The notes beneath the pieces are model-generated. The model saw only the letters and a list, made by a program, of their open reading frames with translations. It did not search any database and had not been told where the DNA came from. A stretch of DNA of 64,000 nucleotides from Bacteroidota bacterium (lineage in GTDB: Bacteria > Bacteroidota > Bacteroidia > Flavobacteriales_D > Crocinitomicaceae). A program made the translations under genes and the position numbers. The DNA is taken from positions 1 through 64,000 of the forward strand of contig JAJRQK010000006.1 of assembly GCA_024280295.1 (NCBI GenBank), given 5' to 3'. Shown piece after piece: positions 1-64,000 of the stretch; the first letter of the stretch is position 1, and each line of letters opens with the position of its first letter.

Positions 1-1719
1 CGATTCACCAATACTATCATGAACTTTCATGTTCCAGTAATCTTCTCCTGAAGAATACATTTCTTGAACTTCCGGCATCATGTCGTAACCATACTGAACC
101 CATAATTTTTGGATAAAGCTGTAAGCTACTTTTGAGTCTTTCCCTCCACGTGAAGCTTCTTCAGCCCAGACCAACATAGATTCAAGCGCTGAAGTAGTGT
201 TTCCTAGCGGACGTATAGTAGGCTGTGCAATTGAATAATGGCTTGCTGTTGGCTGAAAATCCATCCAAGATTCAAGTGCATGATGATCAGGCATTATCAC
301 ATCGCACAAAACAGCCGTTTCATCAGCATGAGATGACAATGAAATTTTATGTTTAATTTTCGAAAGTTTCTTTCCGAATTCTGCTCCATTTGGCAATGTA
401 TAAACTGGGTTCGTCCCCAAAAACATCACTGCATCAGGACCTTTACCTTTCATTACACTCGAAACGAACTTATCCATCTTCGCATCTTGCGATTTGAATA
501 AATTAATTGGATTGTTCACATTGATTGTAGTTGTGTAAGCACCCAACATACTATTAATCTTGTTTGTCAAGATTTGCAATGCTGTGTTATTAGATCCGCA
601 AACAACTAGTGAAGCTTTCCTCGATTTTTTCAATGAAGCGATTGCCAATTTGACAAATCCTTTCGTTTTTTCATTTGATAAAGCAGTAGAAACATCGGTT
701 GACCCTCCTAATCCTTTCAAAATAGAAGCAAGAACTGCCGCTTGTTCTGATGGTTTAATCATTCCACGCGTATCAGCGTTAGAACCAGTCACCGATAGAA
801 CAGTTTCAAATTGGAAGTGTTTTGACATCCAATCAGCGTCAGGGTTTCTTCCTTCAGCATATTGAGCGCTAAATTGAGTTGGAAGCAGCCATGAATTCAA
901 GAAATCAGCTCCAACAGAAACAATTGTCTTCGCTTTAGAGAAGTCATAATCAGGAATAATTCCATTAGAATCATCTTCACGAGTTGTTAATCCAAATGAC
1001 TCTTTGTTAGCGGCACGCATACCAGCGTAAGAAACAGCATCATATTGAATGTGTTCAAAACCATCGTTTGCGACAATTCCTGTTTCCTCATTTCTTGTAC
1101 CTCCATTTGCTAGAGAAAACATTGCAATCGCCTCATTCATAGATGGACTAATGATTGTATTTGACACGAGTGTAATCTTCTTAGAAGACTTCAATGCCTT
1201 TTTGATCATCTTATCCGTTTCTGTGAACTTGATTCCGTTCCATCCATTCTTACTTTTTCCTTGTGGACGAGTAAGTCGAGAACTATCATATAACCCTAGA
1301 ACTGAAGCAATTATCTGTGCATTTGTAGCACCTCTGGATATCCCGTGATCGCGATTTCCTTTAATATATATTGGTCTGCCTTCACGTGTTTTCACTAGAA
1401 TACTAGCGTAAGAGTTACCATCGTAGTAAGTAGAAGCGTACCAAGTAGGCATACCAGGCGTTACATTCTCAGGTTTATTCACATAAGGAATCGCCTTAGT
1501 GACAGGAGCTTCACAAGCCGCAAGAGTTGCCGCTGCAACACTAAAGCCTAAAAATTTAAGAAAATCGCGTCGTCCCGTAGAAGATTCTTTCAAGTTGTCA
1601 TCTCCCAAAAACTCCTCAACAGAAGTTTGAGATGGAAACTCTTGATCTCCAGACTCGATAAACTTTGGAGATTCCGTTAGCTCATCTATTCCTTTCCAAT
1701 ATTTTCTATTCATTGCCAT
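1..1719 (-). CDS. actB: Alternative complex III iron-sulfur/molybdopterin-like subunit ActB, 5' part (runs off the left edge)
   Basis: An open frame of 573 codons starts at the ATG at 1719 and reaches the window edge without a stop, so the C-terminal part is missing. The N-terminus carries a twin-arginine motif (RR at residues 50-51, followed by DFLKFLGF) and a lipobox-like LAAC ending at Cys69, so it looks Tat-exported and possibly lipid-anchored. The visible part resembles the molybdopterin-oxidoreductase-like half of ActB, which in this family carries no molybdopterin; the Fe-S part would lie outside the window. ActB works with ActA and membrane subunits as a quinol:electron-acceptor oxidoreductase that replaces cytochrome bc1. 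It follows actA by 28 nt in the same direction, matching the known actAB order. A second in-frame ATG lies at 1713. Family assignment rests on the export signal, overall sequence style and context. Confidence 0.85.
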   Translation of the reverse strand, partial: MAMNRKYWKGIDELTESPKFIESGDQEFPSQTSVEEFLGDDNLKESSTGRRDFLKFLGFSVAAATLAACEAPVTKAIPYVNKPENVTPGMPTWYASTYYDGNSYASILVKTREGRPIYIKGNRDHGISRGATNAQIIASVLGLYDSSRLTRPQGKSKNGWNGIKFTETDKMIKKALKSSKKITLVSNTIISPSMNEAIAMFSLANGGTRNEETGIVANDGFEHIQYDAVSYAGMRAANKESFGLTTREDDSNGIIPDYDFSKAKTIVSVGADFLNSWLLPTQFSAQYAEGRNPDADWMSKHFQFETVLSVTGSNADTRGMIKPSEQAAVLASILKGLGGSTDVSTALSNEKTKGFVKLAIASLKKSRKASLVVCGSNNTALQILTNKINSMLGAYTTTINVNNPINLFKSQDAKMDKFVSSVMKGKGPDAVMFLGTNPVYTLPNGAEFGKKLSKIKHKISLSSHADETAVLCDVIMPDHHALESWMDFQPTASHYSIAQPTIRPLGNTTSALESMLVWAEEASRGGKDSKVAYSFIQKLWVQYGYDMMPEVQEMYSSGEDYWNMKVHDSIGES

Positions 1720-1747
1720 ATCTATGAGTCGAATTCGTCAATCGTTA

Positions 1748-3100
1748 TTAATAGTGACACTTTGCGCATTCCCATCCACCAAGTTCCTTAACTGTCACCT
1801 TACCATCTTCCAGGTATTCGCTATATAGTTTCTTGTCACCATACAATAATCTACGGTGAATTTCTTTGTAATAATCTCCGCCGGCATTATCAATAGATCC
1901 ATCAGAAATTGCTTTCTCTGCGTGACATTCAATACACCAACCCATTGTTAAAGTAGGCCGAGTCAACTGAACATTTCCTTCAATCTTATTCAATTCAACC
2001 ACTGGTTGAACCATTGCTGTAGATTGTTGCTTAGTCATATCTCCGTGACATTGTTTACAATCAACGCCACCAACCTCGACATGCTGAGAGTGATTGAAAT
2101 AAACATGATCTGGAAGGACATGCACTTTATTCCAAACAATTGGGGTTGTTTTACCCGTGTATTGTTGAGCATTTACATCCCAACCTGCTGCTGCATATAT
2201 TTTTGCGATTTTCTCTTTTTGAGAGTCATCATTACCAGTAACCTGTTTATGACAGTTCATACAAACATTAACAGTTGGTAATCCTGCGGTACGCGATTCA
2301 GTTACCGAATTATGACAATATTTACAATCAATACCATTAATTCCAGCGTGTGTTGTATGCGGGAAATCAATAGGTTGAGAAGGCTGATATCCTTCAACAA
2401 TACCGATTGAATACATACTTTGGAAAAGAAGGACAATCAATGTGATGAAAACCACTACCGACCCAATTAACACATAACGCAAATTACCCCATGCCCATGA
2501 TTTAAACTCTTCACCATAGCTCAGATTATCAGAACTAGCTTCACCAGATGCAGTCTTCAATTGTCGACGCACTCCACTTACAGCGAGAATAATCACAACG
2601 AATAACCCACCAAGAATCAACCAGATCCATGAGAAACCACCTTCTTCTTCTCCATCAACTGGAGTATCAGGACCACCTTTTGTAGATCCTCCTTTTTCTT
2701 CTTGAGCATCAACCCAATCAAAAATTGCATCAATTTGCGGCTTTGACAGATCTGGAAACTTATCCATTGCAGTCGGCTTCTTTTTAGAAACTGACGCAGC
2801 ATACGGATCATTAGCAACCGCAGTTTGCCAGTTATTCACCCACTGGTAAATAGACTCCGCGCCAGCTCCTCCATCAGACCAAGCCGTTCGAACATCGAAA
2901 AGCTTAGGACCAGTCCCATCCTTGAAAGGTTGGTGACAGGTAGCACACTTTGATTTGAATAGACCGCTTCCATCAATTGAAGCCGCAGCTTCAGTGTTTT
3001 GGGCGTTTACTGAAAATGCCCCTAACGTTAGCATTGCTGCAAAAGCCCCGAGACACCATTTATTAAAATTCTTAAACATCTGACTACTAGATATTTTCAT
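1748..3100 (-). CDS. actA: Alternative complex III cytochrome c subunit ActA with an N-terminal monoheme domain
   Basis: A 450-residue protein when started at the ATG at 3100. A longer frame reaches 3196 but would begin upstream of the TAATTTTG promoter element, so the shorter start is preferred; it gives a clean signal peptide (about residues 8-34). Six CxxCH haem motifs are visible: one at 52-56 in a cytochrome-c-like domain, then, after two transmembrane helices (about 157-177 and 209-228), five at 259, 280, 348, 389 and 445. The last motif ends one residue before the C-terminus. The five-haem part is the ActA module, which passes electrons from quinol to a periplasmic acceptor. The extra N-terminal monoheme domain is like the separate ActE subunit of other species; such fusions appear usual in Flavobacteriia (recalled, not checked). 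It is followed by actB. Confidence 0.9.
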   Translation of the reverse strand: MKISSSQMFKNFNKWCLGAFAAMLTLGAFSVNAQNTEAAASIDGSGLFKSKCATCHQPFKDGTGPKLFDVRTAWSDGGAGAESIYQWVNNWQTAVANDPYAASVSKKKPTAMDKFPDLSKPQIDAIFDWVDAQEEKGGSTKGGPDTPVDGEEEGGFSWIWLILGGLFVVIILAVSGVRRQLKTASGEASSDNLSYGEEFKSWAWGNLRYVLIGSVVVFITLIVLLFQSMYSIGIVEGYQPSQPIDFPHTTHAGINGIDCKYCHNSVTESRTAGLPTVNVCMNCHKQVTGNDDSQKEKIAKIYAAAGWDVNAQQYTGKTTPIVWNKVHVLPDHVYFNHSQHVEVGGVDCKQCHGDMTKQQSTAMVQPVVELNKIEGNVQLTRPTLTMGWCIECHAEKAISDGSIDNAGGDYYKEIHRRLLYGDKKLYSEYLEDGKVTVKELGGWECAKCHY

Positions 3101-3147
3101 GTAAAAAACTGTTCGTCCTATATCAAAAACACACTTTTTGACGGTAG

Positions 3148-3155
3148 CAAAATTA
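3148..3155 (-). promoter_or_regulatory. TAnnTTTG -7 element upstream of actA
   Basis: The minus strand reads TAATTTTG, a full match to the Bacteroidota -7 consensus. It lies about 48 nt before the chosen actA start. No TTG was seen at the expected spacing upstream. The element supports rejecting the longer start at 3196, which would lie outside the transcript. Confidence 0.5.
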
Positions 3156-3382
3156 GTAGAAATGACAGATTTATGACAGTATTGTGACAATTTCACTGAT
3201 CTGAGATTTAATTTAAAATCATTCTAAATAACAAAATTTAACAAATCTGCTTGAGGTCAAAAAAACACACGCCCGTAAATGCTTCATCCGCTGATTCTTT
3301 CGACTTCGGCACGGTGATTGATCGAACATTTTTGTAATTTCGTTGTACAAAGTAAGTAGGCAAATATAATATCCCCATAATT

Positions 3383-3796
3383 ATGAAACCAATTATCATT
3401 CTTTTCATCTTCTTCTCTTCCTCCATTCTTTTTGGACAAGCGGGTGATGTCAAAATAATTAAGGATCGCCGGATTAACAACTTAGTTGGCCGTCAAGGAG
3501 CTATAGTTCCACCAGCAATCAATCCAGAAATTGATGGTTATCGAATTCAGCTATTTTTTGACACCGATCGAACTTCAATGAATGATGCTAGAGCCACTTT
3601 TTTCGCGAAGTACCCAAGAATTGATACATACACAACCTATAAAGCACCGAATTTCTTTTTACGAGCTGGTGATTTCAGGACTAGGTTAGAAGCAGAAAAA
3701 ATCAAATCAGAAATAAATAATCTTTTCCCTACAAGTTTTATTGTCAAGGAAAAGGTTAACCTTCCTCGCTTAGAGAAAGAAAAAAAGGGTTCATAG
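3383..3796 (+). CDS. Secreted SPOR-domain protein
   Basis: 137 residues with a short N-terminal signal peptide (about residues 1-18, ending FGQ). The remainder matches the SPOR fold pattern: a stretch beginning GYRIQLFF, a middle helix, then FFLRAGDFRTRLEAEKIKSE, which has the usual 'VxxGxFxxxxxAxxxxxxL' cadence. SPOR domains bind peptidoglycan stripped of side chains, so a periplasmic cell-wall role is likely. No transmembrane anchor other than the signal is visible, and the protein is essentially only the SPOR domain. It precedes rnpA by 10 nt and the S41 protease on the same strand, probably as one transcript. Confidence 0.8.
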   Translation: MKPIIILFIFFSSSILFGQAGDVKIIKDRRINNLVGRQGAIVPPAINPEIDGYRIQLFFDTDRTSMNDARATFFAKYPRIDTYTTYKAPNFFLRAGDFRTRLEAEKIKSEINNLFPTSFIVKEKVNLPRLEKEKKGS

Positions 3797-3806
3797 TCGC
3801 CAATCA

Positions 3807-4196
3807 ATGAAGAGTGATTTAGGAAAAAAGTACAAACTATGCAGTCATGTGATTATTGAGGATGTCTACTCAACAGGCGAACTGATTAAATCATATCCTT
3901 TCGTTGCGCGCATGAAGCTGACGACGTTACCTAGAGAAGCTCCTTTCCAAATCGTGTTTTCAGCACCCAAAAGGACATTTAGAAAAGCATATCAGCGAAA
4001 TAGGATAAAACGTTTATGTAAAGAAGCCTTTCGGTTGAATAAAAATGAATTAGAATCCGTTCTATTGAAGTCAAACAAACAATTAGCTTTGTTTTTAGTA
4101 TTTACTTCAAGAGATGACATTTCATTACAAGTGCTTGAAAAACGAATTCTAAAACTGATCAATAAAATAATTACACAACTAGAAAGCTATGATTAA
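3807..4196 (+). CDS. rnpA: Ribonuclease P protein component
   Basis: 129 residues. The diagnostic RNR-type motif is present as RNRIKRLCKEAFR around residues 64-76, preceded by FSAPKRTFRKA, and the length fits RnpA. RnpA is the basic protein partner of RNase P RNA and helps remove 5' leaders from pre-tRNAs. The usual rpmH neighbour is not present. It lies between a SPOR protein (10 nt gap) and a C-terminal processing protease whose start overlaps its end by 8 nt, so expression is probably coupled. Confidence 0.93.
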   Translation: MKSDLGKKYKLCSHVIIEDVYSTGELIKSYPFVARMKLTTLPREAPFQIVFSAPKRTFRKAYQRNRIKRLCKEAFRLNKNELESVLLKSNKQLALFLVFTSRDDISLQVLEKRILKLINKIITQLESYD

Positions 4197-5838
4197 ATCG
4201 ACTAGAGCCTTTATTATTGGAAGCTTAATCGCTGTATCAATTTCATTTCCCACAATTTCATTTGGACAATCTAATGGTTTCGAAGTAATCAAGAGTCTTG
4301 AACTTATGGATCAAATCTATGAAAACCTCGATAAGTACTACGTTGATGACATTCAAGCTGGCAATCTTTCCAAAACTGCTATTGACGCAATGCTAAAGGA
4401 ACTTGACCCCTATACCGTTTACTATCACGAATCAAATATTGAGGATTATCGCCTGTTAACAACAGGTCAATATGGCGGCATCGGTGCTTTGATCCGAAAA
4501 AATGGTAATTTTGTTTATGTTTCTGAGCCCTACGAAGGAAATCCTGCATCTTTAAGCGGGTTGAAAGCAGGCGACAAAATTTTAGAAATAGATGGTAAGA
4601 GTATGCAAGGATTAAGTTCTTCTGAAGTATCAACCGCGTTAAAAGGTCCAAAAGGAACAGATGTTGAAGTAAAAATTGAGCGACAAAACGATCAAATTGA
4701 AGTAATAAAGATCAACCGCGATGAAATTAAGTTGCCTGATGTTCCTTATTCTGGGATGCTTAATAATAATGTTGGGTATATTAAATTAAACAGTTTCACT
4801 CGTTCAGCTTCACCAGATGTTAAAAAGGCCTTTACCGAATTAAAAGAGAAAGGTATGACTTCTTTGGTTCTAGATTTACGTGGCAATGGAGGTGGACTAC
4901 TTATTGAAGCTGTTCGAATAGTGAATATGTTTATTCCGAAAAATCAAGTAATTGTAAATACTATTGGTCGTGTAACCGATGAAAACCGTGTTTATAAAAC
5001 AATGCAAGAACCTATGGATCTAACAATTCCGTTAGTCGTTTTGATGAATGAAGGGTCTGCTTCTGCCAGTGAGATTGTTGCAGGGAGTCTTCAAGATTTA
5101 GATAGAGCCGTAATCGTTGGTACGACATCATACGGAAAGGGACTCGTACAGCGAACTTATGATTTAGATTATGGATCGAAAGTAAAACTAACAATTGCGA
5201 AGTACTACACCCCTTCAGGAAGGTGCGTTCAGAGGTTGGAATATTACGACAGGGAAAATGGCGACAAACCAAAAGAAATTGCAGATTCATTGCTAAAAAT
5301 ATTTAAAACTACGAATGGGCGAGATGTTATTGATGGAAGAGGTGTCGAGCCCGATATCGAAATTGAACTCGACGATCTAAGTCGATTAACCGCCAACATA
5401 CTTAGAAACAATTTCATTTTTAATTATGCAACAAATTACTATTATGACCATGAGACGATTAAGCCTGCTTCGGAATTCTCTCTGGATAATTCGGAATATG
5501 GAAAGTTCAAGGGCTATGTTTTGGAGCAAGAATTTACTTACTCAACTGCATCAGAGGAGATGTTGAAGAAAATGAAAAAAACAGCTGAAAATGAAGGCTT
5601 CTATGAAGATGCATCAGCTGAATACGATGCTCTCCTTGCAAAGGTTGTTCCATCAAAAGAAAGAGATTTAGAGAAATTCAAAACTCAAATTGTTGATCTG
5701 CTTGAAAACGAGATCGTTTCGCGTTACTATTTTCAGAGAGGACGTGCTGAACAACGATTTAAAGACGATAATTTCATCAACGAGTCAATCGAAGTATTAA
5801 ATAATTCTGAAAAGTATAATACTATTCTTGGTAATTAG
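4189..5838 (+). CDS. S41-family C-terminal processing protease (CtpA/Prc-like)
   Basis: 549 residues. An N-terminal signal peptide ends near residue 26 (SFGQ). A PDZ domain covers about 90-165, with GIGALI at the start and LSGLKAGDKILEIDG in the middle. The peptidase core follows. By alignment with E. coli Prc (Ser430, Lys455), the catalytic serine is Ser292 in GSASASE and the general base is Lys317 in SYGKG, with Asp303 also in place. A long C-terminal region beyond residue 400 is typical of Bacteroidota members. It probably trims or degrades periplasmic proteins. The 8-nt overlap with rnpA suggests translational coupling. Confidence 0.92.
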   Translation: MIKSTRAFIIGSLIAVSISFPTISFGQSNGFEVIKSLELMDQIYENLDKYYVDDIQAGNLSKTAIDAMLKELDPYTVYYHESNIEDYRLLTTGQYGGIGALIRKNGNFVYVSEPYEGNPASLSGLKAGDKILEIDGKSMQGLSSSEVSTALKGPKGTDVEVKIERQNDQIEVIKINRDEIKLPDVPYSGMLNNNVGYIKLNSFTRSASPDVKKAFTELKEKGMTSLVLDLRGNGGGLLIEAVRIVNMFIPKNQVIVNTIGRVTDENRVYKTMQEPMDLTIPLVVLMNEGSASASEIVAGSLQDLDRAVIVGTTSYGKGLVQRTYDLDYGSKVKLTIAKYYTPSGRCVQRLEYYDRENGDKPKEIADSLLKIFKTTNGRDVIDGRGVEPDIEIELDDLSRLTANILRNNFIFNYATNYYYDHETIKPASEFSLDNSEYGKFKGYVLEQEFTYSTASEEMLKKMKKTAENEGFYEDASAEYDALLAKVVPSKERDLEKFKTQIVDLLENEIVSRYYFQRGRAEQRFKDDNFINESIEVLNNSEKYNTILGN

Positions 5839-5894
5839 TCGTTTGCAGACTAACTACAGGTGATTACCAAAAACGCGCCAACAAGCTACGACTT

Positions 5895-7448
5895 ATGATG
5901 AACCGAATATTCGGTCAACACACCCATACGTATCTCCAAATACTTGGACTATCAGGAATAACATTTGCGCTTCCCTGGAGCAAGGCACTCATGTCCATAA
6001 GCATGATGTTCATTGTTCTCAATTTATTATTAGAGGCAGATTTCAAGTCGTATTGGAATAATTTTAAATCGAATAAAATTTACTGGTTAGTTGTTGCCCT
6101 TTTTGTACTTCATCTACTTGGGATTCTGTGGTCAGAAAACACTGATGAGGCCCTTCACTCATTCAAGCAAAAACTTCCACTGATTACTATACCAACAATT
6201 TTAGTAGCAAAACCATTGAAAAAGGCTTGGCAGATCGATTTAGTTCTTCTCGCATTTATGATTATGTTGGTGATTATTTCCATTCTCAATTTTGGCTACT
6301 ATCAACAGTGGTTTGGACCAAAATCATACAATGATATTCGCGGAATGTCAATTTTTGGATCTCACATTCGTTTTGGGCTGCTTATTTCTATGGGAGGTGC
6401 CATTTGTCTTTACTGCTTAAGGCGTCATAGAAAAGCGATTATTCCTTGTTTGGCTCTCCTTATATGGTTTAGTTTTTACACTATCTACAGCCAAGTTATA
6501 TCTGGAGTTATCACATTTGGTGCTGTGGTAGGAGCATATCTGATTTATCAACTTTGGGAATACCGCAAAATTTTTGCAAAACTGTTCATTGTAAGCAGTG
6601 GTATATTTATAATTATCACACTCGTTTGGTTATTAACTCCTCTTACTTTTGATGCGTCTAACTATCAAAACTTACCAGAGTTTACTGCAGAGGGGAACAG
6701 ATATGAGCATGGAGTCGGTTACATCTCTTCTGAAACAGGCGAACCCGTCTTAACATACCTTTGTGAAGAAGAGTTGGAGCGAGAATGGGAAAAACGATCA
6801 AAAACAGACTATCTAGGAACTACCGTTAGTGGAAACCCAATCAGTCATACCCTAATTCGTTTCCTTGCTTCTAAGAGGTTACACCGAGATGCCGTTGGAA
6901 TGGAATCACTCACAGATCAAGACATCAAAGATATTGAGCAGGGGTTCACGAGTGTAAATCATAGTGGATTAATGGCTCGCATGCATAGTATCCGCTTTGA
7001 ATTGAATAACGCTGATAATCCAAATGGTCATTCACTTCTTCAGCGAATAGAATATTGGAAAGCAGGATCTCATATTGCTAAAAAGAACTGGTTAATTGGT
7101 GTTGGAACTGGAGATGCACAATTGGCTTTCGACTCATATTATGATAAGCATAACTCTTGCCTAGAACAGAAACATAGAAAAAGAGCCCATAATCAATTCC
7201 TTACTTTTCTACTAACATTTGGTGTTTTTGGACTAATTATCTTCTTGCTCTTACTGTATTCATTTTTCCGATTCAACCTCAAACATAAGCAGCTTTTGGG
7301 GGTTCTGTTTTTTCTTATTGCCACACTTTCTTTTTTCATAGAAGATACCCTTGATACCCAGACTGGTGTGACATTCTTTTCCCTCTTTTTAGGTGTTTTT
7401 CTTACGGCACAAATAAAATTAGAAGATAAATTGAAATCAAGCGAGTAA
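5895..7448 (+). CDS. O-antigen ligase/polymerase-like (Wzy/WaaL-type) integral membrane protein
   Basis: 517 residues with about ten hydrophobic helices and one large soluble loop (about residues 250-385) near the C-terminal third. After the loop come IGVGTGD and a following H-N-Q-F-L-T segment, features typical of the O-antigen ligase superfamily. Such proteins transfer or polymerise lipid-linked glycans on the periplasmic side. A WaaL role cannot be told from a Wzy or unrelated role by sequence alone. It starts with two consecutive ATG codons after a 56-nt gap from the protease. The promoter of the next gene lies inside its 3' end. Confidence 0.75.
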   Translation: MMNRIFGQHTHTYLQILGLSGITFALPWSKALMSISMMFIVLNLLLEADFKSYWNNFKSNKIYWLVVALFVLHLLGILWSENTDEALHSFKQKLPLITIPTILVAKPLKKAWQIDLVLLAFMIMLVIISILNFGYYQQWFGPKSYNDIRGMSIFGSHIRFGLLISMGGAICLYCLRRHRKAIIPCLALLIWFSFYTIYSQVISGVITFGAVVGAYLIYQLWEYRKIFAKLFIVSSGIFIIITLVWLLTPLTFDASNYQNLPEFTAEGNRYEHGVGYISSETGEPVLTYLCEEELEREWEKRSKTDYLGTTVSGNPISHTLIRFLASKRLHRDAVGMESLTDQDIKDIEQGFTSVNHSGLMARMHSIRFELNNADNPNGHSLLQRIEYWKAGSHIAKKNWLIGVGTGDAQLAFDSYYDKHNSCLEQKHRKRAHNQFLTFLLTFGVFGLIIFLLLLYSFFRFNLKHKQLLGVLFFLIATLSFFIEDTLDTQTGVTFFSLFLGVFLTAQIKLEDKLKSSE

Positions 7449-7460
7449 TCCTTATCTTTG
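7431..7460 (+). promoter_or_regulatory. Bacteroidota-type promoter TTG-N19-TATCTTTG
   Basis: TTG at 7431-7433 and TATCTTTG at 7453-7460 are separated by 19 nt, an exact match to the Bacteroidota -33/-7 arrangement. It overlaps the stop region of the O-antigen-ligase-like gene and would start transcription about 20 nt before the ATG at 7486. Confidence 0.75.
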
Positions 7461-7485
7461 AATTAAACATCTTGGAAAGATTTTC

Positions 7486-7779
7486 ATGCCAACTGAAATT
7501 AAATGCCCAAAATGTGAGATTTGGAATAAAGATTCAGATTATTGCTCAAATTGTAAGCACCCCCTATCACCAGAAATTATTGAAAATAATAGAGAATTAG
7601 AAAGAGAAGCTCGTCGAACTTCAATTCTACCATCCCGCACTGAGATTTTCCTTAAAAACAGGAAGGGGTCTCGGTACTTTTTACTCAGATTGATCTATCA
7701 AATACTCTATACTATCGCATTTATCTTTATTGCCATTGCTTCATTTTTCGCCTACCTAACTGCTACCCCAAATGGGTAG
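7486..7779 (+). CDS. Small zinc-ribbon membrane protein, function unknown
   Basis: 97 residues. The N-terminus holds a four-cysteine zinc-ribbon knuckle pair (CPKC at 7-10 and CSNC at 20-23). A charged linker and one strongly hydrophobic helix (about 68-92) follow at the C-terminus. The layout, a cytoplasmic ribbon tethered to the membrane, suggests a small binding or regulatory protein. It has its own promoter and overlaps the next small membrane protein by 8 nt, so the two probably act together. I do not recognise a named family. Confidence 0.7.
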   Translation: MPTEIKCPKCEIWNKDSDYCSNCKHPLSPEIIENNRELEREARRTSILPSRTEIFLKNRKGSRYFLLRLIYQILYTIAFIFIAIASFFAYLTATPNG

Positions 7780-8152
7780 ACGAAGACCAATAATAGCATT
7801 CTTCATCATTATGCTTGCTTACTTTGCGGTACGGTATTTTCGCAGCACTTATCCAGGGTTACCAAAGTTTGTTCACTTTTATTTGACAGACTTCTTATTT
7901 GTTCCTGCAATGGCTAGCGCGGGACTCATCTTTGTTCGACTACTAAAGAGAGATCATGCTCTGCTAATTTCGCCTGTTTTACTTCTATTTCAAACCGGAC
8001 TCATTTCATGCTATTTCGAATGGTATTTACCAAATTCCGTCCAAAATAATGTCAGGTACACTGGTGACCTAATAGATGTTTTAATTTACTTTCTAGGAGC
8101 AGTCTTCTATTATATCCTCCAACAATCAACCTTCAAGTCTTTGTCAAGATAG
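7772..8152 (+). CDS. Small integral membrane protein, function unknown
   Basis: 126 residues with about four hydrophobic helices (approximately 6-22, 38-58, 66-84 and 98-116). No catalytic motif is evident. The start overlaps the end of the zinc-ribbon membrane protein by 8 nt, which indicates translational coupling and a shared function. The promoter of mgtE lies just downstream, so it is not necessarily part of the mgtE transcript. I do not recognise a family. Confidence 0.65.
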   Translation: MGRRRPIIAFFIIMLAYFAVRYFRSTYPGLPKFVHFYLTDFLFVPAMASAGLIFVRLLKRDHALLISPVLLLFQTGLISCYFEWYLPNSVQNNVRYTGDLIDVLIYFLGAVFYYILQQSTFKSLSR

Positions 8153-8195
8153 ATCTAAATCATAGGGTCATTAACTAGTAGATAAATAATCTCAT

Positions 8196-8203
8196 TATCT
8201 TTG
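8196..8203 (+). promoter_or_regulatory. TATCTTTG -7 element of mgtE; decides the start codon
   Basis: TATCTTTG is a full TAnnTTTG match. A possible TTG start at 8201 lies inside this element and so cannot be in the mRNA. The first ATG after it is at 8222, leaving a leader of only about 12-15 nt. No clear -33 TTG was found. Confidence 0.6.
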
Positions 8204-8221
8204 CCACAAATTGGACAGGTC

Positions 8222-9574
8222 ATGCGGTTTGAACTTACCAAGGAATTTCTAGAGAAACTACAAGAGGCAATTGAGTCTCAAAACACTACGTGGATAAAAG
8301 ACAACATCCTAGATCTACATGATGCAGATATATCTGTCATTATTAATGCTCTCGGTCGAGATGAGGCAGAATACCTATACAATGAGTTAAATGATGACCT
8401 TCAAGGGGAGGTGCTTACTGATCTAGATGAAGAGGTTCGAGAGCGATTACTTAAATCCTATTCATCAAAGGAAATTGCCGAACAGATTGAAAATTTAGAT
8501 TCGGATGACGCCGTTGATGTTATCGGAGAGCTCGATCCAGAACAAATTGAAGAAGTAATTTCTCACATTTCAGATCGCGAGGCAGTAGAGGAAATTGTTG
8601 CCCTACTTCACTACGAAGAAGATACAGCAGGCGGTTTGATGCAGAAAGAGTTCATCAAAGCAAAGGTGGACTGGCCTGTCAACCGTTGTATTATTGAACT
8701 TAGAAAACAAGCAGAAAATGTTGAGAAAGTCTTTACAATTTATGTGGTAGATGACAACGATGTTTTAGTTGGGTTTCTTTCGCTGAAGCGACTACTTTTT
8801 GCTGATACTAAAACTAAGATTTCCGATTTATATCAAGATAAAAATATGATTTCCGTGAAAACTGGACTCGACAATGAAGAAGTTGCGAGAGTCATGGAAA
8901 AGTATGACCTAGTTGCAATTCCCGTAGTTGATTTACAAGGGAAATTAGTAGGTAGAATTACCATCGATGATGTTTTAGATGTGATCAAAGAAGAAGCCGA
9001 TAAGGATTTTCAATTGGCATCTGGACTTTCAGAAAAAGTAGAAGCAAGTTCAAGCGTTTGGAAAATTTCACGCGCTCGAATACCATGGCTAACTATTGGA
9101 ATGATTGGAGGAATCCTTGGAGCATGGGTTATTGTCGGATTTGAAGGCGGAATCAGTAAAGTACCTGCACTCGCTTTTTTCATACCATTAATCACTGCTA
9201 TGGGAGGAAACGTTGGAGTGCAATCTTCGGCTATTGTTGTACAAGCTCTCGCTAGAGGTGATGTACAATTGGGGTCTATTTGGAAGAAATTAGGAAAAGA
9301 AGCATTGGTCGCTTTAGTAAACGGAGTCCTTTTATCTACCATCGTTTATGCAATTACGCTCTTTTTTGGAAGTTCTACACTTGGACTTGTAGTAAGTGTT
9401 TCGCTTTTAACCGTTACTCTTTTTGCTGCCGTTTTTGGGACGTTAATCCCATTGGTTCTCGATCGTTACAAAATTGATCCAGCACTTGCTACAGGGCCAT
9501 TTATTACTACATTAAATGATGTCCTTGGCCTTTTCATCTACTTTACAATTGGCATGTTGTTTTTTGGTATTTAG
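8222..9574 (+). CDS. mgtE: Magnesium transporter MgtE
   Basis: 450 residues from the ATG at 8222; a TTG seven codons earlier is rejected because it falls in the promoter. The order is an acidic helical MgtE N-domain (about 5-125), two CBS domains (about 130-255), and five transmembrane helices (about 280-450) containing PLITAMGGNVGVQSS, the signature of the pore-forming helix. MgtE forms a homodimeric Mg2+ channel that the cytoplasmic domains close when Mg2+ is high. The stop TAG is followed with no spacer by the ATG of a dehydrogenase, so the two are co-transcribed. Confidence 0.95.
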   Translation: MRFELTKEFLEKLQEAIESQNTTWIKDNILDLHDADISVIINALGRDEAEYLYNELNDDLQGEVLTDLDEEVRERLLKSYSSKEIAEQIENLDSDDAVDVIGELDPEQIEEVISHISDREAVEEIVALLHYEEDTAGGLMQKEFIKAKVDWPVNRCIIELRKQAENVEKVFTIYVVDDNDVLVGFLSLKRLLFADTKTKISDLYQDKNMISVKTGLDNEEVARVMEKYDLVAIPVVDLQGKLVGRITIDDVLDVIKEEADKDFQLASGLSEKVEASSSVWKISRARIPWLTIGMIGGILGAWVIVGFEGGISKVPALAFFIPLITAMGGNVGVQSSAIVVQALARGDVQLGSIWKKLGKEALVALVNGVLLSTIVYAITLFFGSSTLGLVVSVSLLTVTLFAAVFGTLIPLVLDRYKIDPALATGPFITTLNDVLGLFIYFTIGMLFFGI

Positions 9575-10510
9575 ATGAAAGTTGTTTTCTTAGATATCGT
9601 TCATCCAATTCTTGAAGAGAGGTTGACCCAATCAGGATTCACATGCCTAGATGCCACAGAATTAAATCAAACTGAATGTAAAAAATTAATCTTCGATGCT
9701 ACTGGAATCGTTGTTCGTTCTCGTTTCAGAATGGATTCAGATTTCCTTCAAAATACCAAGAAATTAAAGTTTATTGCTCGATCTGGAGCTGGCATGGAAA
9801 ATATAGATCAAGGTTTCACAAATCAACAAAACATAAAATTATTCAATGCTCCAGAAGGAAATCGAAACGCAGTTGGCGAGCATGCATTGGGAATGTTGCT
9901 AGCACTATTCAATAAACTCCATACTGCTGATCAAGAAGTTCGAAAAGGTAAATGGGATCGTGAAGGAAATCGAGGAATTGAATTAGAGGGAAAAACAGTT
10001 GGTTTAATTGGCTTTGGAAACAACGGTAGTGCTTTAGCTAGAAAACTGAGAGGATTTGATGTTGAGGTTCTTGCCTATGATAAATATAAGCGTGATTTTG
10101 GTTCTGATTTCGTACAGGAAGTCAGCCTAAACGAGATTTTCGCGAAATCTGATGTTCTTAGTTTTCATATACCGCAAACAGAAGAGACTATTTATATGGG
10201 CGGAAATGAATTCTTCAAATCGTTTGCTAAACCCATTCATGTGATCAACATATCCCGTGGAAAAATCATCAAAATTTCGGCTCTTGTTCATGGATTAAAA
10301 AATAAAACGATTTTAGGTGCCTGCCTTGACGTACTAGAGTTTGAAAAGACAAATTTTGAATCATTTTTCAATCAAAATCTACCAGAAGATTTTAATTACC
10401 TATTAAAGAGTGAAAACGTTATTTTATCTCCCCATGTTGGAGGATGGACACATGAGAGCTATTTTAAATTGAGCAACGTTCTTGCCGATAAAATCCTCAA
10501 TCATTTCTGA
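9575..10510 (+). CDS. D-2-hydroxyacid dehydrogenase (phosphoglycerate-dehydrogenase-like)
   Basis: 311 residues. The Rossmann nucleotide-binding motif GFGNNG lies at 146-151. The catalytic trio of the family is present: Arg228 (NISRG), Glu255 (LDVLE) and His287 (SPHVGG). The family reduces or oxidises 2-hydroxy/2-keto acids with NAD(P). The short length and lack of an ACT domain argue against a full serine-pathway SerA, so the substrate is open. The start codon directly abuts the mgtE stop codon. Confidence 0.85.
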   Translation: MKVVFLDIVHPILEERLTQSGFTCLDATELNQTECKKLIFDATGIVVRSRFRMDSDFLQNTKKLKFIARSGAGMENIDQGFTNQQNIKLFNAPEGNRNAVGEHALGMLLALFNKLHTADQEVRKGKWDREGNRGIELEGKTVGLIGFGNNGSALARKLRGFDVEVLAYDKYKRDFGSDFVQEVSLNEIFAKSDVLSFHIPQTEETIYMGGNEFFKSFAKPIHVINISRGKIIKISALVHGLKNKTILGACLDVLEFEKTNFESFFNQNLPEDFNYLLKSENVILSPHVGGWTHESYFKLSNVLADKILNHF

Positions 10511-10549
10511 TCAACTTTCTTCTATTTTAAACTCTTGGGTTAATTTAAC

Positions 10550-12502
10550 TTACGATCTTGCTACCTCGTCAACAGGATTAACGTCTAGCTGAAGTGTCTT
10601 TTTAATCGTTTCTGCAATTGACTCTGCATCAAACTTGCAATCTTTCCAAAGTTCTTTTTGCGTCCCATGATGGACATACTCATCTGGAATTCCCAATCGA
10701 GTAACCTGCGCATGGTAATTTTGATCACTCATAAACTCAATAATAGCAGAACCAAATCCGCCCATCAAACAACCATCTTCCACCGTAATGACTTTATCAA
10801 ATTTTGTGAATATTTCGTGAAGCATTGTCTCGTCTAATGGCTTTACAAAACGCATGTCATAATGTGCAATTGATGCTCCTGTTGACTTCAATTCTACAAT
10901 TGCCTCTTGGGCAAAATTACCTGGGTGACCTAAAGTCAATATCGCTATGTCTTTTCCGCCTGTTATTTTGCGGCCCGTTCCAACTTTAATTTTTTTAAGT
11001 GGTGTTTTCCATTCAGTTTTCATTCCCGACCCTCTAGGATAACGAATTGTAAATGGTCCCATGTCTTCATGTTGAGCTGTGAACATCAAATTTCTTAGTT
11101 CTGATTCGTCCATAGGAGCACTCACGGTCATATTAGGAATGCATCTCATGTAAGAGAGATCATAAGCACCATGATGCGTTGCGCCATCAGCACCAACTAG
11201 ACCTCCTCTATCAAGACAAAAAACAACATTCAAATTCTGTAGTGCAACATCGTGTAATACTTGATCAAAAGCTCGTTGCATAAACGACGAATAAATATTG
11301 CAGAAAGGAACCATTCCTTGAGTAGCCAATCCTGCCGAAAAAGTCACCGCATGTTGTTCAGCAATACCCACATCAAACGCCCGATCGGGCATCGCCTTCA
11401 TCATATATGTCAAGGAGCAGCCAGATGGCATCGCAGGAGTAATTCCCATGATTTTATCATTCTTTTCCGCCAATTCTACGATTGTATGTCCAAAAACATC
11501 TTGATATTTTGGAGGTTGAGGAGATTTAGGAACAACCTTTACAATCTCACCTGTATCTTTATTGAACAAACCTGGTGCATGCCATTGCGTTGGGTTTCCT
11601 TCTTCCGAGAATTTATATCCAGCACCTTTACGTGTTATACAATGCAAAATTTTTGGTCCTGGTATATCTTTTAGATCCTCTAGTATTTTGGTTAGACCAA
11701 TGACATCGTGTCCATCTACTGGTCCAAAATATCTAAAATTTAACGATTCAAAAAGATTACTTTGCTTGAGCAATGATCCTTTGAGTGCACTTGATATTTT
11801 AGAAACAATTGATTGAGCATCGGGACCGAATTTTGATACTTTTCCTAAGAGATGCCAAATATCATCCTTGACTTTATTGTATGTATGTGAGGTTGTAATA
11901 TCAGTCAAATATTCCTTTAACGCGCCAACATTAGGATCAATTGACATGCAGTTATCGTTCAAGACAACCAATAAGTCGGCATCTTTTTCGTAGCCCGCAT
12001 GATTCATTCCTTCGAATGCTAACCCCGCAGTCATTGCTCCATCACCGATTACGGCAATATGATGACGGTCTTCTTCTCCCTTGTATTTACTTGCAACAGC
12101 CATTCCTAGTGCTGCTGAAATAGAGGTTGAAGAGTGGCCAACTCCGAATGTATCATATTCGCTTTCTGAGCGTTTCGGAAATCCTGAAATACCTCCTTTC
12201 GTTCTATTTGTTGGAAAACTCTCCTTTCGACCTGTTAAGATTTTATGCCCATACGCTTGATGTCCAACATCCCACACTAATTGATCATAAGGTGTATTGA
12301 ACGCATAATGTAATGCAACTGTTAGCTCCACTACACCCAAACTTGCACCAAAGTGACTATTTCCGATTTCAGAAATTACATCAATAATGTATTGACGCAC
12401 CTCATCTGATACTTGAGGTAAGTCTTCAAGGGTGAATTTTTCCCTTAAGTCTTCGGGAAGATCAATTTGAGAGAGAAATGATCCTGTAGTGTACTTTTTC
12501 AT
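10550..12502 (-). CDS. dxs: 1-deoxy-D-xylulose-5-phosphate synthase
   Basis: 650 residues from the ATG at 12502; an in-frame TTG at 12550 would add 16 residues with no homology. The thiamine-diphosphate motif GDGAMTAG...NDNCMS is present in the first half. HVxGAxxHHGAYDLSY-like sequence and FCLDRGGLVGADG occur in the transketolase-like middle domain, followed by a C-terminal transketolase domain. The enzyme condenses pyruvate and glyceraldehyde-3-phosphate in the first step of the MEP isoprenoid route. It ends convergently against the preceding dehydrogenase gene with a 39-nt gap. It has a TACATTTG promoter element upstream. Confidence 0.96.
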   Translation of the reverse strand: MKKYTTGSFLSQIDLPEDLREKFTLEDLPQVSDEVRQYIIDVISEIGNSHFGASLGVVELTVALHYAFNTPYDQLVWDVGHQAYGHKILTGRKESFPTNRTKGGISGFPKRSESEYDTFGVGHSSTSISAALGMAVASKYKGEEDRHHIAVIGDGAMTAGLAFEGMNHAGYEKDADLLVVLNDNCMSIDPNVGALKEYLTDITTSHTYNKVKDDIWHLLGKVSKFGPDAQSIVSKISSALKGSLLKQSNLFESLNFRYFGPVDGHDVIGLTKILEDLKDIPGPKILHCITRKGAGYKFSEEGNPTQWHAPGLFNKDTGEIVKVVPKSPQPPKYQDVFGHTIVELAEKNDKIMGITPAMPSGCSLTYMMKAMPDRAFDVGIAEQHAVTFSAGLATQGMVPFCNIYSSFMQRAFDQVLHDVALQNLNVVFCLDRGGLVGADGATHHGAYDLSYMRCIPNMTVSAPMDESELRNLMFTAQHEDMGPFTIRYPRGSGMKTEWKTPLKKIKVGTGRKITGGKDIAILTLGHPGNFAQEAIVELKSTGASIAHYDMRFVKPLDETMLHEIFTKFDKVITVEDGCLMGGFGSAIIEFMSDQNYHAQVTRLGIPDEYVHHGTQKELWKDCKFDAESIAETIKKTLQLDVNPVDEVARS

Positions 12503-12567
12503 AAAAGTGAAACAACAAATATGTACGTCAACTAAGGTGAAAACATACAATTGGCTTCCTTAGTATA

Positions 12568-12575
12568 CAAATGTA
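12568..12575 (-). promoter_or_regulatory. TACATTTG -7 element of dxs
   Basis: The minus strand reads TACATTTG, a consensus TAnnTTTG box, about 66 nt before the dxs ATG. A spaced TTG was not found, so confidence is moderate. Confidence 0.5.
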
Positions 12576-12661
12576 CGAAATTAACGTTTGTTGTGCATGC
12601 GAAAAGAAGTGAACAACATCAATTATTCGACAAGAAAGCACTTAAATTCGATAAAGCTATT

Positions 12662-13429
12662 TTAATTCTCACTTTGAGCCGATACAACTCTTGCCGATTC
12701 ATTAAAATCATGTGCCCATTTCTTCAACTTGGATTGCATAGAACGGGATAAAATTTCATCTGTATTTTTCGTTTTAGTAACATCATCACCAAACATTTGC
12801 TCATAAAATAAGCAAGCAGTTAAAAACGTGCCTTTTCGGTTTGGGTGAGCACCATCTTCATCGTATAGGTTGATTTTTCCTTCTAGACTTTTCCAAAGAT
12901 GTCCAACAGGAACAACTTCAGCATTTATACTAGATGAAAGCTCATCGTAAGCTGAATACAATCGGTCTTCCATCCCTTTAGATTTACTGTATTTCCAAGT
13001 TGAAAAGAGGTAGATTTCCGTGTCCTCGTTCGTTTTTTTGATCAGCCGCTCCCAACATTTAGCAAAGATATTGAACTCTTCAGTAGTTTTCAAAGGACCA
13101 GAATTGTATTCTTGCATGACAACCTTATCCCACCTTCTGGAGCTAAATAGGTCGCGCGTTTCGTCATCATACCAATGTGTCATTAAATGATACTTTCCCT
13201 CTGCAGCACTTGCCACATAGCGATATATCACCTTACCATCACTGGAAGAATTCAACAATGCATTTAAGTGTTGGTCAACACCATCATTTTCGTAAGTATA
13301 GCTATTACCAATGAATAAGATGTTCACGACATTGTCTTTTTGACTCGTGGTCAACGCATCAAATCCCATAAAGACAATTATCGATGGGATGACTGACTGA
13401 AGCAATAGTTTTATGGTCTTTTTCAACAC
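12662..13429 (-). CDS. Secreted SGNH/GDSL-like hydrolase
   Basis: About 255 residues. Block I of the SGNH fold is visible as ILFIGNSYTYEND (Ser near residue 43), and block V as DGAHPNRKG with Asp and His near residues 190-195, so a Ser-Asp-His catalytic arrangement is likely. An N-terminal signal peptide follows LKKTIKLLLQ. The frame stays open to 13624, but its ATG at 13483 lies upstream of the TATCTTTG element at 13451-13458 and inside a palindrome. A GTG at 13429 or TTG at 13426 is therefore the probable start. The substrate is unknown; esterase or glycan deacetylase roles are common in this superfamily. Confidence 0.75.
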   Translation of the reverse strand: MLKKTIKLLLQSVIPSIIVFMGFDALTTSQKDNVVNILFIGNSYTYENDGVDQHLNALLNSSSDGKVIYRYVASAAEGKYHLMTHWYDDETRDLFSSRRWDKVVMQEYNSGPLKTTEEFNIFAKCWERLIKKTNEDTEIYLFSTWKYSKSKGMEDRLYSAYDELSSSINAEVVPVGHLWKSLEGKINLYDEDGAHPNRKGTFLTACLFYEQMFGDDVTKTKNTDEILSRSMQSKLKKWAHDFNESARVVSAQSEN

Positions 13430-13450
13430 CTCAGAGGTAGATTTTAGAAA

Positions 13451-13458
13451 CAAAGATA
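13451..13458 (-). promoter_or_regulatory. TATCTTTG -7 element of the SGNH hydrolase gene
   Basis: The minus strand reads TATCTTTG about 22 nt before the GTG/TTG start. The perfect palindrome at 13474-13508 lies immediately upstream, where the -33 region would be. Confidence 0.5.
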
Positions 13459-13473
13459 ATGTTAGTTGATCAT

Positions 13474-13508
13474 AAAAGGGCATTATCAATAATTGATAAT
13501 GCCCTTTT
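13474..13508. repeat. Perfect 17-bp inverted repeat with 1-nt centre between divergent genes
   Basis: The arms AAAAGGGCATTATCAAT and its exact complement are separated by a single A. It has the A-run/T-run flanks of a bidirectional terminator. However, it lies between two genes transcribed away from each other, so no annotated gene needs terminating here. It could be an operator overlapping the -33 region of the SGNH gene, or a terminator for an unannotated short transcript. Confidence 0.7.
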
Positions 13509-13671
13509 GGTTTACTTACCCTTGCATGAGTAAGGTGTGACAAAGATAGTAGATGTGTCCCATTAAAAGTACATATCATTATAAATTTTACACGTAGGCT
13601 CGTCTCTAAGCCTTTTTGAAACACTCTTAAACAATGCCAAAAACGGTGACCACTTTCAACCTAAGTTTTCG

Positions 13672-13679
13672 TAACTTTG
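13672..13679 (+). promoter_or_regulatory. TAACTTTG -7 element of ileS
   Basis: TAACTTTG matches the Bacteroidota -7 consensus and lies 22 nt before the ileS ATG, giving a leader of roughly 18 nt. No leader long enough for a tRNA-sensing riboswitch exists after this start. Confidence 0.6.
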
Positions 13680-13701
13680 CCGATTAAATTATTAACGAAA
13701 G

Positions 13702-16700
13702 ATGAGTCAGAAATATCCTACGTACAAAGGGTTAAACCTTCCTGAAGTTGCAGATCGTGTCCTAGAAAAATGGGATGGGGAGAATGTATTTGAGCAATCG
13801 GTTGAGAATCGAGAAGGAAAGTCATCGTTTATTTTCTTCGAGGGGCCTCCATCAGCAAATGGCCTTCCTGGAATACACCATGCAATGGGACGATCGATTA
13901 AAGATATTTTTTGTCGTTATAAAACCCTAAAAGGATTTCAAGTAAAACGAAAAGCAGGTTGGGATACACACGGTTTGCCCGTTGAACTTGGCGTGGAGAA
14001 AGAACTTGGAATTACCAAAGAAGATATCGGTACAAAAATCTCAGTCGAGGATTACAATAACGCATGCAAGAAAGCAGTAATGCGCTATACAGACGTATGG
14101 AATGACCTCACAAGAAGAATGGGGTACTGGGTCGACATGAATGATCCTTACATCACTTATGATTCTAAATATATGGAATCCGTTTGGTGGTTACTCGGTG
14201 AATTGTACAACAAGAATTTGATGTACAAAGGCTACACGATTCAACCATATTCACCGAAAGCAGGAACAGGACTTTCATCACATGAAATTAATCAGCCGGG
14301 ATGTTACCGGGATGTGACGGATACAACTATTGTCGCTCAATTTAAATTAGTCGACGGACAATCGACGCCATTTGACACGAATGATGAGGAAATCATGCTG
14401 ATGGCATGGACGACAACTCCTTGGACCTTGCCTTCAAATACAGCATTAACCGTTGGGCCGAAGATCGAATATGTTCTAGTAAAGACTTTCAACCAATACA
14501 CGTTTGAATCAATCAATGTTGTTTTAGCGAAAAAGTTGGTTGGGTATCAGTTTAAGAAACCCTACGTACTTGCAGAATCTGACGAGCAACTCTCGGCATA
14601 TAAAGAAGGTGACAAGCAAGTTCCATATTCAATCATTGATGAATGCCTTGGCGCAGATCTTGCTGGATTGAAATACGAGCAATTGCTTCCGTATGCACAA
14701 CCCTTCGAGAATGCAGAGAGTGCTTTTCAAGTAATAACTGGAGATTTCGTAACAACGGAAGATGGTACTGGCATTGTTCATACAGCGCCAACATTTGGTG
14801 CAGATGATGCTAAAGTTGCAGCAGATGCAGGAGTTCCTGGACTATTGGTTTTGAACGAACTAGGTAATCCAGTTCCGTTGGTTGATTTACAAGGTCGATT
14901 TACTTCTCAGATGGGGGAATTTGCTGGAAAGTACGTCAAAAATGAATATTATGATGATGATGAAATTCCACAAAAATCAGTGGATGTTGAAATTGCCATT
15001 AAACTGAAAATTGAGAATCGTGCTTTTCGCGTTGAGAAATATGTCCACAGCTATCCGCATTGCTGGAGAACAGATAAACCAGTTTTGTATTACCCGCTTG
15101 ATTCCTGGTTCATAAAAGTGACTTCTGTCCGTGAAAGAATGATGGAATTGAATGATACCATCAACTGGAAACCAGCTTCAACAGGATCTGGACGTTTTGG
15201 CAAGTGGTTAGAAAATGCCAATGATTGGAACTTGAGCAGATCACGTTATTGGGGGATTCCAATTCCGATTTGGTCAACTGAAGAAGGCGATGAACGCATT
15301 AATATCTCATCAGTTGAGCAATTGAAGGCCGCATGTGAAAATTCGGTTCAAGCTGGAATTATGACAAACAATCCACTCGATAATTTCGAAGTTGGAAATA
15401 TGTCTGATGAGAACTATGCAAAAATCGACTTGCATAAAGATTACATGGATAAAATCGTCTTAGTTTCTTCGACAGGAAAACCAATGAAGCGTGAGGTTGA
15501 TCTTATTGATGTTTGGTTCGATTCTGGTTCGATGCCTTATGCACAATGGCATTATCCTTTCGAGAATAAAGAAATGATCGATGACAATAAGAGTTATCCT
15601 GGAGATTTCATTGCTGAGGGTGTTGATCAAACACGCGGATGGTTCTATACCTTGCATGCAATATCAACGATGGTTTTTGATTCAGTTGCTTATAAAAATG
15701 TCGTTTCAAACGGACTAGTTTTGGATAAAAAAGGACAGAAAATGTCTAAACGATTGGGCAATGCTGTTGATCCGTTTAAAACATTCGATCAATTTGGTGC
15801 TGATGCAACACGTTGGTATATGATTACAAACGCGCAGCCTTGGGACAACCTCAAATTTGATACGGAAGGATTGAAAGAAGTTCAGCGAAAATTTTTCGGA
15901 ACGCTATATAATACGTATTCATTCTTTGCGCTATATGCCAATATCGATGACTTTGATCCAAATGAGCATACAACGGATTACAAAACAGAAATTGATCGTT
16001 GGATACTATCAAAGTTGAATTCATTGGTGAAAGAAGTTGATGGTTCATTCGACAGTTTTGAACCAACACGAGCAGGAAGATTAATTCAAGAATTTGTGAA
16101 TGATCACCTTTCAAACTGGTACGTGCGCTTATGTAGAAAACGATTTTGGGTAGGTGATCTCACAGAGGATAAAATGGCAGCTTATCAAACACTTCATACA
16201 TGTCTGAATACTGTGGCACTTCTTGGTTCACCGATTGCGCCATTTTTTATGGATCAATTGTACCGAGATTTAAATGGTGAAGGAACAACATCTGTACATT
16301 TAGCAGATTTTCCTGTTGCCGATGAATCAAAAATCAACCTAGAATTAGAAGCCCAAATGGATATTGCCCAACGAACATCTTCATTGACTCTTGGGTTGAG
16401 AAAGAAAGAGCGTATCCGTGTTCGGCAACCACTTCAGAAGATAATGGTACCTGCATTGGATACAGATTTCGCGAAAAACTTGTTGCATGTTAAAGATTTG
16501 ATCTTGGCAGAAGTAAACGTGAAAGAGCTTGAATTATTAGAAGAGGGTAGTAGTGTTTTAGTGAAGCAAATCAAACCAAACTTTAAGACCATTGGACCGA
16601 AATACGGAAAGCAGATGAAAGCAATTGCGGCGATGGTCAATCAGATGTCCGCTGAAGATATCGCATCAGTAGAGGCTAACAACGGCTGGAATGGTGAGTT

Positions 16701-17085
16701 AGATGAAACGTCAATTTCATTGGATATGGCAGATTTTGAAATCACAGCACAAGACATTCCAGGATGGACAGTTAGTACCGATGGTAACTTGACGGTTGCT
16801 CTTGACGTAACGATCTCAGAAGAACTAAAGGCCGAAGGAATTGCCCGTGAACTCATAAATCGTGTGCAGAATTTACGTAAAGATTCGGGATTGGAAGTCA
16901 CAGATAAAATCTTGCTAACATTGGATACCAATTCTGTTATTCAAGAGGCAATCTTGTTGAATAAGCAATACGTATGTAATGAGGTGTTAGCAACAGATAT
17001 TCAGTTTGGATCTGTAAGTGAAAATGCATTAGTGACCGACTTAATTGAAGCAGAAGACACGAAAGTTGACTTGGTGAAGCAATAG
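13702..17085 (+). CDS. ileS: Isoleucyl-tRNA synthetase with a GIHH variant of the HIGH motif
   Basis: 1127 residues, the usual length for the long, eukaryote-like IleRS2 class. The class I signature is altered: the position of HxGH reads GIHH (residues 57-60, in PGIHHAMGR), with His at position 1 and Gly at position 3 exchanged. KMSKR is canonical at 680-684. A CP1 editing domain follows the first motif, and the WNLSRSRYWGIPIP segment is present. No C-terminal zinc-finger of IleRS1 was seen. It charges tRNA-Ile. IleRS2 enzymes are known to be less sensitive to mupirocin, and the GxHH swap has been reported to raise resistance further. It is a single gene with its own promoter. Confidence 0.97.
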   Translation: MSQKYPTYKGLNLPEVADRVLEKWDGENVFEQSVENREGKSSFIFFEGPPSANGLPGIHHAMGRSIKDIFCRYKTLKGFQVKRKAGWDTHGLPVELGVEKELGITKEDIGTKISVEDYNNACKKAVMRYTDVWNDLTRRMGYWVDMNDPYITYDSKYMESVWWLLGELYNKNLMYKGYTIQPYSPKAGTGLSSHEINQPGCYRDVTDTTIVAQFKLVDGQSTPFDTNDEEIMLMAWTTTPWTLPSNTALTVGPKIEYVLVKTFNQYTFESINVVLAKKLVGYQFKKPYVLAESDEQLSAYKEGDKQVPYSIIDECLGADLAGLKYEQLLPYAQPFENAESAFQVITGDFVTTEDGTGIVHTAPTFGADDAKVAADAGVPGLLVLNELGNPVPLVDLQGRFTSQMGEFAGKYVKNEYYDDDEIPQKSVDVEIAIKLKIENRAFRVEKYVHSYPHCWRTDKPVLYYPLDSWFIKVTSVRERMMELNDTINWKPASTGSGRFGKWLENANDWNLSRSRYWGIPIPIWSTEEGDERINISSVEQLKAACENSVQAGIMTNNPLDNFEVGNMSDENYAKIDLHKDYMDKIVLVSSTGKPMKREVDLIDVWFDSGSMPYAQWHYPFENKEMIDDNKSYPGDFIAEGVDQTRGWFYTLHAISTMVFDSVAYKNVVSNGLVLDKKGQKMSKRLGNAVDPFKTFDQFGADATRWYMITNAQPWDNLKFDTEGLKEVQRKFFGTLYNTYSFFALYANIDDFDPNEHTTDYKTEIDRWILSKLNSLVKEVDGSFDSFEPTRAGRLIQEFVNDHLSNWYVRLCRKRFWVGDLTEDKMAAYQTLHTCLNTVALLGSPIAPFFMDQLYRDLNGEGTTSVHLADFPVADESKINLELEAQMDIAQRTSSLTLGLRKKERIRVRQPLQKIMVPALDTDFAKNLLHVKDLILAEVNVKELELLEEGSSVLVKQIKPNFKTIGPKYGKQMKAIAAMVNQMSAEDIASVEANNGWNGELDETSISLDMADFEITAQDIPGWTVSTDGNLTVALDVTISEELKAEGIARELINRVQNLRKDSGLEVTDKILLTLDTNSVIQEAILLNKQYVCNEVLATDIQFGSVSENALVTDLIEAEDTKVDLVKQ

Positions 17086-17092
17086 TTAACAA

Positions 17093-17124
17093 TAGAGCAT
17101 TTGAGTGCCTCGCTCTAACGTTTT
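17093..17124 (+). terminator. Weak terminator-like hairpin after ileS
   Basis: TAGAGC at 17093-17098 pairs with GCTCTA at 17112-17117, followed by TTTT at 17121-17124. The stem is short and the loop is 13 nt, so support is weak. Confidence 0.3.
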
Positions 17125-17323
17125 GGGTAAAGTTCATTTAGCATCTCACAAGAACGAACTCGATCATACAACCACTTATTTTAAGACTAAGTTTCATGAG
17201 ATCATAATTTTCATTGAGAAGTCTCCTCCTAACATGCCTTAAATATCAATTTTGAGAATAAATCCGCATAATTTAATCGAATTTCACGAAAATCAATACG
17301 AATGGGATGAATTCTCCTTTCAC

Positions 17324-17641
17324 TTAAAGCAAATAAAGGCAATCCAAATAGTCGGTGAGCATGTGAAATAAAAGTCCGACACTTATGATTCTCATTTTCG
17401 GAATTATTAATAATGCTGTGTAAACACCAATCGCGTAATAGGTATGCAACGGATGAAAATTAATACTGCATCTACTTGGGTCGAAGATCGGACTTGCCAT
17501 CAAATGGTCTAAATCTACCAGCATCGTAAGGAGCATAATTACCCATGTTTTTTTCCAATTAGGACGGAAAAAAAAATAAGCAATCAACCCCGGGGCGATT
17601 AAATGCAATCCATAATGCTGAAAGTGTTGAATAATTTCCAT
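17324..17641 (-). CDS. DUF6122-type small membrane protein
   Basis: 105 residues, mostly hydrophobic, with about four helices. The conserved segment MLVDLDHLMASPIFDP and the C-terminal HMLTDYLDC match the DUF6122 pattern (recalled). The Asp/His placement resembles membrane-bound metal-dependent hydrolases of the YdjM type, but no activity is established. It begins 2 nt after the stop of the UbiA-like gene and is the last gene of the envelope operon. Confidence 0.7.
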   Translation of the reverse strand: MEIIQHFQHYGLHLIAPGLIAYFFFRPNWKKTWVIMLLTMLVDLDHLMASPIFDPSRCSINFHPLHTYYAIGVYTALLIIPKMRIISVGLLFHMLTDYLDCLYLL

Positions 17642-17643
17642 AA

Positions 17644-18312
17644 TTACAGTATGAAATAGCTGATTCCCAGCAGCGCAATTGCTCCATCAATTATACCTGC
17701 GCAGTACACATCACCCTTCGATGTATTCATAAAGAGCGTGAGTAAAACTTGAACAATGACTGCCAGATGAAACACTATATTTACTTTCAGTTCTGGCACT
17801 TGCCAAATCATTACCCCCGAAAAAATGGTTAGTAAACCCAGTGATGACACTTTTGCCCACCGCAGTCCAACAACTTGAGGGATCGTTTTTTGAGAACCTT
17901 TATCGAACTTCAGATCTCGAATATCGAAAGGAATTGTCACTGCAACAATGTACAAATAATGAGCTCCAGCAATCCACACAAGTGACTCACTAAAAATCCC
18001 TTCATTTAATGCAGGAAAAAGAATAAGCACCGTAATCCATGAAAAGGCAATCAAGTGAATTTTGATATATGGAATTTCACGCATGTTGACTCCTTTAACC
18101 TTAACGACATAGAAGAAACTGACTAGCCCAGAAAATGCGAGCCATATTCCTGACATCCATCCAATTTTTCCGATTAAGATTAAAGATCCTATCGACCCAA
18201 TTGTAGATGCGATAATTCCAAAGATGAGAAGTTTTTCATTACGCTTTACCCATCTCAACCATGGAGTTTCTGTGGGCTGTGCGGACTTTATTAAGCGTTG
18301 TCCGTTGTACAC
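17644..18312 (-). CDS. UbiA-like prenyltransferase-family membrane protein; N-terminus probably extends to about 18456
   Basis: 222 residues from the GTG at 18312, with about seven helices. The second UbiA acidic motif is visible as DIRDLKFDKGSQKTIPQ. The first motif is degenerate, here YNGQRLIKS, as in several Bacteroidota relatives. That motif falls at the extreme N-terminus of this start. Upstream, the same frame stays open to 18465 and encodes a good first helix (NIVVAIATGVLCGGFSYS), but the extension has no ATG, GTG or TTG, only ATC at 18456 and ATT at 18444. The true start may be non-canonical or there may be a base error. The substrate is unknown. Confidence 0.7.
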   Translation of the reverse strand: MYNGQRLIKSAQPTETPWLRWVKRNEKLLIFGIIASTIGSIGSLILIGKIGWMSGIWLAFSGLVSFFYVVKVKGVNMREIPYIKIHLIAFSWITVLILFPALNEGIFSESLVWIAGAHYLYIVAVTIPFDIRDLKFDKGSQKTIPQVVGLRWAKVSSLGLLTIFSGVMIWQVPELKVNIVFHLAVIVQVLLTLFMNTSKGDVYCAGIIDGAIALLGISYFIL

Positions 18313-18465
18313 TGCGAAGGTTGCAAAGAAGGCAAAAAGTGCATAGTAAAGCCATGTATCTAACTCAAGTGAGTAACTAAATCCACCGCATAAAACTCCT
18401 GTTGCTATTGCGACAACGATGTTAGAATAAACAATATGTAAAATGTTTTTTCCGATGAGGGTAAG

Positions 18466-19482
18466 TTACGCAATTTCATTGAGCACAGAAGCGACTGAAA
18501 TGTATTGAATACAATCACACTCCTGTTTTTTTGCACATTTTTCGCAATTTTCATCATTTACGAGTATTGTAACATTCTTACCAAGAGCTTTCCATCTTCC
18601 AGGGTGAATTGGTCGTTTTGGAGAGAAGAAGCCAATCGTTTTTATTCCCAAATAACCCGCAATATGCAAAGGACCTGTTGAACATGCACATAGAGCGTCC
18701 ACTTTTGAAATAAATCGAATTAATTGTACGAGATTCATCTTCCCCGTGGTATCGACTACACGCTGATGTGCTGGTAATTGATCTCGAAATTGCGTTCCCT
18801 CAGATTCTGTTCCTGTGAAGAAAACAGTCATGCCTTTATCAAGTAATCGATTGGTTAGCTCAATGTACTTTTCCATCGGCCATTCTTTGGCACTGCCTTG
18901 AGATTTAGGATGGAGTATAATTGATTTTGATGCTGAATTTAAACTTTCTTGAATTGATTGAGGTAATTCTACTTCCTTTGATGAAAAATGGGACGTAGCA
19001 TCATAAATTACATCCAACGATGGAATTTCCTCTAATCCAAATGGTCGCAACAATTCATGGTTCAATTGTGCTTCATGTAAACCTGATCGTTTTCGTGTAA
19101 AATTAGGTCGATGGTTACACGTTAAAAGATGAAATGATCGATGTGATGTCCCGATACGCATATCAATTTTGATTTTTTTTGCGAGTGATGCAATTTCTTT
19201 ATTCGGAAAAACATGAACGATTGCATCTGCTTTTAAGGCTTGAAATTTCGAAACGCGGTCTAAAATGGACAACTCCAAATAGTCTTCCCAATCTTCAAAA
19301 TGATCTATCAATTTATAAGACTCAACGACTGCACGCGTGTATCCATTTCCCAGAAAAATGATCGTCACCGTTGGAAAATGCGACTTCAACCAAGCGCAAA
19401 GCGGAAGAGTCAACATCACATCGCCTATGCTGTCAGTCCGACTAATAATTACTCGTTTATGGCTTAGATCAATTGTTTTCAC
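18466..19482 (-). CDS. Family 9 glycosyltransferase (heptosyltransferase-like)
   Basis: 338 residues from a GTG start at 19482. The N-terminal RTDSIGDVMLTLPLC and the C-terminal CACSTGPLHIAGYLGIKTIGFFSP match ADP-heptose:LPS heptosyltransferases of family GT9. ILHPKSQGSAKEWPMEKY follows the typical donor-binding core. It would add a sugar to lipid A core or a related glycolipid on the cytoplasmic face. The start overlaps the end of the GT2 gene by 14 nt, so the two are coupled. A cysteine-rich stretch (CEKCAKKQECDC) near the C-terminus could bind metal. Confidence 0.88.
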   Translation of the reverse strand: MKTIDLSHKRVIISRTDSIGDVMLTLPLCAWLKSHFPTVTIIFLGNGYTRAVVESYKLIDHFEDWEDYLELSILDRVSKFQALKADAIVHVFPNKEIASLAKKIKIDMRIGTSHRSFHLLTCNHRPNFTRKRSGLHEAQLNHELLRPFGLEEIPSLDVIYDATSHFSSKEVELPQSIQESLNSASKSIILHPKSQGSAKEWPMEKYIELTNRLLDKGMTVFFTGTESEGTQFRDQLPAHQRVVDTTGKMNLVQLIRFISKVDALCACSTGPLHIAGYLGIKTIGFFSPKRPIHPGRWKALGKNVTILVNDENCEKCAKKQECDCIQYISVASVLNEIA

Positions 19483-20224
19483 GGTGAAGTCTTCTTAATT
19501 CTTTGTATTTAAACACATTTGATTGAGCACTAATTTGTGCAATTTTAAAACCCATTTTGCCATCTAAGAATCCGACCTTCAAAATATACATCGCTATAAA
19601 TCGCCCCAAAGCACTAAGATATGGCTTAATAACTGATGCTTTCTTACCCTTATGAAACATCTTCTGTGCTGTTAATGCCGAATACTTGTCTGCTCGCGCT
19701 CTGTGATCAATATAATTATAGTATGAATAATGCTCAAGGTGACCTTCTAATTGAATCACATCAAGATTTTTCGGATAAATCAACTCTTCGTGTACGTATT
19801 CACCTTCCCAATAGCTTTCTTCCTTTGGAAATAGTCGTGTTTTTACATCTGGATACCAACCTGAATGTTTGATCCATTTTCCACAATAGTTCGTCAAGCG
19901 ATTTACGTTATAAATTTGTGGGGTGCTGTTCTTCTTAATTTCCAACAGTGCTTTTGAAAGCTGATCATCAACTGCTTCATCCGCATCTATAGACAAAATA
20001 TAATCATGTGAAGCAAGGTTATTGAGAACGTTTTTGCTTGCGGAATATCCTTCCCAAGCACGTTGTTCAAACCGAACTCCGCGATTTCGACAAATTTCTT
20101 CTGTTTTATCCGTCGAAAGGGAATCGAGCACAATAATTTCATCCGCAACAGCTTTCAATGAATCGATACATCTTCCAATGTTTCGCTCTTCATTTAATGT
20201 GATTATTGTAGCTGAAATTTTCAT
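19469..20224 (-). CDS. Family 2 glycosyltransferase (WaaE/KdtX-like)
   Basis: 251 residues. The GT-A fold shows TIITLNEERNIGRC at the N-terminus, IIVLDSLSTDKTEEI for nucleotide binding, and the DxD-like SIDADE. The overall pattern, including NRLTNYCGKWIKHSGWYPDVKTRLF, is that of the WaaE/KdtX beta-1,4-glucosyltransferase group that decorates LPS inner core. It overlaps the DUF4837 gene by 4 nt upstream and the GT9 gene by 14 nt downstream, placing it in a tight envelope operon. Confidence 0.88.
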   Translation of the reverse strand: MKISATIITLNEERNIGRCIDSLKAVADEIIVLDSLSTDKTEEICRNRGVRFEQRAWEGYSASKNVLNNLASHDYILSIDADEAVDDQLSKALLEIKKNSTPQIYNVNRLTNYCGKWIKHSGWYPDVKTRLFPKEESYWEGEYVHEELIYPKNLDVIQLEGHLEHYSYYNYIDHRARADKYSALTAQKMFHKGKKASVIKPYLSALGRFIAMYILKVGFLDGKMGFKIAQISAQSNVFKYKELRRLHRENN

Positions 20225-21294
20225 GGGGTAAACTCAACACTTCTAATTACTGCCTCAATTTCACGGAGAGGGTGCGTCCAACTTGTTGTTGGCGGCGCAT
20301 CTACATATCCACTAATGCACATTAATTTTTTCTTCTTCGGGTGGATGAAATGAAATGCCCAAAAAGCTCCACCAGTTCCAGCCTTACCATTTCCTGTAAA
20401 TTTAAACATTCCGCGCATTTCGTAGCCATCAATCCTCCCGCTTGCATTTGAAATGATATTTCCTTCAGGATAAACATAATCAACATACTGAGTTCCCATG
20501 TACATTCCTTCAACTACAGATGGGACATTGTACCGTAACATCGTGTCTCTTGCCATCAGTAAGTTTTTCAAATCAAACTGAGCTGAATCTGAAAAATCGT
20601 ACTGGTAAATCATCACACCCGTAAAAATTGTTCCGGCATCTTGTCCGCTAGGGCCAAAATCAATTGGTCGAGAAGAATTTTGAAATTCCAATCGCGCAAA
20701 GTTTGTTCGGCTACTCACTACTTTTGCGCCATCAGGCAGTGCTAGTTCAATTCCAAAGGTTTTCTTCAAGACTTTATCTGGGTTTCTATTACCATTCCTA
20801 GCGAAGTTATCCATAATTCGGAGCCAATCTCGTTGGTCAAATTTATCATGAACATCATCTAGTCCCATTTGACATGTTTCGAGGACTTGTTTTAAGTCTT
20901 TACCAGTAATATCAATTACCAATTGTGATTCTGCCCAAACATCATCACGCATTTCAATTTTACCGAATTCTCCTTGATATTCAGGATCAATATTTACAAA
21001 TAAGATGTTGCGAAACCTCTTTATTCCATCTTCAAATTTTCTTGGTGTTCTATGAACGAGCTCAAATGTTACAAGGTCTGGCAGATATGGTAAAATAAAC
21101 TGAGTAAGACCTGTATCGAGTTCATTTTTGACTTCAGAGTTCCATATATCCGCTTCACACACTACTAGAATTTCTCCAACTTTCCCGGTTACTTGCAGTC
21201 CCATGGTTGATCGAGAACGATTACCGCATCCAGCCCAACTAAAAAGAAGCGCAATTAATCCTATACCGAATAAAAAACGTGTCAGTTTCTTCAT
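20221..21294 (-). CDS. DUF4837 family lipoprotein
   Basis: 357 residues. The N-terminal signal ends in a lipobox (SWAGC, Cys23), so it should be a lipoprotein. The body, beginning GKVGEILVVCEADIWNSEVKNE, matches the DUF4837 family found widely in Bacteroidota (recalled from family style). No function is established. It is first in a tight run with GT2, GT9, UbiA-like and DUF6122 genes, which hints at an envelope role. Confidence 0.8.
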   Translation of the reverse strand: MKKLTRFLFGIGLIALLFSWAGCGNRSRSTMGLQVTGKVGEILVVCEADIWNSEVKNELDTGLTQFILPYLPDLVTFELVHRTPRKFEDGIKRFRNILFVNIDPEYQGEFGKIEMRDDVWAESQLVIDITGKDLKQVLETCQMGLDDVHDKFDQRDWLRIMDNFARNGNRNPDKVLKKTFGIELALPDGAKVVSSRTNFARLEFQNSSRPIDFGPSGQDAGTIFTGVMIYQYDFSDSAQFDLKNLLMARDTMLRYNVPSVVEGMYMGTQYVDYVYPEGNIISNASGRIDGYEMRGMFKFTGNGKAGTGGAFWAFHFIHPKKKKLMCISGYVDAPPTTSWTHPLREIEAVIRSVEFTP

Positions 21295-21380
21295 AAATCT
21301 CAGTTTTTGAGAAGAGCAGCAAAAATCGATCCTACCTCCAACAGTTCAACGGCTATTTATTGAACGGTAGTTGATGCTGA

Positions 21381-22835
21381 CTAACGTACTCTGATCTTCT
21401 GCCCAATGCTCAATCGATCAATATTCACACGAGGGTTCAATCGTTTCAATTGAGTAATTGTCTTGTTGTGTCGCTGTGCAATTTTTCCAAAAGTATCTCC
21501 TTTTCGCACCGAATAATACTTTGTTGAGGTGGTGTTAGTAGGTGTTGTATTTGTTGTCGCTGCACTTTTTTTCACTTTTAAGCGCTGTCCCACATAAATT
21601 CGAGTAGATCGCAATCCATTCATTCGTTGCACTGTTGATACTGTTGTGCGATATCGTTCGGCAATAGTTCCCAATGTTTCACCACTTTTCACTTTGTGGT
21701 ATTGGTAGGCTCCGTTATAAGAATTGTTAGGTTTTAGTATTGTATTCGTTGTTGTATTGCTACTATAAGTTGGTTTTGTGTACTTTGAATACTCGATTGC
21801 ATATAAGCTATCTTCGTTTGAAACCAATTCTCCTATTAACTCCAATGGAAGATAAACGCATTGTTCGGGGTCTGTTTTTGGAATGTAATCACGCTTATAT
21901 ATTGGATTCAATCGTTTTACCTCCTCTTCTTCAATTCCCAAAAGTGTACTTATTGAAGAAAAATGAACCCCTTTAGAGAGGCACATCGTATCGAGTTGGC
22001 TATAGGCAATTGTTGCTTCCGCTGGAATTATGTTATGCTCCGCATGATAGGTCATCAAATACGCCGCAGCTATAAAATTAGGCACGTACCCTTGTGTTTC
22101 ACGTGGTAAAAACGGTCGAACTTCCCAATAAGTTAATTTATTTCCAGATCTACGAATCGCTTTGTTGACATTTCCAGGTCCTGCATTATAGGAGGCAAGT
22201 GCGAGGTTCCAATCACCATAAATTCCATACAGCTTCTTCAAGTAGCGACACGCTGCATCGGTTGCTAATTCGGGATCCATGCGTTCATCGATGTATGAGT
22301 TTTCATTCAAGCCGTACATTCGACCTGTTCTGTACATAAATTGCCAAAGTCCCAGAGCTCCGGCACGTGATTTTACTTGTGGGCGCAACCCACTTTCAAT
22401 AACAGCAAGGTATTTTAGTTCAATTGGAAGTCCATGTTCTATTAGTTTCTCTTCAAACATGTCGAAATAAAGCTTTGATCTTCCAAGAACAATCCGCGTA
22501 AAACCTCTTCTTTTTTGGACAAAAAACTTAATTGTTTTGAGCGTTTGCTTGTTGCAATCAAGATGAAAAGGACTCATTTCATTCATTACATTGAGTCGTT
22601 CACAATAGACCGAGTCTGAAAACTCAGGAACATCACTTACTTCATAATTAAGCGCGTCAATGATTGAATCATGGTTACTTTGGAAGGAATGTTCAGCGTA
22701 ATATAGATTAAGGCTTTGCTCAATAGTACGAATCATCCGAGCATTATCTGTTGTATCCACTGGAGGTTTTCCGCTATACTGAGCACTTGCCAACCCTACA
22801 ATTAAACAACTAACTATCGTTATCAAATTTCTCAT
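21381..22835 (-). CDS. Membrane-bound lytic murein transglycosylase D-like protein with two LysM domains
   Basis: 484 residues. After a signal peptide (about 1-18) comes a lytic transglycosylase domain with catalytic Glu in AVIESGLRP, then SRAGALGLWQFMYRTGRMYGL and ASYNAGPGNV, all canonical. Two LysM repeats follow, each with its own Thr/Asn-rich linker: about 377-422 (VKSGETLGTIAERY) and 440-484 (VRKGDTFGKIAQRH). It cleaves peptidoglycan glycan strands to 1,6-anhydro-muropeptides. The start overlaps the gatA stop by 4 nt, an unusual coupling of wall turnover to tRNA amidation. Confidence 0.93.
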   Translation of the reverse strand: MRNLITIVSCLIVGLASAQYSGKPPVDTTDNARMIRTIEQSLNLYYAEHSFQSNHDSIIDALNYEVSDVPEFSDSVYCERLNVMNEMSPFHLDCNKQTLKTIKFFVQKRRGFTRIVLGRSKLYFDMFEEKLIEHGLPIELKYLAVIESGLRPQVKSRAGALGLWQFMYRTGRMYGLNENSYIDERMDPELATDAACRYLKKLYGIYGDWNLALASYNAGPGNVNKAIRRSGNKLTYWEVRPFLPRETQGYVPNFIAAAYLMTYHAEHNIIPAEATIAYSQLDTMCLSKGVHFSSISTLLGIEEEEVKRLNPIYKRDYIPKTDPEQCVYLPLELIGELVSNEDSLYAIEYSKYTKPTYSSNTTTNTILKPNNSYNGAYQYHKVKSGETLGTIAERYRTTVSTVQRMNGLRSTRIYVGQRLKVKKSAATTNTTPTNTTSTKYYSVRKGDTFGKIAQRHNKTITQLKRLNPRVNIDRLSIGQKIRVR

Positions 22836-24256
22836 GTCTTTACTCTCATTTTTTCCAATTGTCGTGAAAAATTCAACATTCTTTTCTCTTCAAAATGGTT
22901 GCCAATTACTTGCATTCCAAAGGGCATTCCATTACTATGTTCTCCAACAGGAATTGAGATTGCAGGGTTTCCTGTTAAGTTTGCGTGAACCGTAAAAATA
23001 TCCTGTAAATACATCGTAATAGGATCACTTACTGAATCGATTTTAAATGCCGTGGAAGGTGTTGTTGGTAGCATGATAAAGTCGAATTTCGACAATATTT
23101 CATTCGTTTTGTCTTGCAAGACGCGTCGAACTTTCTGCCCTTTCGTATAGTACGCATCATAATATCCATGAGATAGAATAAACGTCCCTGCCATAATTCT
23201 ACGCTTTACTTCTGGCCCGAATCCTTGGCTTCGCGATTTCTTATATGTTTCCTCTAAACCCTTTGCTTCTGGACTTCGATAGCCGTAATGTACACCGTCG
23301 AAACGAGAAAGGTTTGAGGATGCTTCAGCCGTTGTAAGAACATAGTAAGTCGGAACCATGTAATCTAAGTAAGGGAACGAAATATATTCCACTTCGTGAC
23401 CTTTCTCAATCAAACCATCTGTAAGTTCTTTCATTCGATCTTTAACTTCAGGATCAATTCCCTCCATTTCATAACTCTCTTTAATTACCGCAATTTTCAA
23501 ATTCTTTTCTTCTGTGTAGCTGGTAAAATCATCGACTGGTTTCGTGCTTGTTGTCGAGTCATAATTATCCGAACCAGACATCACTTCGAGCAACAAAGCA
23601 GCATCCTCAACATCGTTCGTGAAGGGTCCAATTTGATCAAATGATGAAGCATAAGCAATTAGTCCGTGTCGGCTAATTCTTCCATACGTTGGTTTCAATC
23701 CAACAGTTCCGGTAAACGAAGCAGGTTGACGAATTGATCCACCAGTATCACTCCCAAGAGCGGCCGTACACATTCCTGCAGCAACAGCAACGGCTGAACC
23801 GCCAGATGAGCCACCAGGAACTCTGTTTTCTCCAATAGGATTGATAACAGGTCCAAATGATGAATTCTCATTTGAGCTACCCATGGCAAATTCATCACAA
23901 TTTAGGCGACCTATGATTACAGCATCTTCATCGATTAAACGTTGTACGGCGGTTCCAGTAAAAAGTGATTCGAATTCTCCCATAATTTTAGAAGATGCAG
24001 AAAGTTTATGATCGGCATAGCAAAGATTATCTTTGATGCCAATAACCATTCCCGCAAGCTTTCCTGCTGTTCCAGTTTTTAGTTTTAGATCAATCTGTTC
24101 AGCTTGTTTCCGAGCAGAGGTTTCAAAAACTTCGAGAAATGCATTCAAGTTTTTGTTGGCTTCGATTTGTGCCAAGTATCCATCGAGGATTTGGACTACC
24201 GAATTTCCAGAAGCAAGAACTTTCTTTACTTCAGCATAGCTGCGAAGAGTGCGCAT
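22832..24256 (-). CDS. gatA: Asp-tRNA(Asn)/Glu-tRNA(Gln) amidotransferase subunit A
   Basis: 474 residues. The amidase signature GGSSGGSAVAVAAG is present, and by alignment with S. aureus GatA the Ser-cisSer-Lys triad is Lys75, Ser150 and Ser174. GatA releases ammonia from glutamine for amidation of mischarged Glu-tRNA(Gln) or Asp-tRNA(Asn), with GatB and GatC encoded elsewhere. The start ATG lies 2 nt after the tatA stop and the stop overlaps the mltD-like start, so it is the centre of a three-gene transcript. Confidence 0.95.
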   Translation of the reverse strand: MRTLRSYAEVKKVLASGNSVVQILDGYLAQIEANKNLNAFLEVFETSARKQAEQIDLKLKTGTAGKLAGMVIGIKDNLCYADHKLSASSKIMGEFESLFTGTAVQRLIDEDAVIIGRLNCDEFAMGSSNENSSFGPVINPIGENRVPGGSSGGSAVAVAAGMCTAALGSDTGGSIRQPASFTGTVGLKPTYGRISRHGLIAYASSFDQIGPFTNDVEDAALLLEVMSGSDNYDSTTSTKPVDDFTSYTEEKNLKIAVIKESYEMEGIDPEVKDRMKELTDGLIEKGHEVEYISFPYLDYMVPTYYVLTTAEASSNLSRFDGVHYGYRSPEAKGLEETYKKSRSQGFGPEVKRRIMAGTFILSHGYYDAYYTKGQKVRRVLQDKTNEILSKFDFIMLPTTPSTAFKIDSVSDPITMYLQDIFTVHANLTGNPAISIPVGEHSNGMPFGMQVIGNHFEEKRMLNFSRQLEKMRVKT

Positions 24257-24258
24257 GC

Positions 24259-24438
24259 TTATTTTTTTTCTTCTGTATCAGGCGTTGTATTGCCTTCTTC
24301 TGGCTTTGAAGCATTCTTAAACTCTTTCATACCCTTTCCAAGGCCTTTCATGAGTTCAGGAATTTTCTTTCCTCCGAACAACAATAACGCTACGACTAAA
24401 ATGGCGATTACTTGCCAAGCACCAAAAGCTAAAATCAT
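24259..24438 (-). CDS. tatA: Sec-independent translocase protein TatA (59 residues)
   Basis: A short ORF read directly from the minus strand: start ATG 24438, stop TAA 24259-24261, 59 residues. The N-terminal helix ([20 protein letters not shown]), the hinge FGGKKIPEL, the amphipathic [11 protein letters not shown] helix and an acidic/basic tail are the TatA/E pattern. It forms the pore of the twin-arginine pathway; ActB at the left edge carries a Tat-type signal. It has its own TAACTTTG promoter element about 24 nt upstream and is followed 2 nt later by gatA. It is easily missed because of its size. Confidence 0.93.
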
Positions 24439-24461
24439 CTTTACAAATATTAAATTGTATA

Positions 24462-24469
24462 CAAAGTTA
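24462..24469 (-). promoter_or_regulatory. TAACTTTG -7 element of the tatA-gatA-mltD operon
   Basis: The minus strand reads TAACTTTG 24 nt before the tatA ATG, a full match to TAnnTTTG. No TTG is found at the ideal distance. Confidence 0.5.
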
Positions 24470-24538
24470 CTTATTATGAACGAAAGACCCGACTATTTCA
24501 CTAAAAGCCTTTTGAATCAACCATAAAAGATGTTAAAT

Positions 24539-27331
24539 CTATTTTTTCTTGAGTTTACGAGCGACTTCAACTTCCTCGTATGCTTCGATGACATCATTCA
24601 CCTGCATATCGTTGAATTTTTCAATGTTCAATCCACATTCGTAGTTGTTTTTCACCTCTTTCACATCGTCTTTGAATCGTTTCAATGAACCTAATGTACC
24701 AGTGTGAACAACAACTCCATCACGAATTAGGCGAATTTTAGAAGAACGTTTGATCGTTCCGCTGAGTACGAAACAACCTGCAATTGTTCCTACCTTAGTG
24801 ATGTTAAACACTTCACGGATTTCGGCTGAACCAAGTATTTTTTCTTCAATATCTGGAGAAAGCATTCCTTCCATTGCATCCTTAATCTCATCAATTGCCT
24901 TATAGATAATAGAGTAAAGTCGGATATCAATTTGTTCTTCATCAGAAAGACGTCGTGCGCCCAATGTTGGTCGAACTTGGAAACCAATAATAACAGCATC
25001 CGATGCTGATGCTAAGTTGACATCTGCTTCAGAAATTGCCCCAACTCCTTTGTGAATAATATTCACTTGGATTTCTTCCGTTGAAAGATTCAATAACGAA
25101 TCAGAAAGTGCCTCAATAGACCCATCAACATCGCCCTTCACGATGATATTCAATTCCTTGAAATCACCAATAGCCAAACGACGACCGATTTCATCAAGTG
25201 TAATGTGCTTCGTTGTACGAAGTCCTTGCTCACGATAAAGTTGCTCACGTTTCACGGCAATATCTTTCGCTTCACGCTCATCTTCCAGCACATAAAATTT
25301 ATCTCCTGCAGATGGTGCTCCATTAATTCCAAGAATTGATACTGGCATTGATGGTAAGACTTCTTTTACAGAGTTACCATGTTCGTCATGCATCGCACGA
25401 ACTTTACCGCTGTATCGGCCAACCAAAATAACATCACCGATCCGCATTGTTCCAGATTCAACAAGCATGTTTGTAACATAACCCTTTCCTTTATCCAGAG
25501 AAGATTCAATTACCGTTCCAAGTGCATTTTTATTTGGATTTGCCTTTAAGTCAAGCATTTCTGCTTCTAAAAGCACCTTATCCAAAAGAAGGTCAATATT
25601 TAAATTTTTCTTTGCTGAAATTTCTTGGCATTGATATTTCCCCCCCCAATCTTCAACAAGAATATTCATTGCCGAAAGTTGCTCTTTAATTTTATCTGCG
25701 CTTGCTCCCGGCTTATCAATCTTATTGATTGCAAAAATCATTGGAACTCCAGCGGCTTGTGCGTGAGAGATTGCCTCTTTCGTTTGTGGCATGACGTCAT
25801 CATCCGCAGCAACGATAATGATTGCAATATCCGTGACTTGTGCTCCCCGAGCACGCATTGCAGTAAAGGCCTCATGACCAGGAGTATCAAGAAAAGTCAT
25901 CTTTCGACCATCTTTCAACTCCACGTTGTACGCACCAATATGCTGCGTTATTCCTCCAGCTTCACCTTCAGTTACATTAGCATTTCTAATTCTATCCAGA
26001 AGCGATGTTTTACCATGATCAACATGTCCCATTACTGTAACAATGGCAGCTCTTGGTAATAAGTCTTCTTCTTTATCTTCTATAATTGGAATTGATTCTT
26101 GTACTTCCGCACTTACAAATTCTGTTTCGTAGCCAAATTCTTCAACGATGATTTGAATTGTTTCTGCATCTAGCCTTTGGTTGATTGATGCAAAAATCCC
26201 CAATGTCATACAAGCTGAAATAATCTCTGTTGAACCAACATTCATCATTGTTCCCAACTCCGAAACAGTAACAAACTCGGTAAGTTTCAATATTTTATCC
26301 TCGTATGCTGCAGCGATTTCTTCTGCTTCACGACGCAAGGCAACATTTTCTCTTTTCGAGCGGCGGTTTTTGGACGCTTTCGATTTCCCCCCTTTATTAG
26401 ATAGGCGAGCAAGTGTTTCTTTAATTTCCTTTTGAATATCTGCCTCAGTAATTTCAGGTTTTTCTACTCGGCCCCTCTTTCCTCCTTTATTCCCACTGTT
26501 ATTTGCGTTATTATTTCCTCGAGCGCCTCTTCCATTTCCAGCATTAGGATTTGTTCCAGGTATTTGCTTTGCAGGGTCAATTTTACGAACGCGTTTTCTT
26601 TTCTTACGATCCGCTCCAGAAGTTCTTGGTTTTTCAACAGGAAGCACAATTTTCCCAACAACATTAGGTCCGGCTAACTTGGCTCGTTGAACTCTAATCG
26701 TCTCGGTTTCTTTTGGTTTAACCACCACTTCTTCTGACGTTTTAACCTCCTCTTTCTTTTGTTCGGGTTTTACTTCCGTCTTAACCGTTTTAATTTCTTC
26801 TTTTGACTGTTCCTTTTTTCCTTTTGACTTCTTATCTGGTCGAGTTTTTGAATTGATAGAACTCAAGTCGATTTTACCAAGAACTTTAACGCCCCCTTCA
26901 CTCTTTTCTGGTTCATCAAGCACCTCCTTAATCTTTTCAACAACCTCTTCAACCTTTTTCACTTCCTCAACAGGATTCTCACTTACCTGTTCAACTATTT
27001 CTTCAACCTTTTCTTCAATAATCGGTGGAGTCACAACTTCCTCAACAATTATTTCAACTTCCTCCTCAACCTCCACTTCCTCGGGTTTATCCTTATCTCT
27101 AAGTGAGATCGTTTCCCTTTTTTCACGAGCAACCGGTTTTTGTTTGGTTTTCTCTTTTAGGTCATGATCTGCTGCAAACTCTGTGCTCAACATTTCATAT
27201 TGATCCTGCGTCAACTTAAGGTTTGGTGACGGATCAATATTTACTCCATTGGTTTCCAGGAATTCTACGATGGTTGATATACCAACGTTAAATTCTCCTG
27301 CTGCTTTTCCTAATCTTACTGGTTTCGCCAT
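24539..27331 (-). CDS. infB: Translation initiation factor IF-2
   Basis: 930 residues. Residues about 1-55 form an IF2N-like domain, followed by a long low-complexity region rich in Glu/Val and then Lys/Arg/Gly/Asn (about 75-330). A second IF2N-like segment follows, then the GTPase domain. G1 is GHVDHGKT at 435-442, then DTPGHEAF and NKIDKPG. C-terminal domains end at residue 930. IF-2 brings initiator tRNA to the 30S subunit. It is the last gene of rimP-nusA-infB, 68 nt after nusA. An 8-nt G run encodes the WGGK segment of the G domain. Confidence 0.97.
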
Positions 27332-27399
27332 AATCGCTTTGTGCGTCCCTCTCGGTTATTTTTACTTTTAGCTATCTAAATATACTAATTTGAGTCGAT

Positions 27400-28635
27400 T
27401 TACTCGAACTCGGAATTTAGTATTTTAAACAATTCCTTGATGGTTTCCTCTTCTAGGTCTGTTCTTTTTTCAAGATCAGCCACTGAAATTTCTAACACTG
27501 ACTTTGCTGTATCGCAGCCAATTGCTTTCAATTCATCGATAATCCATGAATCAATTTCATCTGCAAACTCCTCCAAATCAACATCTTCTATGTCAACTTC
27601 ACCTTCGCGGTAAACATCTAATTCATATCCCGTTAATCGTCCACCCAACTTAATGTTGTGTCCTCCTTTCCCAATTGCAAGTGATACTTGATCTGGCTTT
27701 AAGAATACTTTCGCTCGCCCAGCCTCCTCGTCAATTTCAATAGATGAAATTTTAGCTGGAGAAAGTGCCCGTTGTATAAATAGTTGCGGGTTGCTCGTAT
27801 AGTTGATTACATCAATATTTTCGTTTCTCAACTCACGAACAATTCCGTGGATTCGAGAACCTTTCATACCAACACATGCTCCAACTGGATCTACACGATC
27901 ATCGTATGATTCAACAGCTACTTTAGCACGCTCACCAGGCTCACGAACAATTCGTTTAATTGTAATCAGGCCATCAAATACTTCTGGCACTTCCAATTCA
28001 AACAAACGCTCTAGGAATTCACCCGCTGTACGTGAAAGAATAATTACCGGACTACTGTTGCGCATATCAACCTTAGCAACAACGGCTCTAATTGATTCAC
28101 CCTTTTTGAAATAATCAGATGGAATTTGTTCAGACTTAGGAAGCAATAATTCGTTGCCTTCGTCATCAAGAACCATAATTTCTTTCTTCCAAACTTGGTA
28201 AACCTCACCTGTGATAATATCACCAATACGCTCTTTGTACAATTTATAAAGGTGATCTTTCTCAAGTTCCATTATTCTTGAAATCAAGTTTTGGCGAAGT
28301 GAGAGAATGTTTCGACGACCAAAATCGTTAAATTTAAATTCTTCCGTTACTTCTTCCCCAATTTCAAAATCAGGTTCGATCTTAATTGCGTCATCGTAGG
28401 CAATTTCTGTGTTTATGTCTTCCACCTCACCGTTATCAACGATTTCCTTATTGAGAAAGATTTGCACATCGCCTTTATCAATATTAACAATTACATCAAT
28501 ATGTTCGTCTGTGTTGAACTTCTTTTTAAGCATCGCACGAAACACATCCTCAAGAACGTGCTGCATTGTTTGCTTATCAATGTTCTTCAGTTCCTTGAAC
28601 TCCGAAAACGATTCGATCAATTCTAAACTGTCCAT
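27400..28635 (-). CDS. nusA: Transcription termination/antitermination protein NusA
   Basis: 411 residues. The N-terminal RNA-polymerase-binding domain (about 1-125) is followed by an S1 domain (GDIITGEVYQVWKKEIMVL, about 135-200) and tandem KH domains. The second KH domain shows VSLAIGKGGHNIKLGGRLTG. The C-terminal acidic repeat region is short (about 60 residues). NusA stimulates pausing and hairpin termination. It sits between rimP (43 nt) and infB, the widely conserved order. A terminator-like hairpin in the leader of this operon could be its own target. Confidence 0.96.
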   Translation of the reverse strand: MDSLELIESFSEFKELKNIDKQTMQHVLEDVFRAMLKKKFNTDEHIDVIVNIDKGDVQIFLNKEIVDNGEVEDINTEIAYDDAIKIEPDFEIGEEVTEEFKFNDFGRRNILSLRQNLISRIMELEKDHLYKLYKERIGDIITGEVYQVWKKEIMVLDDEGNELLLPKSEQIPSDYFKKGESIRAVVAKVDMRNSSPVIILSRTAGEFLERLFELEVPEVFDGLITIKRIVREPGERAKVAVESYDDRVDPVGACVGMKGSRIHGIVRELRNENIDVINYTSNPQLFIQRALSPAKISSIEIDEEAGRAKVFLKPDQVSLAIGKGGHNIKLGGRLTGYELDVYREGEVDIEDVDLEEFADEIDSWIIDELKAIGCDTAKSVLEISVADLEKRTDLEEETIKELFKILNSEFE

Positions 28636-28678
28636 TTTTCTAATTGTTTATTGTTCACTTAATAATTCAAAGGTGCTT

Positions 28679-29158
28679 TCACTTAAAAGATAGCACAACC
28701 TTTGTCGTTCTTATACTTTCCATTGGGATGACATGATCTTCCACAATAGTTTCTTTCTTTTTTTTTCCTTCGATACGCTCTTTTCTGGTTGTCTGTATTG
28801 TAATACTTTCCTCCGTGGCAGCAATCATTATTCCTTCAATTTTCCCTGAACCTTCAATCAGTTTAACTTTAACATCACGCCCAATGTTCTTTTTGTACTG
28901 AGGAAAAACGCGTAGTCCTCGATCCAACCCAGCTGATGTTACAGTCAACTCGAAATCCTGTTCTTCACGATCGAGATTATGTTCAACATTTCTTGAAACA
29001 CGAATACAATCATCAACTGATACATTCCCCTCGTATTTATCAATCTCAACCTGAATTACGTTGGCTGGTGAGATGTTCAATTCAACAACGAAAAGTCCGT
29101 TATCGAGTTCTTGAATTCTCTCATCAATGAGCGCTAATACTTTCTTTTTACTAATCAT
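28679..29158 (-). CDS. rimP: Ribosome maturation factor RimP
   Basis: 159 residues. FVVELNISPANVIQVEIDKYEGNVSVDDCIRVSR in the first half and LTVTSAGLDRGLRVFPQYKKNIGRDVKV match RimP domains; the Gly/Leu-Arg segment corresponds to 'EVSSPGLDRPL' in other bacteria. RimP assists 30S subunit maturation. It is the first gene of the operon. A strong promoter lies at 29221-29250 and a hairpin with a U-tract lies 8 nt before the start codon. Confidence 0.93.
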   Translation of the reverse strand: MISKKKVLALIDERIQELDNGLFVVELNISPANVIQVEIDKYEGNVSVDDCIRVSRNVEHNLDREEQDFELTVTSAGLDRGLRVFPQYKKNIGRDVKVKLIEGSGKIEGIMIAATEESITIQTTRKERIEGKKKKETIVEDHVIPMESIRTTKVVLSFK

Positions 29159-29165
29159 CAGTTAC

Positions 29166-29191
29166 AAAAAGAGGGGACTTAATGTCCCCTC
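29166..29191 (-). promoter_or_regulatory. Terminator-like hairpin in the rimP-nusA-infB leader (possible attenuator)
   Basis: On the minus strand GAGGGGAC pairs perfectly with GTCCCCTC around a 5-nt loop (29171-29191), followed directly by TTTTT (29170-29166). The hairpin lies between the promoter and the rimP ATG at 29158, so transcripts must pass it before reaching the genes. This is the form of an intrinsic terminator acting as an attenuator. NusA-dependent attenuation upstream of rimP-nusA is established in Bacillus subtilis; for this organism it is inference. Confidence 0.65.
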
Positions 29192-29220
29192 ATTCGTTAA
29201 AATCCATCATGAATGTGGTG

Positions 29221-29250
29221 CAAATATACTGGTATTTTTCTATTTAACAA
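29221..29250 (-). promoter_or_regulatory. Bacteroidota-type promoter TTG-N19-TATATTTG of the rimP operon
   Basis: On the minus strand TTG (29250-29248) and TATATTTG (29228-29221) are separated by 19 nt, an exact match to the consensus. The predicted start near 29216 gives a leader of about 58 nt. The -33 TTG falls in the last codons of the decayed transposase. Confidence 0.75.
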
Positions 29251-29720
29251 GTTTAGCACGACTAGAGGCAGGGCAAACGCTTACTTTTATCCCTAGAATT
29301 TTAAGGAGGTGTTCCTCATTTCGACCCGTTTTCAGTCTCTTTTCTTCAACTCCTTGCTTTTCAGTCTTTTGATTTTTCAATAGGTTGAGTGATCTATTCA
29401 AAAGGAGATAATAATTTTGGTTGACATTTTGATTTTTTTTCTTGATGCACCTTTATTAAGCCCAACATCTAAAACCCCAATGAATTTTATTTTCTATTGC
29501 CCAATGTGAACAGATTGTTTATGAAATTAGTGAGGTCTTAAAGAGCAACTAGAGAGACGATGCCAAATCGCTTTCTAGTTGGATTAGACGAGTTTTGCCC
29601 CTCTTAATTGTTTTGCGGTTAAGCTTTCCTGTTGCTAGTGTAGAAATGGAATTAACCCATTCCATAAAGGTTGCTCAACTTCAAGAATTATTTATACTTG
29701 AAAACCCGCACCTAAAAAAT
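29240..29720 (-). pseudogene. Decayed ISAs1-family transposase remnant
   Basis: Conceptual minus-strand translation gives ISAs1-like blocks in the right order but in different frames. FMEWVNSISTLATGKL lies near 29668-29620 (like FLEWVxSxxxLxxG of the N-terminal part). SHWAIENKIHW lies near 29509-29475, with LDVGLNKGASRKK in the next frame (like the HWxIENxLHWxLDVxFNEDxSR block). NYYLLLNRSLNLLKN running to LLKILGI lies at about 29420-29285 (the C-terminal block), ending at a stop at 29240-29242. The catalytic middle is deleted and frameshifts separate the blocks. No terminal inverted repeats were recognised. The DNA from 29721 to 29924 shows nothing further I can name. Confidence 0.7.
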
Positions 29721-29924
29721 TCCAGATAGAATAGCGATGCTTGTTTCAGTAATCATTCTTGTAGTGCGACAAAGTTGGGGTGTCTATCGATCGTTTCCTG
29801 TAATCCATCAAAATGAAAAAATGCGGGTATAGCACCAAAAGTAGATGTCCGGTTCAACATAAAGGCTGGCCTTACCGCAGGAAAGCCTCTTGCCTTTGTG
29901 GCTAACTTTTGATTCTTATGAACC

Positions 29925-31019
29925 CTAATCATCCAATAATTTTCCCAGCATCACTTCCGAGTTCGCATCAGCCTCCATAATTTTAACCTTTTCCTTTATG
30001 CTTAAGTCTAACATCATTCCCATAATGATTGAGATAATCACATACCCCCCAAAGAAATACAACCCAAAGAGCGCCTTTGCATCCATTTGAACGCCTGGAC
30101 TCATATTTGAAAAGCTCAGATAGGCGAGGAATGCACCAATGACAAAAACATCCGCCATACTCCATTTTGCAATATAACTGAGCACTTTTCTCAGTCGTTT
30201 TGCCCGTGTAATAGGAAATAGAAGAATGAACAAAGAGAAAATCAGTTTGGTTAGTGGAACAATCACACTAAACGTTCCAATGGCAATAGCTACAGGTTTA
30301 TTGTCAATCCAAAGAAGTTTAATAACATCCATAATTCCCTTGTTCTGATAATAGAAATACGTTCGTCCTTTGAAAACGACATCTGTCCCAAAGGGTTCAT
30401 TAGCATTCTCCAACATAAACTCACCAATACTATTAATACCAGATTTTGTTCCTTCTGCAAGCGATTCACCAAAAAAGGGTATAATCTCAATGTATTCAGA
30501 GAGTTCACTTGCCTCCTCTATTTTTTCAATGGCTTCCATATAGTATGGAATGTCTTTCGGTTTGAGGTAAACTTTAAAAGTCATGTCGTCTTCAAAAGCA
30601 CCCATTTCCAAAATAGGATTCGTAATTCCCTGTCCTAATAAAGCAATACCAATAACGGCAAGTCCAAGCGTTATCCCAAAGTAGATTCTTTTTCGAGCAT
30701 AGAGAATAAGCATCAGTGCAAAAAATCCTAGACAAGCAAAGAGTAAATAATGTCCATTGCTTACGGCTTTGTTGTAGTGCTCTTCCGACTTTGCGAGAAC
30801 GGCATCGTATTTCACTTTTTTCTCTTGCCATGCTTCTTCACTAAATACCCAATCTCGAAAAGAAAGCAATCGATCCTTAAAATTCAAGATCTCAGAAATC
30901 TTGTTTTTCTCTACTTTAAATTCGTGCGAATGTTCAACCGACTTGTTGATAAACATGAATGCAACGATTAAAAAAATGGCGGACAGTATAAGTCCAGGAA
31001 GACTATAAAACTTTTTCAT
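29925..31019 (-). CDS. Paraquat-inducible protein A (PqiA)-like membrane protein
   Basis: 364 residues. One N-terminal helix (about 7-25) precedes a charged region. Helices follow at about 91-109 and 113-133, then a soluble region (about 135-235). The C-terminal third has three or four helices, with AKWSMADVFVIGAFLAYL, a signature of PqiA domains. PqiA proteins are membrane parts of MCE-type lipid transport or stress systems in Proteobacteria. No MCE protein is adjacent here, so the role is open. A divergently transcribed PorP/SprF gene begins 132 nt away. Confidence 0.75.
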   Translation of the reverse strand: MKKFYSLPGLILSAIFLIVAFMFINKSVEHSHEFKVEKNKISEILNFKDRLLSFRDWVFSEEAWQEKKVKYDAVLAKSEEHYNKAVSNGHYLLFACLGFFALMLILYARKRIYFGITLGLAVIGIALLGQGITNPILEMGAFEDDMTFKVYLKPKDIPYYMEAIEKIEEASELSEYIEIIPFFGESLAEGTKSGINSIGEFMLENANEPFGTDVVFKGRTYFYYQNKGIMDVIKLLWIDNKPVAIAIGTFSVIVPLTKLIFSLFILLFPITRAKRLRKVLSYIAKWSMADVFVIGAFLAYLSFSNMSPGVQMDAKALFGLYFFGGYVIISIIMGMMLDLSIKEKVKIMEADANSEVMLGKLLDD

Positions 31020-31151
31020 GGTAAATGGCTTGAGGACTAAAACTAATCAAATTCATTAAAGACGTGTTAGCGGTTTGCATTCTTTAACGAAAAAGGTGAG
31101 GTTATTTTAAACTAGTGTAACTTTCTACCATCAATACCTGTTCTTACTAAT

Positions 31152-32015
31152 ATGAAAACAGCTCTAACCTTTTTCCTTCTTATCACAAGCACTTTTTTGA
31201 ATGCACAGCAGAGCGCCCTTTCAGCTTCGTTTTGGAATAATTATTCTCATGTCAATCCTGCAACTACTGCTCTTGAGTATAAAATGACCGGATCATTAAT
31301 GTATAGAAATCAGTGGGTTGGTTTTAATGGAGCTCCGAAAGCAGTACTTGTAAATTTTAATACTAGATTAGGTGATAACCATGGAGTTGGTGCGAATTTT
31401 GAGAATCTAAAAATTGGTTTTTCACAGATCAATACATTAAGCCTTAACTATAATTATAAAGTGAAATTTGGAGTAGATAAATCGTTATCAATTGGAATTG
31501 CACCAATATTGAAGACAACAAAACTTTTAACCGAATTAATTCCGCCGACAATAACTCCGGATCCGGTATTGTCAACAGGCAGAACGACCGAGTTGAATTT
31601 GAATTTTGGAATGGCCTACGCTGCGGAACATCTGATGCTTGGAATTGGAGTAACTCAGTTAACGGATGGTCTTTTTATTAATATCAAAGATTCGATTTTT
31701 ATACACCCTTCTCGTGAATTCAGTGTAATCGGGCACTATAAGTTAATGCTTGGAAAAAAAGTTGAGTTAAAACCGCAATTCATATTTCGGTCGGATTTTA
31801 TATTTAGCACCTTTGATATTAATTTGTTGGCAACCTTAAAGGACAAGTATTGGATCGGTGCAAGTTATCGAAAAGGTGATGCGTTGATCGCGATGCTTGG
31901 ATGGGATGTTAAGGGGAAATATCGTATAGGCTACTCTTATGAAAGAGTAATAAGTAAATTATCTGTTGTTACAAACGCATCACATGAAATCAATTTAGGG
32001 TTCATTTTAAAGTGA
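31152..32015 (+). CDS. PorP/SprF family type IX secretion outer-membrane protein
   Basis: 287 residues. A signal peptide ends near residue 19 (LNAQQ). The following 'SxSFWNNYSHVNPATT', 'MYRNQWVGFNGAPKAVLVNFNTRL' and repeated beta-strand pattern are those of PorP/SprF proteins, which support type IX secretion and gliding in Bacteroidota. The family usually pairs with large CHU- or T9SS-cargo proteins, which are absent from this window, so this is an orphan copy. Upstream, TAACTTTC is a near match to the -7 promoter box. Confidence 0.88.
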   Translation: MKTALTFFLLITSTFLNAQQSALSASFWNNYSHVNPATTALEYKMTGSLMYRNQWVGFNGAPKAVLVNFNTRLGDNHGVGANFENLKIGFSQINTLSLNYNYKVKFGVDKSLSIGIAPILKTTKLLTELIPPTITPDPVLSTGRTTELNLNFGMAYAAEHLMLGIGVTQLTDGLFINIKDSIFIHPSREFSVIGHYKLMLGKKVELKPQFIFRSDFIFSTFDINLLATLKDKYWIGASYRKGDALIAMLGWDVKGKYRIGYSYERVISKLSVVTNASHEINLGFILK

Positions 32016-32096
32016 TTTTCATAAAATCAACTTAATCTTACGAAATACAAATTGTTAGAATTGGGTTTAAGTTGGTGCCTTTATTTTGAATCAAGA

Positions 32097-32600
32097 TTAA
32101 TATACACGCATCATTCGAGAAAAAGGGAATCCATTACAACCTGTTTTTGGATGTTCTCGATCTGGACTTGTAAGCAACAGCAAACCATCAATTAATTCAG
32201 CAGCGTATTCAGTGAGGCAATACCCCCACGTATATAACTCCATTCCTTCAAATTTCATAAAGTCAATACGGGTGTACAATCCTTTTTCATCAATATTAGA
32301 GGTGTCATTTTGTGCGAGAAGGTAATTATCATCAAAATTCCAAAGGATAATGTTGTATGTGTTCTGTGAATCTTGAATCCAATTTGTTGCTGTAATTGTA
32401 TAGTGACTTCCATAATCATCTTCATAAGTCACAGACTTCTCTCCATTCAAAATCCAGTTTTCGTTTGTTGCATCACCTTCCAATTGAGAGTCATTTATAG
32501 ATCCGCAAGACGATAATAATATTAGAATACAAGAGTACATAAGACTCTTTGTCCAGAAAAATCTTCCCGTCAGTAAAACACCACGAGTATATTTTTTCAT
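32097..32600 (-). CDS. Hypothetical lipoprotein at the end of the pyrimidine operon
   Basis: About 167 residues from the ATG at 32600. The in-frame start at 32636 lies inside the preceding deaminase gene and gives no better signal. A lipobox is visible (LILLSSCGS). The remainder shows no family I recognise. It follows the cytosine deaminase stop by 16 nt on the same strand, so it may be carried on the pyrimidine transcript without sharing its role. Confidence 0.55.
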   Translation of the reverse strand: MKKYTRGVLLTGRFFWTKSLMYSCILILLSSCGSINDSQLEGDATNENWILNGEKSVTYEDDYGSHYTITATNWIQDSQNTYNIILWNFDDNYLLAQNDTSNIDEKGLYTRIDFMKFEGMELYTWGYCLTEYAAELIDGLLLLTSPDREHPKTGCNGFPFSRMMRVY

Positions 32601-32616
32601 AAAATCCAGAGAGTGA

Positions 32617-33048
32617 TTATTCACCAATGTCTTCATTCCACAATTCTGGTTTTTCTTGAATGAAACTCTCCATCATCTCGATGCACTCAGAGTTGTTTAG
32701 GTCGATCACTTCGACACCGTGGCTCTCCATAAACTCTTTTGCGCCGGGAAAAGTTTTTGATTCGCCTACAACTACCTTAGGAATCTTGAACTGAACGATT
32801 GTTCCTGCACACATATAGCAAGGCATCAATGTAGAGTACATCACAGTATTGCGATAGGAACCAATTCGACCGGCGTTATTCATACAATCCATTTCTCCAT
32901 GTAGAATTGGGTTTTGCTCTTGAACACGTTTATTCCTTCCACGAGCAACCAGTTTTCCATCCTTAACTAAAGCAGACCCGATTGGAATTCCTCCTTCGGA
33001 AAGTCCTTTTTTAGCTTCATCAATTGCAATCCGCATAAACTCATCCAT
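32617..33048 (-). CDS. Cytosine deaminase, yeast Fcy1-like (CDA superfamily)
   Basis: 143 residues. Zinc ligands and the proton shuttle are visible as HGE (His50, Glu52) and PCYMC (Cys77, Cys80), matching His62, Glu64, Cys91 and Cys94 of yeast cytosine deaminase. Similarity runs the full length, including PKVVVGESKTF and a C-terminal W-x-EDIGE, which is also the end of yeast Fcy1. Fcy1 converts cytosine to uracil and ammonia. Position supports this: it directly follows (3 nt) the uracil-reducing PreTA genes. Guanine or other base deamination cannot be excluded. Confidence 0.85.
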   Translation of the reverse strand: MDEFMRIAIDEAKKGLSEGGIPIGSALVKDGKLVARGRNKRVQEQNPILHGEMDCMNNAGRIGSYRNTVMYSTLMPCYMCAGTIVQFKIPKVVVGESKTFPGAKEFMESHGVEVIDLNNSECIEMMESFIQEKPELWNEDIGE

Positions 33049-33051
33049 ACC

Positions 33052-34422
33052 CTAATTTCTCATTCCTGATTTATCTTTTCTTTTTGTTGCTAAAGCTTCT
33101 AAAGGCTCTGGAACATAATGTCCCTTTCCTCCTGCCCGATCATCATTCCAAGTATCTGGAATTCGATTAGATTCAGTAAGTTCATGCCATGTTTCGTGCT
33201 CTTTACCGTCGTCGAACTTCTCCATTGTGATACAATCTTCAACGGGACAAACAAGCGAACACAAATTACATCCAACGCAGTTTTTTTCAATTATCGTAGG
33301 AATTCTTCCACCATCTGTTGGCAGAGCAATCGCTTGGTGTGCACCATCATCACATGCGATATAGCACAAATCACATCCGATGCATTTATCCTCGTTAATT
33401 TTTGCTTTCACCTCACTTTTCAAGTTTAAATGCTTCCATTCTGTCACATTTGGCAGTGCTTTTCCAGCGAAATCATAGATGGTAGTATATCCTTTGTTCT
33501 CCATGAAATTAATTAAGCCAGCTTCGAGTTCACGCACAATTCCAAAGCCATAATGCATAACAGCAGTACAAACTTGAACCGAAGTCGCTCCGAGAAGAAT
33601 GAACTCAACAACATCACGCCAAGTTTCAATTCCACCAATTCCACTCATAGGAGTACTCTTAATTTCCGGATGTTGCATCAAATCTTTCAGCATGTGCAAG
33701 GCAATAGGTTTCACTGCAGGACCGCAATAACCTCCATTTGTTCCTTTTCCGTCAACAACAGGATATGGCGCATAACTGTCTAGGTCAATACCAACAATGC
33801 TTTTCACGGTATTGATTAATGAAATTGCATCTGTGTTTCCTTGAACAGCTGCCAATCCTGGATCAGTAATATGTGAAATGTTTGGCGATAATTTTGTAAT
33901 GACTGGAATGTTCGCCGCTTCCATAACCCATTCAACAATCGTCTTTAATACCTCAGGCTCTTGTCCAACGGCTGACCCCATTCCGCGTTCACACATTCCA
34001 TGTGGACAACCAAAATTGAGTTCAATTCCATCCGCTCCAGCATCTTCAACTTGCTTGATGATATCTTCCCATTCTTTGCGGGTATCCACCATCAATGATG
34101 CAATTACAGCATGATCAGGAAAGTGTCTTTTCACTTCAGCCATTTCACGTAAATTGTCTTCCAACGGACGATCACTAATCAATTCAATGTTGCTAAACCC
34201 AGCCATTCGTGTATCGCGATAGTTGGTTGATCCATATCGGCTTGACACATTAATTGTTGGCATTCCCAAGGTCTTCCAAACAGCGCCACCCCATCCAGCA
34301 TCGAAAGCTTTCATTATTTGGTAACCAGAGTTAGTGGGTGGGGCAGATGCTAACCAAAAAGGATTTGGAGCTTTAATTCCCGCAAAATTTACGGATAAAT
34401 CGATTTTATCTTTCTTATTCAT
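33052..34422 (-). CDS. preA: Dihydropyrimidine dehydrogenase (NAD) subunit PreA
   Basis: 456 residues from the ATG at 34422; an in-frame upstream start lies inside preT and is rejected. A dihydroorotate-dehydrogenase-like FMN barrel (about 5-325) shows NPFWLASAPPTNSG, GIELNFGCPHGM and ITKLSPNI. Two 4Fe-4S clusters follow, in CIGCDLCYIACDDGAHQAI and CVGCNLCSLVCPVEDCI. With PreT it reduces uracil and thymine to dihydro forms using NAD(P)H, the first step of reductive pyrimidine breakdown. It lies 4 nt after preT. Confidence 0.95.
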   Translation of the reverse strand: MNKKDKIDLSVNFAGIKAPNPFWLASAPPTNSGYQIMKAFDAGWGGAVWKTLGMPTINVSSRYGSTNYRDTRMAGFSNIELISDRPLEDNLREMAEVKRHFPDHAVIASLMVDTRKEWEDIIKQVEDAGADGIELNFGCPHGMCERGMGSAVGQEPEVLKTIVEWVMEAANIPVITKLSPNISHITDPGLAAVQGNTDAISLINTVKSIVGIDLDSYAPYPVVDGKGTNGGYCGPAVKPIALHMLKDLMQHPEIKSTPMSGIGGIETWRDVVEFILLGATSVQVCTAVMHYGFGIVRELEAGLINFMENKGYTTIYDFAGKALPNVTEWKHLNLKSEVKAKINEDKCIGCDLCYIACDDGAHQAIALPTDGGRIPTIIEKNCVGCNLCSLVCPVEDCITMEKFDDGKEHETWHELTESNRIPDTWNDDRAGGKGHYVPEPLEALATKRKDKSGMRN

Positions 34423-34426
34423 CTCT

Positions 34427-35755
34427 TTAGTTTTGTGTGATCCATTGGTGAATTCCATTTGCAGCAAGTTTGCCGTCGTAGGCACCATTTACAACTTCGG
34501 CACCTCCATTAATAGCATCGCCACCAGCAAAATACTTTGGATTAGTAGTTTGATTTGTGTCCGCATTCACAATTATTCTCGTCTTTTCATCCAAAGATAA
34601 ATTATCAATCATGCTAAGAAGAGAGCCTTGTTTAGCTTGTCCAGTTGCTTTAATAACCATGTCACAATTGACTGTAAATTCAGAACCTTCAATGATTGTG
34701 AGCTTTCCGTTTACGGATTCAGTTTTAACAAATCGAACACCTTCAACACTTCCGTTTCCGATGATTTCTAGTGGAGAAGCGTTGAATAATCCTTTCACCC
34801 CAGCGCTTACAGCTAAATCATATTCAAAACCGTATGCGCCCATGCTATCTTTTCCTCGTCGGTAGGCAAGCGTTACTTCATCAGCTCCCAATCGAGCAGA
34901 ACCTGATGCAGCATCCATTGCTGTGTTTCCACCGCCGATTACGACTACTTTTTGAGCGATTTTTACGTCAGAATGATTTTTTCTAAGTTCTTCGATAAAT
35001 TCAACAGCGCCATGTACCCCATTTAAGTTTTCACCTGTCATATTCAATGATGCGGTTGCACCGAGTCCAACACCAATAAAGATCGCAGAGTAGTTGCTCT
35101 CTAACTCTGTGAGTTGTTCTTTGGTTGAAATAGTATGGTTGTAAATAATATTATATCCTAATTGATTCTGGAGATAATTCATTTCTGCAATCACCTCTTC
35201 GTTTGAGATTTTGTAGGGTGCAATACCATGAACTGTCAATCCTGACGGTTGTGATTTTGCTTCATAGATGTCCACCGAATAACCCAATGTTCTAAGCTCA
35301 CATGCACAAGAAATTCCTGCAGGGCCGGCACCTATAATGGCTACTTTTTCACCGTTATCTTCACCAGGAGAGTACAGTTGTTTCCCAGATTCAATAACAG
35401 ACATTGTTGCGTAGTTTTGCAGTCGACCAATAAGTAGCGGTGCAACATCTTGGTTGTTGTAAACGCATGCACCTTCGCACAAAACACCAGTTGGACATAT
35501 CGTTCCGCAGGCATTCCCCATCCAGTTTGAGTCGTAGATTGTTTTCGCTGCTCCTTCTTTATTTCCAGTATTAATTTGTTTGATAAAGAGCGGAATATCT
35601 ATATCAGCTGGACATGCGTTCATGCAAGGTGCGTCGTAACAAAACAAGCACCGAGAGCTTTCGTAATGCGCTTGTGTATCGTTCATCAAGGGTTTTTTCT
35701 GTTTAAAATTCTCCTTGAATTCCTGCTCGTTTGCAGGTTGTTTGTATTCTGCCAT
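34427..35755 (-). CDS. preT: Dihydropyrimidine dehydrogenase (NAD) subunit PreT
   Basis: 442 residues. The N-terminal Fe-S region has Cys36, Cys39, Cys44 and Cys48 (CLFCYDAPCMNAC) and a second set in GNACGTICPTGVLCEGAC. Two nucleotide-binding motifs follow: GAGPAGISCACELRTLGY for FAD and VIGGGNTAMDAASGSARLGA for NAD(P)H. This is the glutamate-synthase-small-subunit-like electron-input subunit that feeds PreA. It lies between the beta-ureidopropionase gene and preA, separated from preA by 4 nt. Confidence 0.94.
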   Translation of the reverse strand: MAEYKQPANEQEFKENFKQKKPLMNDTQAHYESSRCLFCYDAPCMNACPADIDIPLFIKQINTGNKEGAAKTIYDSNWMGNACGTICPTGVLCEGACVYNNQDVAPLLIGRLQNYATMSVIESGKQLYSPGEDNGEKVAIIGAGPAGISCACELRTLGYSVDIYEAKSQPSGLTVHGIAPYKISNEEVIAEMNYLQNQLGYNIIYNHTISTKEQLTELESNYSAIFIGVGLGATASLNMTGENLNGVHGAVEFIEELRKNHSDVKIAQKVVVIGGGNTAMDAASGSARLGADEVTLAYRRGKDSMGAYGFEYDLAVSAGVKGLFNASPLEIIGNGSVEGVRFVKTESVNGKLTIIEGSEFTVNCDMVIKATGQAKQGSLLSMIDNLSLDEKTRIIVNADTNQTTNPKYFAGGDAINGGAEVVNGAYDGKLAANGIHQWITQN

Positions 35756-35814
35756 TCGTTCGATTTTATGGTGATTTGTAATTATTCAATCACGCGTCAA
35801 TTAATATTTATCAA

Positions 35815-36681
35815 TTATAGTTTTGTAAGATCACCATAAGTTTCTGGACGACGATCTCTAAAGAATTGCCAAGTTGATCGCACTTCCTCGATGAGGTCTA
35901 AATCAAATTCAGCAATGAGTAACTCGTCATTATCACGCGATGCTTCAGCAAAGATTTGTCCACGCGGATCTACGAAGTACGATTGTCCGTAAAACTTCCC
36001 TAGATTCCATGGTTTTTCTTCCCCAACACGATTGATACAGCCCATGAAATACCCATTTGCTGCTGCGTGTGCAGGTTGTTCTAATTTCCAAAGGTATTCA
36101 CTTAGTCCAGCAACGGTCGCCGATGGGTTGTAAACGATTTCAGCCCCATTTAACCCAAGAGCACGAGCTCCATCGGGGAAGTGGCGATCGTAGCAAATAT
36201 ACACACCTATTTTCGCATATTTCGTTTGAAAAACTGGATATCCTAAATTCCCCGGCTTGAAGAAGTACTTCTCCCAAAACCCATTTGTATGTGGAATATG
36301 ATTCTTTCGGTATTTGCCTAAATATGTTCCGTCTGCATCGATTACAGCAGCAGTGTTATATAATACACCCGCCTGTTCTCGTTCATAAAGTGAAGCAATG
36401 ATAACCATGTCGTATTTCTTGGCAATCACTTGCAGTTTTTCGGTTGTTGGACCAGGGACCGCTTCCGCTGATTCATACCATTTATTATCTTGTCCAGGAC
36501 AGAAATAAGGGGTGTTAAAAATCTCTTGAAGACAGAGTATTTGTACGCCTTTTTTTCCCGCTTCCTCTATGTAGGGGATATGCTTGTCATACATTGCGCT
36601 ACAAATTTCTTGTATTGTTCCTTCACCTTCCGTCATTGGAAGACTCATTTGTATTAATCCTGATTTTACTATTCTTGCCAT
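35815..36681 (-). CDS. Beta-ureidopropionase (N-carbamoyl-beta-alanine amidohydrolase), nitrilase superfamily
   Basis: 288 residues. The nitrilase triad is visible: Glu53 (LQEIFNTPYFC), Lys126 (YRKNHIP) and Cys163 (YICYDRHFPDGAR). The ICYxRHFP wording is typical of eukaryotic-type beta-ureidopropionases and N-carbamoylputrescine amidases. Within this operon, hydrolysis of N-carbamoyl-beta-alanine to beta-alanine, CO2 and ammonia is the natural assignment, completing the steps after PreTA and dihydropyrimidinase. Confidence 0.9.
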   Translation of the reverse strand: MARIVKSGLIQMSLPMTEGEGTIQEICSAMYDKHIPYIEEAGKKGVQILCLQEIFNTPYFCPGQDNKWYESAEAVPGPTTEKLQVIAKKYDMVIIASLYEREQAGVLYNTAAVIDADGTYLGKYRKNHIPHTNGFWEKYFFKPGNLGYPVFQTKYAKIGVYICYDRHFPDGARALGLNGAEIVYNPSATVAGLSEYLWKLEQPAHAAANGYFMGCINRVGEEKPWNLGKFYGQSYFVDPRGQIFAEASRDNDELLIAEFDLDLIEEVRSTWQFFRDRRPETYGDLTKL

Positions 36682-36725
36682 ATTTTAATGTTTGTGGGCA
36701 CGCTGATTTTTATGATTTAAGGTGA

Positions 36726-37136
36726 TCAAAGTGCCATGTTTTTATTAGTATGTATTGCGTCTCCGTTGGAGAAGACTTTTCGTTTTATTTGAGGATCCTC
36801 TCCGAAGTTGAGTAAAAGACCTACTTCAATTTCCGTTGCTTTTAGATAGTTAATTAGTTGGTATTCGTGTTCTTTACATAATGTTTTCGCTGCTTTCAAT
36901 TCAAGAATCAGGACATCATTAACTACGACATCTGCGAAGTATTTACCTACCTCTCTTCCTTCAAAATAAGCGGTGATCGGACGTTGTTTTTCTATATCCA
37001 GCCCTATATTATATAGCTCTATGCACAATGCATTTTCATAAACCTTCTCCAAAAAACCAAATCCCAACTCATTGTAGGCCTTGTAAAAACCCTTAATCAC
37101 CTGTTCGGTCATCTCCGAATGTTTGTAGTTATCCAT
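36726..37136 (-). CDS. GxxExxY family protein
   Basis: 136 residues. The family-naming motif is present (GFGFLEKVYENAL, about residues 25-37), followed by IEKQRPITAYFEG, YFADVVVNDVLILELKA and HEYQLINYLKAT. The D-x(n)-ELKA part resembles a PD-(D/E)xK nuclease core, as proposed for this family (recalled). No function is established. It is an odd guest inside a catabolic operon, with 44- and 61-nt gaps on either side, larger than those between most neighbours. It may have been inserted. Confidence 0.85.
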   Translation of the reverse strand: MDNYKHSEMTEQVIKGFYKAYNELGFGFLEKVYENALCIELYNIGLDIEKQRPITAYFEGREVGKYFADVVVNDVLILELKAAKTLCKEHEYQLINYLKATEIEVGLLLNFGEDPQIKRKVFSNGDAIHTNKNMAL

Positions 37137-37197
37137 TTTTCTCCTCCCTTATCTCTTCAAATCATATTTCATCATATAGATCTGCATCATCAGCGTT

Positions 37198-38577
37198 CTA
37201 TATTACCATTGAGCTTTTCCCCCGTTTAATAAACTTCCCATCTCCTGCCTTCAATAAGCATTCTTCATTCTCAATTGCAATCATGCCTCTCAACAAAACC
37301 GTTTCCGTTTTACCTGTCACTTCCCAACCTTCGTAACCAGAGTAATCACAATTCATGTGGTGTGTATCGACAGAGATTGTATGCTCTTTATTAGGATCGA
37401 AAATCACTAAATCTGCATCTGATCCAATCGCTATTGTCCCTTTTCGAGGGTACATCCCAAAGATTTTAGCTGCATTGGTTGAAGTCACTTCAACAAATTT
37501 ATTCAATGTTATTTTACCTTGTTTAACTCCTTCGGAATACATGAACTCCATTCGATGTTCAATTGCGGGATGACCGTTTGGAATTTTAGCAAAATTGTCT
37601 TTTCCCATTGCTTTTTGTTCCAAGGTAAACGGACAATGATCAGTGCCAATGACCTGCACAAGACCTTGATTTATTCCAGACCAAAGAACTTCTTGATCTT
37701 TCTTTTCACGAAGTGGTGGACTCATTACCCATTTTGCACCATCTTCTCGTTCATAGAGAGATGCATCGATCATTAAGTACTGAGAACACGTTTCCACAAA
37801 TACTTTTTGATTCCGCATTGTTGCTTTTCGAACTGCATTGAGCGCTCCTTCGCACGTCAGGTGAACGATGTATCCTGGACACCCCGTGTAATGGAGCATA
37901 TCAATAAAACGTGCAGATGCTTCCGCCTCAGTTACTTCTGGCTGCGATAAATAATGGTAGATCGGTTTTGTGTTTCCTTCCGATAAATTCTTGCTGATTA
38001 AAGAATCGATCATGTCACCATTTGTTGCATGAACAGTTACTAAACCACCATATTCCTTGACAACCTTCATTAATTGCACCATCTGACCATCGTCGATCAT
38101 AAGTGCACCTTTGTACGCCATAAACGTCTTGAATGAAGTGATTCCTTCCTCCTCGATCATTTGAACAACTTCCTTAGCAACGTCATCATTGAAATCAGTT
38201 ACAGCCATGTGATAGGAGAAATCTCCAACAGCTTTGTGAAGTGATTTGTCTTGCCATTCTTTCAGCGCATTATGTAATGTATCTCCCTGTGTTTGAAGAA
38301 TAAATTCAATTACTGATGTCGTTCCTCCGTGAAGTGCTGCACGAGTTCCTGTTTCGTAATCATCACTTGAATAAGTTCCCATAAACGGCATATCGAGATG
38401 CACGTGAGGGTCAATTCCACCGGGAAAAATTAATTTTCCTGTTGCGTCAATAATCTTGTCAGCAGAGTAGTTGAGATTCTTGCCAATAGCGATAATTTCC
38501 TCTCCTTCTACATAGATGTCAGCAATGAAATCTTCCGCAGCGGTAACAACTCGACCGTTTTTAATGAGTACAGACAT
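37198..38577 (-). CDS. Dihydropyrimidinase (hydantoinase)
   Basis: 459 residues. The metal-binding motif HVHLDMPFMG supplies His58 and His60, and Lys150 in SFKTFMAYKG is the expected carboxylated bridging lysine. HLTCEGA and GTDHCPF further on supply later ligands. It opens dihydrouracil to N-carbamoyl-beta-alanine. Its start lies 1 nt after the stop of the permease gene, so the two are strongly coupled. D-hydantoinase activity is a possible side activity. Confidence 0.94.
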   Translation of the reverse strand: MSVLIKNGRVVTAAEDFIADIYVEGEEIIAIGKNLNYSADKIIDATGKLIFPGGIDPHVHLDMPFMGTYSSDDYETGTRAALHGGTTSVIEFILQTQGDTLHNALKEWQDKSLHKAVGDFSYHMAVTDFNDDVAKEVVQMIEEEGITSFKTFMAYKGALMIDDGQMVQLMKVVKEYGGLVTVHATNGDMIDSLISKNLSEGNTKPIYHYLSQPEVTEAEASARFIDMLHYTGCPGYIVHLTCEGALNAVRKATMRNQKVFVETCSQYLMIDASLYEREDGAKWVMSPPLREKKDQEVLWSGINQGLVQVIGTDHCPFTLEQKAMGKDNFAKIPNGHPAIEHRMEFMYSEGVKQGKITLNKFVEVTSTNAAKIFGMYPRKGTIAIGSDADLVIFDPNKEHTISVDTHHMNCDYSGYEGWEVTGKTETVLLRGMIAIENEECLLKAGDGKFIKRGKSSMVI

Positions 38578-38578
38578 A

Positions 38579-40309
38579 TCAGTGTTGTGTTAGAGTTTTT
38601 GGTTCGATGTGTTTCTGCATAAGCACATAATATACAATGAATGAGATGAAAAAGCCTGTAAACCATGCTAAATCTGAAAGATAAGTCAACGAAGGGACTA
38701 AATGCCAGACCAAGGCACTACCAATTCCGACGAGTAGACTGATCATTGCGCTCATGTTAAATCCACTGGTGTAACTATATTCTCCATTAGGTTTGTATAA
38801 TTCTGCAAGTTTTAGGCGTTTTCTACGAATGAAAAAGTAGTCACAAAGCATTATTGCAAGAACAGGCCCTAGGAAACCACTGACAAGAATTAGAATACCC
38901 GCGATATCATTCATCAACCACCACGGACAGATTAAAATTCCGAGAATACCAGTGATTGTGCCTCCCATCTTGAAGCTTATTTTCTTAGGATATAAGTTTG
39001 AGAAAGCATTTGATGGCGCAATTACGTTGGCAGCAATATTGGTGCTTAATGTCGCAATAATCATAAATATCTGAGCAATAATCACAACCCAAGGACTATC
39101 GAATTTACCCAAAAGTGCAGTTGGGTCCCAGGGAGCATCAGTCGCAATTAATACATCACTAAAAATTAATACGGAAGCACAGGTTACGAAGATTGCGACA
39201 AATGAATAGAGCATCATCGTTCCTGGCAGGCCAATAAACTGGCCTTGTTTTTGTGCTTTTTGTGTTGGTGAGAATCGAGTGATATCTGAAATACTTAAGG
39301 ACATCGTTGCCCAGAATCCGAGCATTACCGTTAGCCATTTGACGTATTGCCAAAGTTTATTGGTAGGCTCAGGGGGGGGGGGGCTAAAGTCGATTGTTGT
39401 CCAGCTTGATTTTTGTTGAACTTTTCCTGATTTGTCAACTAATTGAACACTTCTAACGCCATTTTCTGCAGAAGACTTTGAGATAGAAAAGTTGCCATTT
39501 GTAGGCATTTCAATCTCAGAAACTGTCTCATCACCATTAGGGCTTGTAGTCTGAAGGACATAATGCGTTGCTTTGACCTTACCACCCTTATCCTTGATTG
39601 CGTTGATATGAATCTGATAGTTTTCGTCATTGTCAATGACCTCAAGTGTAGCTTTTTGTAACTGGACACTTTGATCAAGCACAACGCCAAATCCACCTGC
39701 ACTATACGTTCCCCAACCAATAAGAACAACACCCATCAAGATTAAAATTGGAGCGGAATATTCTTCCAGCCATTTAATACTATCTGTTCCTTTCCAGATG
39801 AAGTACATATTCATAAACCAGAATACACCAAAGCAAGTAAACATAAGCCAGTTGAGATCCATTGGTGTAGCTCCATCACTAAAAGCATAAATGATTTCGT
39901 AGATTGCCATTCCGCCAATCCATGTTTGAATTCCGAACCAACCGCACGCAACAATTCCTCTTGTAACCGAAGCCAAATGAACGCCTTTTGTTCCAAAGGA
40001 AGATCTTCCTAAAACGGGAAAAGGTACTCCATACTTTACACCAGCATGACCGTTCAAAACCATCGGAATCGTTATAATGAGATTCGCTACCCCAATAATA
40101 ATTAGAGATTCAAGCCAGCCCATTCCTTCTTTCATCATATAGGATGCGAGCAAGTAAGTAGGAATACAAACTGCCATTCCAACCCAAAGCGCCGCCAAAC
40201 TCCACTTCGTCCAAGTTCTTTTATTCTTGGGTACAGGAGCTAAATCATCACTATAAAGTGGCGATTCAGACAGGACTTCCATTAGTTCAACAATCTCCTC
40301 TTCTTTCAT
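38579..40309 (-). CDS. NCS1 family nucleobase:cation symporter with an extra periplasmic loop domain
   Basis: 576 residues, longer than usual NCS1 members (about 450-500). Typical NCS1 segments include GVPFPVLGRSSFGTKG (94-109), RGIVACGWFGIQTWIGG (117-133) and ISDITRF (340-346). Between helix 5 (about 186-206) and helix 6 (about 323-340) lies a soluble insertion of roughly 105 residues (about 212-316). By the LeuT fold it should face the periplasm. It ends in a Pro run encoded by a 12-nt C tract. Position suggests cytosine and/or uracil import. Its stop overlaps nothing; its start overlaps the aminotransferase stop by 4 nt. Confidence 0.88.
   Translation of the reverse strand: MKEEEIVELMEVLSESPLYSDDLAPVPKNKRTWTKWSLAALWVGMAVCIPTYLLASYMMKEGMGWLESLIIIGVANLIITIPMVLNGHAGVKYGVPFPVLGRSSFGTKGVHLASVTRGIVACGWFGIQTWIGGMAIYEIIYAFSDGATPMDLNWLMFTCFGVFWFMNMYFIWKGTDSIKWLEEYSAPILILMGVVLIGWGTYSAGGFGVVLDQSVQLQKATLEVIDNDENYQIHINAIKDKGGKVKATHYVLQTTSPNGDETVSEIEMPTNGNFSISKSSAENGVRSVQLVDKSGKVQQKSSWTTIDFSPPPPEPTNKLWQYVKWLTVMLGFWATMSLSISDITRFSPTQKAQKQGQFIGLPGTMMLYSFVAIFVTCASVLIFSDVLIATDAPWDPTALLGKFDSPWVVIIAQIFMIIATLSTNIAANVIAPSNAFSNLYPKKISFKMGGTITGILGILICPWWLMNDIAGILILVSGFLGPVLAIMLCDYFFIRRKRLKLAELYKPNGEYSYTSGFNMSAMISLLVGIGSALVWHLVPSLTYLSDLAWFTGFFISFIVYYVLMQKHIEPKTLTQH
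39372..39383 (-). repeat. 12-nt homopolymer (G on +, C on -) inside the permease coding sequence
   Basis: Twelve consecutive G residues on the plus strand encode the last base of Ser309 and Pro310-Pro313 of the NCS1 permease. Runs of this length are prone to slipped-strand mispairing. A change of one or two bases would frameshift the gene before helix 6, making the transporter off. Confidence 0.9.
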
Positions 40310-41661
40310 TCTCCAGTATAGTATTCATCCGCAATATCAATGACTTGCGAGATGATTTTTAACCCTTCGTCAATTTCCTCTTTTGTAATAATCAAAGGTG
40401 GAGCAATAAAAATCCAGTTCCAACGAACGAACGTAAACAGACCAAGTTCTTTCATTTTAGCAGCCATTCTCAATGTTGGTTTAATCTCGTCACCGGAAGC
40501 ATTCCATGGAGTTACAGGTTCTTTCGTTTTTCGATCCTTAACCAATTCGATGCAGCCAAGTAATCCTGTATTTCTAAAATCTCCAATTGAAGGATGCTTT
40601 CCCATCAACTTGGCTACCTCTTGCTCCATATATTTACCCATTTTGGCGGCATTATTAACAAGGTTTTCATCCTCGATTACTTTGATATTTTCCAACGCAG
40701 CAGCACAAGCAACTGGATGAGCAGCACAAGTTAAACCGAGTACCATTGGAATATCGTTGAAATGATTGGCAATTTTATCGGTGACCATCATGGCTCCAAA
40801 AGGGATGTACGCTGATGTCAGTCCTTTTGCTAATACCATGATGTCAGGAGTAGTATCATGATGATCGATACCAAACATTTTACCCGTTCTTCCAAAACCG
40901 CTCATCACTTCATCGTCAATGAGAAGAATTCCATATTTATCAGCTAAAATTCGAAGTTTTTTCCAATAATTGGGTGGATATTTTATGCACCCTGAAGATC
41001 CAGATTCACCTTCAAATAAAATTGCAGCAACACTGTCAGGGTTTTCAAATTTAATCACGCGCTCAAGATGCGCCAAGGCCATTTCTCCGCATTCTTCCAA
41101 TGATCCAGTTCCCCAAGGGCAACGATATGCATAAGGGTTTTCGACATGTACAAAATTTGGAACGGCTTGTGCATCCATCGGAAATCTGCGAGGATCCCCA
41201 CCAACGGATAGTGCACCGTACGTCGCGCCGTGATAAGCTCGGTAATGAGAAATGATTTTATGTCGACCCGTGTACATTCTAGCCAACTTGATTGAGTTCT
41301 CAACCCCTTCAGCGCCAGAAACGGTAAAGAACGCTTTTGTCAAATTTCCAGGAGTCAACTCGGCGAGTTTTTTCCCCAATTTCCCACGAATTTCGGTTGC
41401 CATTCCTGGGTAGACAAAGGATAGTTTTTCCATTTGCTCAGAAACTGCCTTTGTAATTCGTTGATTTCCGTGACCAATATTGACATTCATCAATTGCGAT
41501 GAAAAGTCAATAATTCGCCCACCATTTGCAGGATAAATATAGACACCCTCCGCACGCTCCGCATGAATTGGATTTAGACCTGCTTGTTTCGACCATGAAA
41601 ATAATGTGTAATCAAGGTTGTTTTGGACAATTTCCCTTGATTTAGAGCCTGATTCACCCAT
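40306..41661 (-). CDS. Class III aminotransferase, probable beta-alanine:2-oxoacid aminotransferase
   Basis: 451 residues. The class III PLP pattern is clear: FSQLMNVNIGHGN near the start, LIDDEVMSGFGRTGKMFG with the PLP-pairing Asp, and VLAKGLTSAYIPFGA with the Schiff-base Lys. In this operon the expected reaction is beta-alanine to malonate semialdehyde. The partner amino acceptor (pyruvate or 2-oxoglutarate) cannot be read from sequence. It is the second gene of the operon, 36 nt after the dehydrogenase, and overlaps the permease start by 4 nt. Confidence 0.88.
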   Translation of the reverse strand: MGESGSKSREIVQNNLDYTLFSWSKQAGLNPIHAERAEGVYIYPANGGRIIDFSSQLMNVNIGHGNQRITKAVSEQMEKLSFVYPGMATEIRGKLGKKLAELTPGNLTKAFFTVSGAEGVENSIKLARMYTGRHKIISHYRAYHGATYGALSVGGDPRRFPMDAQAVPNFVHVENPYAYRCPWGTGSLEECGEMALAHLERVIKFENPDSVAAILFEGESGSSGCIKYPPNYWKKLRILADKYGILLIDDEVMSGFGRTGKMFGIDHHDTTPDIMVLAKGLTSAYIPFGAMMVTDKIANHFNDIPMVLGLTCAAHPVACAAALENIKVIEDENLVNNAAKMGKYMEQEVAKLMGKHPSIGDFRNTGLLGCIELVKDRKTKEPVTPWNASGDEIKPTLRMAAKMKELGLFTFVRWNWIFIAPPLIITKEEIDEGLKIISQVIDIADEYYTGE

Positions 41662-41697
41662 AGTATTCGTATGCTTTTATTGTTTTCTTTAGATTAA

Positions 41698-43188
41698 TTA
41701 GCTCATCCAGTTAGTTTTGGCATCTGGATTCCACTTGATTGTTGTCTTCTTGTTTTGCGTCCAAAATTCGATTGAACTTCTTCCAGTAATATCGCTAACA
41801 CCAAATTTAGATTCATTCCATCCTCCAAAAGAGAAAGGTTCTCTAGGAACAGGAACACCGATATTTACACCGATCATTCCTGCGCTTGCACGTTCCATAA
41901 CTTGTTTTGCTAATCCACCACTTTGTGTGAAGACTGCAGCTGCATTTCCGTAGTTAGAACTGTTTTCGATATCAATTGCTTCATCCAAGTCTTTTGCTCG
42001 GATAATTGAAATAACAGGTCCGAAAATTTCTTCTGATGCCACGCTCATTTCAGGTGTAACGTGATCGATGATTGTCGGTCCAACGTAGTAACCTCCTTCT
42101 TTTCCAGGGACAGTTGCATTTCGACCATCAATTAGAATTTTAGCACCATCTTTTTCCGCTTGAGTGATATAGTTTTCAATTCTTTCCTTCGCAGCGGCGC
42201 TTATGACCGACCCAAGGTTTTCACCTGGAACAATCGTTTTCGCTTCTTCAACCATTTTATCAATAATGTGTTGAACCTTATCAACGCCAACCATAACCGA
42301 AGCAGCCATGCAACGTTGTCCAGCACATCCCGACATAGAGGCAACAACATTTGATGCTGTCATTTCAAGGTGAGCATCTGGCAACACAATCAAATGATTT
42401 TTAGCACCACCGAGTGCAACACAACGCTTCAAAGCTGAAGTCGATCGTTTGTAAACTATTTTTGCAACCTTAGTAGATCCAACGAATGAGACAGCCTCAA
42501 TTCCAGGATGATCGCAGATTGCTTCTACAACATCTTTTCCTCCGTTTACGACATTAAATACACCATCTGGAAGTCCTGCTTCTTTCAAAAGCTCCGCCAT
42601 TCTAACAACGCTCAAAGGAACAAGTTCTGATGGTTTCATAATCATCGTATTTCCAAGCATTAATGCATTGGGCATAGTCCAGTGAGGGACCATAATTGGA
42701 AAGTTGAATGGAGCAATAGATGCAACAACACCTATGGCTTTGCGTTCTGTTCGGCATTCAACACCTGAACTCACTTCCTGAATCTCGTTATTTATAATTT
42801 GTGGCAATGACACTGCAAATTCGCATAATTCCATGCTTTTTTCCACTTCAGCCTTAGATTCACCATAGTTTTTACCATTTTCAAGAACAACCAACTCTGT
42901 AAGTTCATGTATGTGTTCTTCTAACAAAGCCCTATATCGGAAAAAGATTTGGGCACGTTCTTTCATTGTGGTAGACGACCAACTCTTGTACGCTTCCGTT
43001 GCAGCTTGAACAGCCTTGTCAACATCATCATAAGTGGAGAGTGGTATTGTAGAAATAACAGCACCATCAAGTGGACTTTCAACATTCATTGATTTTTGTC
43101 CATTTCGTTCAAATTTCCCGTTGATGAAGTTTTTCACTTCACTCAGTTTCTCTTTAGTTTCCATTGTAGTCAATTTAAATTCTGGCAT
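41698..43188 (-). CDS. mmsA: Methylmalonate/malonate-semialdehyde dehydrogenase (CoA-acylating)
   Basis: About 496 residues from the ATG at 43188; a later ATG at 43164 is an equally good start. The catalytic cysteine is in SGCAGQRCMA, and EVSSGVECRTERKAIGVVASIAPFNFPIMVPHW matches the MMSDH subgroup of aldehyde dehydrogenases, as does ENSSNYGNAAAVFT. It oxidises malonate semialdehyde (or the methyl form from thymine) to acetyl- or propionyl-CoA with CO2 release, completing pyrimidine breakdown. It is the first gene of the operon. No consensus promoter was found in the 245 nt upstream. Confidence 0.93.
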   Translation of the reverse strand: MPEFKLTTMETKEKLSEVKNFINGKFERNGQKSMNVESPLDGAVISTIPLSTYDDVDKAVQAATEAYKSWSSTTMKERAQIFFRYRALLEEHIHELTELVVLENGKNYGESKAEVEKSMELCEFAVSLPQIINNEIQEVSSGVECRTERKAIGVVASIAPFNFPIMVPHWTMPNALMLGNTMIMKPSELVPLSVVRMAELLKEAGLPDGVFNVVNGGKDVVEAICDHPGIEAVSFVGSTKVAKIVYKRSTSALKRCVALGGAKNHLIVLPDAHLEMTASNVVASMSGCAGQRCMAASVMVGVDKVQHIIDKMVEEAKTIVPGENLGSVISAAAKERIENYITQAEKDGAKILIDGRNATVPGKEGGYYVGPTIIDHVTPEMSVASEEIFGPVISIIRAKDLDEAIDIENSSNYGNAAAVFTQSGGLAKQVMERASAGMIGVNIGVPVPREPFSFGGWNESKFGVSDITGRSSIEFWTQNKKTTIKWNPDAKTNWMS

Positions 43189-43433
43189 CAACTTATTGGC
43201 CTAAGCTGCGCAGCAACAGTATGTAATATAATAAAATTTGAAGCGGTTTCTGGCAGAAAATGCAAGCCAGCAAGGATGATCACTTGTCGAAAAATTGTTT
43301 CTTCGAGGAACTAAAATACACATTTTTTCAAAAAATCAGAATGGAAGCCTAGAAAAAGGTGGAATAAATAGGTTCGGGCGCGAATTAGTAAGATTATTAA
43401 TGCTAATTTTAAATCAAACTACAACATCAAGAA

Positions 43434-44114
43434 ATGATGAAACTGAACGCAATCCTATTTGCTGTATTTGTTCTTTTTATGTCTCTGTTTTCTTGCCAGG
43501 AGACAGGTGATGACCACGGCAGTTCTAATTCTCATGAGCAAGAAACTGACCAAGTAAAGCCAAAAGTTATTGTCATCACTAATTATCAACTTAATACTGA
43601 TTTAAGCAAGATTAAATGGACTCGAGCACTCGATCAGAAATCGATGAAACGTACAATGAAAATTTTTGGTGCTGATGTCGATGTAGAAATGGATGCAGTC
43701 ACGCTCAATATGAACGGAGATGTTGATCCCATTAATGGTAAATTAGTTGTAATAGATGGCTTGTATGATCATGCTGACGTGAAATTCGACATGAATACAT
43801 TTAAATTTGCAGCGGAAAAAGGGAAAGGGTTATTTGATGTGAAGAGTTATCCTATTTCTCCGTTGGTATTTCTTTCTTTTGAGGAGAAGGATTTGGGAAA
43901 ATATTTGGCGAAATGTGAACTGACGATTCAAGATCATACAGAGAAGATTGAATTTCCAGTTTCTGTAATCTTGAAAAGAAAGGACATTTCTGTAAAAGGA
44001 TCGTTTGAATTTAACACTTTGAGTTTTCCATTGAGATCTCCAGATCAAGAAGCGGAAATCAATAAGGATGTCATTTTAGTGCAATTTGACTTGAATTATC
44101 TACAAAAAGATTAA
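43434..44114 (+). CDS. YceI-family lipoprotein
   Basis: 226 residues. A signal peptide ends in a lipobox-like LFSC (Cys22), so it is probably lipid-anchored. An acidic/His-rich linker follows, then a YceI-like beta-barrel lipocalin fold (about 45-226) recognised from 'YQLNTDLSKIKWTRA', 'VKSYPISPLVFLSF' and the final FNTLSFPLRSP. YceI proteins bind long isoprenoid or lipid chains in the periplasm. The gene starts with two ATG codons (43434 and 43437). It is divergent from the pyrimidine operon and is followed by a glycosyltransferase with its own promoter. Confidence 0.75.
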   Translation: MMKLNAILFAVFVLFMSLFSCQETGDDHGSSNSHEQETDQVKPKVIVITNYQLNTDLSKIKWTRALDQKSMKRTMKIFGADVDVEMDAVTLNMNGDVDPINGKLVVIDGLYDHADVKFDMNTFKFAAEKGKGLFDVKSYPISPLVFLSFEEKDLGKYLAKCELTIQDHTEKIEFPVSVILKRKDISVKGSFEFNTLSFPLRSPDQEAEINKDVILVQFDLNYLQKD

Positions 44115-44124
44115 TTTGAGTTCG

Positions 44125-44132
44125 TAACTTTG
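44125..44132 (+). promoter_or_regulatory. TAACTTTG -7 element of the GT2 gene at 44142
   Basis: TAACTTTG is a full consensus match. A possible TTG start at 44130 lies inside it, and the first ATG follows at 44142. The leader would be only a few nucleotides, so the mRNA would be nearly leaderless. Confidence 0.5.
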
Positions 44133-44141
44133 AGACTTGAG

Positions 44142-45014
44142 ATGAAGGTAGCTGGTTTTACATTTATTAAGAATGCATTAAAATACGATTACCCGATCGT
44201 AGAAGCAATAACATCTGTTTTACCGCTTTGCGATGAGTTCATCGTGGCTGTAGGTGAATCTGAAGATGAAACACTTGACCTTATTGAAAGTATAGCACCA
44301 GAAAAAATCAAGATTGTTCATACAAAATGGGATGAATCTCTGCGAGAGGGGGGGCAAGTATTGGCAATTGAGACAGACAAGGCCTTTAAGGCAATTTCTG
44401 ATGAGTGTGATTGGGCATTCTATATTCAGGGAGATGAAGTATTGCATGAGAGTTATCTTGACGATGTTAAAAAAGCAATGGAGGCTCACCTAGAGAACAA
44501 AAATATCGATGGATTCCTCTTTAATTACTCACATTTTTATGGTTCGTATGATTACATTGGCGCGGCAGAAAATTGGTATCCAAATGAGATTCGAGTGATT
44601 CGAAATAATCCAGAAATATATTCATATAAGGATGCACAAGGTTTTCGAAAAGGGGTAAATCAAAAATTAAAAGTTAAAGCAATCAATGCTTACATCTACC
44701 ACTATGGTTGGGTAAAAGACCCTAGAGCGATGCAGAAGAAGCAAGAAGATTTCAACAAGCTATGGCATGATGATAATTGGGTTGATGATCACGTAAAACA
44801 TGCTGACGAATTCAACTATTTAGAAGGAGTCAGCACGTTGTACAGATTCAAGGGTACTCACCCAAAGGTTATGCAAAAGCGGATCTCACAAATAAACTGG
44901 GATTTTGGCTATGACATTTCATTCAATAAGCGCAAGTTGAAGTATCGTGTAAAGGGATTTATTGAGAACCGAATAGGGCTTAATTTAAGTCATAAAAACT
45001 ACATTGTGGTATAG
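44142..45014 (+). CDS. Family 2 glycosyltransferase
   Basis: 290 residues from the ATG at 44142. The GT-A pattern shows KVAGFTFIKNALKYDYPI at the start, CDEFIVAVGESEDETLDLIES and the acidic motif WAFYIQGDEVLHES in place of DxD. GYDISFNKRKL and a basic C-terminus suggest cytosolic membrane association. Acceptor and donor are unknown. It is isolated from the LPS-type operon at 17-21 kb. A short terminator-like hairpin follows at 45071-45091. Confidence 0.8.
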   Translation: MKVAGFTFIKNALKYDYPIVEAITSVLPLCDEFIVAVGESEDETLDLIESIAPEKIKIVHTKWDESLREGGQVLAIETDKAFKAISDECDWAFYIQGDEVLHESYLDDVKKAMEAHLENKNIDGFLFNYSHFYGSYDYIGAAENWYPNEIRVIRNNPEIYSYKDAQGFRKGVNQKLKVKAINAYIYHYGWVKDPRAMQKKQEDFNKLWHDDNWVDDHVKHADEFNYLEGVSTLYRFKGTHPKVMQKRISQINWDFGYDISFNKRKLKYRVKGFIENRIGLNLSHKNYIVV

Positions 45015-45070
45015 TTGATGTTCTATTCGTCATTTAAATGTGGAATCTAGTTCCCGTTTCAAATTAACTT

Positions 45071-45091
45071 CTCCAGTTATGGAGTGTTTTT
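45071..45091 (+). terminator. Terminator-like hairpin after the GT2 gene
   Basis: CTCCA (45071-45075) pairs with TGGAG (45080-45084) around a 4-nt loop, followed by TTTTT at 45087-45091. The stem is only 5 bp, with partial pairing further out. It lies between the convergent ends of GT2 and radA. Confidence 0.4.
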
Positions 45092-45124
45092 ACATATTAA
45101 AAACATCACAAATATTAAGCTTGA

Positions 45125-46486
45125 TCAAGCAAACAAAGCTTTAACAACTTCAGTTATTTTTCCGCAAGCGATGATCTGAATTCCAAAATTCTTTTGATCG
45201 ACACCTTTGTTGTATTTGGAGATGATGATTTTTTCGAAACCCAGTTTTTCTGCTTCGTGGATGCGCTGATCGACTCTATTTACAGGTCTAACTTCACCAG
45301 AAAGACCAACTTCAGCAGATAGCGCCACATTCTTATCAATGGATATGTCAACATTGGAAGAAAGTACAGCGGCAACGACTGCAAGATCAATTGCTGGATC
45401 ATCAACTTTAATTCCACCTGCAATGTTTAGGAATACATCTTTTGCACCTAGCTTAAATCCGCAACGTTTTTCCATAACCGCTAAAAGCATATTAAGTCGT
45501 TTGGCGTCAAACCCGGTGGAAGATCGTTGTGGGGTTCCATAAGCGGCTGTGCTAACTAATGCTTGGACTTCAATTAGCATAGGTCGCATTCCTTCCATAG
45601 TTGCCGCAATTGAGACACCGCTTAAATTCCCATCAGAACTAGTAATTAAAATTTCTGAAGGATTCTTTACTTGTCGCAATCCAGTCCCATTCATTTCATA
45701 AATTCCAAGCTCATTAGTACTTCCAAATCTGTTTTTAATAGATCGAAGCAAGCGATAAACATGATTTCTATCTCCTTCAAATTGAAGAACAGTATCAACC
45801 ATGTGCTCTAATACTTTTGGTCCTGCAATTGATCCATCTTTGGTGATGTGTCCAATCAAAAACACGGAAACATTTGTCTGTTTCGCATATCGAAGCAGTT
45901 GAGCAGTACTCTCTCGGACTTGTGAAATACTTCCGGGGGAACTTTCAATTTGAGAAGAATAAAGTGTCTGAATTGAATCGATTACAAGTAATTCTGGTTG
46001 TATTTCTTCGGCTTGTTTGAAGATGTTTTGAACGTTAGTTTCTGTTAGAATAAAGCAATTATCGTTTGTCGCTCCAATTCGCTCTGAACGCATTTTAATT
46101 TGTTGATCGCTTTCTTCACCAGAAACATAAAGAACTTTTAGATTATTCGTTGTTACAGCAATCTGAAGAAGTAATGTAGACTTTCCTATTCCAGGTTCCC
46201 CGCCAAATAAAACGAGTGATCCAGCAACCAGTCCACCGCCAAGAACTCGGTTTAATTCTTCATCAGCTAGTTGAACTCGAATGTGAGCTTGCTTCTTAAT
46301 TTCCTGAAGAATTTGAGGTTTAGCACTTTGCTCTGATTTTGAAAACACGACTACTTGTGGAACTTGCTTATGAATAAGTTCTTCTACAAATGTGTTCCAT
46401 TCATTACATGAAGGACATTTCCCTAACCATTTTGGGGTTTCATGTCCACAATTTTGACAGAAAAAAGCTGATTTTACCTTCGCCAT
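45125..46486 (-). CDS. radA: DNA repair protein RadA
   Basis: 453 residues. The N-terminal zinc finger has the form CQNCG...CPSC. The Walker A is GGEPGIGKST, and the RadA-specific KNRFG motif is present in SIKNRFGSTNELGIYEM. A Lon-like C-terminal domain starts near residue 270 and includes GGIKVDDPAIDLAVV. RadA is a hexameric helicase-like ATPase that aids RecA in branch migration. TATCTTTA, one base off the -7 consensus, lies just upstream of the ATG. Confidence 0.95.
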   Translation of the reverse strand: MAKVKSAFFCQNCGHETPKWLGKCPSCNEWNTFVEELIHKQVPQVVVFSKSEQSAKPQILQEIKKQAHIRVQLADEELNRVLGGGLVAGSLVLFGGEPGIGKSTLLLQIAVTTNNLKVLYVSGEESDQQIKMRSERIGATNDNCFILTETNVQNIFKQAEEIQPELLVIDSIQTLYSSQIESSPGSISQVRESTAQLLRYAKQTNVSVFLIGHITKDGSIAGPKVLEHMVDTVLQFEGDRNHVYRLLRSIKNRFGSTNELGIYEMNGTGLRQVKNPSEILITSSDGNLSGVSIAATMEGMRPMLIEVQALVSTAAYGTPQRSSTGFDAKRLNMLLAVMEKRCGFKLGAKDVFLNIAGGIKVDDPAIDLAVVAAVLSSNVDISIDKNVALSAEVGLSGEVRPVNRVDQRIHEAEKLGFEKIIISKYNKGVDQKNFGIQIIACGKITEVVKALFA

Positions 46487-46607
46487 GCTATTGATTTCGG
46501 ATAAAGATAGAAACCTCTCTCGTTTTCATTGCCATCATTCGGATTTAATAATTATTATTGGAAGAACTCACAGAGGAGAATATTTATTCACCTATTAAAA
46601 GCAAAAG

Positions 46608-47255
46608 ATGATCATAATTAGAAGAATCAAATATCTTTTAAACGTTCTGACAGGACGCGTTTTTAATTACCGAAACACTCATAATGTCCCGCAAATAAGA
46701 AAGAGAGTTTTATTGTTTATTCCGTGGTATATCTTGTCAACTTTGGTTGCATTACTTGACTTGATTTTTTTAGGTGAACTATTTTCGTTGGTACTTGAAT
46801 TCACATCTCCTAAAAGAAGAAGATTAACAGCGGTGGAACTTGAATTATTTGCAGAATTGAAAAGTGATCAACGCTATTTAAGTCGAGTTGTGGTCATTGA
46901 GAATTCATGGCTCGCTCAACTAGGAAAGAGATTTGGAAAACGACAACAACTTGGGTTAGGAGTTGCTAGAACGGTTCATTTTTCACGAGAAGTAGCTCTT
47001 GAAAATGACAAACAGTGGCTAATCCATGAAGTCGGACATACCTTGCAATATAAATACAGAGGATTGTGTTACATTCCTGAAGCGTTAATTGCGCAAACTT
47101 TTTCTGGATATAAGTATGGAGGAAAAGAGACGTTAATCTCCATTGATCGACTTAGGTGTTTCAACCCTGAACAGCAAGCAGATATTTTTGTAGCAATTAT
47201 CTGTACAAATGTGAAAAGTAAATTACGTCACGAAATAGTAAGTGGAAATTGGTAG
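46608..47255 (+). CDS. Membrane-anchored protein with an HEVGH zinc-peptidase-like motif, unknown
   Basis: 215 residues. The basic N-terminus is followed by a hydrophobic segment (about 34-64) that may cross or lie in the membrane. The soluble half contains WLIHEVGHTLQYKYRG, a HExxH motif at 140-144, and a later EQQAD (about residue 188) that could give the third zinc ligand, as in gluzincin-type folds and DUF4157-like proteins. I do not recognise a family. No partner gene is coupled to it; radA is divergent and a small basic protein gene is convergent. Confidence 0.6.
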   Translation: MIIIRRIKYLLNVLTGRVFNYRNTHNVPQIRKRVLLFIPWYILSTLVALLDLIFLGELFSLVLEFTSPKRRRLTAVELELFAELKSDQRYLSRVVVIENSWLAQLGKRFGKRQQLGLGVARTVHFSREVALENDKQWLIHEVGHTLQYKYRGLCYIPEALIAQTFSGYKYGGKETLISIDRLRCFNPEQQADIFVAIICTNVKSKLRHEIVSGNW

Positions 47256-47361
47256 TGTTTTATCGAGATTGCATTTAAGCAACACTGGTAATTAATTCAG
47301 TTACAAACAAATGCTCGCTAGAAAACTGAGGGTTTACAAAATTATCTGTATTTGAATCGTT

Positions 47362-47571
47362 CTATCCCGCGTAATTACGACGAGCAGCACTAGCACATTT
47401 TTTCTTACGTCTTCTTTTTGCACGTTTGTTGCGTCTGGCTTTTTTTCCTTTTCCTCTGTCACTCGCCATCGCAGCCTCAATTTGAGAAGACTCAGCGTTT
47501 GTTAATGTTAATTCGTTTGCCATCCCTAAAGTGGAGAATGTCAATAGAATTGCTGTCAATAATAACTTCAT
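47362..47571 (-). CDS. Small secreted, highly basic protein
   Basis: 69 residues: a signal peptide (about 1-18, ending GMA), an acidic middle, then a run of Lys/Arg (GKGKKARRNKRAKRRRKKK) with a single Cys and a short tail. A TAATTTTG promoter element lies 30-37 nt upstream, supporting real expression. The family is unknown. The charge suggests binding to anionic surface polymers or nucleic acid, but that is speculation. Confidence 0.65.
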   Translation of the reverse strand: MKLLLTAILLTFSTLGMANELTLTNAESSQIEAAMASDRGKGKKARRNKRAKRRRKKKCASAARRNYAG

Positions 47572-47600
47572 AAAGAACTGGTTTTGTATCAGTATAACCG

Positions 47601-47608
47601 CAAAATTA
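47601..47608 (-). promoter_or_regulatory. TAATTTTG -7 element of the small basic protein gene
   Basis: The minus strand reads TAATTTTG, a full TAnnTTTG match, 30 nt before the ATG at 47571. No spaced TTG was found. Confidence 0.45.
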
Positions 47609-47654
47609 CTACATTATTGCGAGAGTAAAAAATTAGTTGATCAAATCGACTATT

Positions 47655-48203
47655 TTAGTGACTTTGAGAAAACACACAGCGATAAACCAAAACGGGCATC
47701 TCAAAAAACAGGTGTTCACCATCGAGAATCATTCCATTTTTTTCAGCAACTCTAATGGAGGATGAGTTTTCGGGATGAATCATTGAAATCACACTGCCAA
47801 TTGGTAAATTTCCTTTTGAAAAGTCTCTAAAATGGCGCGCTAATTCGGTTGCATATCCTTTTCCCCAATAGCGAGAAATAAGCGAGTATGTTATCTCGTA
47901 CTCTATGGTAGAGTTGATTTCTCGGGTGATAATACCTCCTAGCCCGATTAGATTTCCAGATGATTTTTCGATGATCGCTAATTGCCCAAACTCATTGTCA
48001 GACATTCGCTCGATTTGCTTTTCAATCCAATTCCTTGCACGTGTTTTTCTTGGAAGAGAAAGATTTTGTCCCAGAAACCTTTGATAATCGTCCTCATTTA
48101 TAAACTCCAGCCATGCAGCTAGATCATCAATATTGATTGCTCGAAAAAGCAAACGATCACTAGCTTGCTGATAATAATTTGCTTTTGGATTAATAGTGGC
48201 CAT
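47655..48203 (-). CDS. GNAT-family N-acetyltransferase (RimJ/RimL-like)
   Basis: 182 residues from the ATG at 48203. The frame extends to 48284, but that part overlaps the upstream gene and has no homology. The GNAT acetyl-CoA-binding pattern is visible: ITYSLISRYWGKGYATELARHF (with the R/Q-x-x-G-x-A variant GKGYAT) and SVISMIHPENSSSIRVAEKNGM. This is the RimJ/RimL-type subgroup, which acetylates small molecules or protein N-termini. The substrate is unknown. The start overlaps the end of the unknown secreted protein gene by 14 nt. Confidence 0.82.
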   Translation of the reverse strand: MATINPKANYYQQASDRLLFRAINIDDLAAWLEFINEDDYQRFLGQNLSLPRKTRARNWIEKQIERMSDNEFGQLAIIEKSSGNLIGLGGIITREINSTIEYEITYSLISRYWGKGYATELARHFRDFSKGNLPIGSVISMIHPENSSSIRVAEKNGMILDGEHLFFEMPVLVYRCVFSQSH

Positions 48204-49413
48204 TCCAGCGCTTCTTTTTGTCTGCGTAGAAGCTTTTTTGTCCGCTTGCATGTCGCTTAAACTTTCCTCCGCCATTGATGGCAAGAGTTGTATTCAATTC
48301 CGAATTTGCAAAATCAGCTTTCCAGAGCATCAATTCAGCCATATTGACTTGAATCATTCCAGTAATTTTATCGTTAATCCTTGCTTTTCCATCAAACGTG
48401 TTGCTTTCGATCATTATTTCTGCCCATTGTGCTAATGCCTCATCAATTTTGTCAATTGCGCTATCGTGATCTCGATCTGACCCAACGATTTGAAGTGCTG
48501 CAACAGAAGTCATGTAAGCTTGAGCAACGTCTGAGTAATCGTAGTTTTTAAACTTTTTAACCGAGTACAATTCAACAGTGCGCGTTTTATTCATAAATCC
48601 AATTTGATCGTTGAGGTAAGCATTCGTCTCGACAATGGCTTTTTTTCGAGCAGCCAATTCGATGTTGTTTCTGAATTGGTCTTTGTTTAACAACATGTAC
48701 AGCTGATAGTCATACTTACTTTTATATTCTCCAACCTTGAATGTTTTGATGCCTTCAATAATGCGCAGATACATTATTTTACCTTGCGTTGGACTTTCAA
48801 CGGTGACTTCAATAGGCATCCGATAACTGGCATTATAAGTGTATTTAGTTGTTGTCCCAGAACCTTTTTTCGATTCGTGAATAACAATGTCTTGAATAGC
48901 TAATAGGTTTACAGTTACTACAAATCCCCCCATTCCTTTTGAGTATCCCTGAATATCAATAGCATTGATTACATTGTTGTCATCATAAGATGAGTGCAAT
49001 CGAGGTTGCTTCAATGAAGGAAATGTTGGAAACGGCAGGTAAATTGGTTTACTAGGTTGAGCAAGTGCTAATCCATTTGTAGCTGTTACTCCTGCGTTGA
49101 CATCCTTCTCCCATTTTGCCATTGCAGTTAAGTAAATACGGTCAACAGAATCTTTCGAATCTTGATACAAGCGCATTGCACTTTCGAATTGACTCATAGC
49201 TATTGATTTGTTTGCTTCATGTGCAGCGAGACTATCGGCATTTGCTTTAATATATCCATGCTCAACCTTGATGTCATAGTTGGAGAAAGCATTATCGATT
49301 TTGTAATACGGTAACTGTGTATAACTAAAAGAGACTTTATTGTCGTTGATGTTTTGCCCGAAGGAAGTTCCATAGAGACTGGTGATAGTTAGTAACAGCA
49401 GTAATTTTTTCAT
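48190..49413 (-). CDS. Hypothetical secreted protein
   Basis: 407 residues with a clear signal peptide (about 1-19, ending SFGQ). No transmembrane helix follows. The middle contains an Ala/Pro-rich stretch (LAQPSKPIYLPFPTFPSLKQP) and then alternating beta and helical regions with a Gly/Lys-rich C-terminus. I do not recognise a family. Overlap of its 3' end with the GNAT gene suggests co-transcription. Confidence 0.65.
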   Translation of the reverse strand: MKKLLLLLTITSLYGTSFGQNINDNKVSFSYTQLPYYKIDNAFSNYDIKVEHGYIKANADSLAAHEANKSIAMSQFESAMRLYQDSKDSVDRIYLTAMAKWEKDVNAGVTATNGLALAQPSKPIYLPFPTFPSLKQPRLHSSYDDNNVINAIDIQGYSKGMGGFVVTVNLLAIQDIVIHESKKGSGTTTKYTYNASYRMPIEVTVESPTQGKIMYLRIIEGIKTFKVGEYKSKYDYQLYMLLNKDQFRNNIELAARKKAIVETNAYLNDQIGFMNKTRTVELYSVKKFKNYDYSDVAQAYMTSVAALQIVGSDRDHDSAIDKIDEALAQWAEIMIESNTFDGKARINDKITGMIQVNMAELMLWKADFANSELNTTLAINGGGKFKRHASGQKSFYADKKKRWNGHY

Positions 49414-49831
49414 GGCGTTGTTTTTGTTGGCCTATTTGGTTTAGATTGCCAAGTTTATTTCAATTGTATCAATCTGATTTCAAAAGGAATGCCAAATATC
49501 AGCAATTAACGTAAAAATAACAATTCATTTTGGGAAACGATGTACAACCAAACCGTTCTACTCTAGGAATTACAGATTGATGAATCAACAAAACCCTCAC
49601 TATTCAATTTTTAAATAAACCGTTGGTCTTTCCACAGGTAATCCTAGTAACTTTGTTACTTCGTACTTCACTTTTATGAATTCTGATCCAACAACTTCCC
49701 TTTAGAAGTATCATTAGATTTCCCTTGTGTCGCAATTGGAGGTGTCGTATCGAATCGCTTTTTCAGTTAGTTTAGACGAGTTTTGCACCTCTTAATCATT
49801 TCTTTTTATGACATTTGTATAAAGCGTGGAT
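49414..49831. other. Intergenic region with a 25-nt element shared with the decayed transposase region
   Basis: No intact gene lies here. Positions 49772-49796 match 29584-29608 in 24 of 25 bases (core ACGAGTTTTGC), and similarity continues into AATCGCTTT on the left. It therefore looks like a second, shorter ISAs1-type fragment. A minus-strand open stretch of about 33 codons ending at 49600 reads EFIKVKYEVTKLLGLPVERP and looks protein-like, possibly another relic. GACATTTG at 49810-49817 is a near-consensus -7 box for the next gene. Confidence 0.5.
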
Positions 49832-50410
49832 ATGCTAGTTGAGGTAAAAGATAAGGTGGTTTCAACACAGATTTTCGATCGGAAATTTGTGTGTGATTTG
49901 AGTGCGTGCAAGGGTGCGTGCTGTATTGAAGGAGATGCTGGGGCGCCGCTCACTCTTGAGGAAGTTGACCTTTTAGAAGAAAATTTGGAGGCCATTAAGC
50001 CATATATGCGAGACGAAGGAATTTCTGCCGTAGACAGTACAGGTGTCTTTTACATGGATCAAGACAACGACCCTGTCACTACCCTAGTAAATGATGCAGA
50101 GTGTGCTTTTGTGTATTTTGATAATAAGGGAATCACAAAGTGTGCTATTGAACGGGCTCACTTCGAGGGAAAGTTGGATTTTAAAAAACCTATTTCTTGT
50201 CATTTATACCCAATTCGAACGAAGAAGTTTAATGACTTCACGGCACTTAATTTTGACGAATGGAAGATTTGTGCACCTGCTTGTGATTGCGGAGATAAAT
50301 TAGATGTACCTGTATATAAGTTTCTGAAAGAACCCTTGGTAAGGGCATTCGGGAAAGAATTTTTTAAGGAACTGGAGGTTGTTGATAGAGAGATGAAGAA
50401 TCATCAGTAA
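49832..50410 (+). CDS. DUF3109 family cysteine-cluster protein
   Basis: 192 residues from the ATG at 49832; a GTG two codons earlier is also possible. Conserved cysteines include CDLSACKGACC near the N-terminus, CAFVYFDNKGITKCAIE in the middle, CHLYPIR and CAPACDCG near the C-terminus. The pattern fits the DUF3109/YkgJ-like group that probably binds zinc or an Fe-S cluster. No function is established. It stands alone, with a near-consensus promoter box just upstream. Confidence 0.8.
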   Translation: MLVEVKDKVVSTQIFDRKFVCDLSACKGACCIEGDAGAPLTLEEVDLLEENLEAIKPYMRDEGISAVDSTGVFYMDQDNDPVTTLVNDAECAFVYFDNKGITKCAIERAHFEGKLDFKKPISCHLYPIRTKKFNDFTALNFDEWKICAPACDCGDKLDVPVYKFLKEPLVRAFGKEFFKELEVVDREMKNHQ

Positions 50411-50516
50411 TCGCGCAAAAGAGCAAGAAAAATGAATGATGAGGACTAGGCTGTTGGAGTGGGTTGCTGTTTAAAATTAACCTGAATGACGCCAGGAAGG
50501 ATGAAGATTAGGAAAT

Positions 50517-50543
50517 AAACCACAATGACACTAAGGCACAAGG
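50517..50543. repeat. Degenerate copy of an intergenic CACAAAGACAC-AAGGCACAAAG-type repeat
   Basis: The sequence reads like the short repeat (accacaaagacacaaaggcac form) that I recall as scattered through many environmental Bacteroidota and often near GxxExxY genes. Here it is mutated (ACCACAATGACACTAAGG) and stands alone between DUF3109 and the HTTM-like gene. Recognition is from memory and not verified. Confidence 0.35.
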
Positions 50544-50591
50544 ATATAGAGTGGGGTTAAGAATATAGCATGAGAATTGGACGCTTCCTTG

Positions 50592-51443
50592 TTAAGTGAA
50601 GATCTTTTTAACTCCAAATTTATTTGCATCAATCCATTTTTGGAAAGGAATTAGCGTGATAAATATGATCCAAAGTTGGATGAAAGATACATCAACTAGG
50701 ATGGTAGTAAACAAGTGAAAGATAATACCGATTAGCATTAATGCCACATCAAATTTTCGAGTGAAGAATCCGACAATGAAAACAGCCTCCATTGCTATTC
50801 CAACAATTAATAGTGCATCCATTAATACTGGATGATCAAGCATTGAAATCATTAATTGTTCTAAAAAAGAAGGATTAAAATCCTTTTCAGCCATTCGATC
50901 CACATAATTGTGTTCTATTAGCCATTGCATTTGACCAGAATTAAAAACTGATCCTCTGGACAGCTTCCAAATTGCTGCAGACGCATAGACATAAAGTAAG
51001 GCATATCGAGCTCCTGCGAAGTAGATAGAAAATTGCTTAATTGATTTGGTGCAAAAAGGGAGTAACAGAAAAAGAAGTGTAATTATATTGTGATAGTGCC
51101 AATTCATAAATGAGTTGAGACTAATAACGTAGATGACAAATAGAAGTGTGGTTGCAATTGCTAAAACTCGCTTCGAGGACCAAACAATTGCACTCATAGT
51201 AAAACCAAATAGCAGGAAGTTGAATGTAATTCCAGCCCAGTAATGTTGCGAAATTAACTCAACAATTCCCGTCCAATGAAGCAGCCAATATGTAAGGTCG
51301 ATGTCCGTTCTGATTAATACAGGTGATTCTAATTGCGAGATTAACAAGCTTGCACTCCATTGATAGATTAGAACAGCTAGAACCCACGAGAAAACTACTC
51401 GCGTCAATATGCTTCTTGACTTATCGTTGAATTGGAAAATCAT
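50592..51443 (-). CDS. HTTM-domain-like integral membrane protein
   Basis: 283 residues with about seven helices. The arrangement and motifs such as WHYHNIITLLFLLLPF, YVYASAAIWKLSRGSVFNSGQMQWLIEH and MEAVFIVGFFTRKF resemble HTTM proteins, the membrane domain related to vitamin K-dependent gamma-carboxylase. The catalytic status is unknown and no quinone-epoxidation context is present. Its start overlaps the stop of the upstream gene by 4 nt, so the two are expressed together. Confidence 0.65.
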   Translation of the reverse strand: MIFQFNDKSRSILTRVVFSWVLAVLIYQWSASLLISQLESPVLIRTDIDLTYWLLHWTGIVELISQHYWAGITFNFLLFGFTMSAIVWSSKRVLAIATTLLFVIYVISLNSFMNWHYHNIITLLFLLLPFCTKSIKQFSIYFAGARYALLYVYASAAIWKLSRGSVFNSGQMQWLIEHNYVDRMAEKDFNPSFLEQLMISMLDHPVLMDALLIVGIAMEAVFIVGFFTRKFDVALMLIGIIFHLFTTILVDVSFIQLWIIFITLIPFQKWIDANKFGVKKIFT

Positions 51444-51991
51444 AATTCTAAACTAGCAATTGGTTTATGGTGATCTCTTTTTACCGACCATGCTTGATTT
51501 TCATTGGAAATTGACAATTCCGCTGTTCCTACCTCAATCGTTTTCACTTTAATGCTACATGTTCGCTCAATATAACGAGATAGCCAAGGAAGGAATTTCT
51601 TCTCGTCATTCTTTGTACTTGTGACTTGACTAATAAATCCTTCTACGAATTCATCTGAAAACCTTCCTTTCCATTTGCGACGAATCATTTGCGATGTGAT
51701 ATTCTCAAAATTAGTTTCTTTCAATGTGCAAAATTCCTCGGTCGGAATTTGAATCATCTCTCGTGTTGACCTGGCAAGACTTGGTAGATTAAGCAGTTCA
51801 CCATTCACTTTGACATAAATTCGCTCGTAAGATTCTTGAGGTGATTGTTTTTCAGAATAATGCGCCCACAAAAAAAATGGAGTTATTTCAAATTGGACTA
51901 TGGTACAATACCATGTCAAAAGAACTATCGAACTGAAAAGAACGAAAGTCCGTTTACTTGATTTCCACACCTCAACTAGGAATAATTTCAT
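51440..51991 (-). CDS. Hypothetical membrane-anchored protein coupled to the HTTM-like gene
   Basis: 183 residues. One N-terminal helix (about 14-36) is followed by a soluble domain that should face the periplasm. It has a single Cys pair candidate (Cys87 and Cys150, approximate). No family is recognised. The 4-nt overlap with the HTTM-like gene is the main clue; such pairs often carry a substrate-binding or partner subunit. A terminator for the preceding M56 operon lies upstream. Confidence 0.6.
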   Translation of the reverse strand: MKLFLVEVWKSSKRTFVLFSSIVLLTWYCTIVQFEITPFFLWAHYSEKQSPQESYERIYVKVNGELLNLPSLARSTREMIQIPTEEFCTLKETNFENITSQMIRRKWKGRFSDEFVEGFISQVTSTKNDEKKFLPWLSRYIERTCSIKVKTIEVGTAELSISNENQAWSVKRDHHKPIASLEL

Positions 51992-52041
51992 TGAGCGTTA
52001 AACTAGCTAATTTTGACTAAACCGAGATGATCTGAAACACA

Positions 52042-52067
52042 AAAGGCACTGATTTCTCAGTGCCTTT
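52042..52067 (-). terminator. Intrinsic terminator after the BlaI-M56 operon
   Basis: AAAGGCACTGA (52042-52052) pairs with TCAGTGCCTTT (52057-52067) around a 4-nt loop, a perfect 11-bp stem with A/T flanks. It lies 23 nt past the M56 stop. Confidence 0.8.
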
Positions 52068-52089
52068 CATCATAAATTTCTTGTTAAAG

Positions 52090-53280
52090 TTACTTCGCTG
52101 GTAATTTAAACACAATCGGTAGTTGCATTTCAATTTTTACCACTTTTCCATTTTTCTTTCCAGGTATCCATTTCGGCATTCCTACAATTGCTCTTTCCGC
52201 TTCTGCATCCATTAATGGCTGTCCTGAACTTTTAGAGGTCTTAACGTCACTCACAACTCCATCGGTTTCAACTCTAAAAGAAACAATCACTTTCCCTTCA
52301 ACTCCTGAACTTTCTAGCTCCTTCGGGTAGTGTATTTCTTTGGAGAGGTAGGTCATTAATGCGTCCATTCCCCCTTTAAACTGAGGCTTTGTGCCTTCAT
52401 CATTTGGCAAAAGTTTCACATTACTTTCTCGATTTGATTCTTGATGTTCACCCGTCAAACTTGCCGAGGCGAAAAACAGTCCCGTTAGAACTGGAATAAT
52501 TAATAGATGTTTCATATTATATTGATTTTTATGTTTCAAATGTTCGATGCGCTTTCGCAGTAATGATTTCTTATTAAACCCATTTCCAAGTGAAGGAACG
52601 GCACAATTAAATGAAGCAAGAAGCATTGCTTTTCCATATTCAGTTAGCGTTATGTCTTGCGTGAGAACATATTCGTCAGCTATGAATTCGTGATTCTGTT
52701 TTACGCTCTTTTCAAGAAAATAAGTAATGGGATTAAACCAAAAAATTATTTTATAGAGTCCAACTAAAATCAAGTCCAATGAATGTTTTCCTTTACTGTG
52801 GGCACTTTCATGAAAGAGAATCACTTCAGCCGCTTCAAGCTGACTTTCATTAATATAAATGCGATTAAAAAATGAATATGAACTCTGTTCGTGTTCTAAA
52901 ATATACACTTCAGCTCCGCGATAACTACTTACACCCCTTGAGTCAGGATGTTTCATCACTTTTCGAAGTTTTAGAACAAAAAGTAAGCCCGAAATCGTAA
53001 ACCCTACAACATAAAGGAACTGCAACAAAGGAATAGAATAAGTCGAAATCGATTCTGAAAGTTGTCCAGCAATTGAAATTTCTGACATTTCAATCACCCA
53101 ATTACTATGAATTGAGACACTTTCATAGGGTAATAACGGAAGTAAAATTGACAAAGTGGGGATCAATAATAAATAGATTCTATTGAAGTTAAGTTGTCCT
53201 TTTCGATGGGCAAGAAGTGTATACATCCCATAAAGAAGTAACAAATTCGTATTGACTAAAATGAACTGTAAGAGCGTCAT
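52090..53280 (-). CDS. M56 (BlaR1-like) membrane metallopeptidase with a C-terminal TonB domain
   Basis: 396 residues. Helices at about 5-22, 35-50 and 86-105 frame a cytosolic M56 peptidase with HESAH (about residues 157-161), then one more helix near 262-275. The C-terminal part (about 300-396) is a TonB-like domain with YPKELESSGVEGKVIVSFRV and the ending KVVKIEMQLPIVF. BlaR1-type proteins cleave their partner repressor on sensing a signal; the TonB tail instead of a penicillin-binding sensor is common in Bacteroidota. It overlaps the BlaI-type gene by 4 nt. Confidence 0.9.
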   Translation of the reverse strand: MTLLQFILVNTNLLLLYGMYTLLAHRKGQLNFNRIYLLLIPTLSILLPLLPYESVSIHSNWVIEMSEISIAGQLSESISTYSIPLLQFLYVVGFTISGLLFVLKLRKVMKHPDSRGVSSYRGAEVYILEHEQSSYSFFNRIYINESQLEAAEVILFHESAHSKGKHSLDLILVGLYKIIFWFNPITYFLEKSVKQNHEFIADEYVLTQDITLTEYGKAMLLASFNCAVPSLGNGFNKKSLLRKRIEHLKHKNQYNMKHLLIIPVLTGLFFASASLTGEHQESNRESNVKLLPNDEGTKPQFKGGMDALMTYLSKEIHYPKELESSGVEGKVIVSFRVETDGVVSDVKTSKSSGQPLMDAEAERAIVGMPKWIPGKKNGKVVKIEMQLPIVFKLPAK

Positions 53281-53633
53281 GACTTTTTGATTTCATTCAT
53301 AATCTTTTCAAGTTCCTCGACACTGATATTTTTCTCTTTGGCGAAAAAGGAAACCAAACGCTCAACAGATCCATCAAAATACTTATTGACAAGAGAGTTT
53401 GTGGATTCTCGCTTGTATTTCTCCCTCGAAATCAAAGGATAATACATGTGCGTTCTACCGTAGGCTTTAAAAGCAACGATCTTCTTCTTTTCAAGAATTC
53501 TAATAATTGTAGATACAGTGTTATATGCTGGTCGAGGTTCTGGAAACATATTAAGAATATCCTTCACGAACCCCTCTTCCAGTTCCCATAGGTGCTGCAT
53601 TACTTGTTCTTCTGCCTTTGTCAATTCACTCAT
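53277..53633 (-). CDS. BlaI/MecI/CopY-family transcriptional repressor
   Basis: 118 residues. The winged-helix N-terminus (LTKAEEQVMQHLWEL...FVKDILNMFP...AYNTVSTIIRILEKKKIV) and the dimerisation helices after KYFDGSVERLVSFFA match the BlaI family. It should bind its own promoter and be inactivated by the adjacent M56 protease. Three repeated TAGTTGTA-type sites lie 24-72 nt upstream of the start. It is first in a two-gene operon. Confidence 0.93.
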   Translation of the reverse strand: MSELTKAEEQVMQHLWELEEGFVKDILNMFPEPRPAYNTVSTIIRILEKKKIVAFKAYGRTHMYYPLISREKYKRESTNSLVNKYFDGSVERLVSFFAKEKNISVEELEKIMNEIKKS

Positions 53634-53656
53634 AGCTGCATGATTTAGGGTAAACG

Positions 53657-53705
53657 TACAACTATTATTCTAGTTATACAACTATTAGCTTAGTTTTACA
53701 ACTAT
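53657..53705 (-). promoter_or_regulatory. Three operator-like repeats at 20-bp spacing upstream of the BlaI-type gene
   Basis: The plus-strand 9-mer TACAACTAT occurs at 53657, 53677 and 53697, exactly 20 bp apart (about two helical turns). Two copies extend to a dyad, TAGTT-N4-AACTA (53671-53684 and 53691-53704). This looks like an autoregulatory operator array for the BlaI-type repressor. The right-hand copy contains TATAGTTG on the minus strand, one base from the -7 consensus. Confidence 0.75.
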
Positions 53706-53780
53706 AAAGGCAGTTTAAATATTGTTAGTATTTGCTATTGACCTAGCTTGAGTAATGCACATTAGCTAGGAATACCTAAA

Positions 53781-53807
53781 AATCCCTCACAGTAACTGCG
53801 AGGGATT
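53781..53807 (-). terminator. Terminator after nrdA
   Basis: AATCCCTC (53781-53788) pairs with GAGGGATT (53800-53807), with further partial pairing inside. It lies about 29 nt past the stop of the C-terminal nrdA fragment, at the end of the nrd operon. Confidence 0.6.
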
Positions 53808-53835
53808 CAGTTTAATATTAGTCCATCTTGCTTAG

Positions 53836-54204
53836 TCAGCTACCACAAGCTTCACAATCTTCACCGTTTTCAATTGAACATGCAGCAATTGCATCTTGTT
53901 CTATTTGCTCTGGTGTTCTTGTCTCAACTACTTCCTCAACAGCTTCTGTTGGTTCAGCAATTGCCGCTTTATCGATTGTAAATTTGATTGCGTCTGTTGC
54001 AGCTTTCGTTCTGAGGTAGTACATCCCTGTTTTCAACCCTTTCTCCCATCCATAAAAGTGCATTGACGTCAGTTTCCCAAAGTTCGCGTTCTCCATAAAG
54101 ATGTTCAATGACTGTGATTGACAGATGAATGCTCCACGATCAGCAGCTAGGTCTATAATTGCTTTTTGCGAAATTTCCCATGCTGTTTTGTAAAGATCTT
54201 TCAA
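53836..54204 (-). CDS. nrdA: Ribonucleotide reductase large subunit, C-terminal fragment (nrdA after an in-frame stop)
   Basis: 122 residues from a TTG at 54204, the first start-like codon after the TAA at 54208-54210 in the same frame. It reads directly on from the 672-residue N-terminal piece: [35 protein letters not shown] is normal NrdA sequence. It holds the radical-transfer tyrosine pair (Tyr62-Tyr63 in GMYYLRT, like Tyr730/731 of E. coli) and the C-terminal redox cysteines CEAC (117 and 120). Without this part the large subunit should not work. It could be made by reinitiation or readthrough, or the stop may be a base error. Confidence 0.85.
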
Positions 54205-54207
54205 ACG

Positions 54208-56226
54208 TTAAGGAACTTCTTGGATGTTTTGAACTGATCCGTTTGCTGCCATTATTTTTTGACGCATATTATCATTCCACAACCCTTCTCTTACGAGATC
54301 CTTCAATAAATGTTTGTTCACAATAATAAATTCACCTGAAAGTACACGTCGTGTATAAATGTTAGATGTGTAAGGCTCGAAGCACTCGTTGTTTCCAAGA
54401 ATTTGTGCCGTTGAAGCAGTTGGCATCGGCGCAAGTAGTAATGAGTTACGCACACCGTGTTCTTTAACTTCTTCTTTTAATACATCCCATTCCCAGCGAC
54501 TTGATGGAGTAACATTCCACATGTCGAATTGGAAAACTCCTTTAGATACTGGAGATCCTTTAATTGTTTCGTAAGGTCCCTCTTTTTTAGCCAAATCCTT
54601 AGACGCTGTCATCGAAGCGTAATAAATCGTTTCAAAAATTTCAGAGTTCAAGGTTCGCGCTTCTGGAGACTCAAATGGGAGTCCCATGTTGATGAATGTA
54701 TCAGCCAATCCCTGAACACCCAATCCAATCGGGCGGTGGCGCATATTTGAATTACGAGCTTCCTCCACAGGGTAGAAATTACCATCAATAATTCTATTCA
54801 AGTTCAATGTAGCTTGATAAGTTACTTCGAACAATCGATCATGATCAAACGTTTTATCTTCAGAAACATATTTAGGCAATGCTAGTGATGCTAGATTACA
54901 AACCGCAACTTCATCTGGAGCTGTATACTCGATAATCTCAGTACATAAGTTTGAAGACTTGATTGTTCCCAGGTTTTGTTGATTCGATTTACCATTCGCA
55001 GCATCTTTGTACAACATGTAAGGCGTACCCGTCTCAATTTGAGATTCTAATATTTTAAACCAAAGGTCTTGAGCTTTAATTGTTTTTCTTCCTTTTCCTT
55101 CGCTCTCATATTTTGTGTACAATGTTTCAAATTCTACACCATGGACATCAGAAAGACCTTTACATTCGTGAGGACACATCAACGTCCAGTCACCGTTTTC
55201 TTTAACCCGTTTCATAAACAAATCTGGAACCCAAAGTGCGTAGAATAAATCACGTGCACGTTGTTCTTCTTTTCCGTGGTTCTTTTTCAAGTCAAGGAAA
55301 TCAAACACATCAGCATGCCAAGGTTCGATATATATTGCGAAAGATCCTTTGCGTTTTCCACCACCTTGATCTACGTATCGAGCAGTATCGTTAAATACAC
55401 GAAGCATTGGTACGATACCGTTTGATTCTCCATTCGTCCCTTTGATATAAGATCCTTTAGCACGGATATCGTGTATAGCCAATCCTATTCCGCCTGCTGA
55501 TTGTGAAATTTGCGCACACGATTTGAGCGTATCATAAATTCCTTCAATGCTATCTTCCTTAGTTGTAAGAAGAAAACAAGATGACATTTGAGGTTTTGGC
55601 GTTCCAGAATTGAATAAGGTTGGAGTCGCATGTGTAAACCACCCTTCCGACATTAAGTTGTATGTCTTAATTGCCGAATCGATGTCGTTTTTATGAATTC
55701 CAACCGACACACGCATTAACATGTGCTGTGGACGCTCAACGATTTGACCTTCCATTTTCAACAAGTACGAGCGCGTCAATGTTTTGAACCCGAAATAATC
55801 ATAGCGGAAATCACGGTCATAAATAATGCTAGAATCCAAGCGTTCTTTGTTCTCTTGGATAATCTTGTAAACTTCATCACTAATAAGCGCTGCTGCCTCA
55901 TCCGTTTTAGGGTCAATGTAGTTATACATATCCTCAACAACATCCGACCACGTTTTCTTCGTTTCCTTGTGCAAATTAGATACCGCAATACGCGAAGCAA
56001 GCAGCGCGTAATCTGGATGATCAATTGTTTTTGCTGCTGCAACTTCTGCCGCGAGATTATCCAACTGGGTCGTAGTAACCCCATCAAATAACCCCTCAAT
56101 TACTTTCATTGCTACCGCTTCGGGTGATACTAGGGGATCTAATCCATAGCACATTTTTGCGATGCGAGCTGTAATTTTGTCAAATTTTACAGCCTCTTTT
56201 CTTCCGTCTCTTTTTACTACGTACAT
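54208..56226 (-). CDS. nrdA: Ribonucleotide reductase class I large subunit, N-terminal and barrel part, ending at an in-frame TAA
   Basis: 672 residues. An ATP-cone occupies about 1-90, then the barrel with Cys217 (MSSCFLL), Asn426-Cys428-Glu430 (NLCTEI) and Cys443 (VCNLASL), matching the active-site set of E. coli NrdA (Cys225, Asn437, Cys439, Glu441, Cys462). [17 protein letters not shown] is also canonical. The frame stops at TAA just before a segment that in relatives continues without break. Joined with the downstream fragment it would be about 796 residues, the normal family length. It follows nrdB by 71 nt. Confidence 0.93.
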
Positions 56227-56297
56227 TGGCGCTTGCGTGTTTTTTGTGTCTTATTTTATTTCTATTATTTCCTGTCTTGATGCTCTCGCATCGGCTT

Positions 56298-57272
56298 TTA
56301 AAAGTCTTCGTCTAGTGAGAAATTTTGAGCCCCATCGTTGTTCAATACTCCTGCTTTTTGGTATTCACCTACTCTTTTCTCAAAGAAGTTAGTTTTCCCT
56401 TGAATTGAGATCATTTCCATGAAATCAAATGGGTTTGCCACGTTAAACACTTTATTGTTCCCAAGTTCCAATAGGAGTCGATCTGCGACAAACTCGATGT
56501 ATTGTGACATCAAGTCGCTATTCATTCCGATTAGTTTAACTGGTAATGCTTCGAGAATAAATTCTTTTTCAATGGCAACAGCATCAAGGATTATTTTCTC
56601 AACATTCTCCTTTGGAAGTTTGTTAACTACATGATTGTTGTACAGCAGACACGCGAAATCACAATGCAACCCTTCATCTCTTGAAATTAGTTCGTTAGAG
56701 AAGGAAAGTCCAGGCATCAATCCGCGTTTTTTCAACCAGAAGATCGAACAAAATGAACCTGAAAAGAAAATTCCCTCAACTGCAGCAAATGCAACCAATC
56801 GTTCAGCAAATGAACCTTCATCAATCCAACGCAATGCCCAATCAGCCTTGATTTTAACACAGTCCATTGTTTCTAGTGCATTGAACAATCCTTTCTTCTC
56901 TTGTGTATCCTTGATATATGTATCAATCAATAACGAATATGTTTCCGAGTGAATGTTTTCAACTGCTATTTGGAAACCATAAAAAAACTTGGCTTCTGTG
57001 TATTGAACTTCAGCAAGAAAATTTTCAGCAAGGTTTTCATTTACAATTCCATCAGATGCAGCAAAAAACGCGAGGATATGCTTTACGAAGTGACGTTCGT
57101 TGTCATTTAATTTATTTTCCCAATCGATCAAGTCTGGTGCAAGATCTATTTCTTCAGCGGTCCAAAAACTAGCTTCAGCTCTTTTGTAAAACGACCAGAT
57201 ATCATCATGTTGAATAGGAAAAAGTACAAATCGATTATTGTTTTCTTCCAAGATTGGTTCTACTTCTGCCAT
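56298..57272 (-). CDS. nrdB: Ribonucleotide reductase class I small subunit
   Basis: 324 residues. The metal-ligand pattern is present: [29 protein letters not shown], and [15 protein letters not shown] with the E-x-x-H ligand pair, then [17 protein letters not shown] with the second one. NrdB houses the metal-radical cofactor that starts catalysis in NrdA. It is the first gene of nrdB-nrdA. A region with TACATTTT, one base off the -7 consensus, lies 32-39 nt upstream. Confidence 0.95.
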
Positions 57273-57721
57273 GGTTTTCTTTAATTATTAACGTGTCTAT
57301 CTCCTGTCGAAAAATGTACATTTTCCGGGTTTTTTGCTTCGTAAAGTTTGTGTTTCCTCTATTAAAAAACCAGATTTGAAGGCCAGTCCATTTCTTCCAT
57401 TAGAGGTGTACAAAAATTGTCAAAAATCTTAGGTTAAACAACCTAAACAAATCCACAATTAGTCAACGTTATTAACATTCGTATTCTGCATCCCTTTGAT
57501 AACAGTCTTCCGCGTGTTTATCAACAGTACTTATAAAGATATTCACAGTCTTTGTCTGCTTGTTTGTCGATAAATATAACTTGTTCGTCTTTACTCCCTG
57601 CTAATCAGCGACTCTTAGAGAGTTCTATAAAATTAACGGAATTAAGCCTTTGTACCAACACCTTTTTTTTACTATTTTCAACACTCGTATGTTAATAGCG
57701 CAAGCAACCTTAAGTAAAGTA
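57273..57721. promoter_or_regulatory. Intergenic region upstream of nrdB with an inverted repeat and DnaA-box-like sites
   Basis: It holds a perfect inverted repeat, TTAGGTT-N4-AACCTAA (57429-57446). Three sequences lie close to the DnaA box TTATCCACA: AAATCCACA (57449), TTATCAACA (57518) and ATATTCACA (57539), each one or two mismatches away. Regulation of nrd genes by DnaA is known in E. coli; for this organism it is only a possibility. No NrdR box was recognised. Confidence 0.35.
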
Positions 57722-58441
57722 ATGGGTAACGTTAAAAGTGTTAGTCTAAATCGGTTTAGTTTTTGGGGTGATTTAGTACATTTGGTCTTTCCTGAAGCCT
57801 GTATTTCATGTTCAAAAGAACTCGCATTTTCCGAAAAAAGCATTTGTTCAATTTGTATTTCTGAGCTTTCCGAAACTAATTTTCATTTATCTAAAGATCC
57901 CACAGCGATAGATCAATTATTTTGGGGTCGGTTTGATATTCATAAAGCATACTCCTATTTATTCTTCGAGAAAGGAAAGTCATCGCAACATGTCCTCTTT
58001 TCTTTAAAGTACAAGGATAACCCCGCTATTGGTGAGTATTTCGGGGCAAAGATAGCAAATCGAATTTCAACTATGTCTGAGTTTAATGATATTGATGCCT
58101 TGATTCCCGCTCCATTACACCCTAAAAAGGCATTTCTTCGTGGATACAATCAAAGCGAGGCGTTGGCGAAAGGAATCGGTGAAACCCTAAACATAACAGT
58201 AGATATTACATCTGTTATTCGAGCAAAACACGGATCCACACAGACTAAAAAAAGTAGGTTTCAACGGTGGGATAACGTACAATCAACTTTTAAGACTAAA
58301 AAATCAATTTTAAATTACAATCATATTGTCTTAGTTGATGATGTTATCACTACTGGCTCAACGTTGGAATCTATCGCCCAATCAATACGGCTAACACATC
58401 CAAAAGTGAAGATTAGTATTGTAACTTTGGCGATAAGCTAA
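57722..58441 (+). CDS. ComF family phosphoribosyltransferase-like protein
   Basis: About 239 residues from the ATG at 57722; the frame also allows TTG at 57650 and ATG at 57689. N-terminal zinc-finger cysteines (CISC...CSIC) precede a PRTase domain with IPAPLHPKKAFLRGYNQSEALAKGI and the PRPP loop LVDDVITTGSTL. ComF proteins take part in natural DNA uptake, though the exact reaction is unknown. It starts divergently from nrdB and is followed 12 nt later by an oxidoreductase gene. Confidence 0.88.
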   Translation: MGNVKSVSLNRFSFWGDLVHLVFPEACISCSKELAFSEKSICSICISELSETNFHLSKDPTAIDQLFWGRFDIHKAYSYLFFEKGKSSQHVLFSLKYKDNPAIGEYFGAKIANRISTMSEFNDIDALIPAPLHPKKAFLRGYNQSEALAKGIGETLNITVDITSVIRAKHGSTQTKKSRFQRWDNVQSTFKTKKSILNYNHIVLVDDVITTGSTLESIAQSIRLTHPKVKISIVTLAIS

Positions 58442-58453
58442 TTTCTAACAACC

Positions 58454-59488
58454 ATGTCTTCAAAAAAACATGTTTTAATTATTGGCGCGGGACTTTCTGG
58501 GTTGAGTGTTGCTATACAATTGATCCGAAAAGGTGCTAATGTAACAGTGGTTGATAATCTTGAAAATCACAGCTCCAGAGTTGCTGCAGCAATGATAAAT
58601 CCATTGGTGTTTCGGAGGATGACAAAGGGTTGGCGCGTTGATGAATTTATCCCCGCACTGAAACATTTCTATCAATCCATTGAAGCAGAAACAGGGGCGA
58701 AGTTTTTCTCCTTCATTCCAATAAGAAGGTTGTTTTCATCTGAGCACGAGGCCGAACTTTGGAAAAAAAAGCAAAATGATGATAGGTTTACAACCTATAT
58801 GGAACCCACCACACCAGAAGATCAAAATTATGATAAAGCAATCAACCTATTCGGCTCAGGAAGGTTGAAGAACACCTATTTTGTAGATGCGAAAGTTTTT
58901 CTTGCATCGTGCAAAAAAATCGTAAAAGAAAAAGGTCAATTAATCCAAGCAGCTTTTGTTTACTCGGAATTGAATGAAACAAGCTATCAGGGAATAGACT
59001 ACACTGATATTCTTTTTTGTGAAGGATATCTTGGTATCAATAATCCGTGGTTCTCCTACTTACCCCTCGACCCTACAAAAGGTGAAGTGTTAACTATTCG
59101 ATCCGAAAAACTTCCAGAAGACGAATCATTAAACAGAAAATGTTTCAACCTTCCACTGGGTAACAAGTTATTCAAAGTAGGGTCTACAATTGATTGGGGA
59201 AATCCAACAACACATGCAACAAAAGAAGGAAGAGAAGAAATTCTTAAGAAACTGTCATTGCTTATAGATGAAAAAGTGGAAGTTGTAGATCAACAAGCTG
59301 GGGTTCGTCCCGGCTCAAAAGACAGACGTCCATTTATAGGCACACATCCTAAGCATTCAAATTATCACATTTTTAATGGGCTTGGTTCGAAGGGGTTTAT
59401 GTTAGCCCCGCTGTTATCAGAAGAGTTTGCTGGTTATCTCATTGATGGTGAAGAGGTTCATCCAGAAACAGCGCTTAATCGTTTTTAA
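58454..59488 (+). CDS. FAD-dependent oxidoreductase, DAO family
   Basis: 344 residues. The N-terminal dinucleotide motif is HVLIIGAGLSGLSVAIQLIRKGANVTVVD. SRVAAAMINPLVFRRMTKGWR and the C-terminal GVRPGSKDRRPFIGTHP...NGLGSKGFMLAPLLSE are typical of D-amino-acid-oxidase-like and ThiO/MnmC-like flavoproteins. The substrate is unknown. Its last 14 nt overlap the 3' end of a convergent gene. Confidence 0.82.
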   Translation: MSSKKHVLIIGAGLSGLSVAIQLIRKGANVTVVDNLENHSSRVAAAMINPLVFRRMTKGWRVDEFIPALKHFYQSIEAETGAKFFSFIPIRRLFSSEHEAELWKKKQNDDRFTTYMEPTTPEDQNYDKAINLFGSGRLKNTYFVDAKVFLASCKKIVKEKGQLIQAAFVYSELNETSYQGIDYTDILFCEGYLGINNPWFSYLPLDPTKGEVLTIRSEKLPEDESLNRKCFNLPLGNKLFKVGSTIDWGNPTTHATKEGREEILKKLSLLIDEKVEVVDQQAGVRPGSKDRRPFIGTHPKHSNYHIFNGLGSKGFMLAPLLSEEFAGYLIDGEEVHPETALNRF

Positions 59489-60272
59489 ACTTCAAAACAA
59501 CGCCCCCTCCGATAGAGAGCGTTTTACTAATATTGCGTCCATTCAAAACATAACTCCCATTAATTAACACTCCCAATTTTGATGATGCCGTGTAATAAAA
59601 AACGAAACCTAGTCGCTGATAAGATGTTGTCAATTCCCTAAAAGAATCATAAGGTACTGTTCCTTGATAATCAGCATCTCCTAAACCCGTATGAACTTCA
59701 AGCCAAGCATCCATGTAAAAATTTTCAGCAGCATATCCCAGCTTTAGAGAAGTATTAGTAGCTGCTGGAACTGGTTCAAATGAATAGTTATAGTGCGCTT
59801 GTACTTGAAGAAACACCCCGCTTTTTGCACGGTATTGTGCTACTAAAATTGGTTGAATTGTAAATGCTCTTTGTCCTATCGCTTGTCCTGATTCTGTTGA
59901 ATAGCTCCACAAGGGAAATGAACCCCCAATAGCAGGAAAGACCGAAATCGTTCCTTGGGAAAGGGTACGGCCGAGCAATTTAAATTTAGTATAAATACTC
60001 GCATCCTGTGGTTTAAAATTAATCAAAGGGAGACTAGATATAAGGTTCCATCGTTTACTTAATCCATAATTAGCAAATGCCGAAGTAACAACTTGATTTC
60101 GCTTGTAATCAATGCCTTTAGTTCCTGCAAAATAAATTGGGGCATATCCATAGGATGCAGATAGTGCTATATCTAACTCTCCAGGTTTCTTGAAGAAACC
60201 ATCAATTGGTCCTTGTGCATTAGTGGTTAATGAGAAAGCAGCAAGAAAAAAATATAGTTTCCATTTAAACAT
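59475..60272 (-). CDS. Hypothetical secreted protein, outer-membrane-barrel-like
   Basis: 265 residues. A signal peptide (about 1-19, ending TNAQ) is followed by alternating amphipathic strands with many aromatic and glycine residues (SASYGYAPIYFAG, ASKLGVLINGSYVL), and it ends in a beta-strand KTLSIGGGVVLKF. This is the general look of a transporter-like or porin-like outer-membrane barrel. No family is recognised. It ends convergently inside the oxidoreductase gene, with a 14-nt overlap. Confidence 0.65.
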   Translation of the reverse strand: MFKWKLYFFLAAFSLTTNAQGPIDGFFKKPGELDIALSASYGYAPIYFAGTKGIDYKRNQVVTSAFANYGLSKRWNLISSLPLINFKPQDASIYTKFKLLGRTLSQGTISVFPAIGGSFPLWSYSTESGQAIGQRAFTIQPILVAQYRAKSGVFLQVQAHYNYSFEPVPAATNTSLKLGYAAENFYMDAWLEVHTGLGDADYQGTVPYDSFRELTTSYQRLGFVFYYTASSKLGVLINGSYVLNGRNISKTLSIGGGVVLKFKND

Positions 60273-60350
60273 ATACTAGGTATTCAAAAGAATAAACGTC
60301 CTCCTATTAACTTTAATATAGAGAATCATCTGAGAAACTAAATAATAGAT

Positions 60351-60379
60351 TTGTAAACCCACGGTATTTTGTACATTTG
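60351..60379 (+). promoter_or_regulatory. Bacteroidota-type promoter TTG-N18-TACATTTG of the bacilliredoxin gene
   Basis: TTG at 60351-60353 and TACATTTG at 60372-60379 are separated by 18 nt. The predicted start gives a leader of about 20 nt before the ATG at 60405. Confidence 0.7.
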
Positions 60380-60404
60380 TAATGAATCTAAATAAGAGAT
60401 AATT

Positions 60405-60818
60405 ATGTATCCACCAGAATTAGTACAACCCATGAAAGAGGATCTCACAAGCGCTGGATTTAGCCAGTTGACGACTCCTTCAGAAGTTGATGAAATGATA
60501 AATAATGCAGACGGAACACTTCTATTGGTCGTGAATTCGGTTTGTGGCTGTGCCGCAGGAAATATGCGGCCAGGAGTTAAGCTTTCACTACAAAACGGCA
60601 CTTCACCATCCGCATTAGGAACTGTTTTCGCAGGCGTTGACGGAGAAGCTACTGCTCAAGCTCGTAAACATTTCTTGCCTTATCCTCCATCTTCACCCTC
60701 TATCGCTTTGTTTAAAGACGGTAAATTGGTACACTTCTTAGAAAGACATCATATTGAAGGCGGAACAGCTCAAATGATCGCAGAAAACTTATCAGAAGCT
60801 TATAAGCAATACTGCTAA
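60405..60818 (+). CDS. Bacilliredoxin (BrxA/BrxB family)
   Basis: 137 residues. The start MYPPELVQPMKEDL and the redox site SVCGCAAGNMRPG (Cys-Gly-Cys) are signatures of the BrxA/YphP family. These proteins remove bacillithiol, or similar thiols, from mixed disulfides on proteins. It has its own promoter and a terminator at 60844-60872. Confidence 0.95.
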   Translation: MYPPELVQPMKEDLTSAGFSQLTTPSEVDEMINNADGTLLLVVNSVCGCAAGNMRPGVKLSLQNGTSPSALGTVFAGVDGEATAQARKHFLPYPPSSPSIALFKDGKLVHFLERHHIEGGTAQMIAENLSEAYKQYC

Positions 60819-60843
60819 ATAGACTTATTTGACACATTAACAG

Positions 60844-60872
60844 AAGGGCTTCCATTTGGAGGTCCTTTTTTT
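60844..60872 (+). terminator. Terminator after the bacilliredoxin gene
   Basis: AAGGGCTTCC and GGAGGTCCTT form a stem with wobble pairs around ATTT, followed by a run of seven T. It lies 26 nt past the stop codon at 60818. Confidence 0.65.
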
Positions 60873-61366
60873 AATGAAGAATAATTTGATCTACTTTTAC
60901 TGTCCAAGAATAGTCTTTTTCTGTAATTACGTTCCAAGCATCGTGCGTACAAATTGCAAGCTTCTATCGATTCCATGAATAATGCAAGATCTCTCCATGA
61001 TGATTAACGTCATCTGACATTCTAGCAACACGAAGGACAAATTCTGCCGCACTTGTTTGATCATCAAAAGCAAGTTCACTGATAGACCTCAGTCGAAGAA
61101 CAGAATTTCTTATCTGCAAGTAATTCGAAAAACTTATCCACAGGTATTAATCCTGGGACACATTGAATTTTCCAACCAGTAGTGTTCTCAAACTATTGAT
61201 CTAGCTGAGAAAACTCTGCGATTATTTCCGAGTACAAGACCTCCATCATGTCTTTTTAAAGCATCTAAACACACAACTTATCTTTCAAATTTAAAACCTG
61301 TCGCTCGAAAAGTGCTTTCCAGACCTCAAAGTCGCCTTGTTTATATGCACTAAATTCTTGTTTCAT
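60871..61366 (-). pseudogene. Decayed phenylalanine-4-hydroxylase joined to pterin-4a-carbinolamine dehydratase
   Basis: From an ATG at 61366 the minus strand reads FEVWKALFERQVLNLKDKL, like the N-terminal part of bacterial phenylalanine hydroxylases, then hits stops. Further on TGWKIQCVPGLIPVDKFFEL and FCSST match the next conserved block. The iron-binding catalytic core is deleted. Then SELAFDDQTSAAEFVLRVAR, DDVNHHGEILHY and AICTHDAWNVITEKDYSW match a pterin dehydratase (NHH and THD residues kept), with an internal stop and ending at TAA 60871-60873. At least four stop codons interrupt the locus, so it is not functional. Confidence 0.75.
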
Positions 61367-61382
61367 TATACTCTAGGTCATT

Positions 61383-61410
61383 AAAAACCCGATTCTACTG
61401 AGAGTCGGGT
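61383..61410 (-). terminator. Orphan minus-strand terminator upstream of the decayed hydroxylase
   Basis: On the minus strand ACCCGA-x-TCT pairs with its complement around a 4-nt loop (61387-61410), then TTTTT (61387-61383). No recognisable minus-strand gene lies before it. It may be left from a lost gene, or could act early in a transcript. Confidence 0.6.
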
Positions 61411-61604
61411 CGTAATATTGTTTTTGTTTTTAGTAGAACTTAAAAATAGATGATTCTTCAAGATTTTAAAAACCCCCAACTTTCGGACGCTAGTACAATA
61501 GTATTAGAACTTATCATGGATAGTACTTCGGGTGGATTTGCACTCTCCACAAGCCATAAAGATGGATATGCGCGAATCCGTAATCCGTAGGCTAAAAGTC
61601 TCAT

Positions 61605-61612
61605 TACATTTG
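61605..61612 (+). promoter_or_regulatory. TACATTTG -7 element for the gene at 61628
   Basis: TACATTTG is a full consensus match 16 nt before the ATG at 61628. It places the open frame from 61532 outside the mRNA and so decides the start. A -33 TTG was not found. Confidence 0.55.
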
Positions 61613-61627
61613 TTGAAACATTCTGTT

Positions 61628-62131
61628 ATGAAAGTCACAATTTTAATTATTGCAATGCTATGTTTTTCAACAGCATGGGGAGCTTCCCCTAGAGGTAAAG
61701 ATGATGTTCTCGTTGATTCTTGTTTGGTGATTTCCAAAGAAAAAAAGACGATGAAGATAGAACAAGGTGAACGTATATTTGTCAAGATTGGAGAGCAAAA
61801 AATCAATGGAATTTTTAAGTATGCAACGGATTCGACGATTTATGTAGATGGAATGGAAATTGAATTACTGCAAATAGACATGATCGCAAAATCGAAAACG
61901 GGTAAAACTGTCGGTATGTTTTTTGCTCAACTTCCAGTTTCAATCGTCGGGATTGCAGTTGCAGCGATAAGCTCAGGGTATGGAGGGCCTTTAGGCGTAA
62001 TTGGTGGGGTTGCACTTGTTGGTGTGGGACTCACAGGAGCGACCCTTGAAAGCTACAGAGGAAAAAGATATAGAGCCGCTAGAAAAAATAAGCGTAAATG
62101 GGAGTATTCTGTTCGTCGAATAGAATCGTAG
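61628..62131 (+). CDS. Hypothetical secreted protein with a hydrophobic glycine-rich segment
   Basis: 167 residues from the ATG at 61628, chosen because of the promoter element and signal peptide (about 1-18, ending WGAS). Residues about 45-90 look like a small beta-domain (GERIFVKIGEQKINGIFKYATDS). A long hydrophobic Gly/Val/Ala region (about 98-138) could insert in a membrane. The C-terminus is strongly basic (RGKRYRAARKNKRKWEY). No family is recognised. Confidence 0.6.
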   Translation: MKVTILIIAMLCFSTAWGASPRGKDDVLVDSCLVISKEKKTMKIEQGERIFVKIGEQKINGIFKYATDSTIYVDGMEIELLQIDMIAKSKTGKTVGMFFAQLPVSIVGIAVAAISSGYGGPLGVIGGVALVGVGLTGATLESYRGKRYRAARKNKRKWEYSVRRIES

Positions 62132-62445
62132 TAGTTGAGCAAATAATTATTTCTGCCTCAAGTTATAGTGTGCTCCTATTCTCAACTTATTAAAAATAGT
62201 TTACTACATTCGTTTCTCGCGAGACTCATCATAATATCTGTTCTAATTTACGGTTTTCTCATATAAGAAAGAATAAGGACCCCTACACAGGGACCCCCCT
62301 AAATGTTGTAGAGTCGTAATCCATTATTTCAGTGTCATCAACATCCACTAGATTAACTTTAATCTCTATCGGTTAACATCTCACTTCTAACAATTCACCC
62401 TGTATAACTACCTTCTCATCTTTAATTCTCCCATGCCATAATTCG
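62132..62445. other. Intergenic region with no recognised gene
   Basis: 314 nt between the unknown secreted protein and the ftsX promoter. I see no open frame of note, no tRNA and no clear hairpin with a T-run. It contains a run of C/G-rich short words around 62279-62300 but nothing I can name. Confidence 0.5.
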
Positions 62446-62453
62446 TACTTTTG
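62446..62453 (+). promoter_or_regulatory. TACTTTTG -7 element of ftsX; mRNA would be near-leaderless
   Basis: TACTTTTG matches TAnnTTTG and ends 4 nt before the ftsX ATG at 62458. Transcription would begin at or next to the start codon. No TTG at -33 was found, so the match may be by chance. Confidence 0.4.
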
Positions 62454-62457
62454 AATC

Positions 62458-63348
62458 ATGGCAGGCGGAGTCGAGAAATACAACAAACGTGGTGTAAAAA
62501 CCAGTTACATTTCCACAATTATTGGAATATCCCTGGTGCTATTCGTTATTGGCCTAGTAATTAGTGGTGTTATTGGTCTTGATCAGCTTCAAAAACAAGC
62601 AAAAGAAAGCCTAGTTTGTGACCTTTTCTTTCAAGCGGATTTGAATGAAGCAGATATTAAACAAGTCGCTCAAGAACTCCAAACATGGGCTCAATTCAAG
62701 GAGGTGGAGTTTGTTTCTCCCCAACGCGCCATCGAAACATTTCAAGAAGATGGACAAAATGCCGATAATATCATGGAAATCTATGATGGTGTTAACCCGA
62801 TGCCCCCTACAATAACATTCAAGCCAAAAGAAGACTACGCAACAGCGGAAAAACTCGAAGAAATTCGCGCACTTATTATGGAATCCTACGGTGATCGAAT
62901 TGAAGAGATGAGCTATGATAAGGCTAGTGTGGAATCTGTTAACCTTGGATTTAAACAGTTTGTCTTATTGATTGGCGTAGTTGCATTATTACTTATAATT
63001 GTTGCATTTGCAATGATTAACAATACAATTCGACTATCTCTTTACTCAAAAAGATTCTCGATAAAAACAATGCAGCTAGTCGGAGCAACAAGTGGTTATA
63101 TTCGAAAACCGTTCTTGTGGTCATCTGTTGGAATGGGAATTATCAGTGGAACAATCGGAATGGGACTCGTACTCGGATTGTTCTTTGCTCTTAATAATGT
63201 CCTCGATTCTATCGATATTCAATTAGATTTAATGATGTTTCTTTTTTTACTTGCATCCCTTGTTGTCATTGGAGTTGTCATCTCAATCGTGTCTACATGG
63301 TTTGCTCTTAACAAATATTTGAGAATGAAATTGGATGATTTGTATTAA
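62458..63348 (+). CDS. ftsX: Cell division protein FtsX
   Basis: 296 residues. One N-terminal helix (about 19-42) is followed by a periplasmic domain (about 45-155), then three helices (about 168-190, 220-245 and 260-285). The FtsX/MacB-like core shows FAMINNTIRLSLYSKRFSIKTMQLVGATSGYIRKPF. FtsX forms an ABC-type complex with FtsE that activates cell-wall hydrolases at division. It is followed 9 nt later by DUF3098 and then uppP, an order I recall as common in Bacteroidota. Confidence 0.93.
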   Translation: MAGGVEKYNKRGVKTSYISTIIGISLVLFVIGLVISGVIGLDQLQKQAKESLVCDLFFQADLNEADIKQVAQELQTWAQFKEVEFVSPQRAIETFQEDGQNADNIMEIYDGVNPMPPTITFKPKEDYATAEKLEEIRALIMESYGDRIEEMSYDKASVESVNLGFKQFVLLIGVVALLLIIVAFAMINNTIRLSLYSKRFSIKTMQLVGATSGYIRKPFLWSSVGMGIISGTIGMGLVLGLFFALNNVLDSIDIQLDLMMFLFLLASLVVIGVVISIVSTWFALNKYLRMKLDDLY

Positions 63349-63357
63349 ATTTGGGGC

Positions 63358-63738
63358 ATGAGTAAGAAAAAGCCCAACAAACGCCCTCAGAATTCACAAA
63401 CTTTTGATGCGAACTTAATTAACAATTCTCCAACAATTGAGAGTGTAACTAAAAATGCCGACGGAACGATTTCATTAGATGAGTTTAGTCGCACCGGGCC
63501 ATTTGCTTTTAGTAAAGTGAATACAAAACTCCTCTTGCTTGGTCTTGCAATCAACATTGTCGGGTTTATTCTAATGATTGGTGGTGCAACGGATGATATC
63601 ACAGAATTTCATGAAGAAGAAATTTTCAGTGAAACACGAATCACTGTGGCTCCAATTTTTATTGTTGCTGGGTACATTGTAACCCTATATGCGTTAATGA
63701 AGCGACCTAAAAAAAACGCTGATTCTGAATCAAACTAA
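63358..63738 (+). CDS. DUF3098 family membrane protein
   Basis: 126 residues. A polar N-terminus (about 1-50) is followed by two helices. The first contains LLLLGLAINIVGFILMIGGATDD, and the second RITVAPIFIVAGYIVTLYALM with a Lys-rich tail. The 'FILMIGGxxDD' wording is the family mark. No function is known. Its position between ftsX and uppP suggests an envelope or division role. Confidence 0.88.
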   Translation: MSKKKPNKRPQNSQTFDANLINNSPTIESVTKNADGTISLDEFSRTGPFAFSKVNTKLLLLGLAINIVGFILMIGGATDDITEFHEEEIFSETRITVAPIFIVAGYIVTLYALMKRPKKNADSESN

Positions 63739-63744
63739 TATCAA

Positions 63745-64000
63745 ATGTCATTTCTTGAAGCACTCATTCTTGGAATTATTCAAGGATTAACGGAGTTTTT
63801 ACCTGTCAGCAGTAGTGGTCATCTTGAAATTGTAAAAGCAATTCAAGGTTCTGATCTCTCTGATAAATCGAGTATGATGATGACGGTCGTTCTGCATTTC
63901 GCAACGGCAATGAGTACGCTTGTGATCTTCCGAAAAGAGGTCTTGGAAATTATTCGTGGCCTTTTCAAGTTTAAGTACAACGATGGGTTCAGATTCTCCT
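63745..64000 (+). CDS. uppP: Undecaprenyl-diphosphatase UppP, 5' part (runs off the right edge)
   Basis: The 85 codons visible from the ATG at 63745 contain the signature EALILGIIQGLTEFLPVSSSGHL, which includes the conserved E-x-x-P-V-S-S-S-G-H catalytic region. UppP recycles undecaprenyl diphosphate for cell-wall and glycan synthesis. It starts 6 nt after the DUF3098 stop. The rest of the gene lies outside the window. Confidence 0.95.
   Translation, partial: MSFLEALILGIIQGLTEFLPVSSSGHLEIVKAIQGSDLSDKSSMMMTVVLHFATAMSTLVIFRKEVLEIIRGLFKFKYNDGFRFS

Follow-up and report, generated by a model that had tools for sequence, protein, structure and literature searches.

A lone in-frame stop codon in a Crocinitomicaceae nrdA gene probably reflects a consensus error or a nonsense allele of recent origin

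Ribonucleotide reductase (RNR) is essential. In the 64,000-nucleotide stretch of a Crocinitomicaceae genome analyzed here (the window), the gene encoding the catalytic subunit of its class I RNR, nrdA, is crossed by an in-frame TAA. The question raised by this locus is whether that codon divides the enzyme into two working chains, marks a dead gene, is read through, or is not a working part of the gene at all. Read on the minus strand, the frame opens at 56226 with an ATG, reaches the TAA after an N-terminal piece (N piece) of 672 codons, and continues for another 123 codons (C piece) to a TGA at 53838-53836, while nrdB adjoins nrdA directly upstream on the same strand. The features are as follows.

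53836 to 56226, minus strand: nrdA, class I ribonucleotide reductase catalytic subunit, with one in-frame TAA and the terminator TGA
54211 to 56226, minus strand: N piece of nrdA, 672 amino acids, with the ATP-cone, the all-alpha domain and most of the barrel (PF03477, PF00317, PF02867)
54208 to 54210, minus strand: in-frame TAA, codon 673 of nrdA
53836 to 54207, minus strand: C piece of nrdA, 123 codons plus stop, with the end of the barrel (PF02867 positions 461 to 523), the Tyr-Tyr pair and the C-terminal cysteines
54202 to 54204, minus strand: TTG suggested as a restart, the codon for Leu-675
54016 to 54021, minus strand: Tyr-Tyr pair, codons 736-737
53845 to 53856, minus strand: CEAC near the C-terminus, codons 791-794
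56298 to 57272, minus strand: nrdB, small subunit, open and uninterrupted (PF00268, 374 bits)

An earlier note on this DNA had reported the interrupting TAA at 54208-54210 and had assigned both the Tyr-Tyr pair and the C-terminal CEAC to the second piece, all of which we confirmed. It had also described the frame as resuming two codons after the stop. The frame instead resumes at the very next codon, and from codon 674 onward it aligns without gaps to that of the nearest relative (genome G016). We take the Tyr-Tyr pair to have the radical transfer role of the NrdA family and the CEAC to be the redox cysteine pair. The domain set (ATP-cone, all-alpha and barrel) together with the neighboring small-subunit gene is that of a class I RNR, and the frame through the Tyr-Tyr pair and the C-terminal cysteines is not a single unbroken one, as it contains the TAA at codon 673. 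Against TIGR02506 (NrdE_NrdA), the N piece scored 632 bits, above the curated cut-off of 341, and the C piece by itself scored 79.8 bits, under that cut-off. A 123-codon in-frame continuation with the expected NrdA C-terminus is no chance ORF. The match of the N piece to the PF02867 profile ends at position 457 and that of the C piece spans positions 461 to 523, which places the interruption within the barrel domain (profile positions 457-461 of 523) and not in a linker. Among solved structures, this NrdA was closest to 3hnc and 5d1y, presumably both human RRM1, with 1263 bits along its full length. In alignment with these structures, codon 673 falls at the beginning of the segment EIPDDLKQLYKTVWEISQK, well ahead of the Tyr-Tyr pair, and the C piece would therefore need to provide the end of the barrel plus the radical-transfer pair. 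A structure prediction for the intact NrdA of a relative was unusable (mean pLDDT 41.9, pTM 0.44) and gave a mere hint of a helix from residue 673. As a separate observation, the NrdA encoded at 53836-56226 is a eukaryote-like one within the Bacteroidota, with 3hnc and 5d1y scoring far above the E. coli structure entries (about 226 bits).

Codon 673 was compared across 124 aligned rows of the fetched relatives, in which some genomes appear twice. The codons were CAA (71 rows), CAG (32), GCA (9), GAT (4), GAC (2), GAA (2), ACG (1), ACA (1) and TAA (2), and both TAA rows are this genome. Lys, Gln or a similar residue had been anticipated at the site; Gln was borne out, being encoded in 103 of the 124 rows including that of G016, while Lys is absent from the codons counted. 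The site is a tolerant one, as relatives have Gln, Ala, Asp, Glu or Thr there. G016, whose NrdA is 96% identical over the 672-amino-acid N piece, has Gln at this position. The N piece had a match in 33 of 34 same-genus genomes, and the same-genus NrdA open frames, excluding this genome and two contig-end fragments, range from 781 to 817 codons for the main match, that of G029 being interrupted by a TGA. The comparison of close relatives that the earlier note had proposed thus yielded no other genome with a stop at codon 673, and a split common to the relatives was rejected, since none of the other aligned rows or same-genus genomes has a stop there. It should be noted that these relatives (Crocinitomicaceae, Fluviicola sp.) are nearly all metagenome bins. 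In an order-wide NrdA search, 276 of 299 genomes matched, and two of the best 150 of these 276 matches had an internal stop, namely this genome and G117.

Relative to G016, synonymous changes number 282.5 in the N piece and 43 in the C piece, against 39.5 and 3 non-synonymous ones (omega 0.017 and about 0.010, respectively), with synonymous sites near saturation (dS about 1.5 for the N piece). Both pieces are under equally strong purifying selection, and the C piece has not decayed. Thus, the C piece has been fully selected for almost as long as this lineage and G016 have been apart, and the stop must be recent, unreal or compatible with function. Codons 661-690 differ from those of G016 only synonymously, bar the stop. 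Moreover, this genome has 0 private NrdA changes at otherwise invariant columns (mean 0.44 per row over 101 rows), which indicates that the gene is otherwise clean. In a genuine two-polypeptide NrdA, ribosomes would terminate at the TAA and begin anew either three bases further, at the TTG, or at an ATG 37 codons downstream, and the resulting C piece, with the Tyr-Tyr pair and the redox cysteines, would reassociate with the barrel. Such an arrangement is favored by the position of the stop shortly before a possible start, by the strong purifying selection on the C piece and by the tolerance of codon 673 in relatives, and split RNRs are known from the accessible text of two reports (PMC4520616, PMC3653736). 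However, the TTG after the stop is simply Leu-675, which is also TTG in G016, and by eye the bases preceding it (AACATCCAAGAAGTTCCTTAACGT) contain no good Shine-Dalgarno sequence. There is no new ATG, the nearest downstream ATG being 37 codons past the stop, and alignment of the frame against that of G016 revealed no insert at the stop. The cut would also fall within the barrel instead of a linker, and it is confined to a single genome, with no shared split among the 34 same-genus genomes searched, 33 of which matched. For a settled split gene, some change at the start site would be expected. Hence the reinitiation at the TTG that the earlier note had offered gained no positive evidence, and we regard a genuine two-polypeptide NrdA as unlikely. 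That a free-living bacterium relies on a two-chain class I NrdA as its sole RNR, with a recent stop in the barrel rescued at the adjacent TTG, strikes us as quite unlikely.

It is also conceivable that the stop is real and fixed and that nrdA is dead, in which case RNR activity would come from a gene outside the assembly or from a host, a partner or salvage. The source genome comprises 3,464,170 bases in 74 contigs and is 98.78% complete and 0.96% contaminated. It contains one match to PF02867 (class I/II catalytic domain), which is nrdA itself, and the Pfam search of this 98.78% complete assembly gave no match to NrdD (PF13597). As a control for both searches, PF02867 and PF13597 were positive in 11 and 6 of 14 genomes, respectively. 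A Pfam search of the genome for further RNR catalytic subunits, as had been recommended, therefore came back empty, and the suggested complementation by another RNR has no candidate gene in the assembly. Because RNR is essential and this is the sole catalytic gene found in the assembly, fixation of a dead nrdA should kill the cell unless the missing part contains an RNR gene. With 74 contigs and 98.78% completeness there is a small gap in which such a gene could lie, and three short all-N contigs in the sample mean that some letters are hidden. Against a dead gene stand the failure to find a further catalytic RNR gene, the undecayed C piece and the intact nrdB, and we consider this explanation improbable.

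Lone stops elsewhere in this genome were surveyed by comparing 163 G016 genes with 1.02 Mb of its sequence (59,962 aligned residues). Homology was used here because a codon-usage scan for further readthrough stops was too weak, with nrdA itself below threshold. In addition, 66 same-frame neighboring ORF pairs were judged by eye, and the homology test covered nrdA, L221 and L230. A total of 10 of the 163 genes were flagged, and three (nrdA, L221:5711 and L230:4441) were left after seven had been set aside, either because the stop lies no more than about 25 residues into the alignment and thus likely before the true start (L156, L192, L194 twice and L201), or as a short doubtful ORF (L146) or a match with three stops (L144|41). 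The L221:5711 gene (contig 35, 4409-6757) is a secreted-protein gene of 783 codons with LVIVD repeats and a Por secretion-tail domain, and it has a clean lone TAA where G016 has CAA. At L230:4441 (contig 44, minus strand), a TGA replaces a Trp of G016, the frame diverges further downstream, and the gene looks degenerate. The L144|41 match (61091-61324, minus strand) is partial, aligning over 80 residues with a 221-codon ORF of G016, and may be a remnant or a diverged stretch. Three contigs of this genome (L217, L219 and L236; contigs 31, 33 and 50) are short and consist entirely of N. When the comparison was turned round, 5 of 163 genes were flagged in G016, comprising three stops near the start, one interior stop (L165) and one broken frame (L180). 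The nrdA genes of two other genomes likewise have a single stop in an otherwise normal frame, a TAA at codon 407 in G117 (L142) and a TGA at codon 621 in G029 (L143/L019), and the unrelated positions of these stops argue that there is no shared mechanism. Overall, lone stops form a low background in such assemblies.

The weakest alternative, that ribosomes read the TAA as Gln or another residue to yield full-length NrdA, is very unlikely: although the clean TAA of L221 lies opposite a CAA of the relative, a replacement that a suppressor inserting Gln could tolerate, a genome with such a suppressor should have more than two stops of this kind, TAA terminates 387 of 702 long ORFs (TAG 206, TGA 109) and is thus the commonest terminator, with no sign of depletion, in the 1.02 Mb sample (about 30% of the genome), and no stop-reading anticodon occurs among the 31 tRNAs found, an incomplete set without Ala or Ile tRNAs. 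A change of genetic code or a suppressor tRNA was rejected on these tRNAs and the terminator usage, which likewise lend no support to the stop readthrough listed in the earlier note.

Most probably, then, the TAA stems from a miscalled consensus base or from a nonsense allele that arose recently and is present in part of the sampled population. This explanation is favored by the uniqueness of the TAA at codon 673 to this genome, with Gln in the nearest relative and in 102 other rows; by the C piece, undecayed at an omega of about 0.010; by the sole PF02867 match and the lack of a PF13597 match in the assembly; by the lack of adaptation near the stop, where codons 674-690 show only synonymous changes, the TTG is inherited and nothing is inserted; and by the lone stops in the nrdA genes of G117 and G029 and at L221 of this genome. 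A sequencing or assembly error had been among the options raised at the outset, and it provides the best fit once extended to cover the case in which the sampled population carries a nonsense allele. Among the 163 genes compared, just two had a clean interior stop and a third, degenerate gene had one as well, which speaks against a gross assembly fault. Since so few stops in these genes and the absence of private NrdA changes imply that fewer random errors are to be expected per gene, a real allele is as likely as a wrong base. Under either form of this explanation, nrdA would be a normal class I RNR gene on which the organism depends, the TAA would be no working part of it, and cells living by nrdA would produce NrdA as one chain of about 795 residues, as is usual. 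We infer that the TAA is absent from the bulk of the living cells. Lone stops in essential genes occur at a low rate in assemblies, and reads are needed before a biological reading is placed upon one. A stop that proved real and fixed would represent the initial stage of fission in an essential enzyme and would directly test whether a class I RNR tolerates a cut between the barrel and the radical-transfer tyrosines; a two-chain NrdA, if true, would show such a fission arising naturally, before any remodeling.

Our literature search found no report on in-frame stop codons in nrdA and none on the ribonucleotide reductase of Crocinitomicaceae, and nothing to the point on stops in metagenome assemblies. 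Split RNRs are known from other systems. As described in the available portions of PMC4520616, NrdJa and NrdJb of Pseudomonas aeruginosa form a class II RNR split at one site common to many species, both proteins have been purified and both are required in vivo, and this split is described there as having no counterpart outside viruses; the part of PMC5987646 available mentions, without detail, that Nostoc has split RNR enzymes. There as here, the cysteine-bearing C-terminal part is apart from the catalytic part, whereas the present enzyme is class I, and its interruption is found in one genome, cuts the barrel and is accompanied by no start signals. The earlier note had cited phage Aeh1 as a precedent for a working split NrdA, and this held: in the accessible text of PMC3653736 and PMC2988022, the mobE homing endonuclease gene lies between nrdA-a and nrdA-b and the enzyme is reported functional. 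In both cases NrdA is encoded as two pieces, but here there is no insert and a single codon is changed. The interruption is neither shared by relatives nor made by an inserted element, and as for an own start of the second piece, a TTG that might serve is present, inherited as a Leu codon and without a neighboring sequence that resembles a Shine-Dalgarno motif. This possible start aside, the nrdA locus shares none of the tested marks of the NrdJa/NrdJb or Aeh1 split. It does share its nrdB-nrdA order, domains and length with the ordinary Crocinitomicaceae/Fluviicola-like NrdA (e.g., that of Flavobacteriales bacterium UBA7325; L002/L032/L144), from which it differs in that the relative is open over 793 codons with Gln at the site where this genome has TAA.
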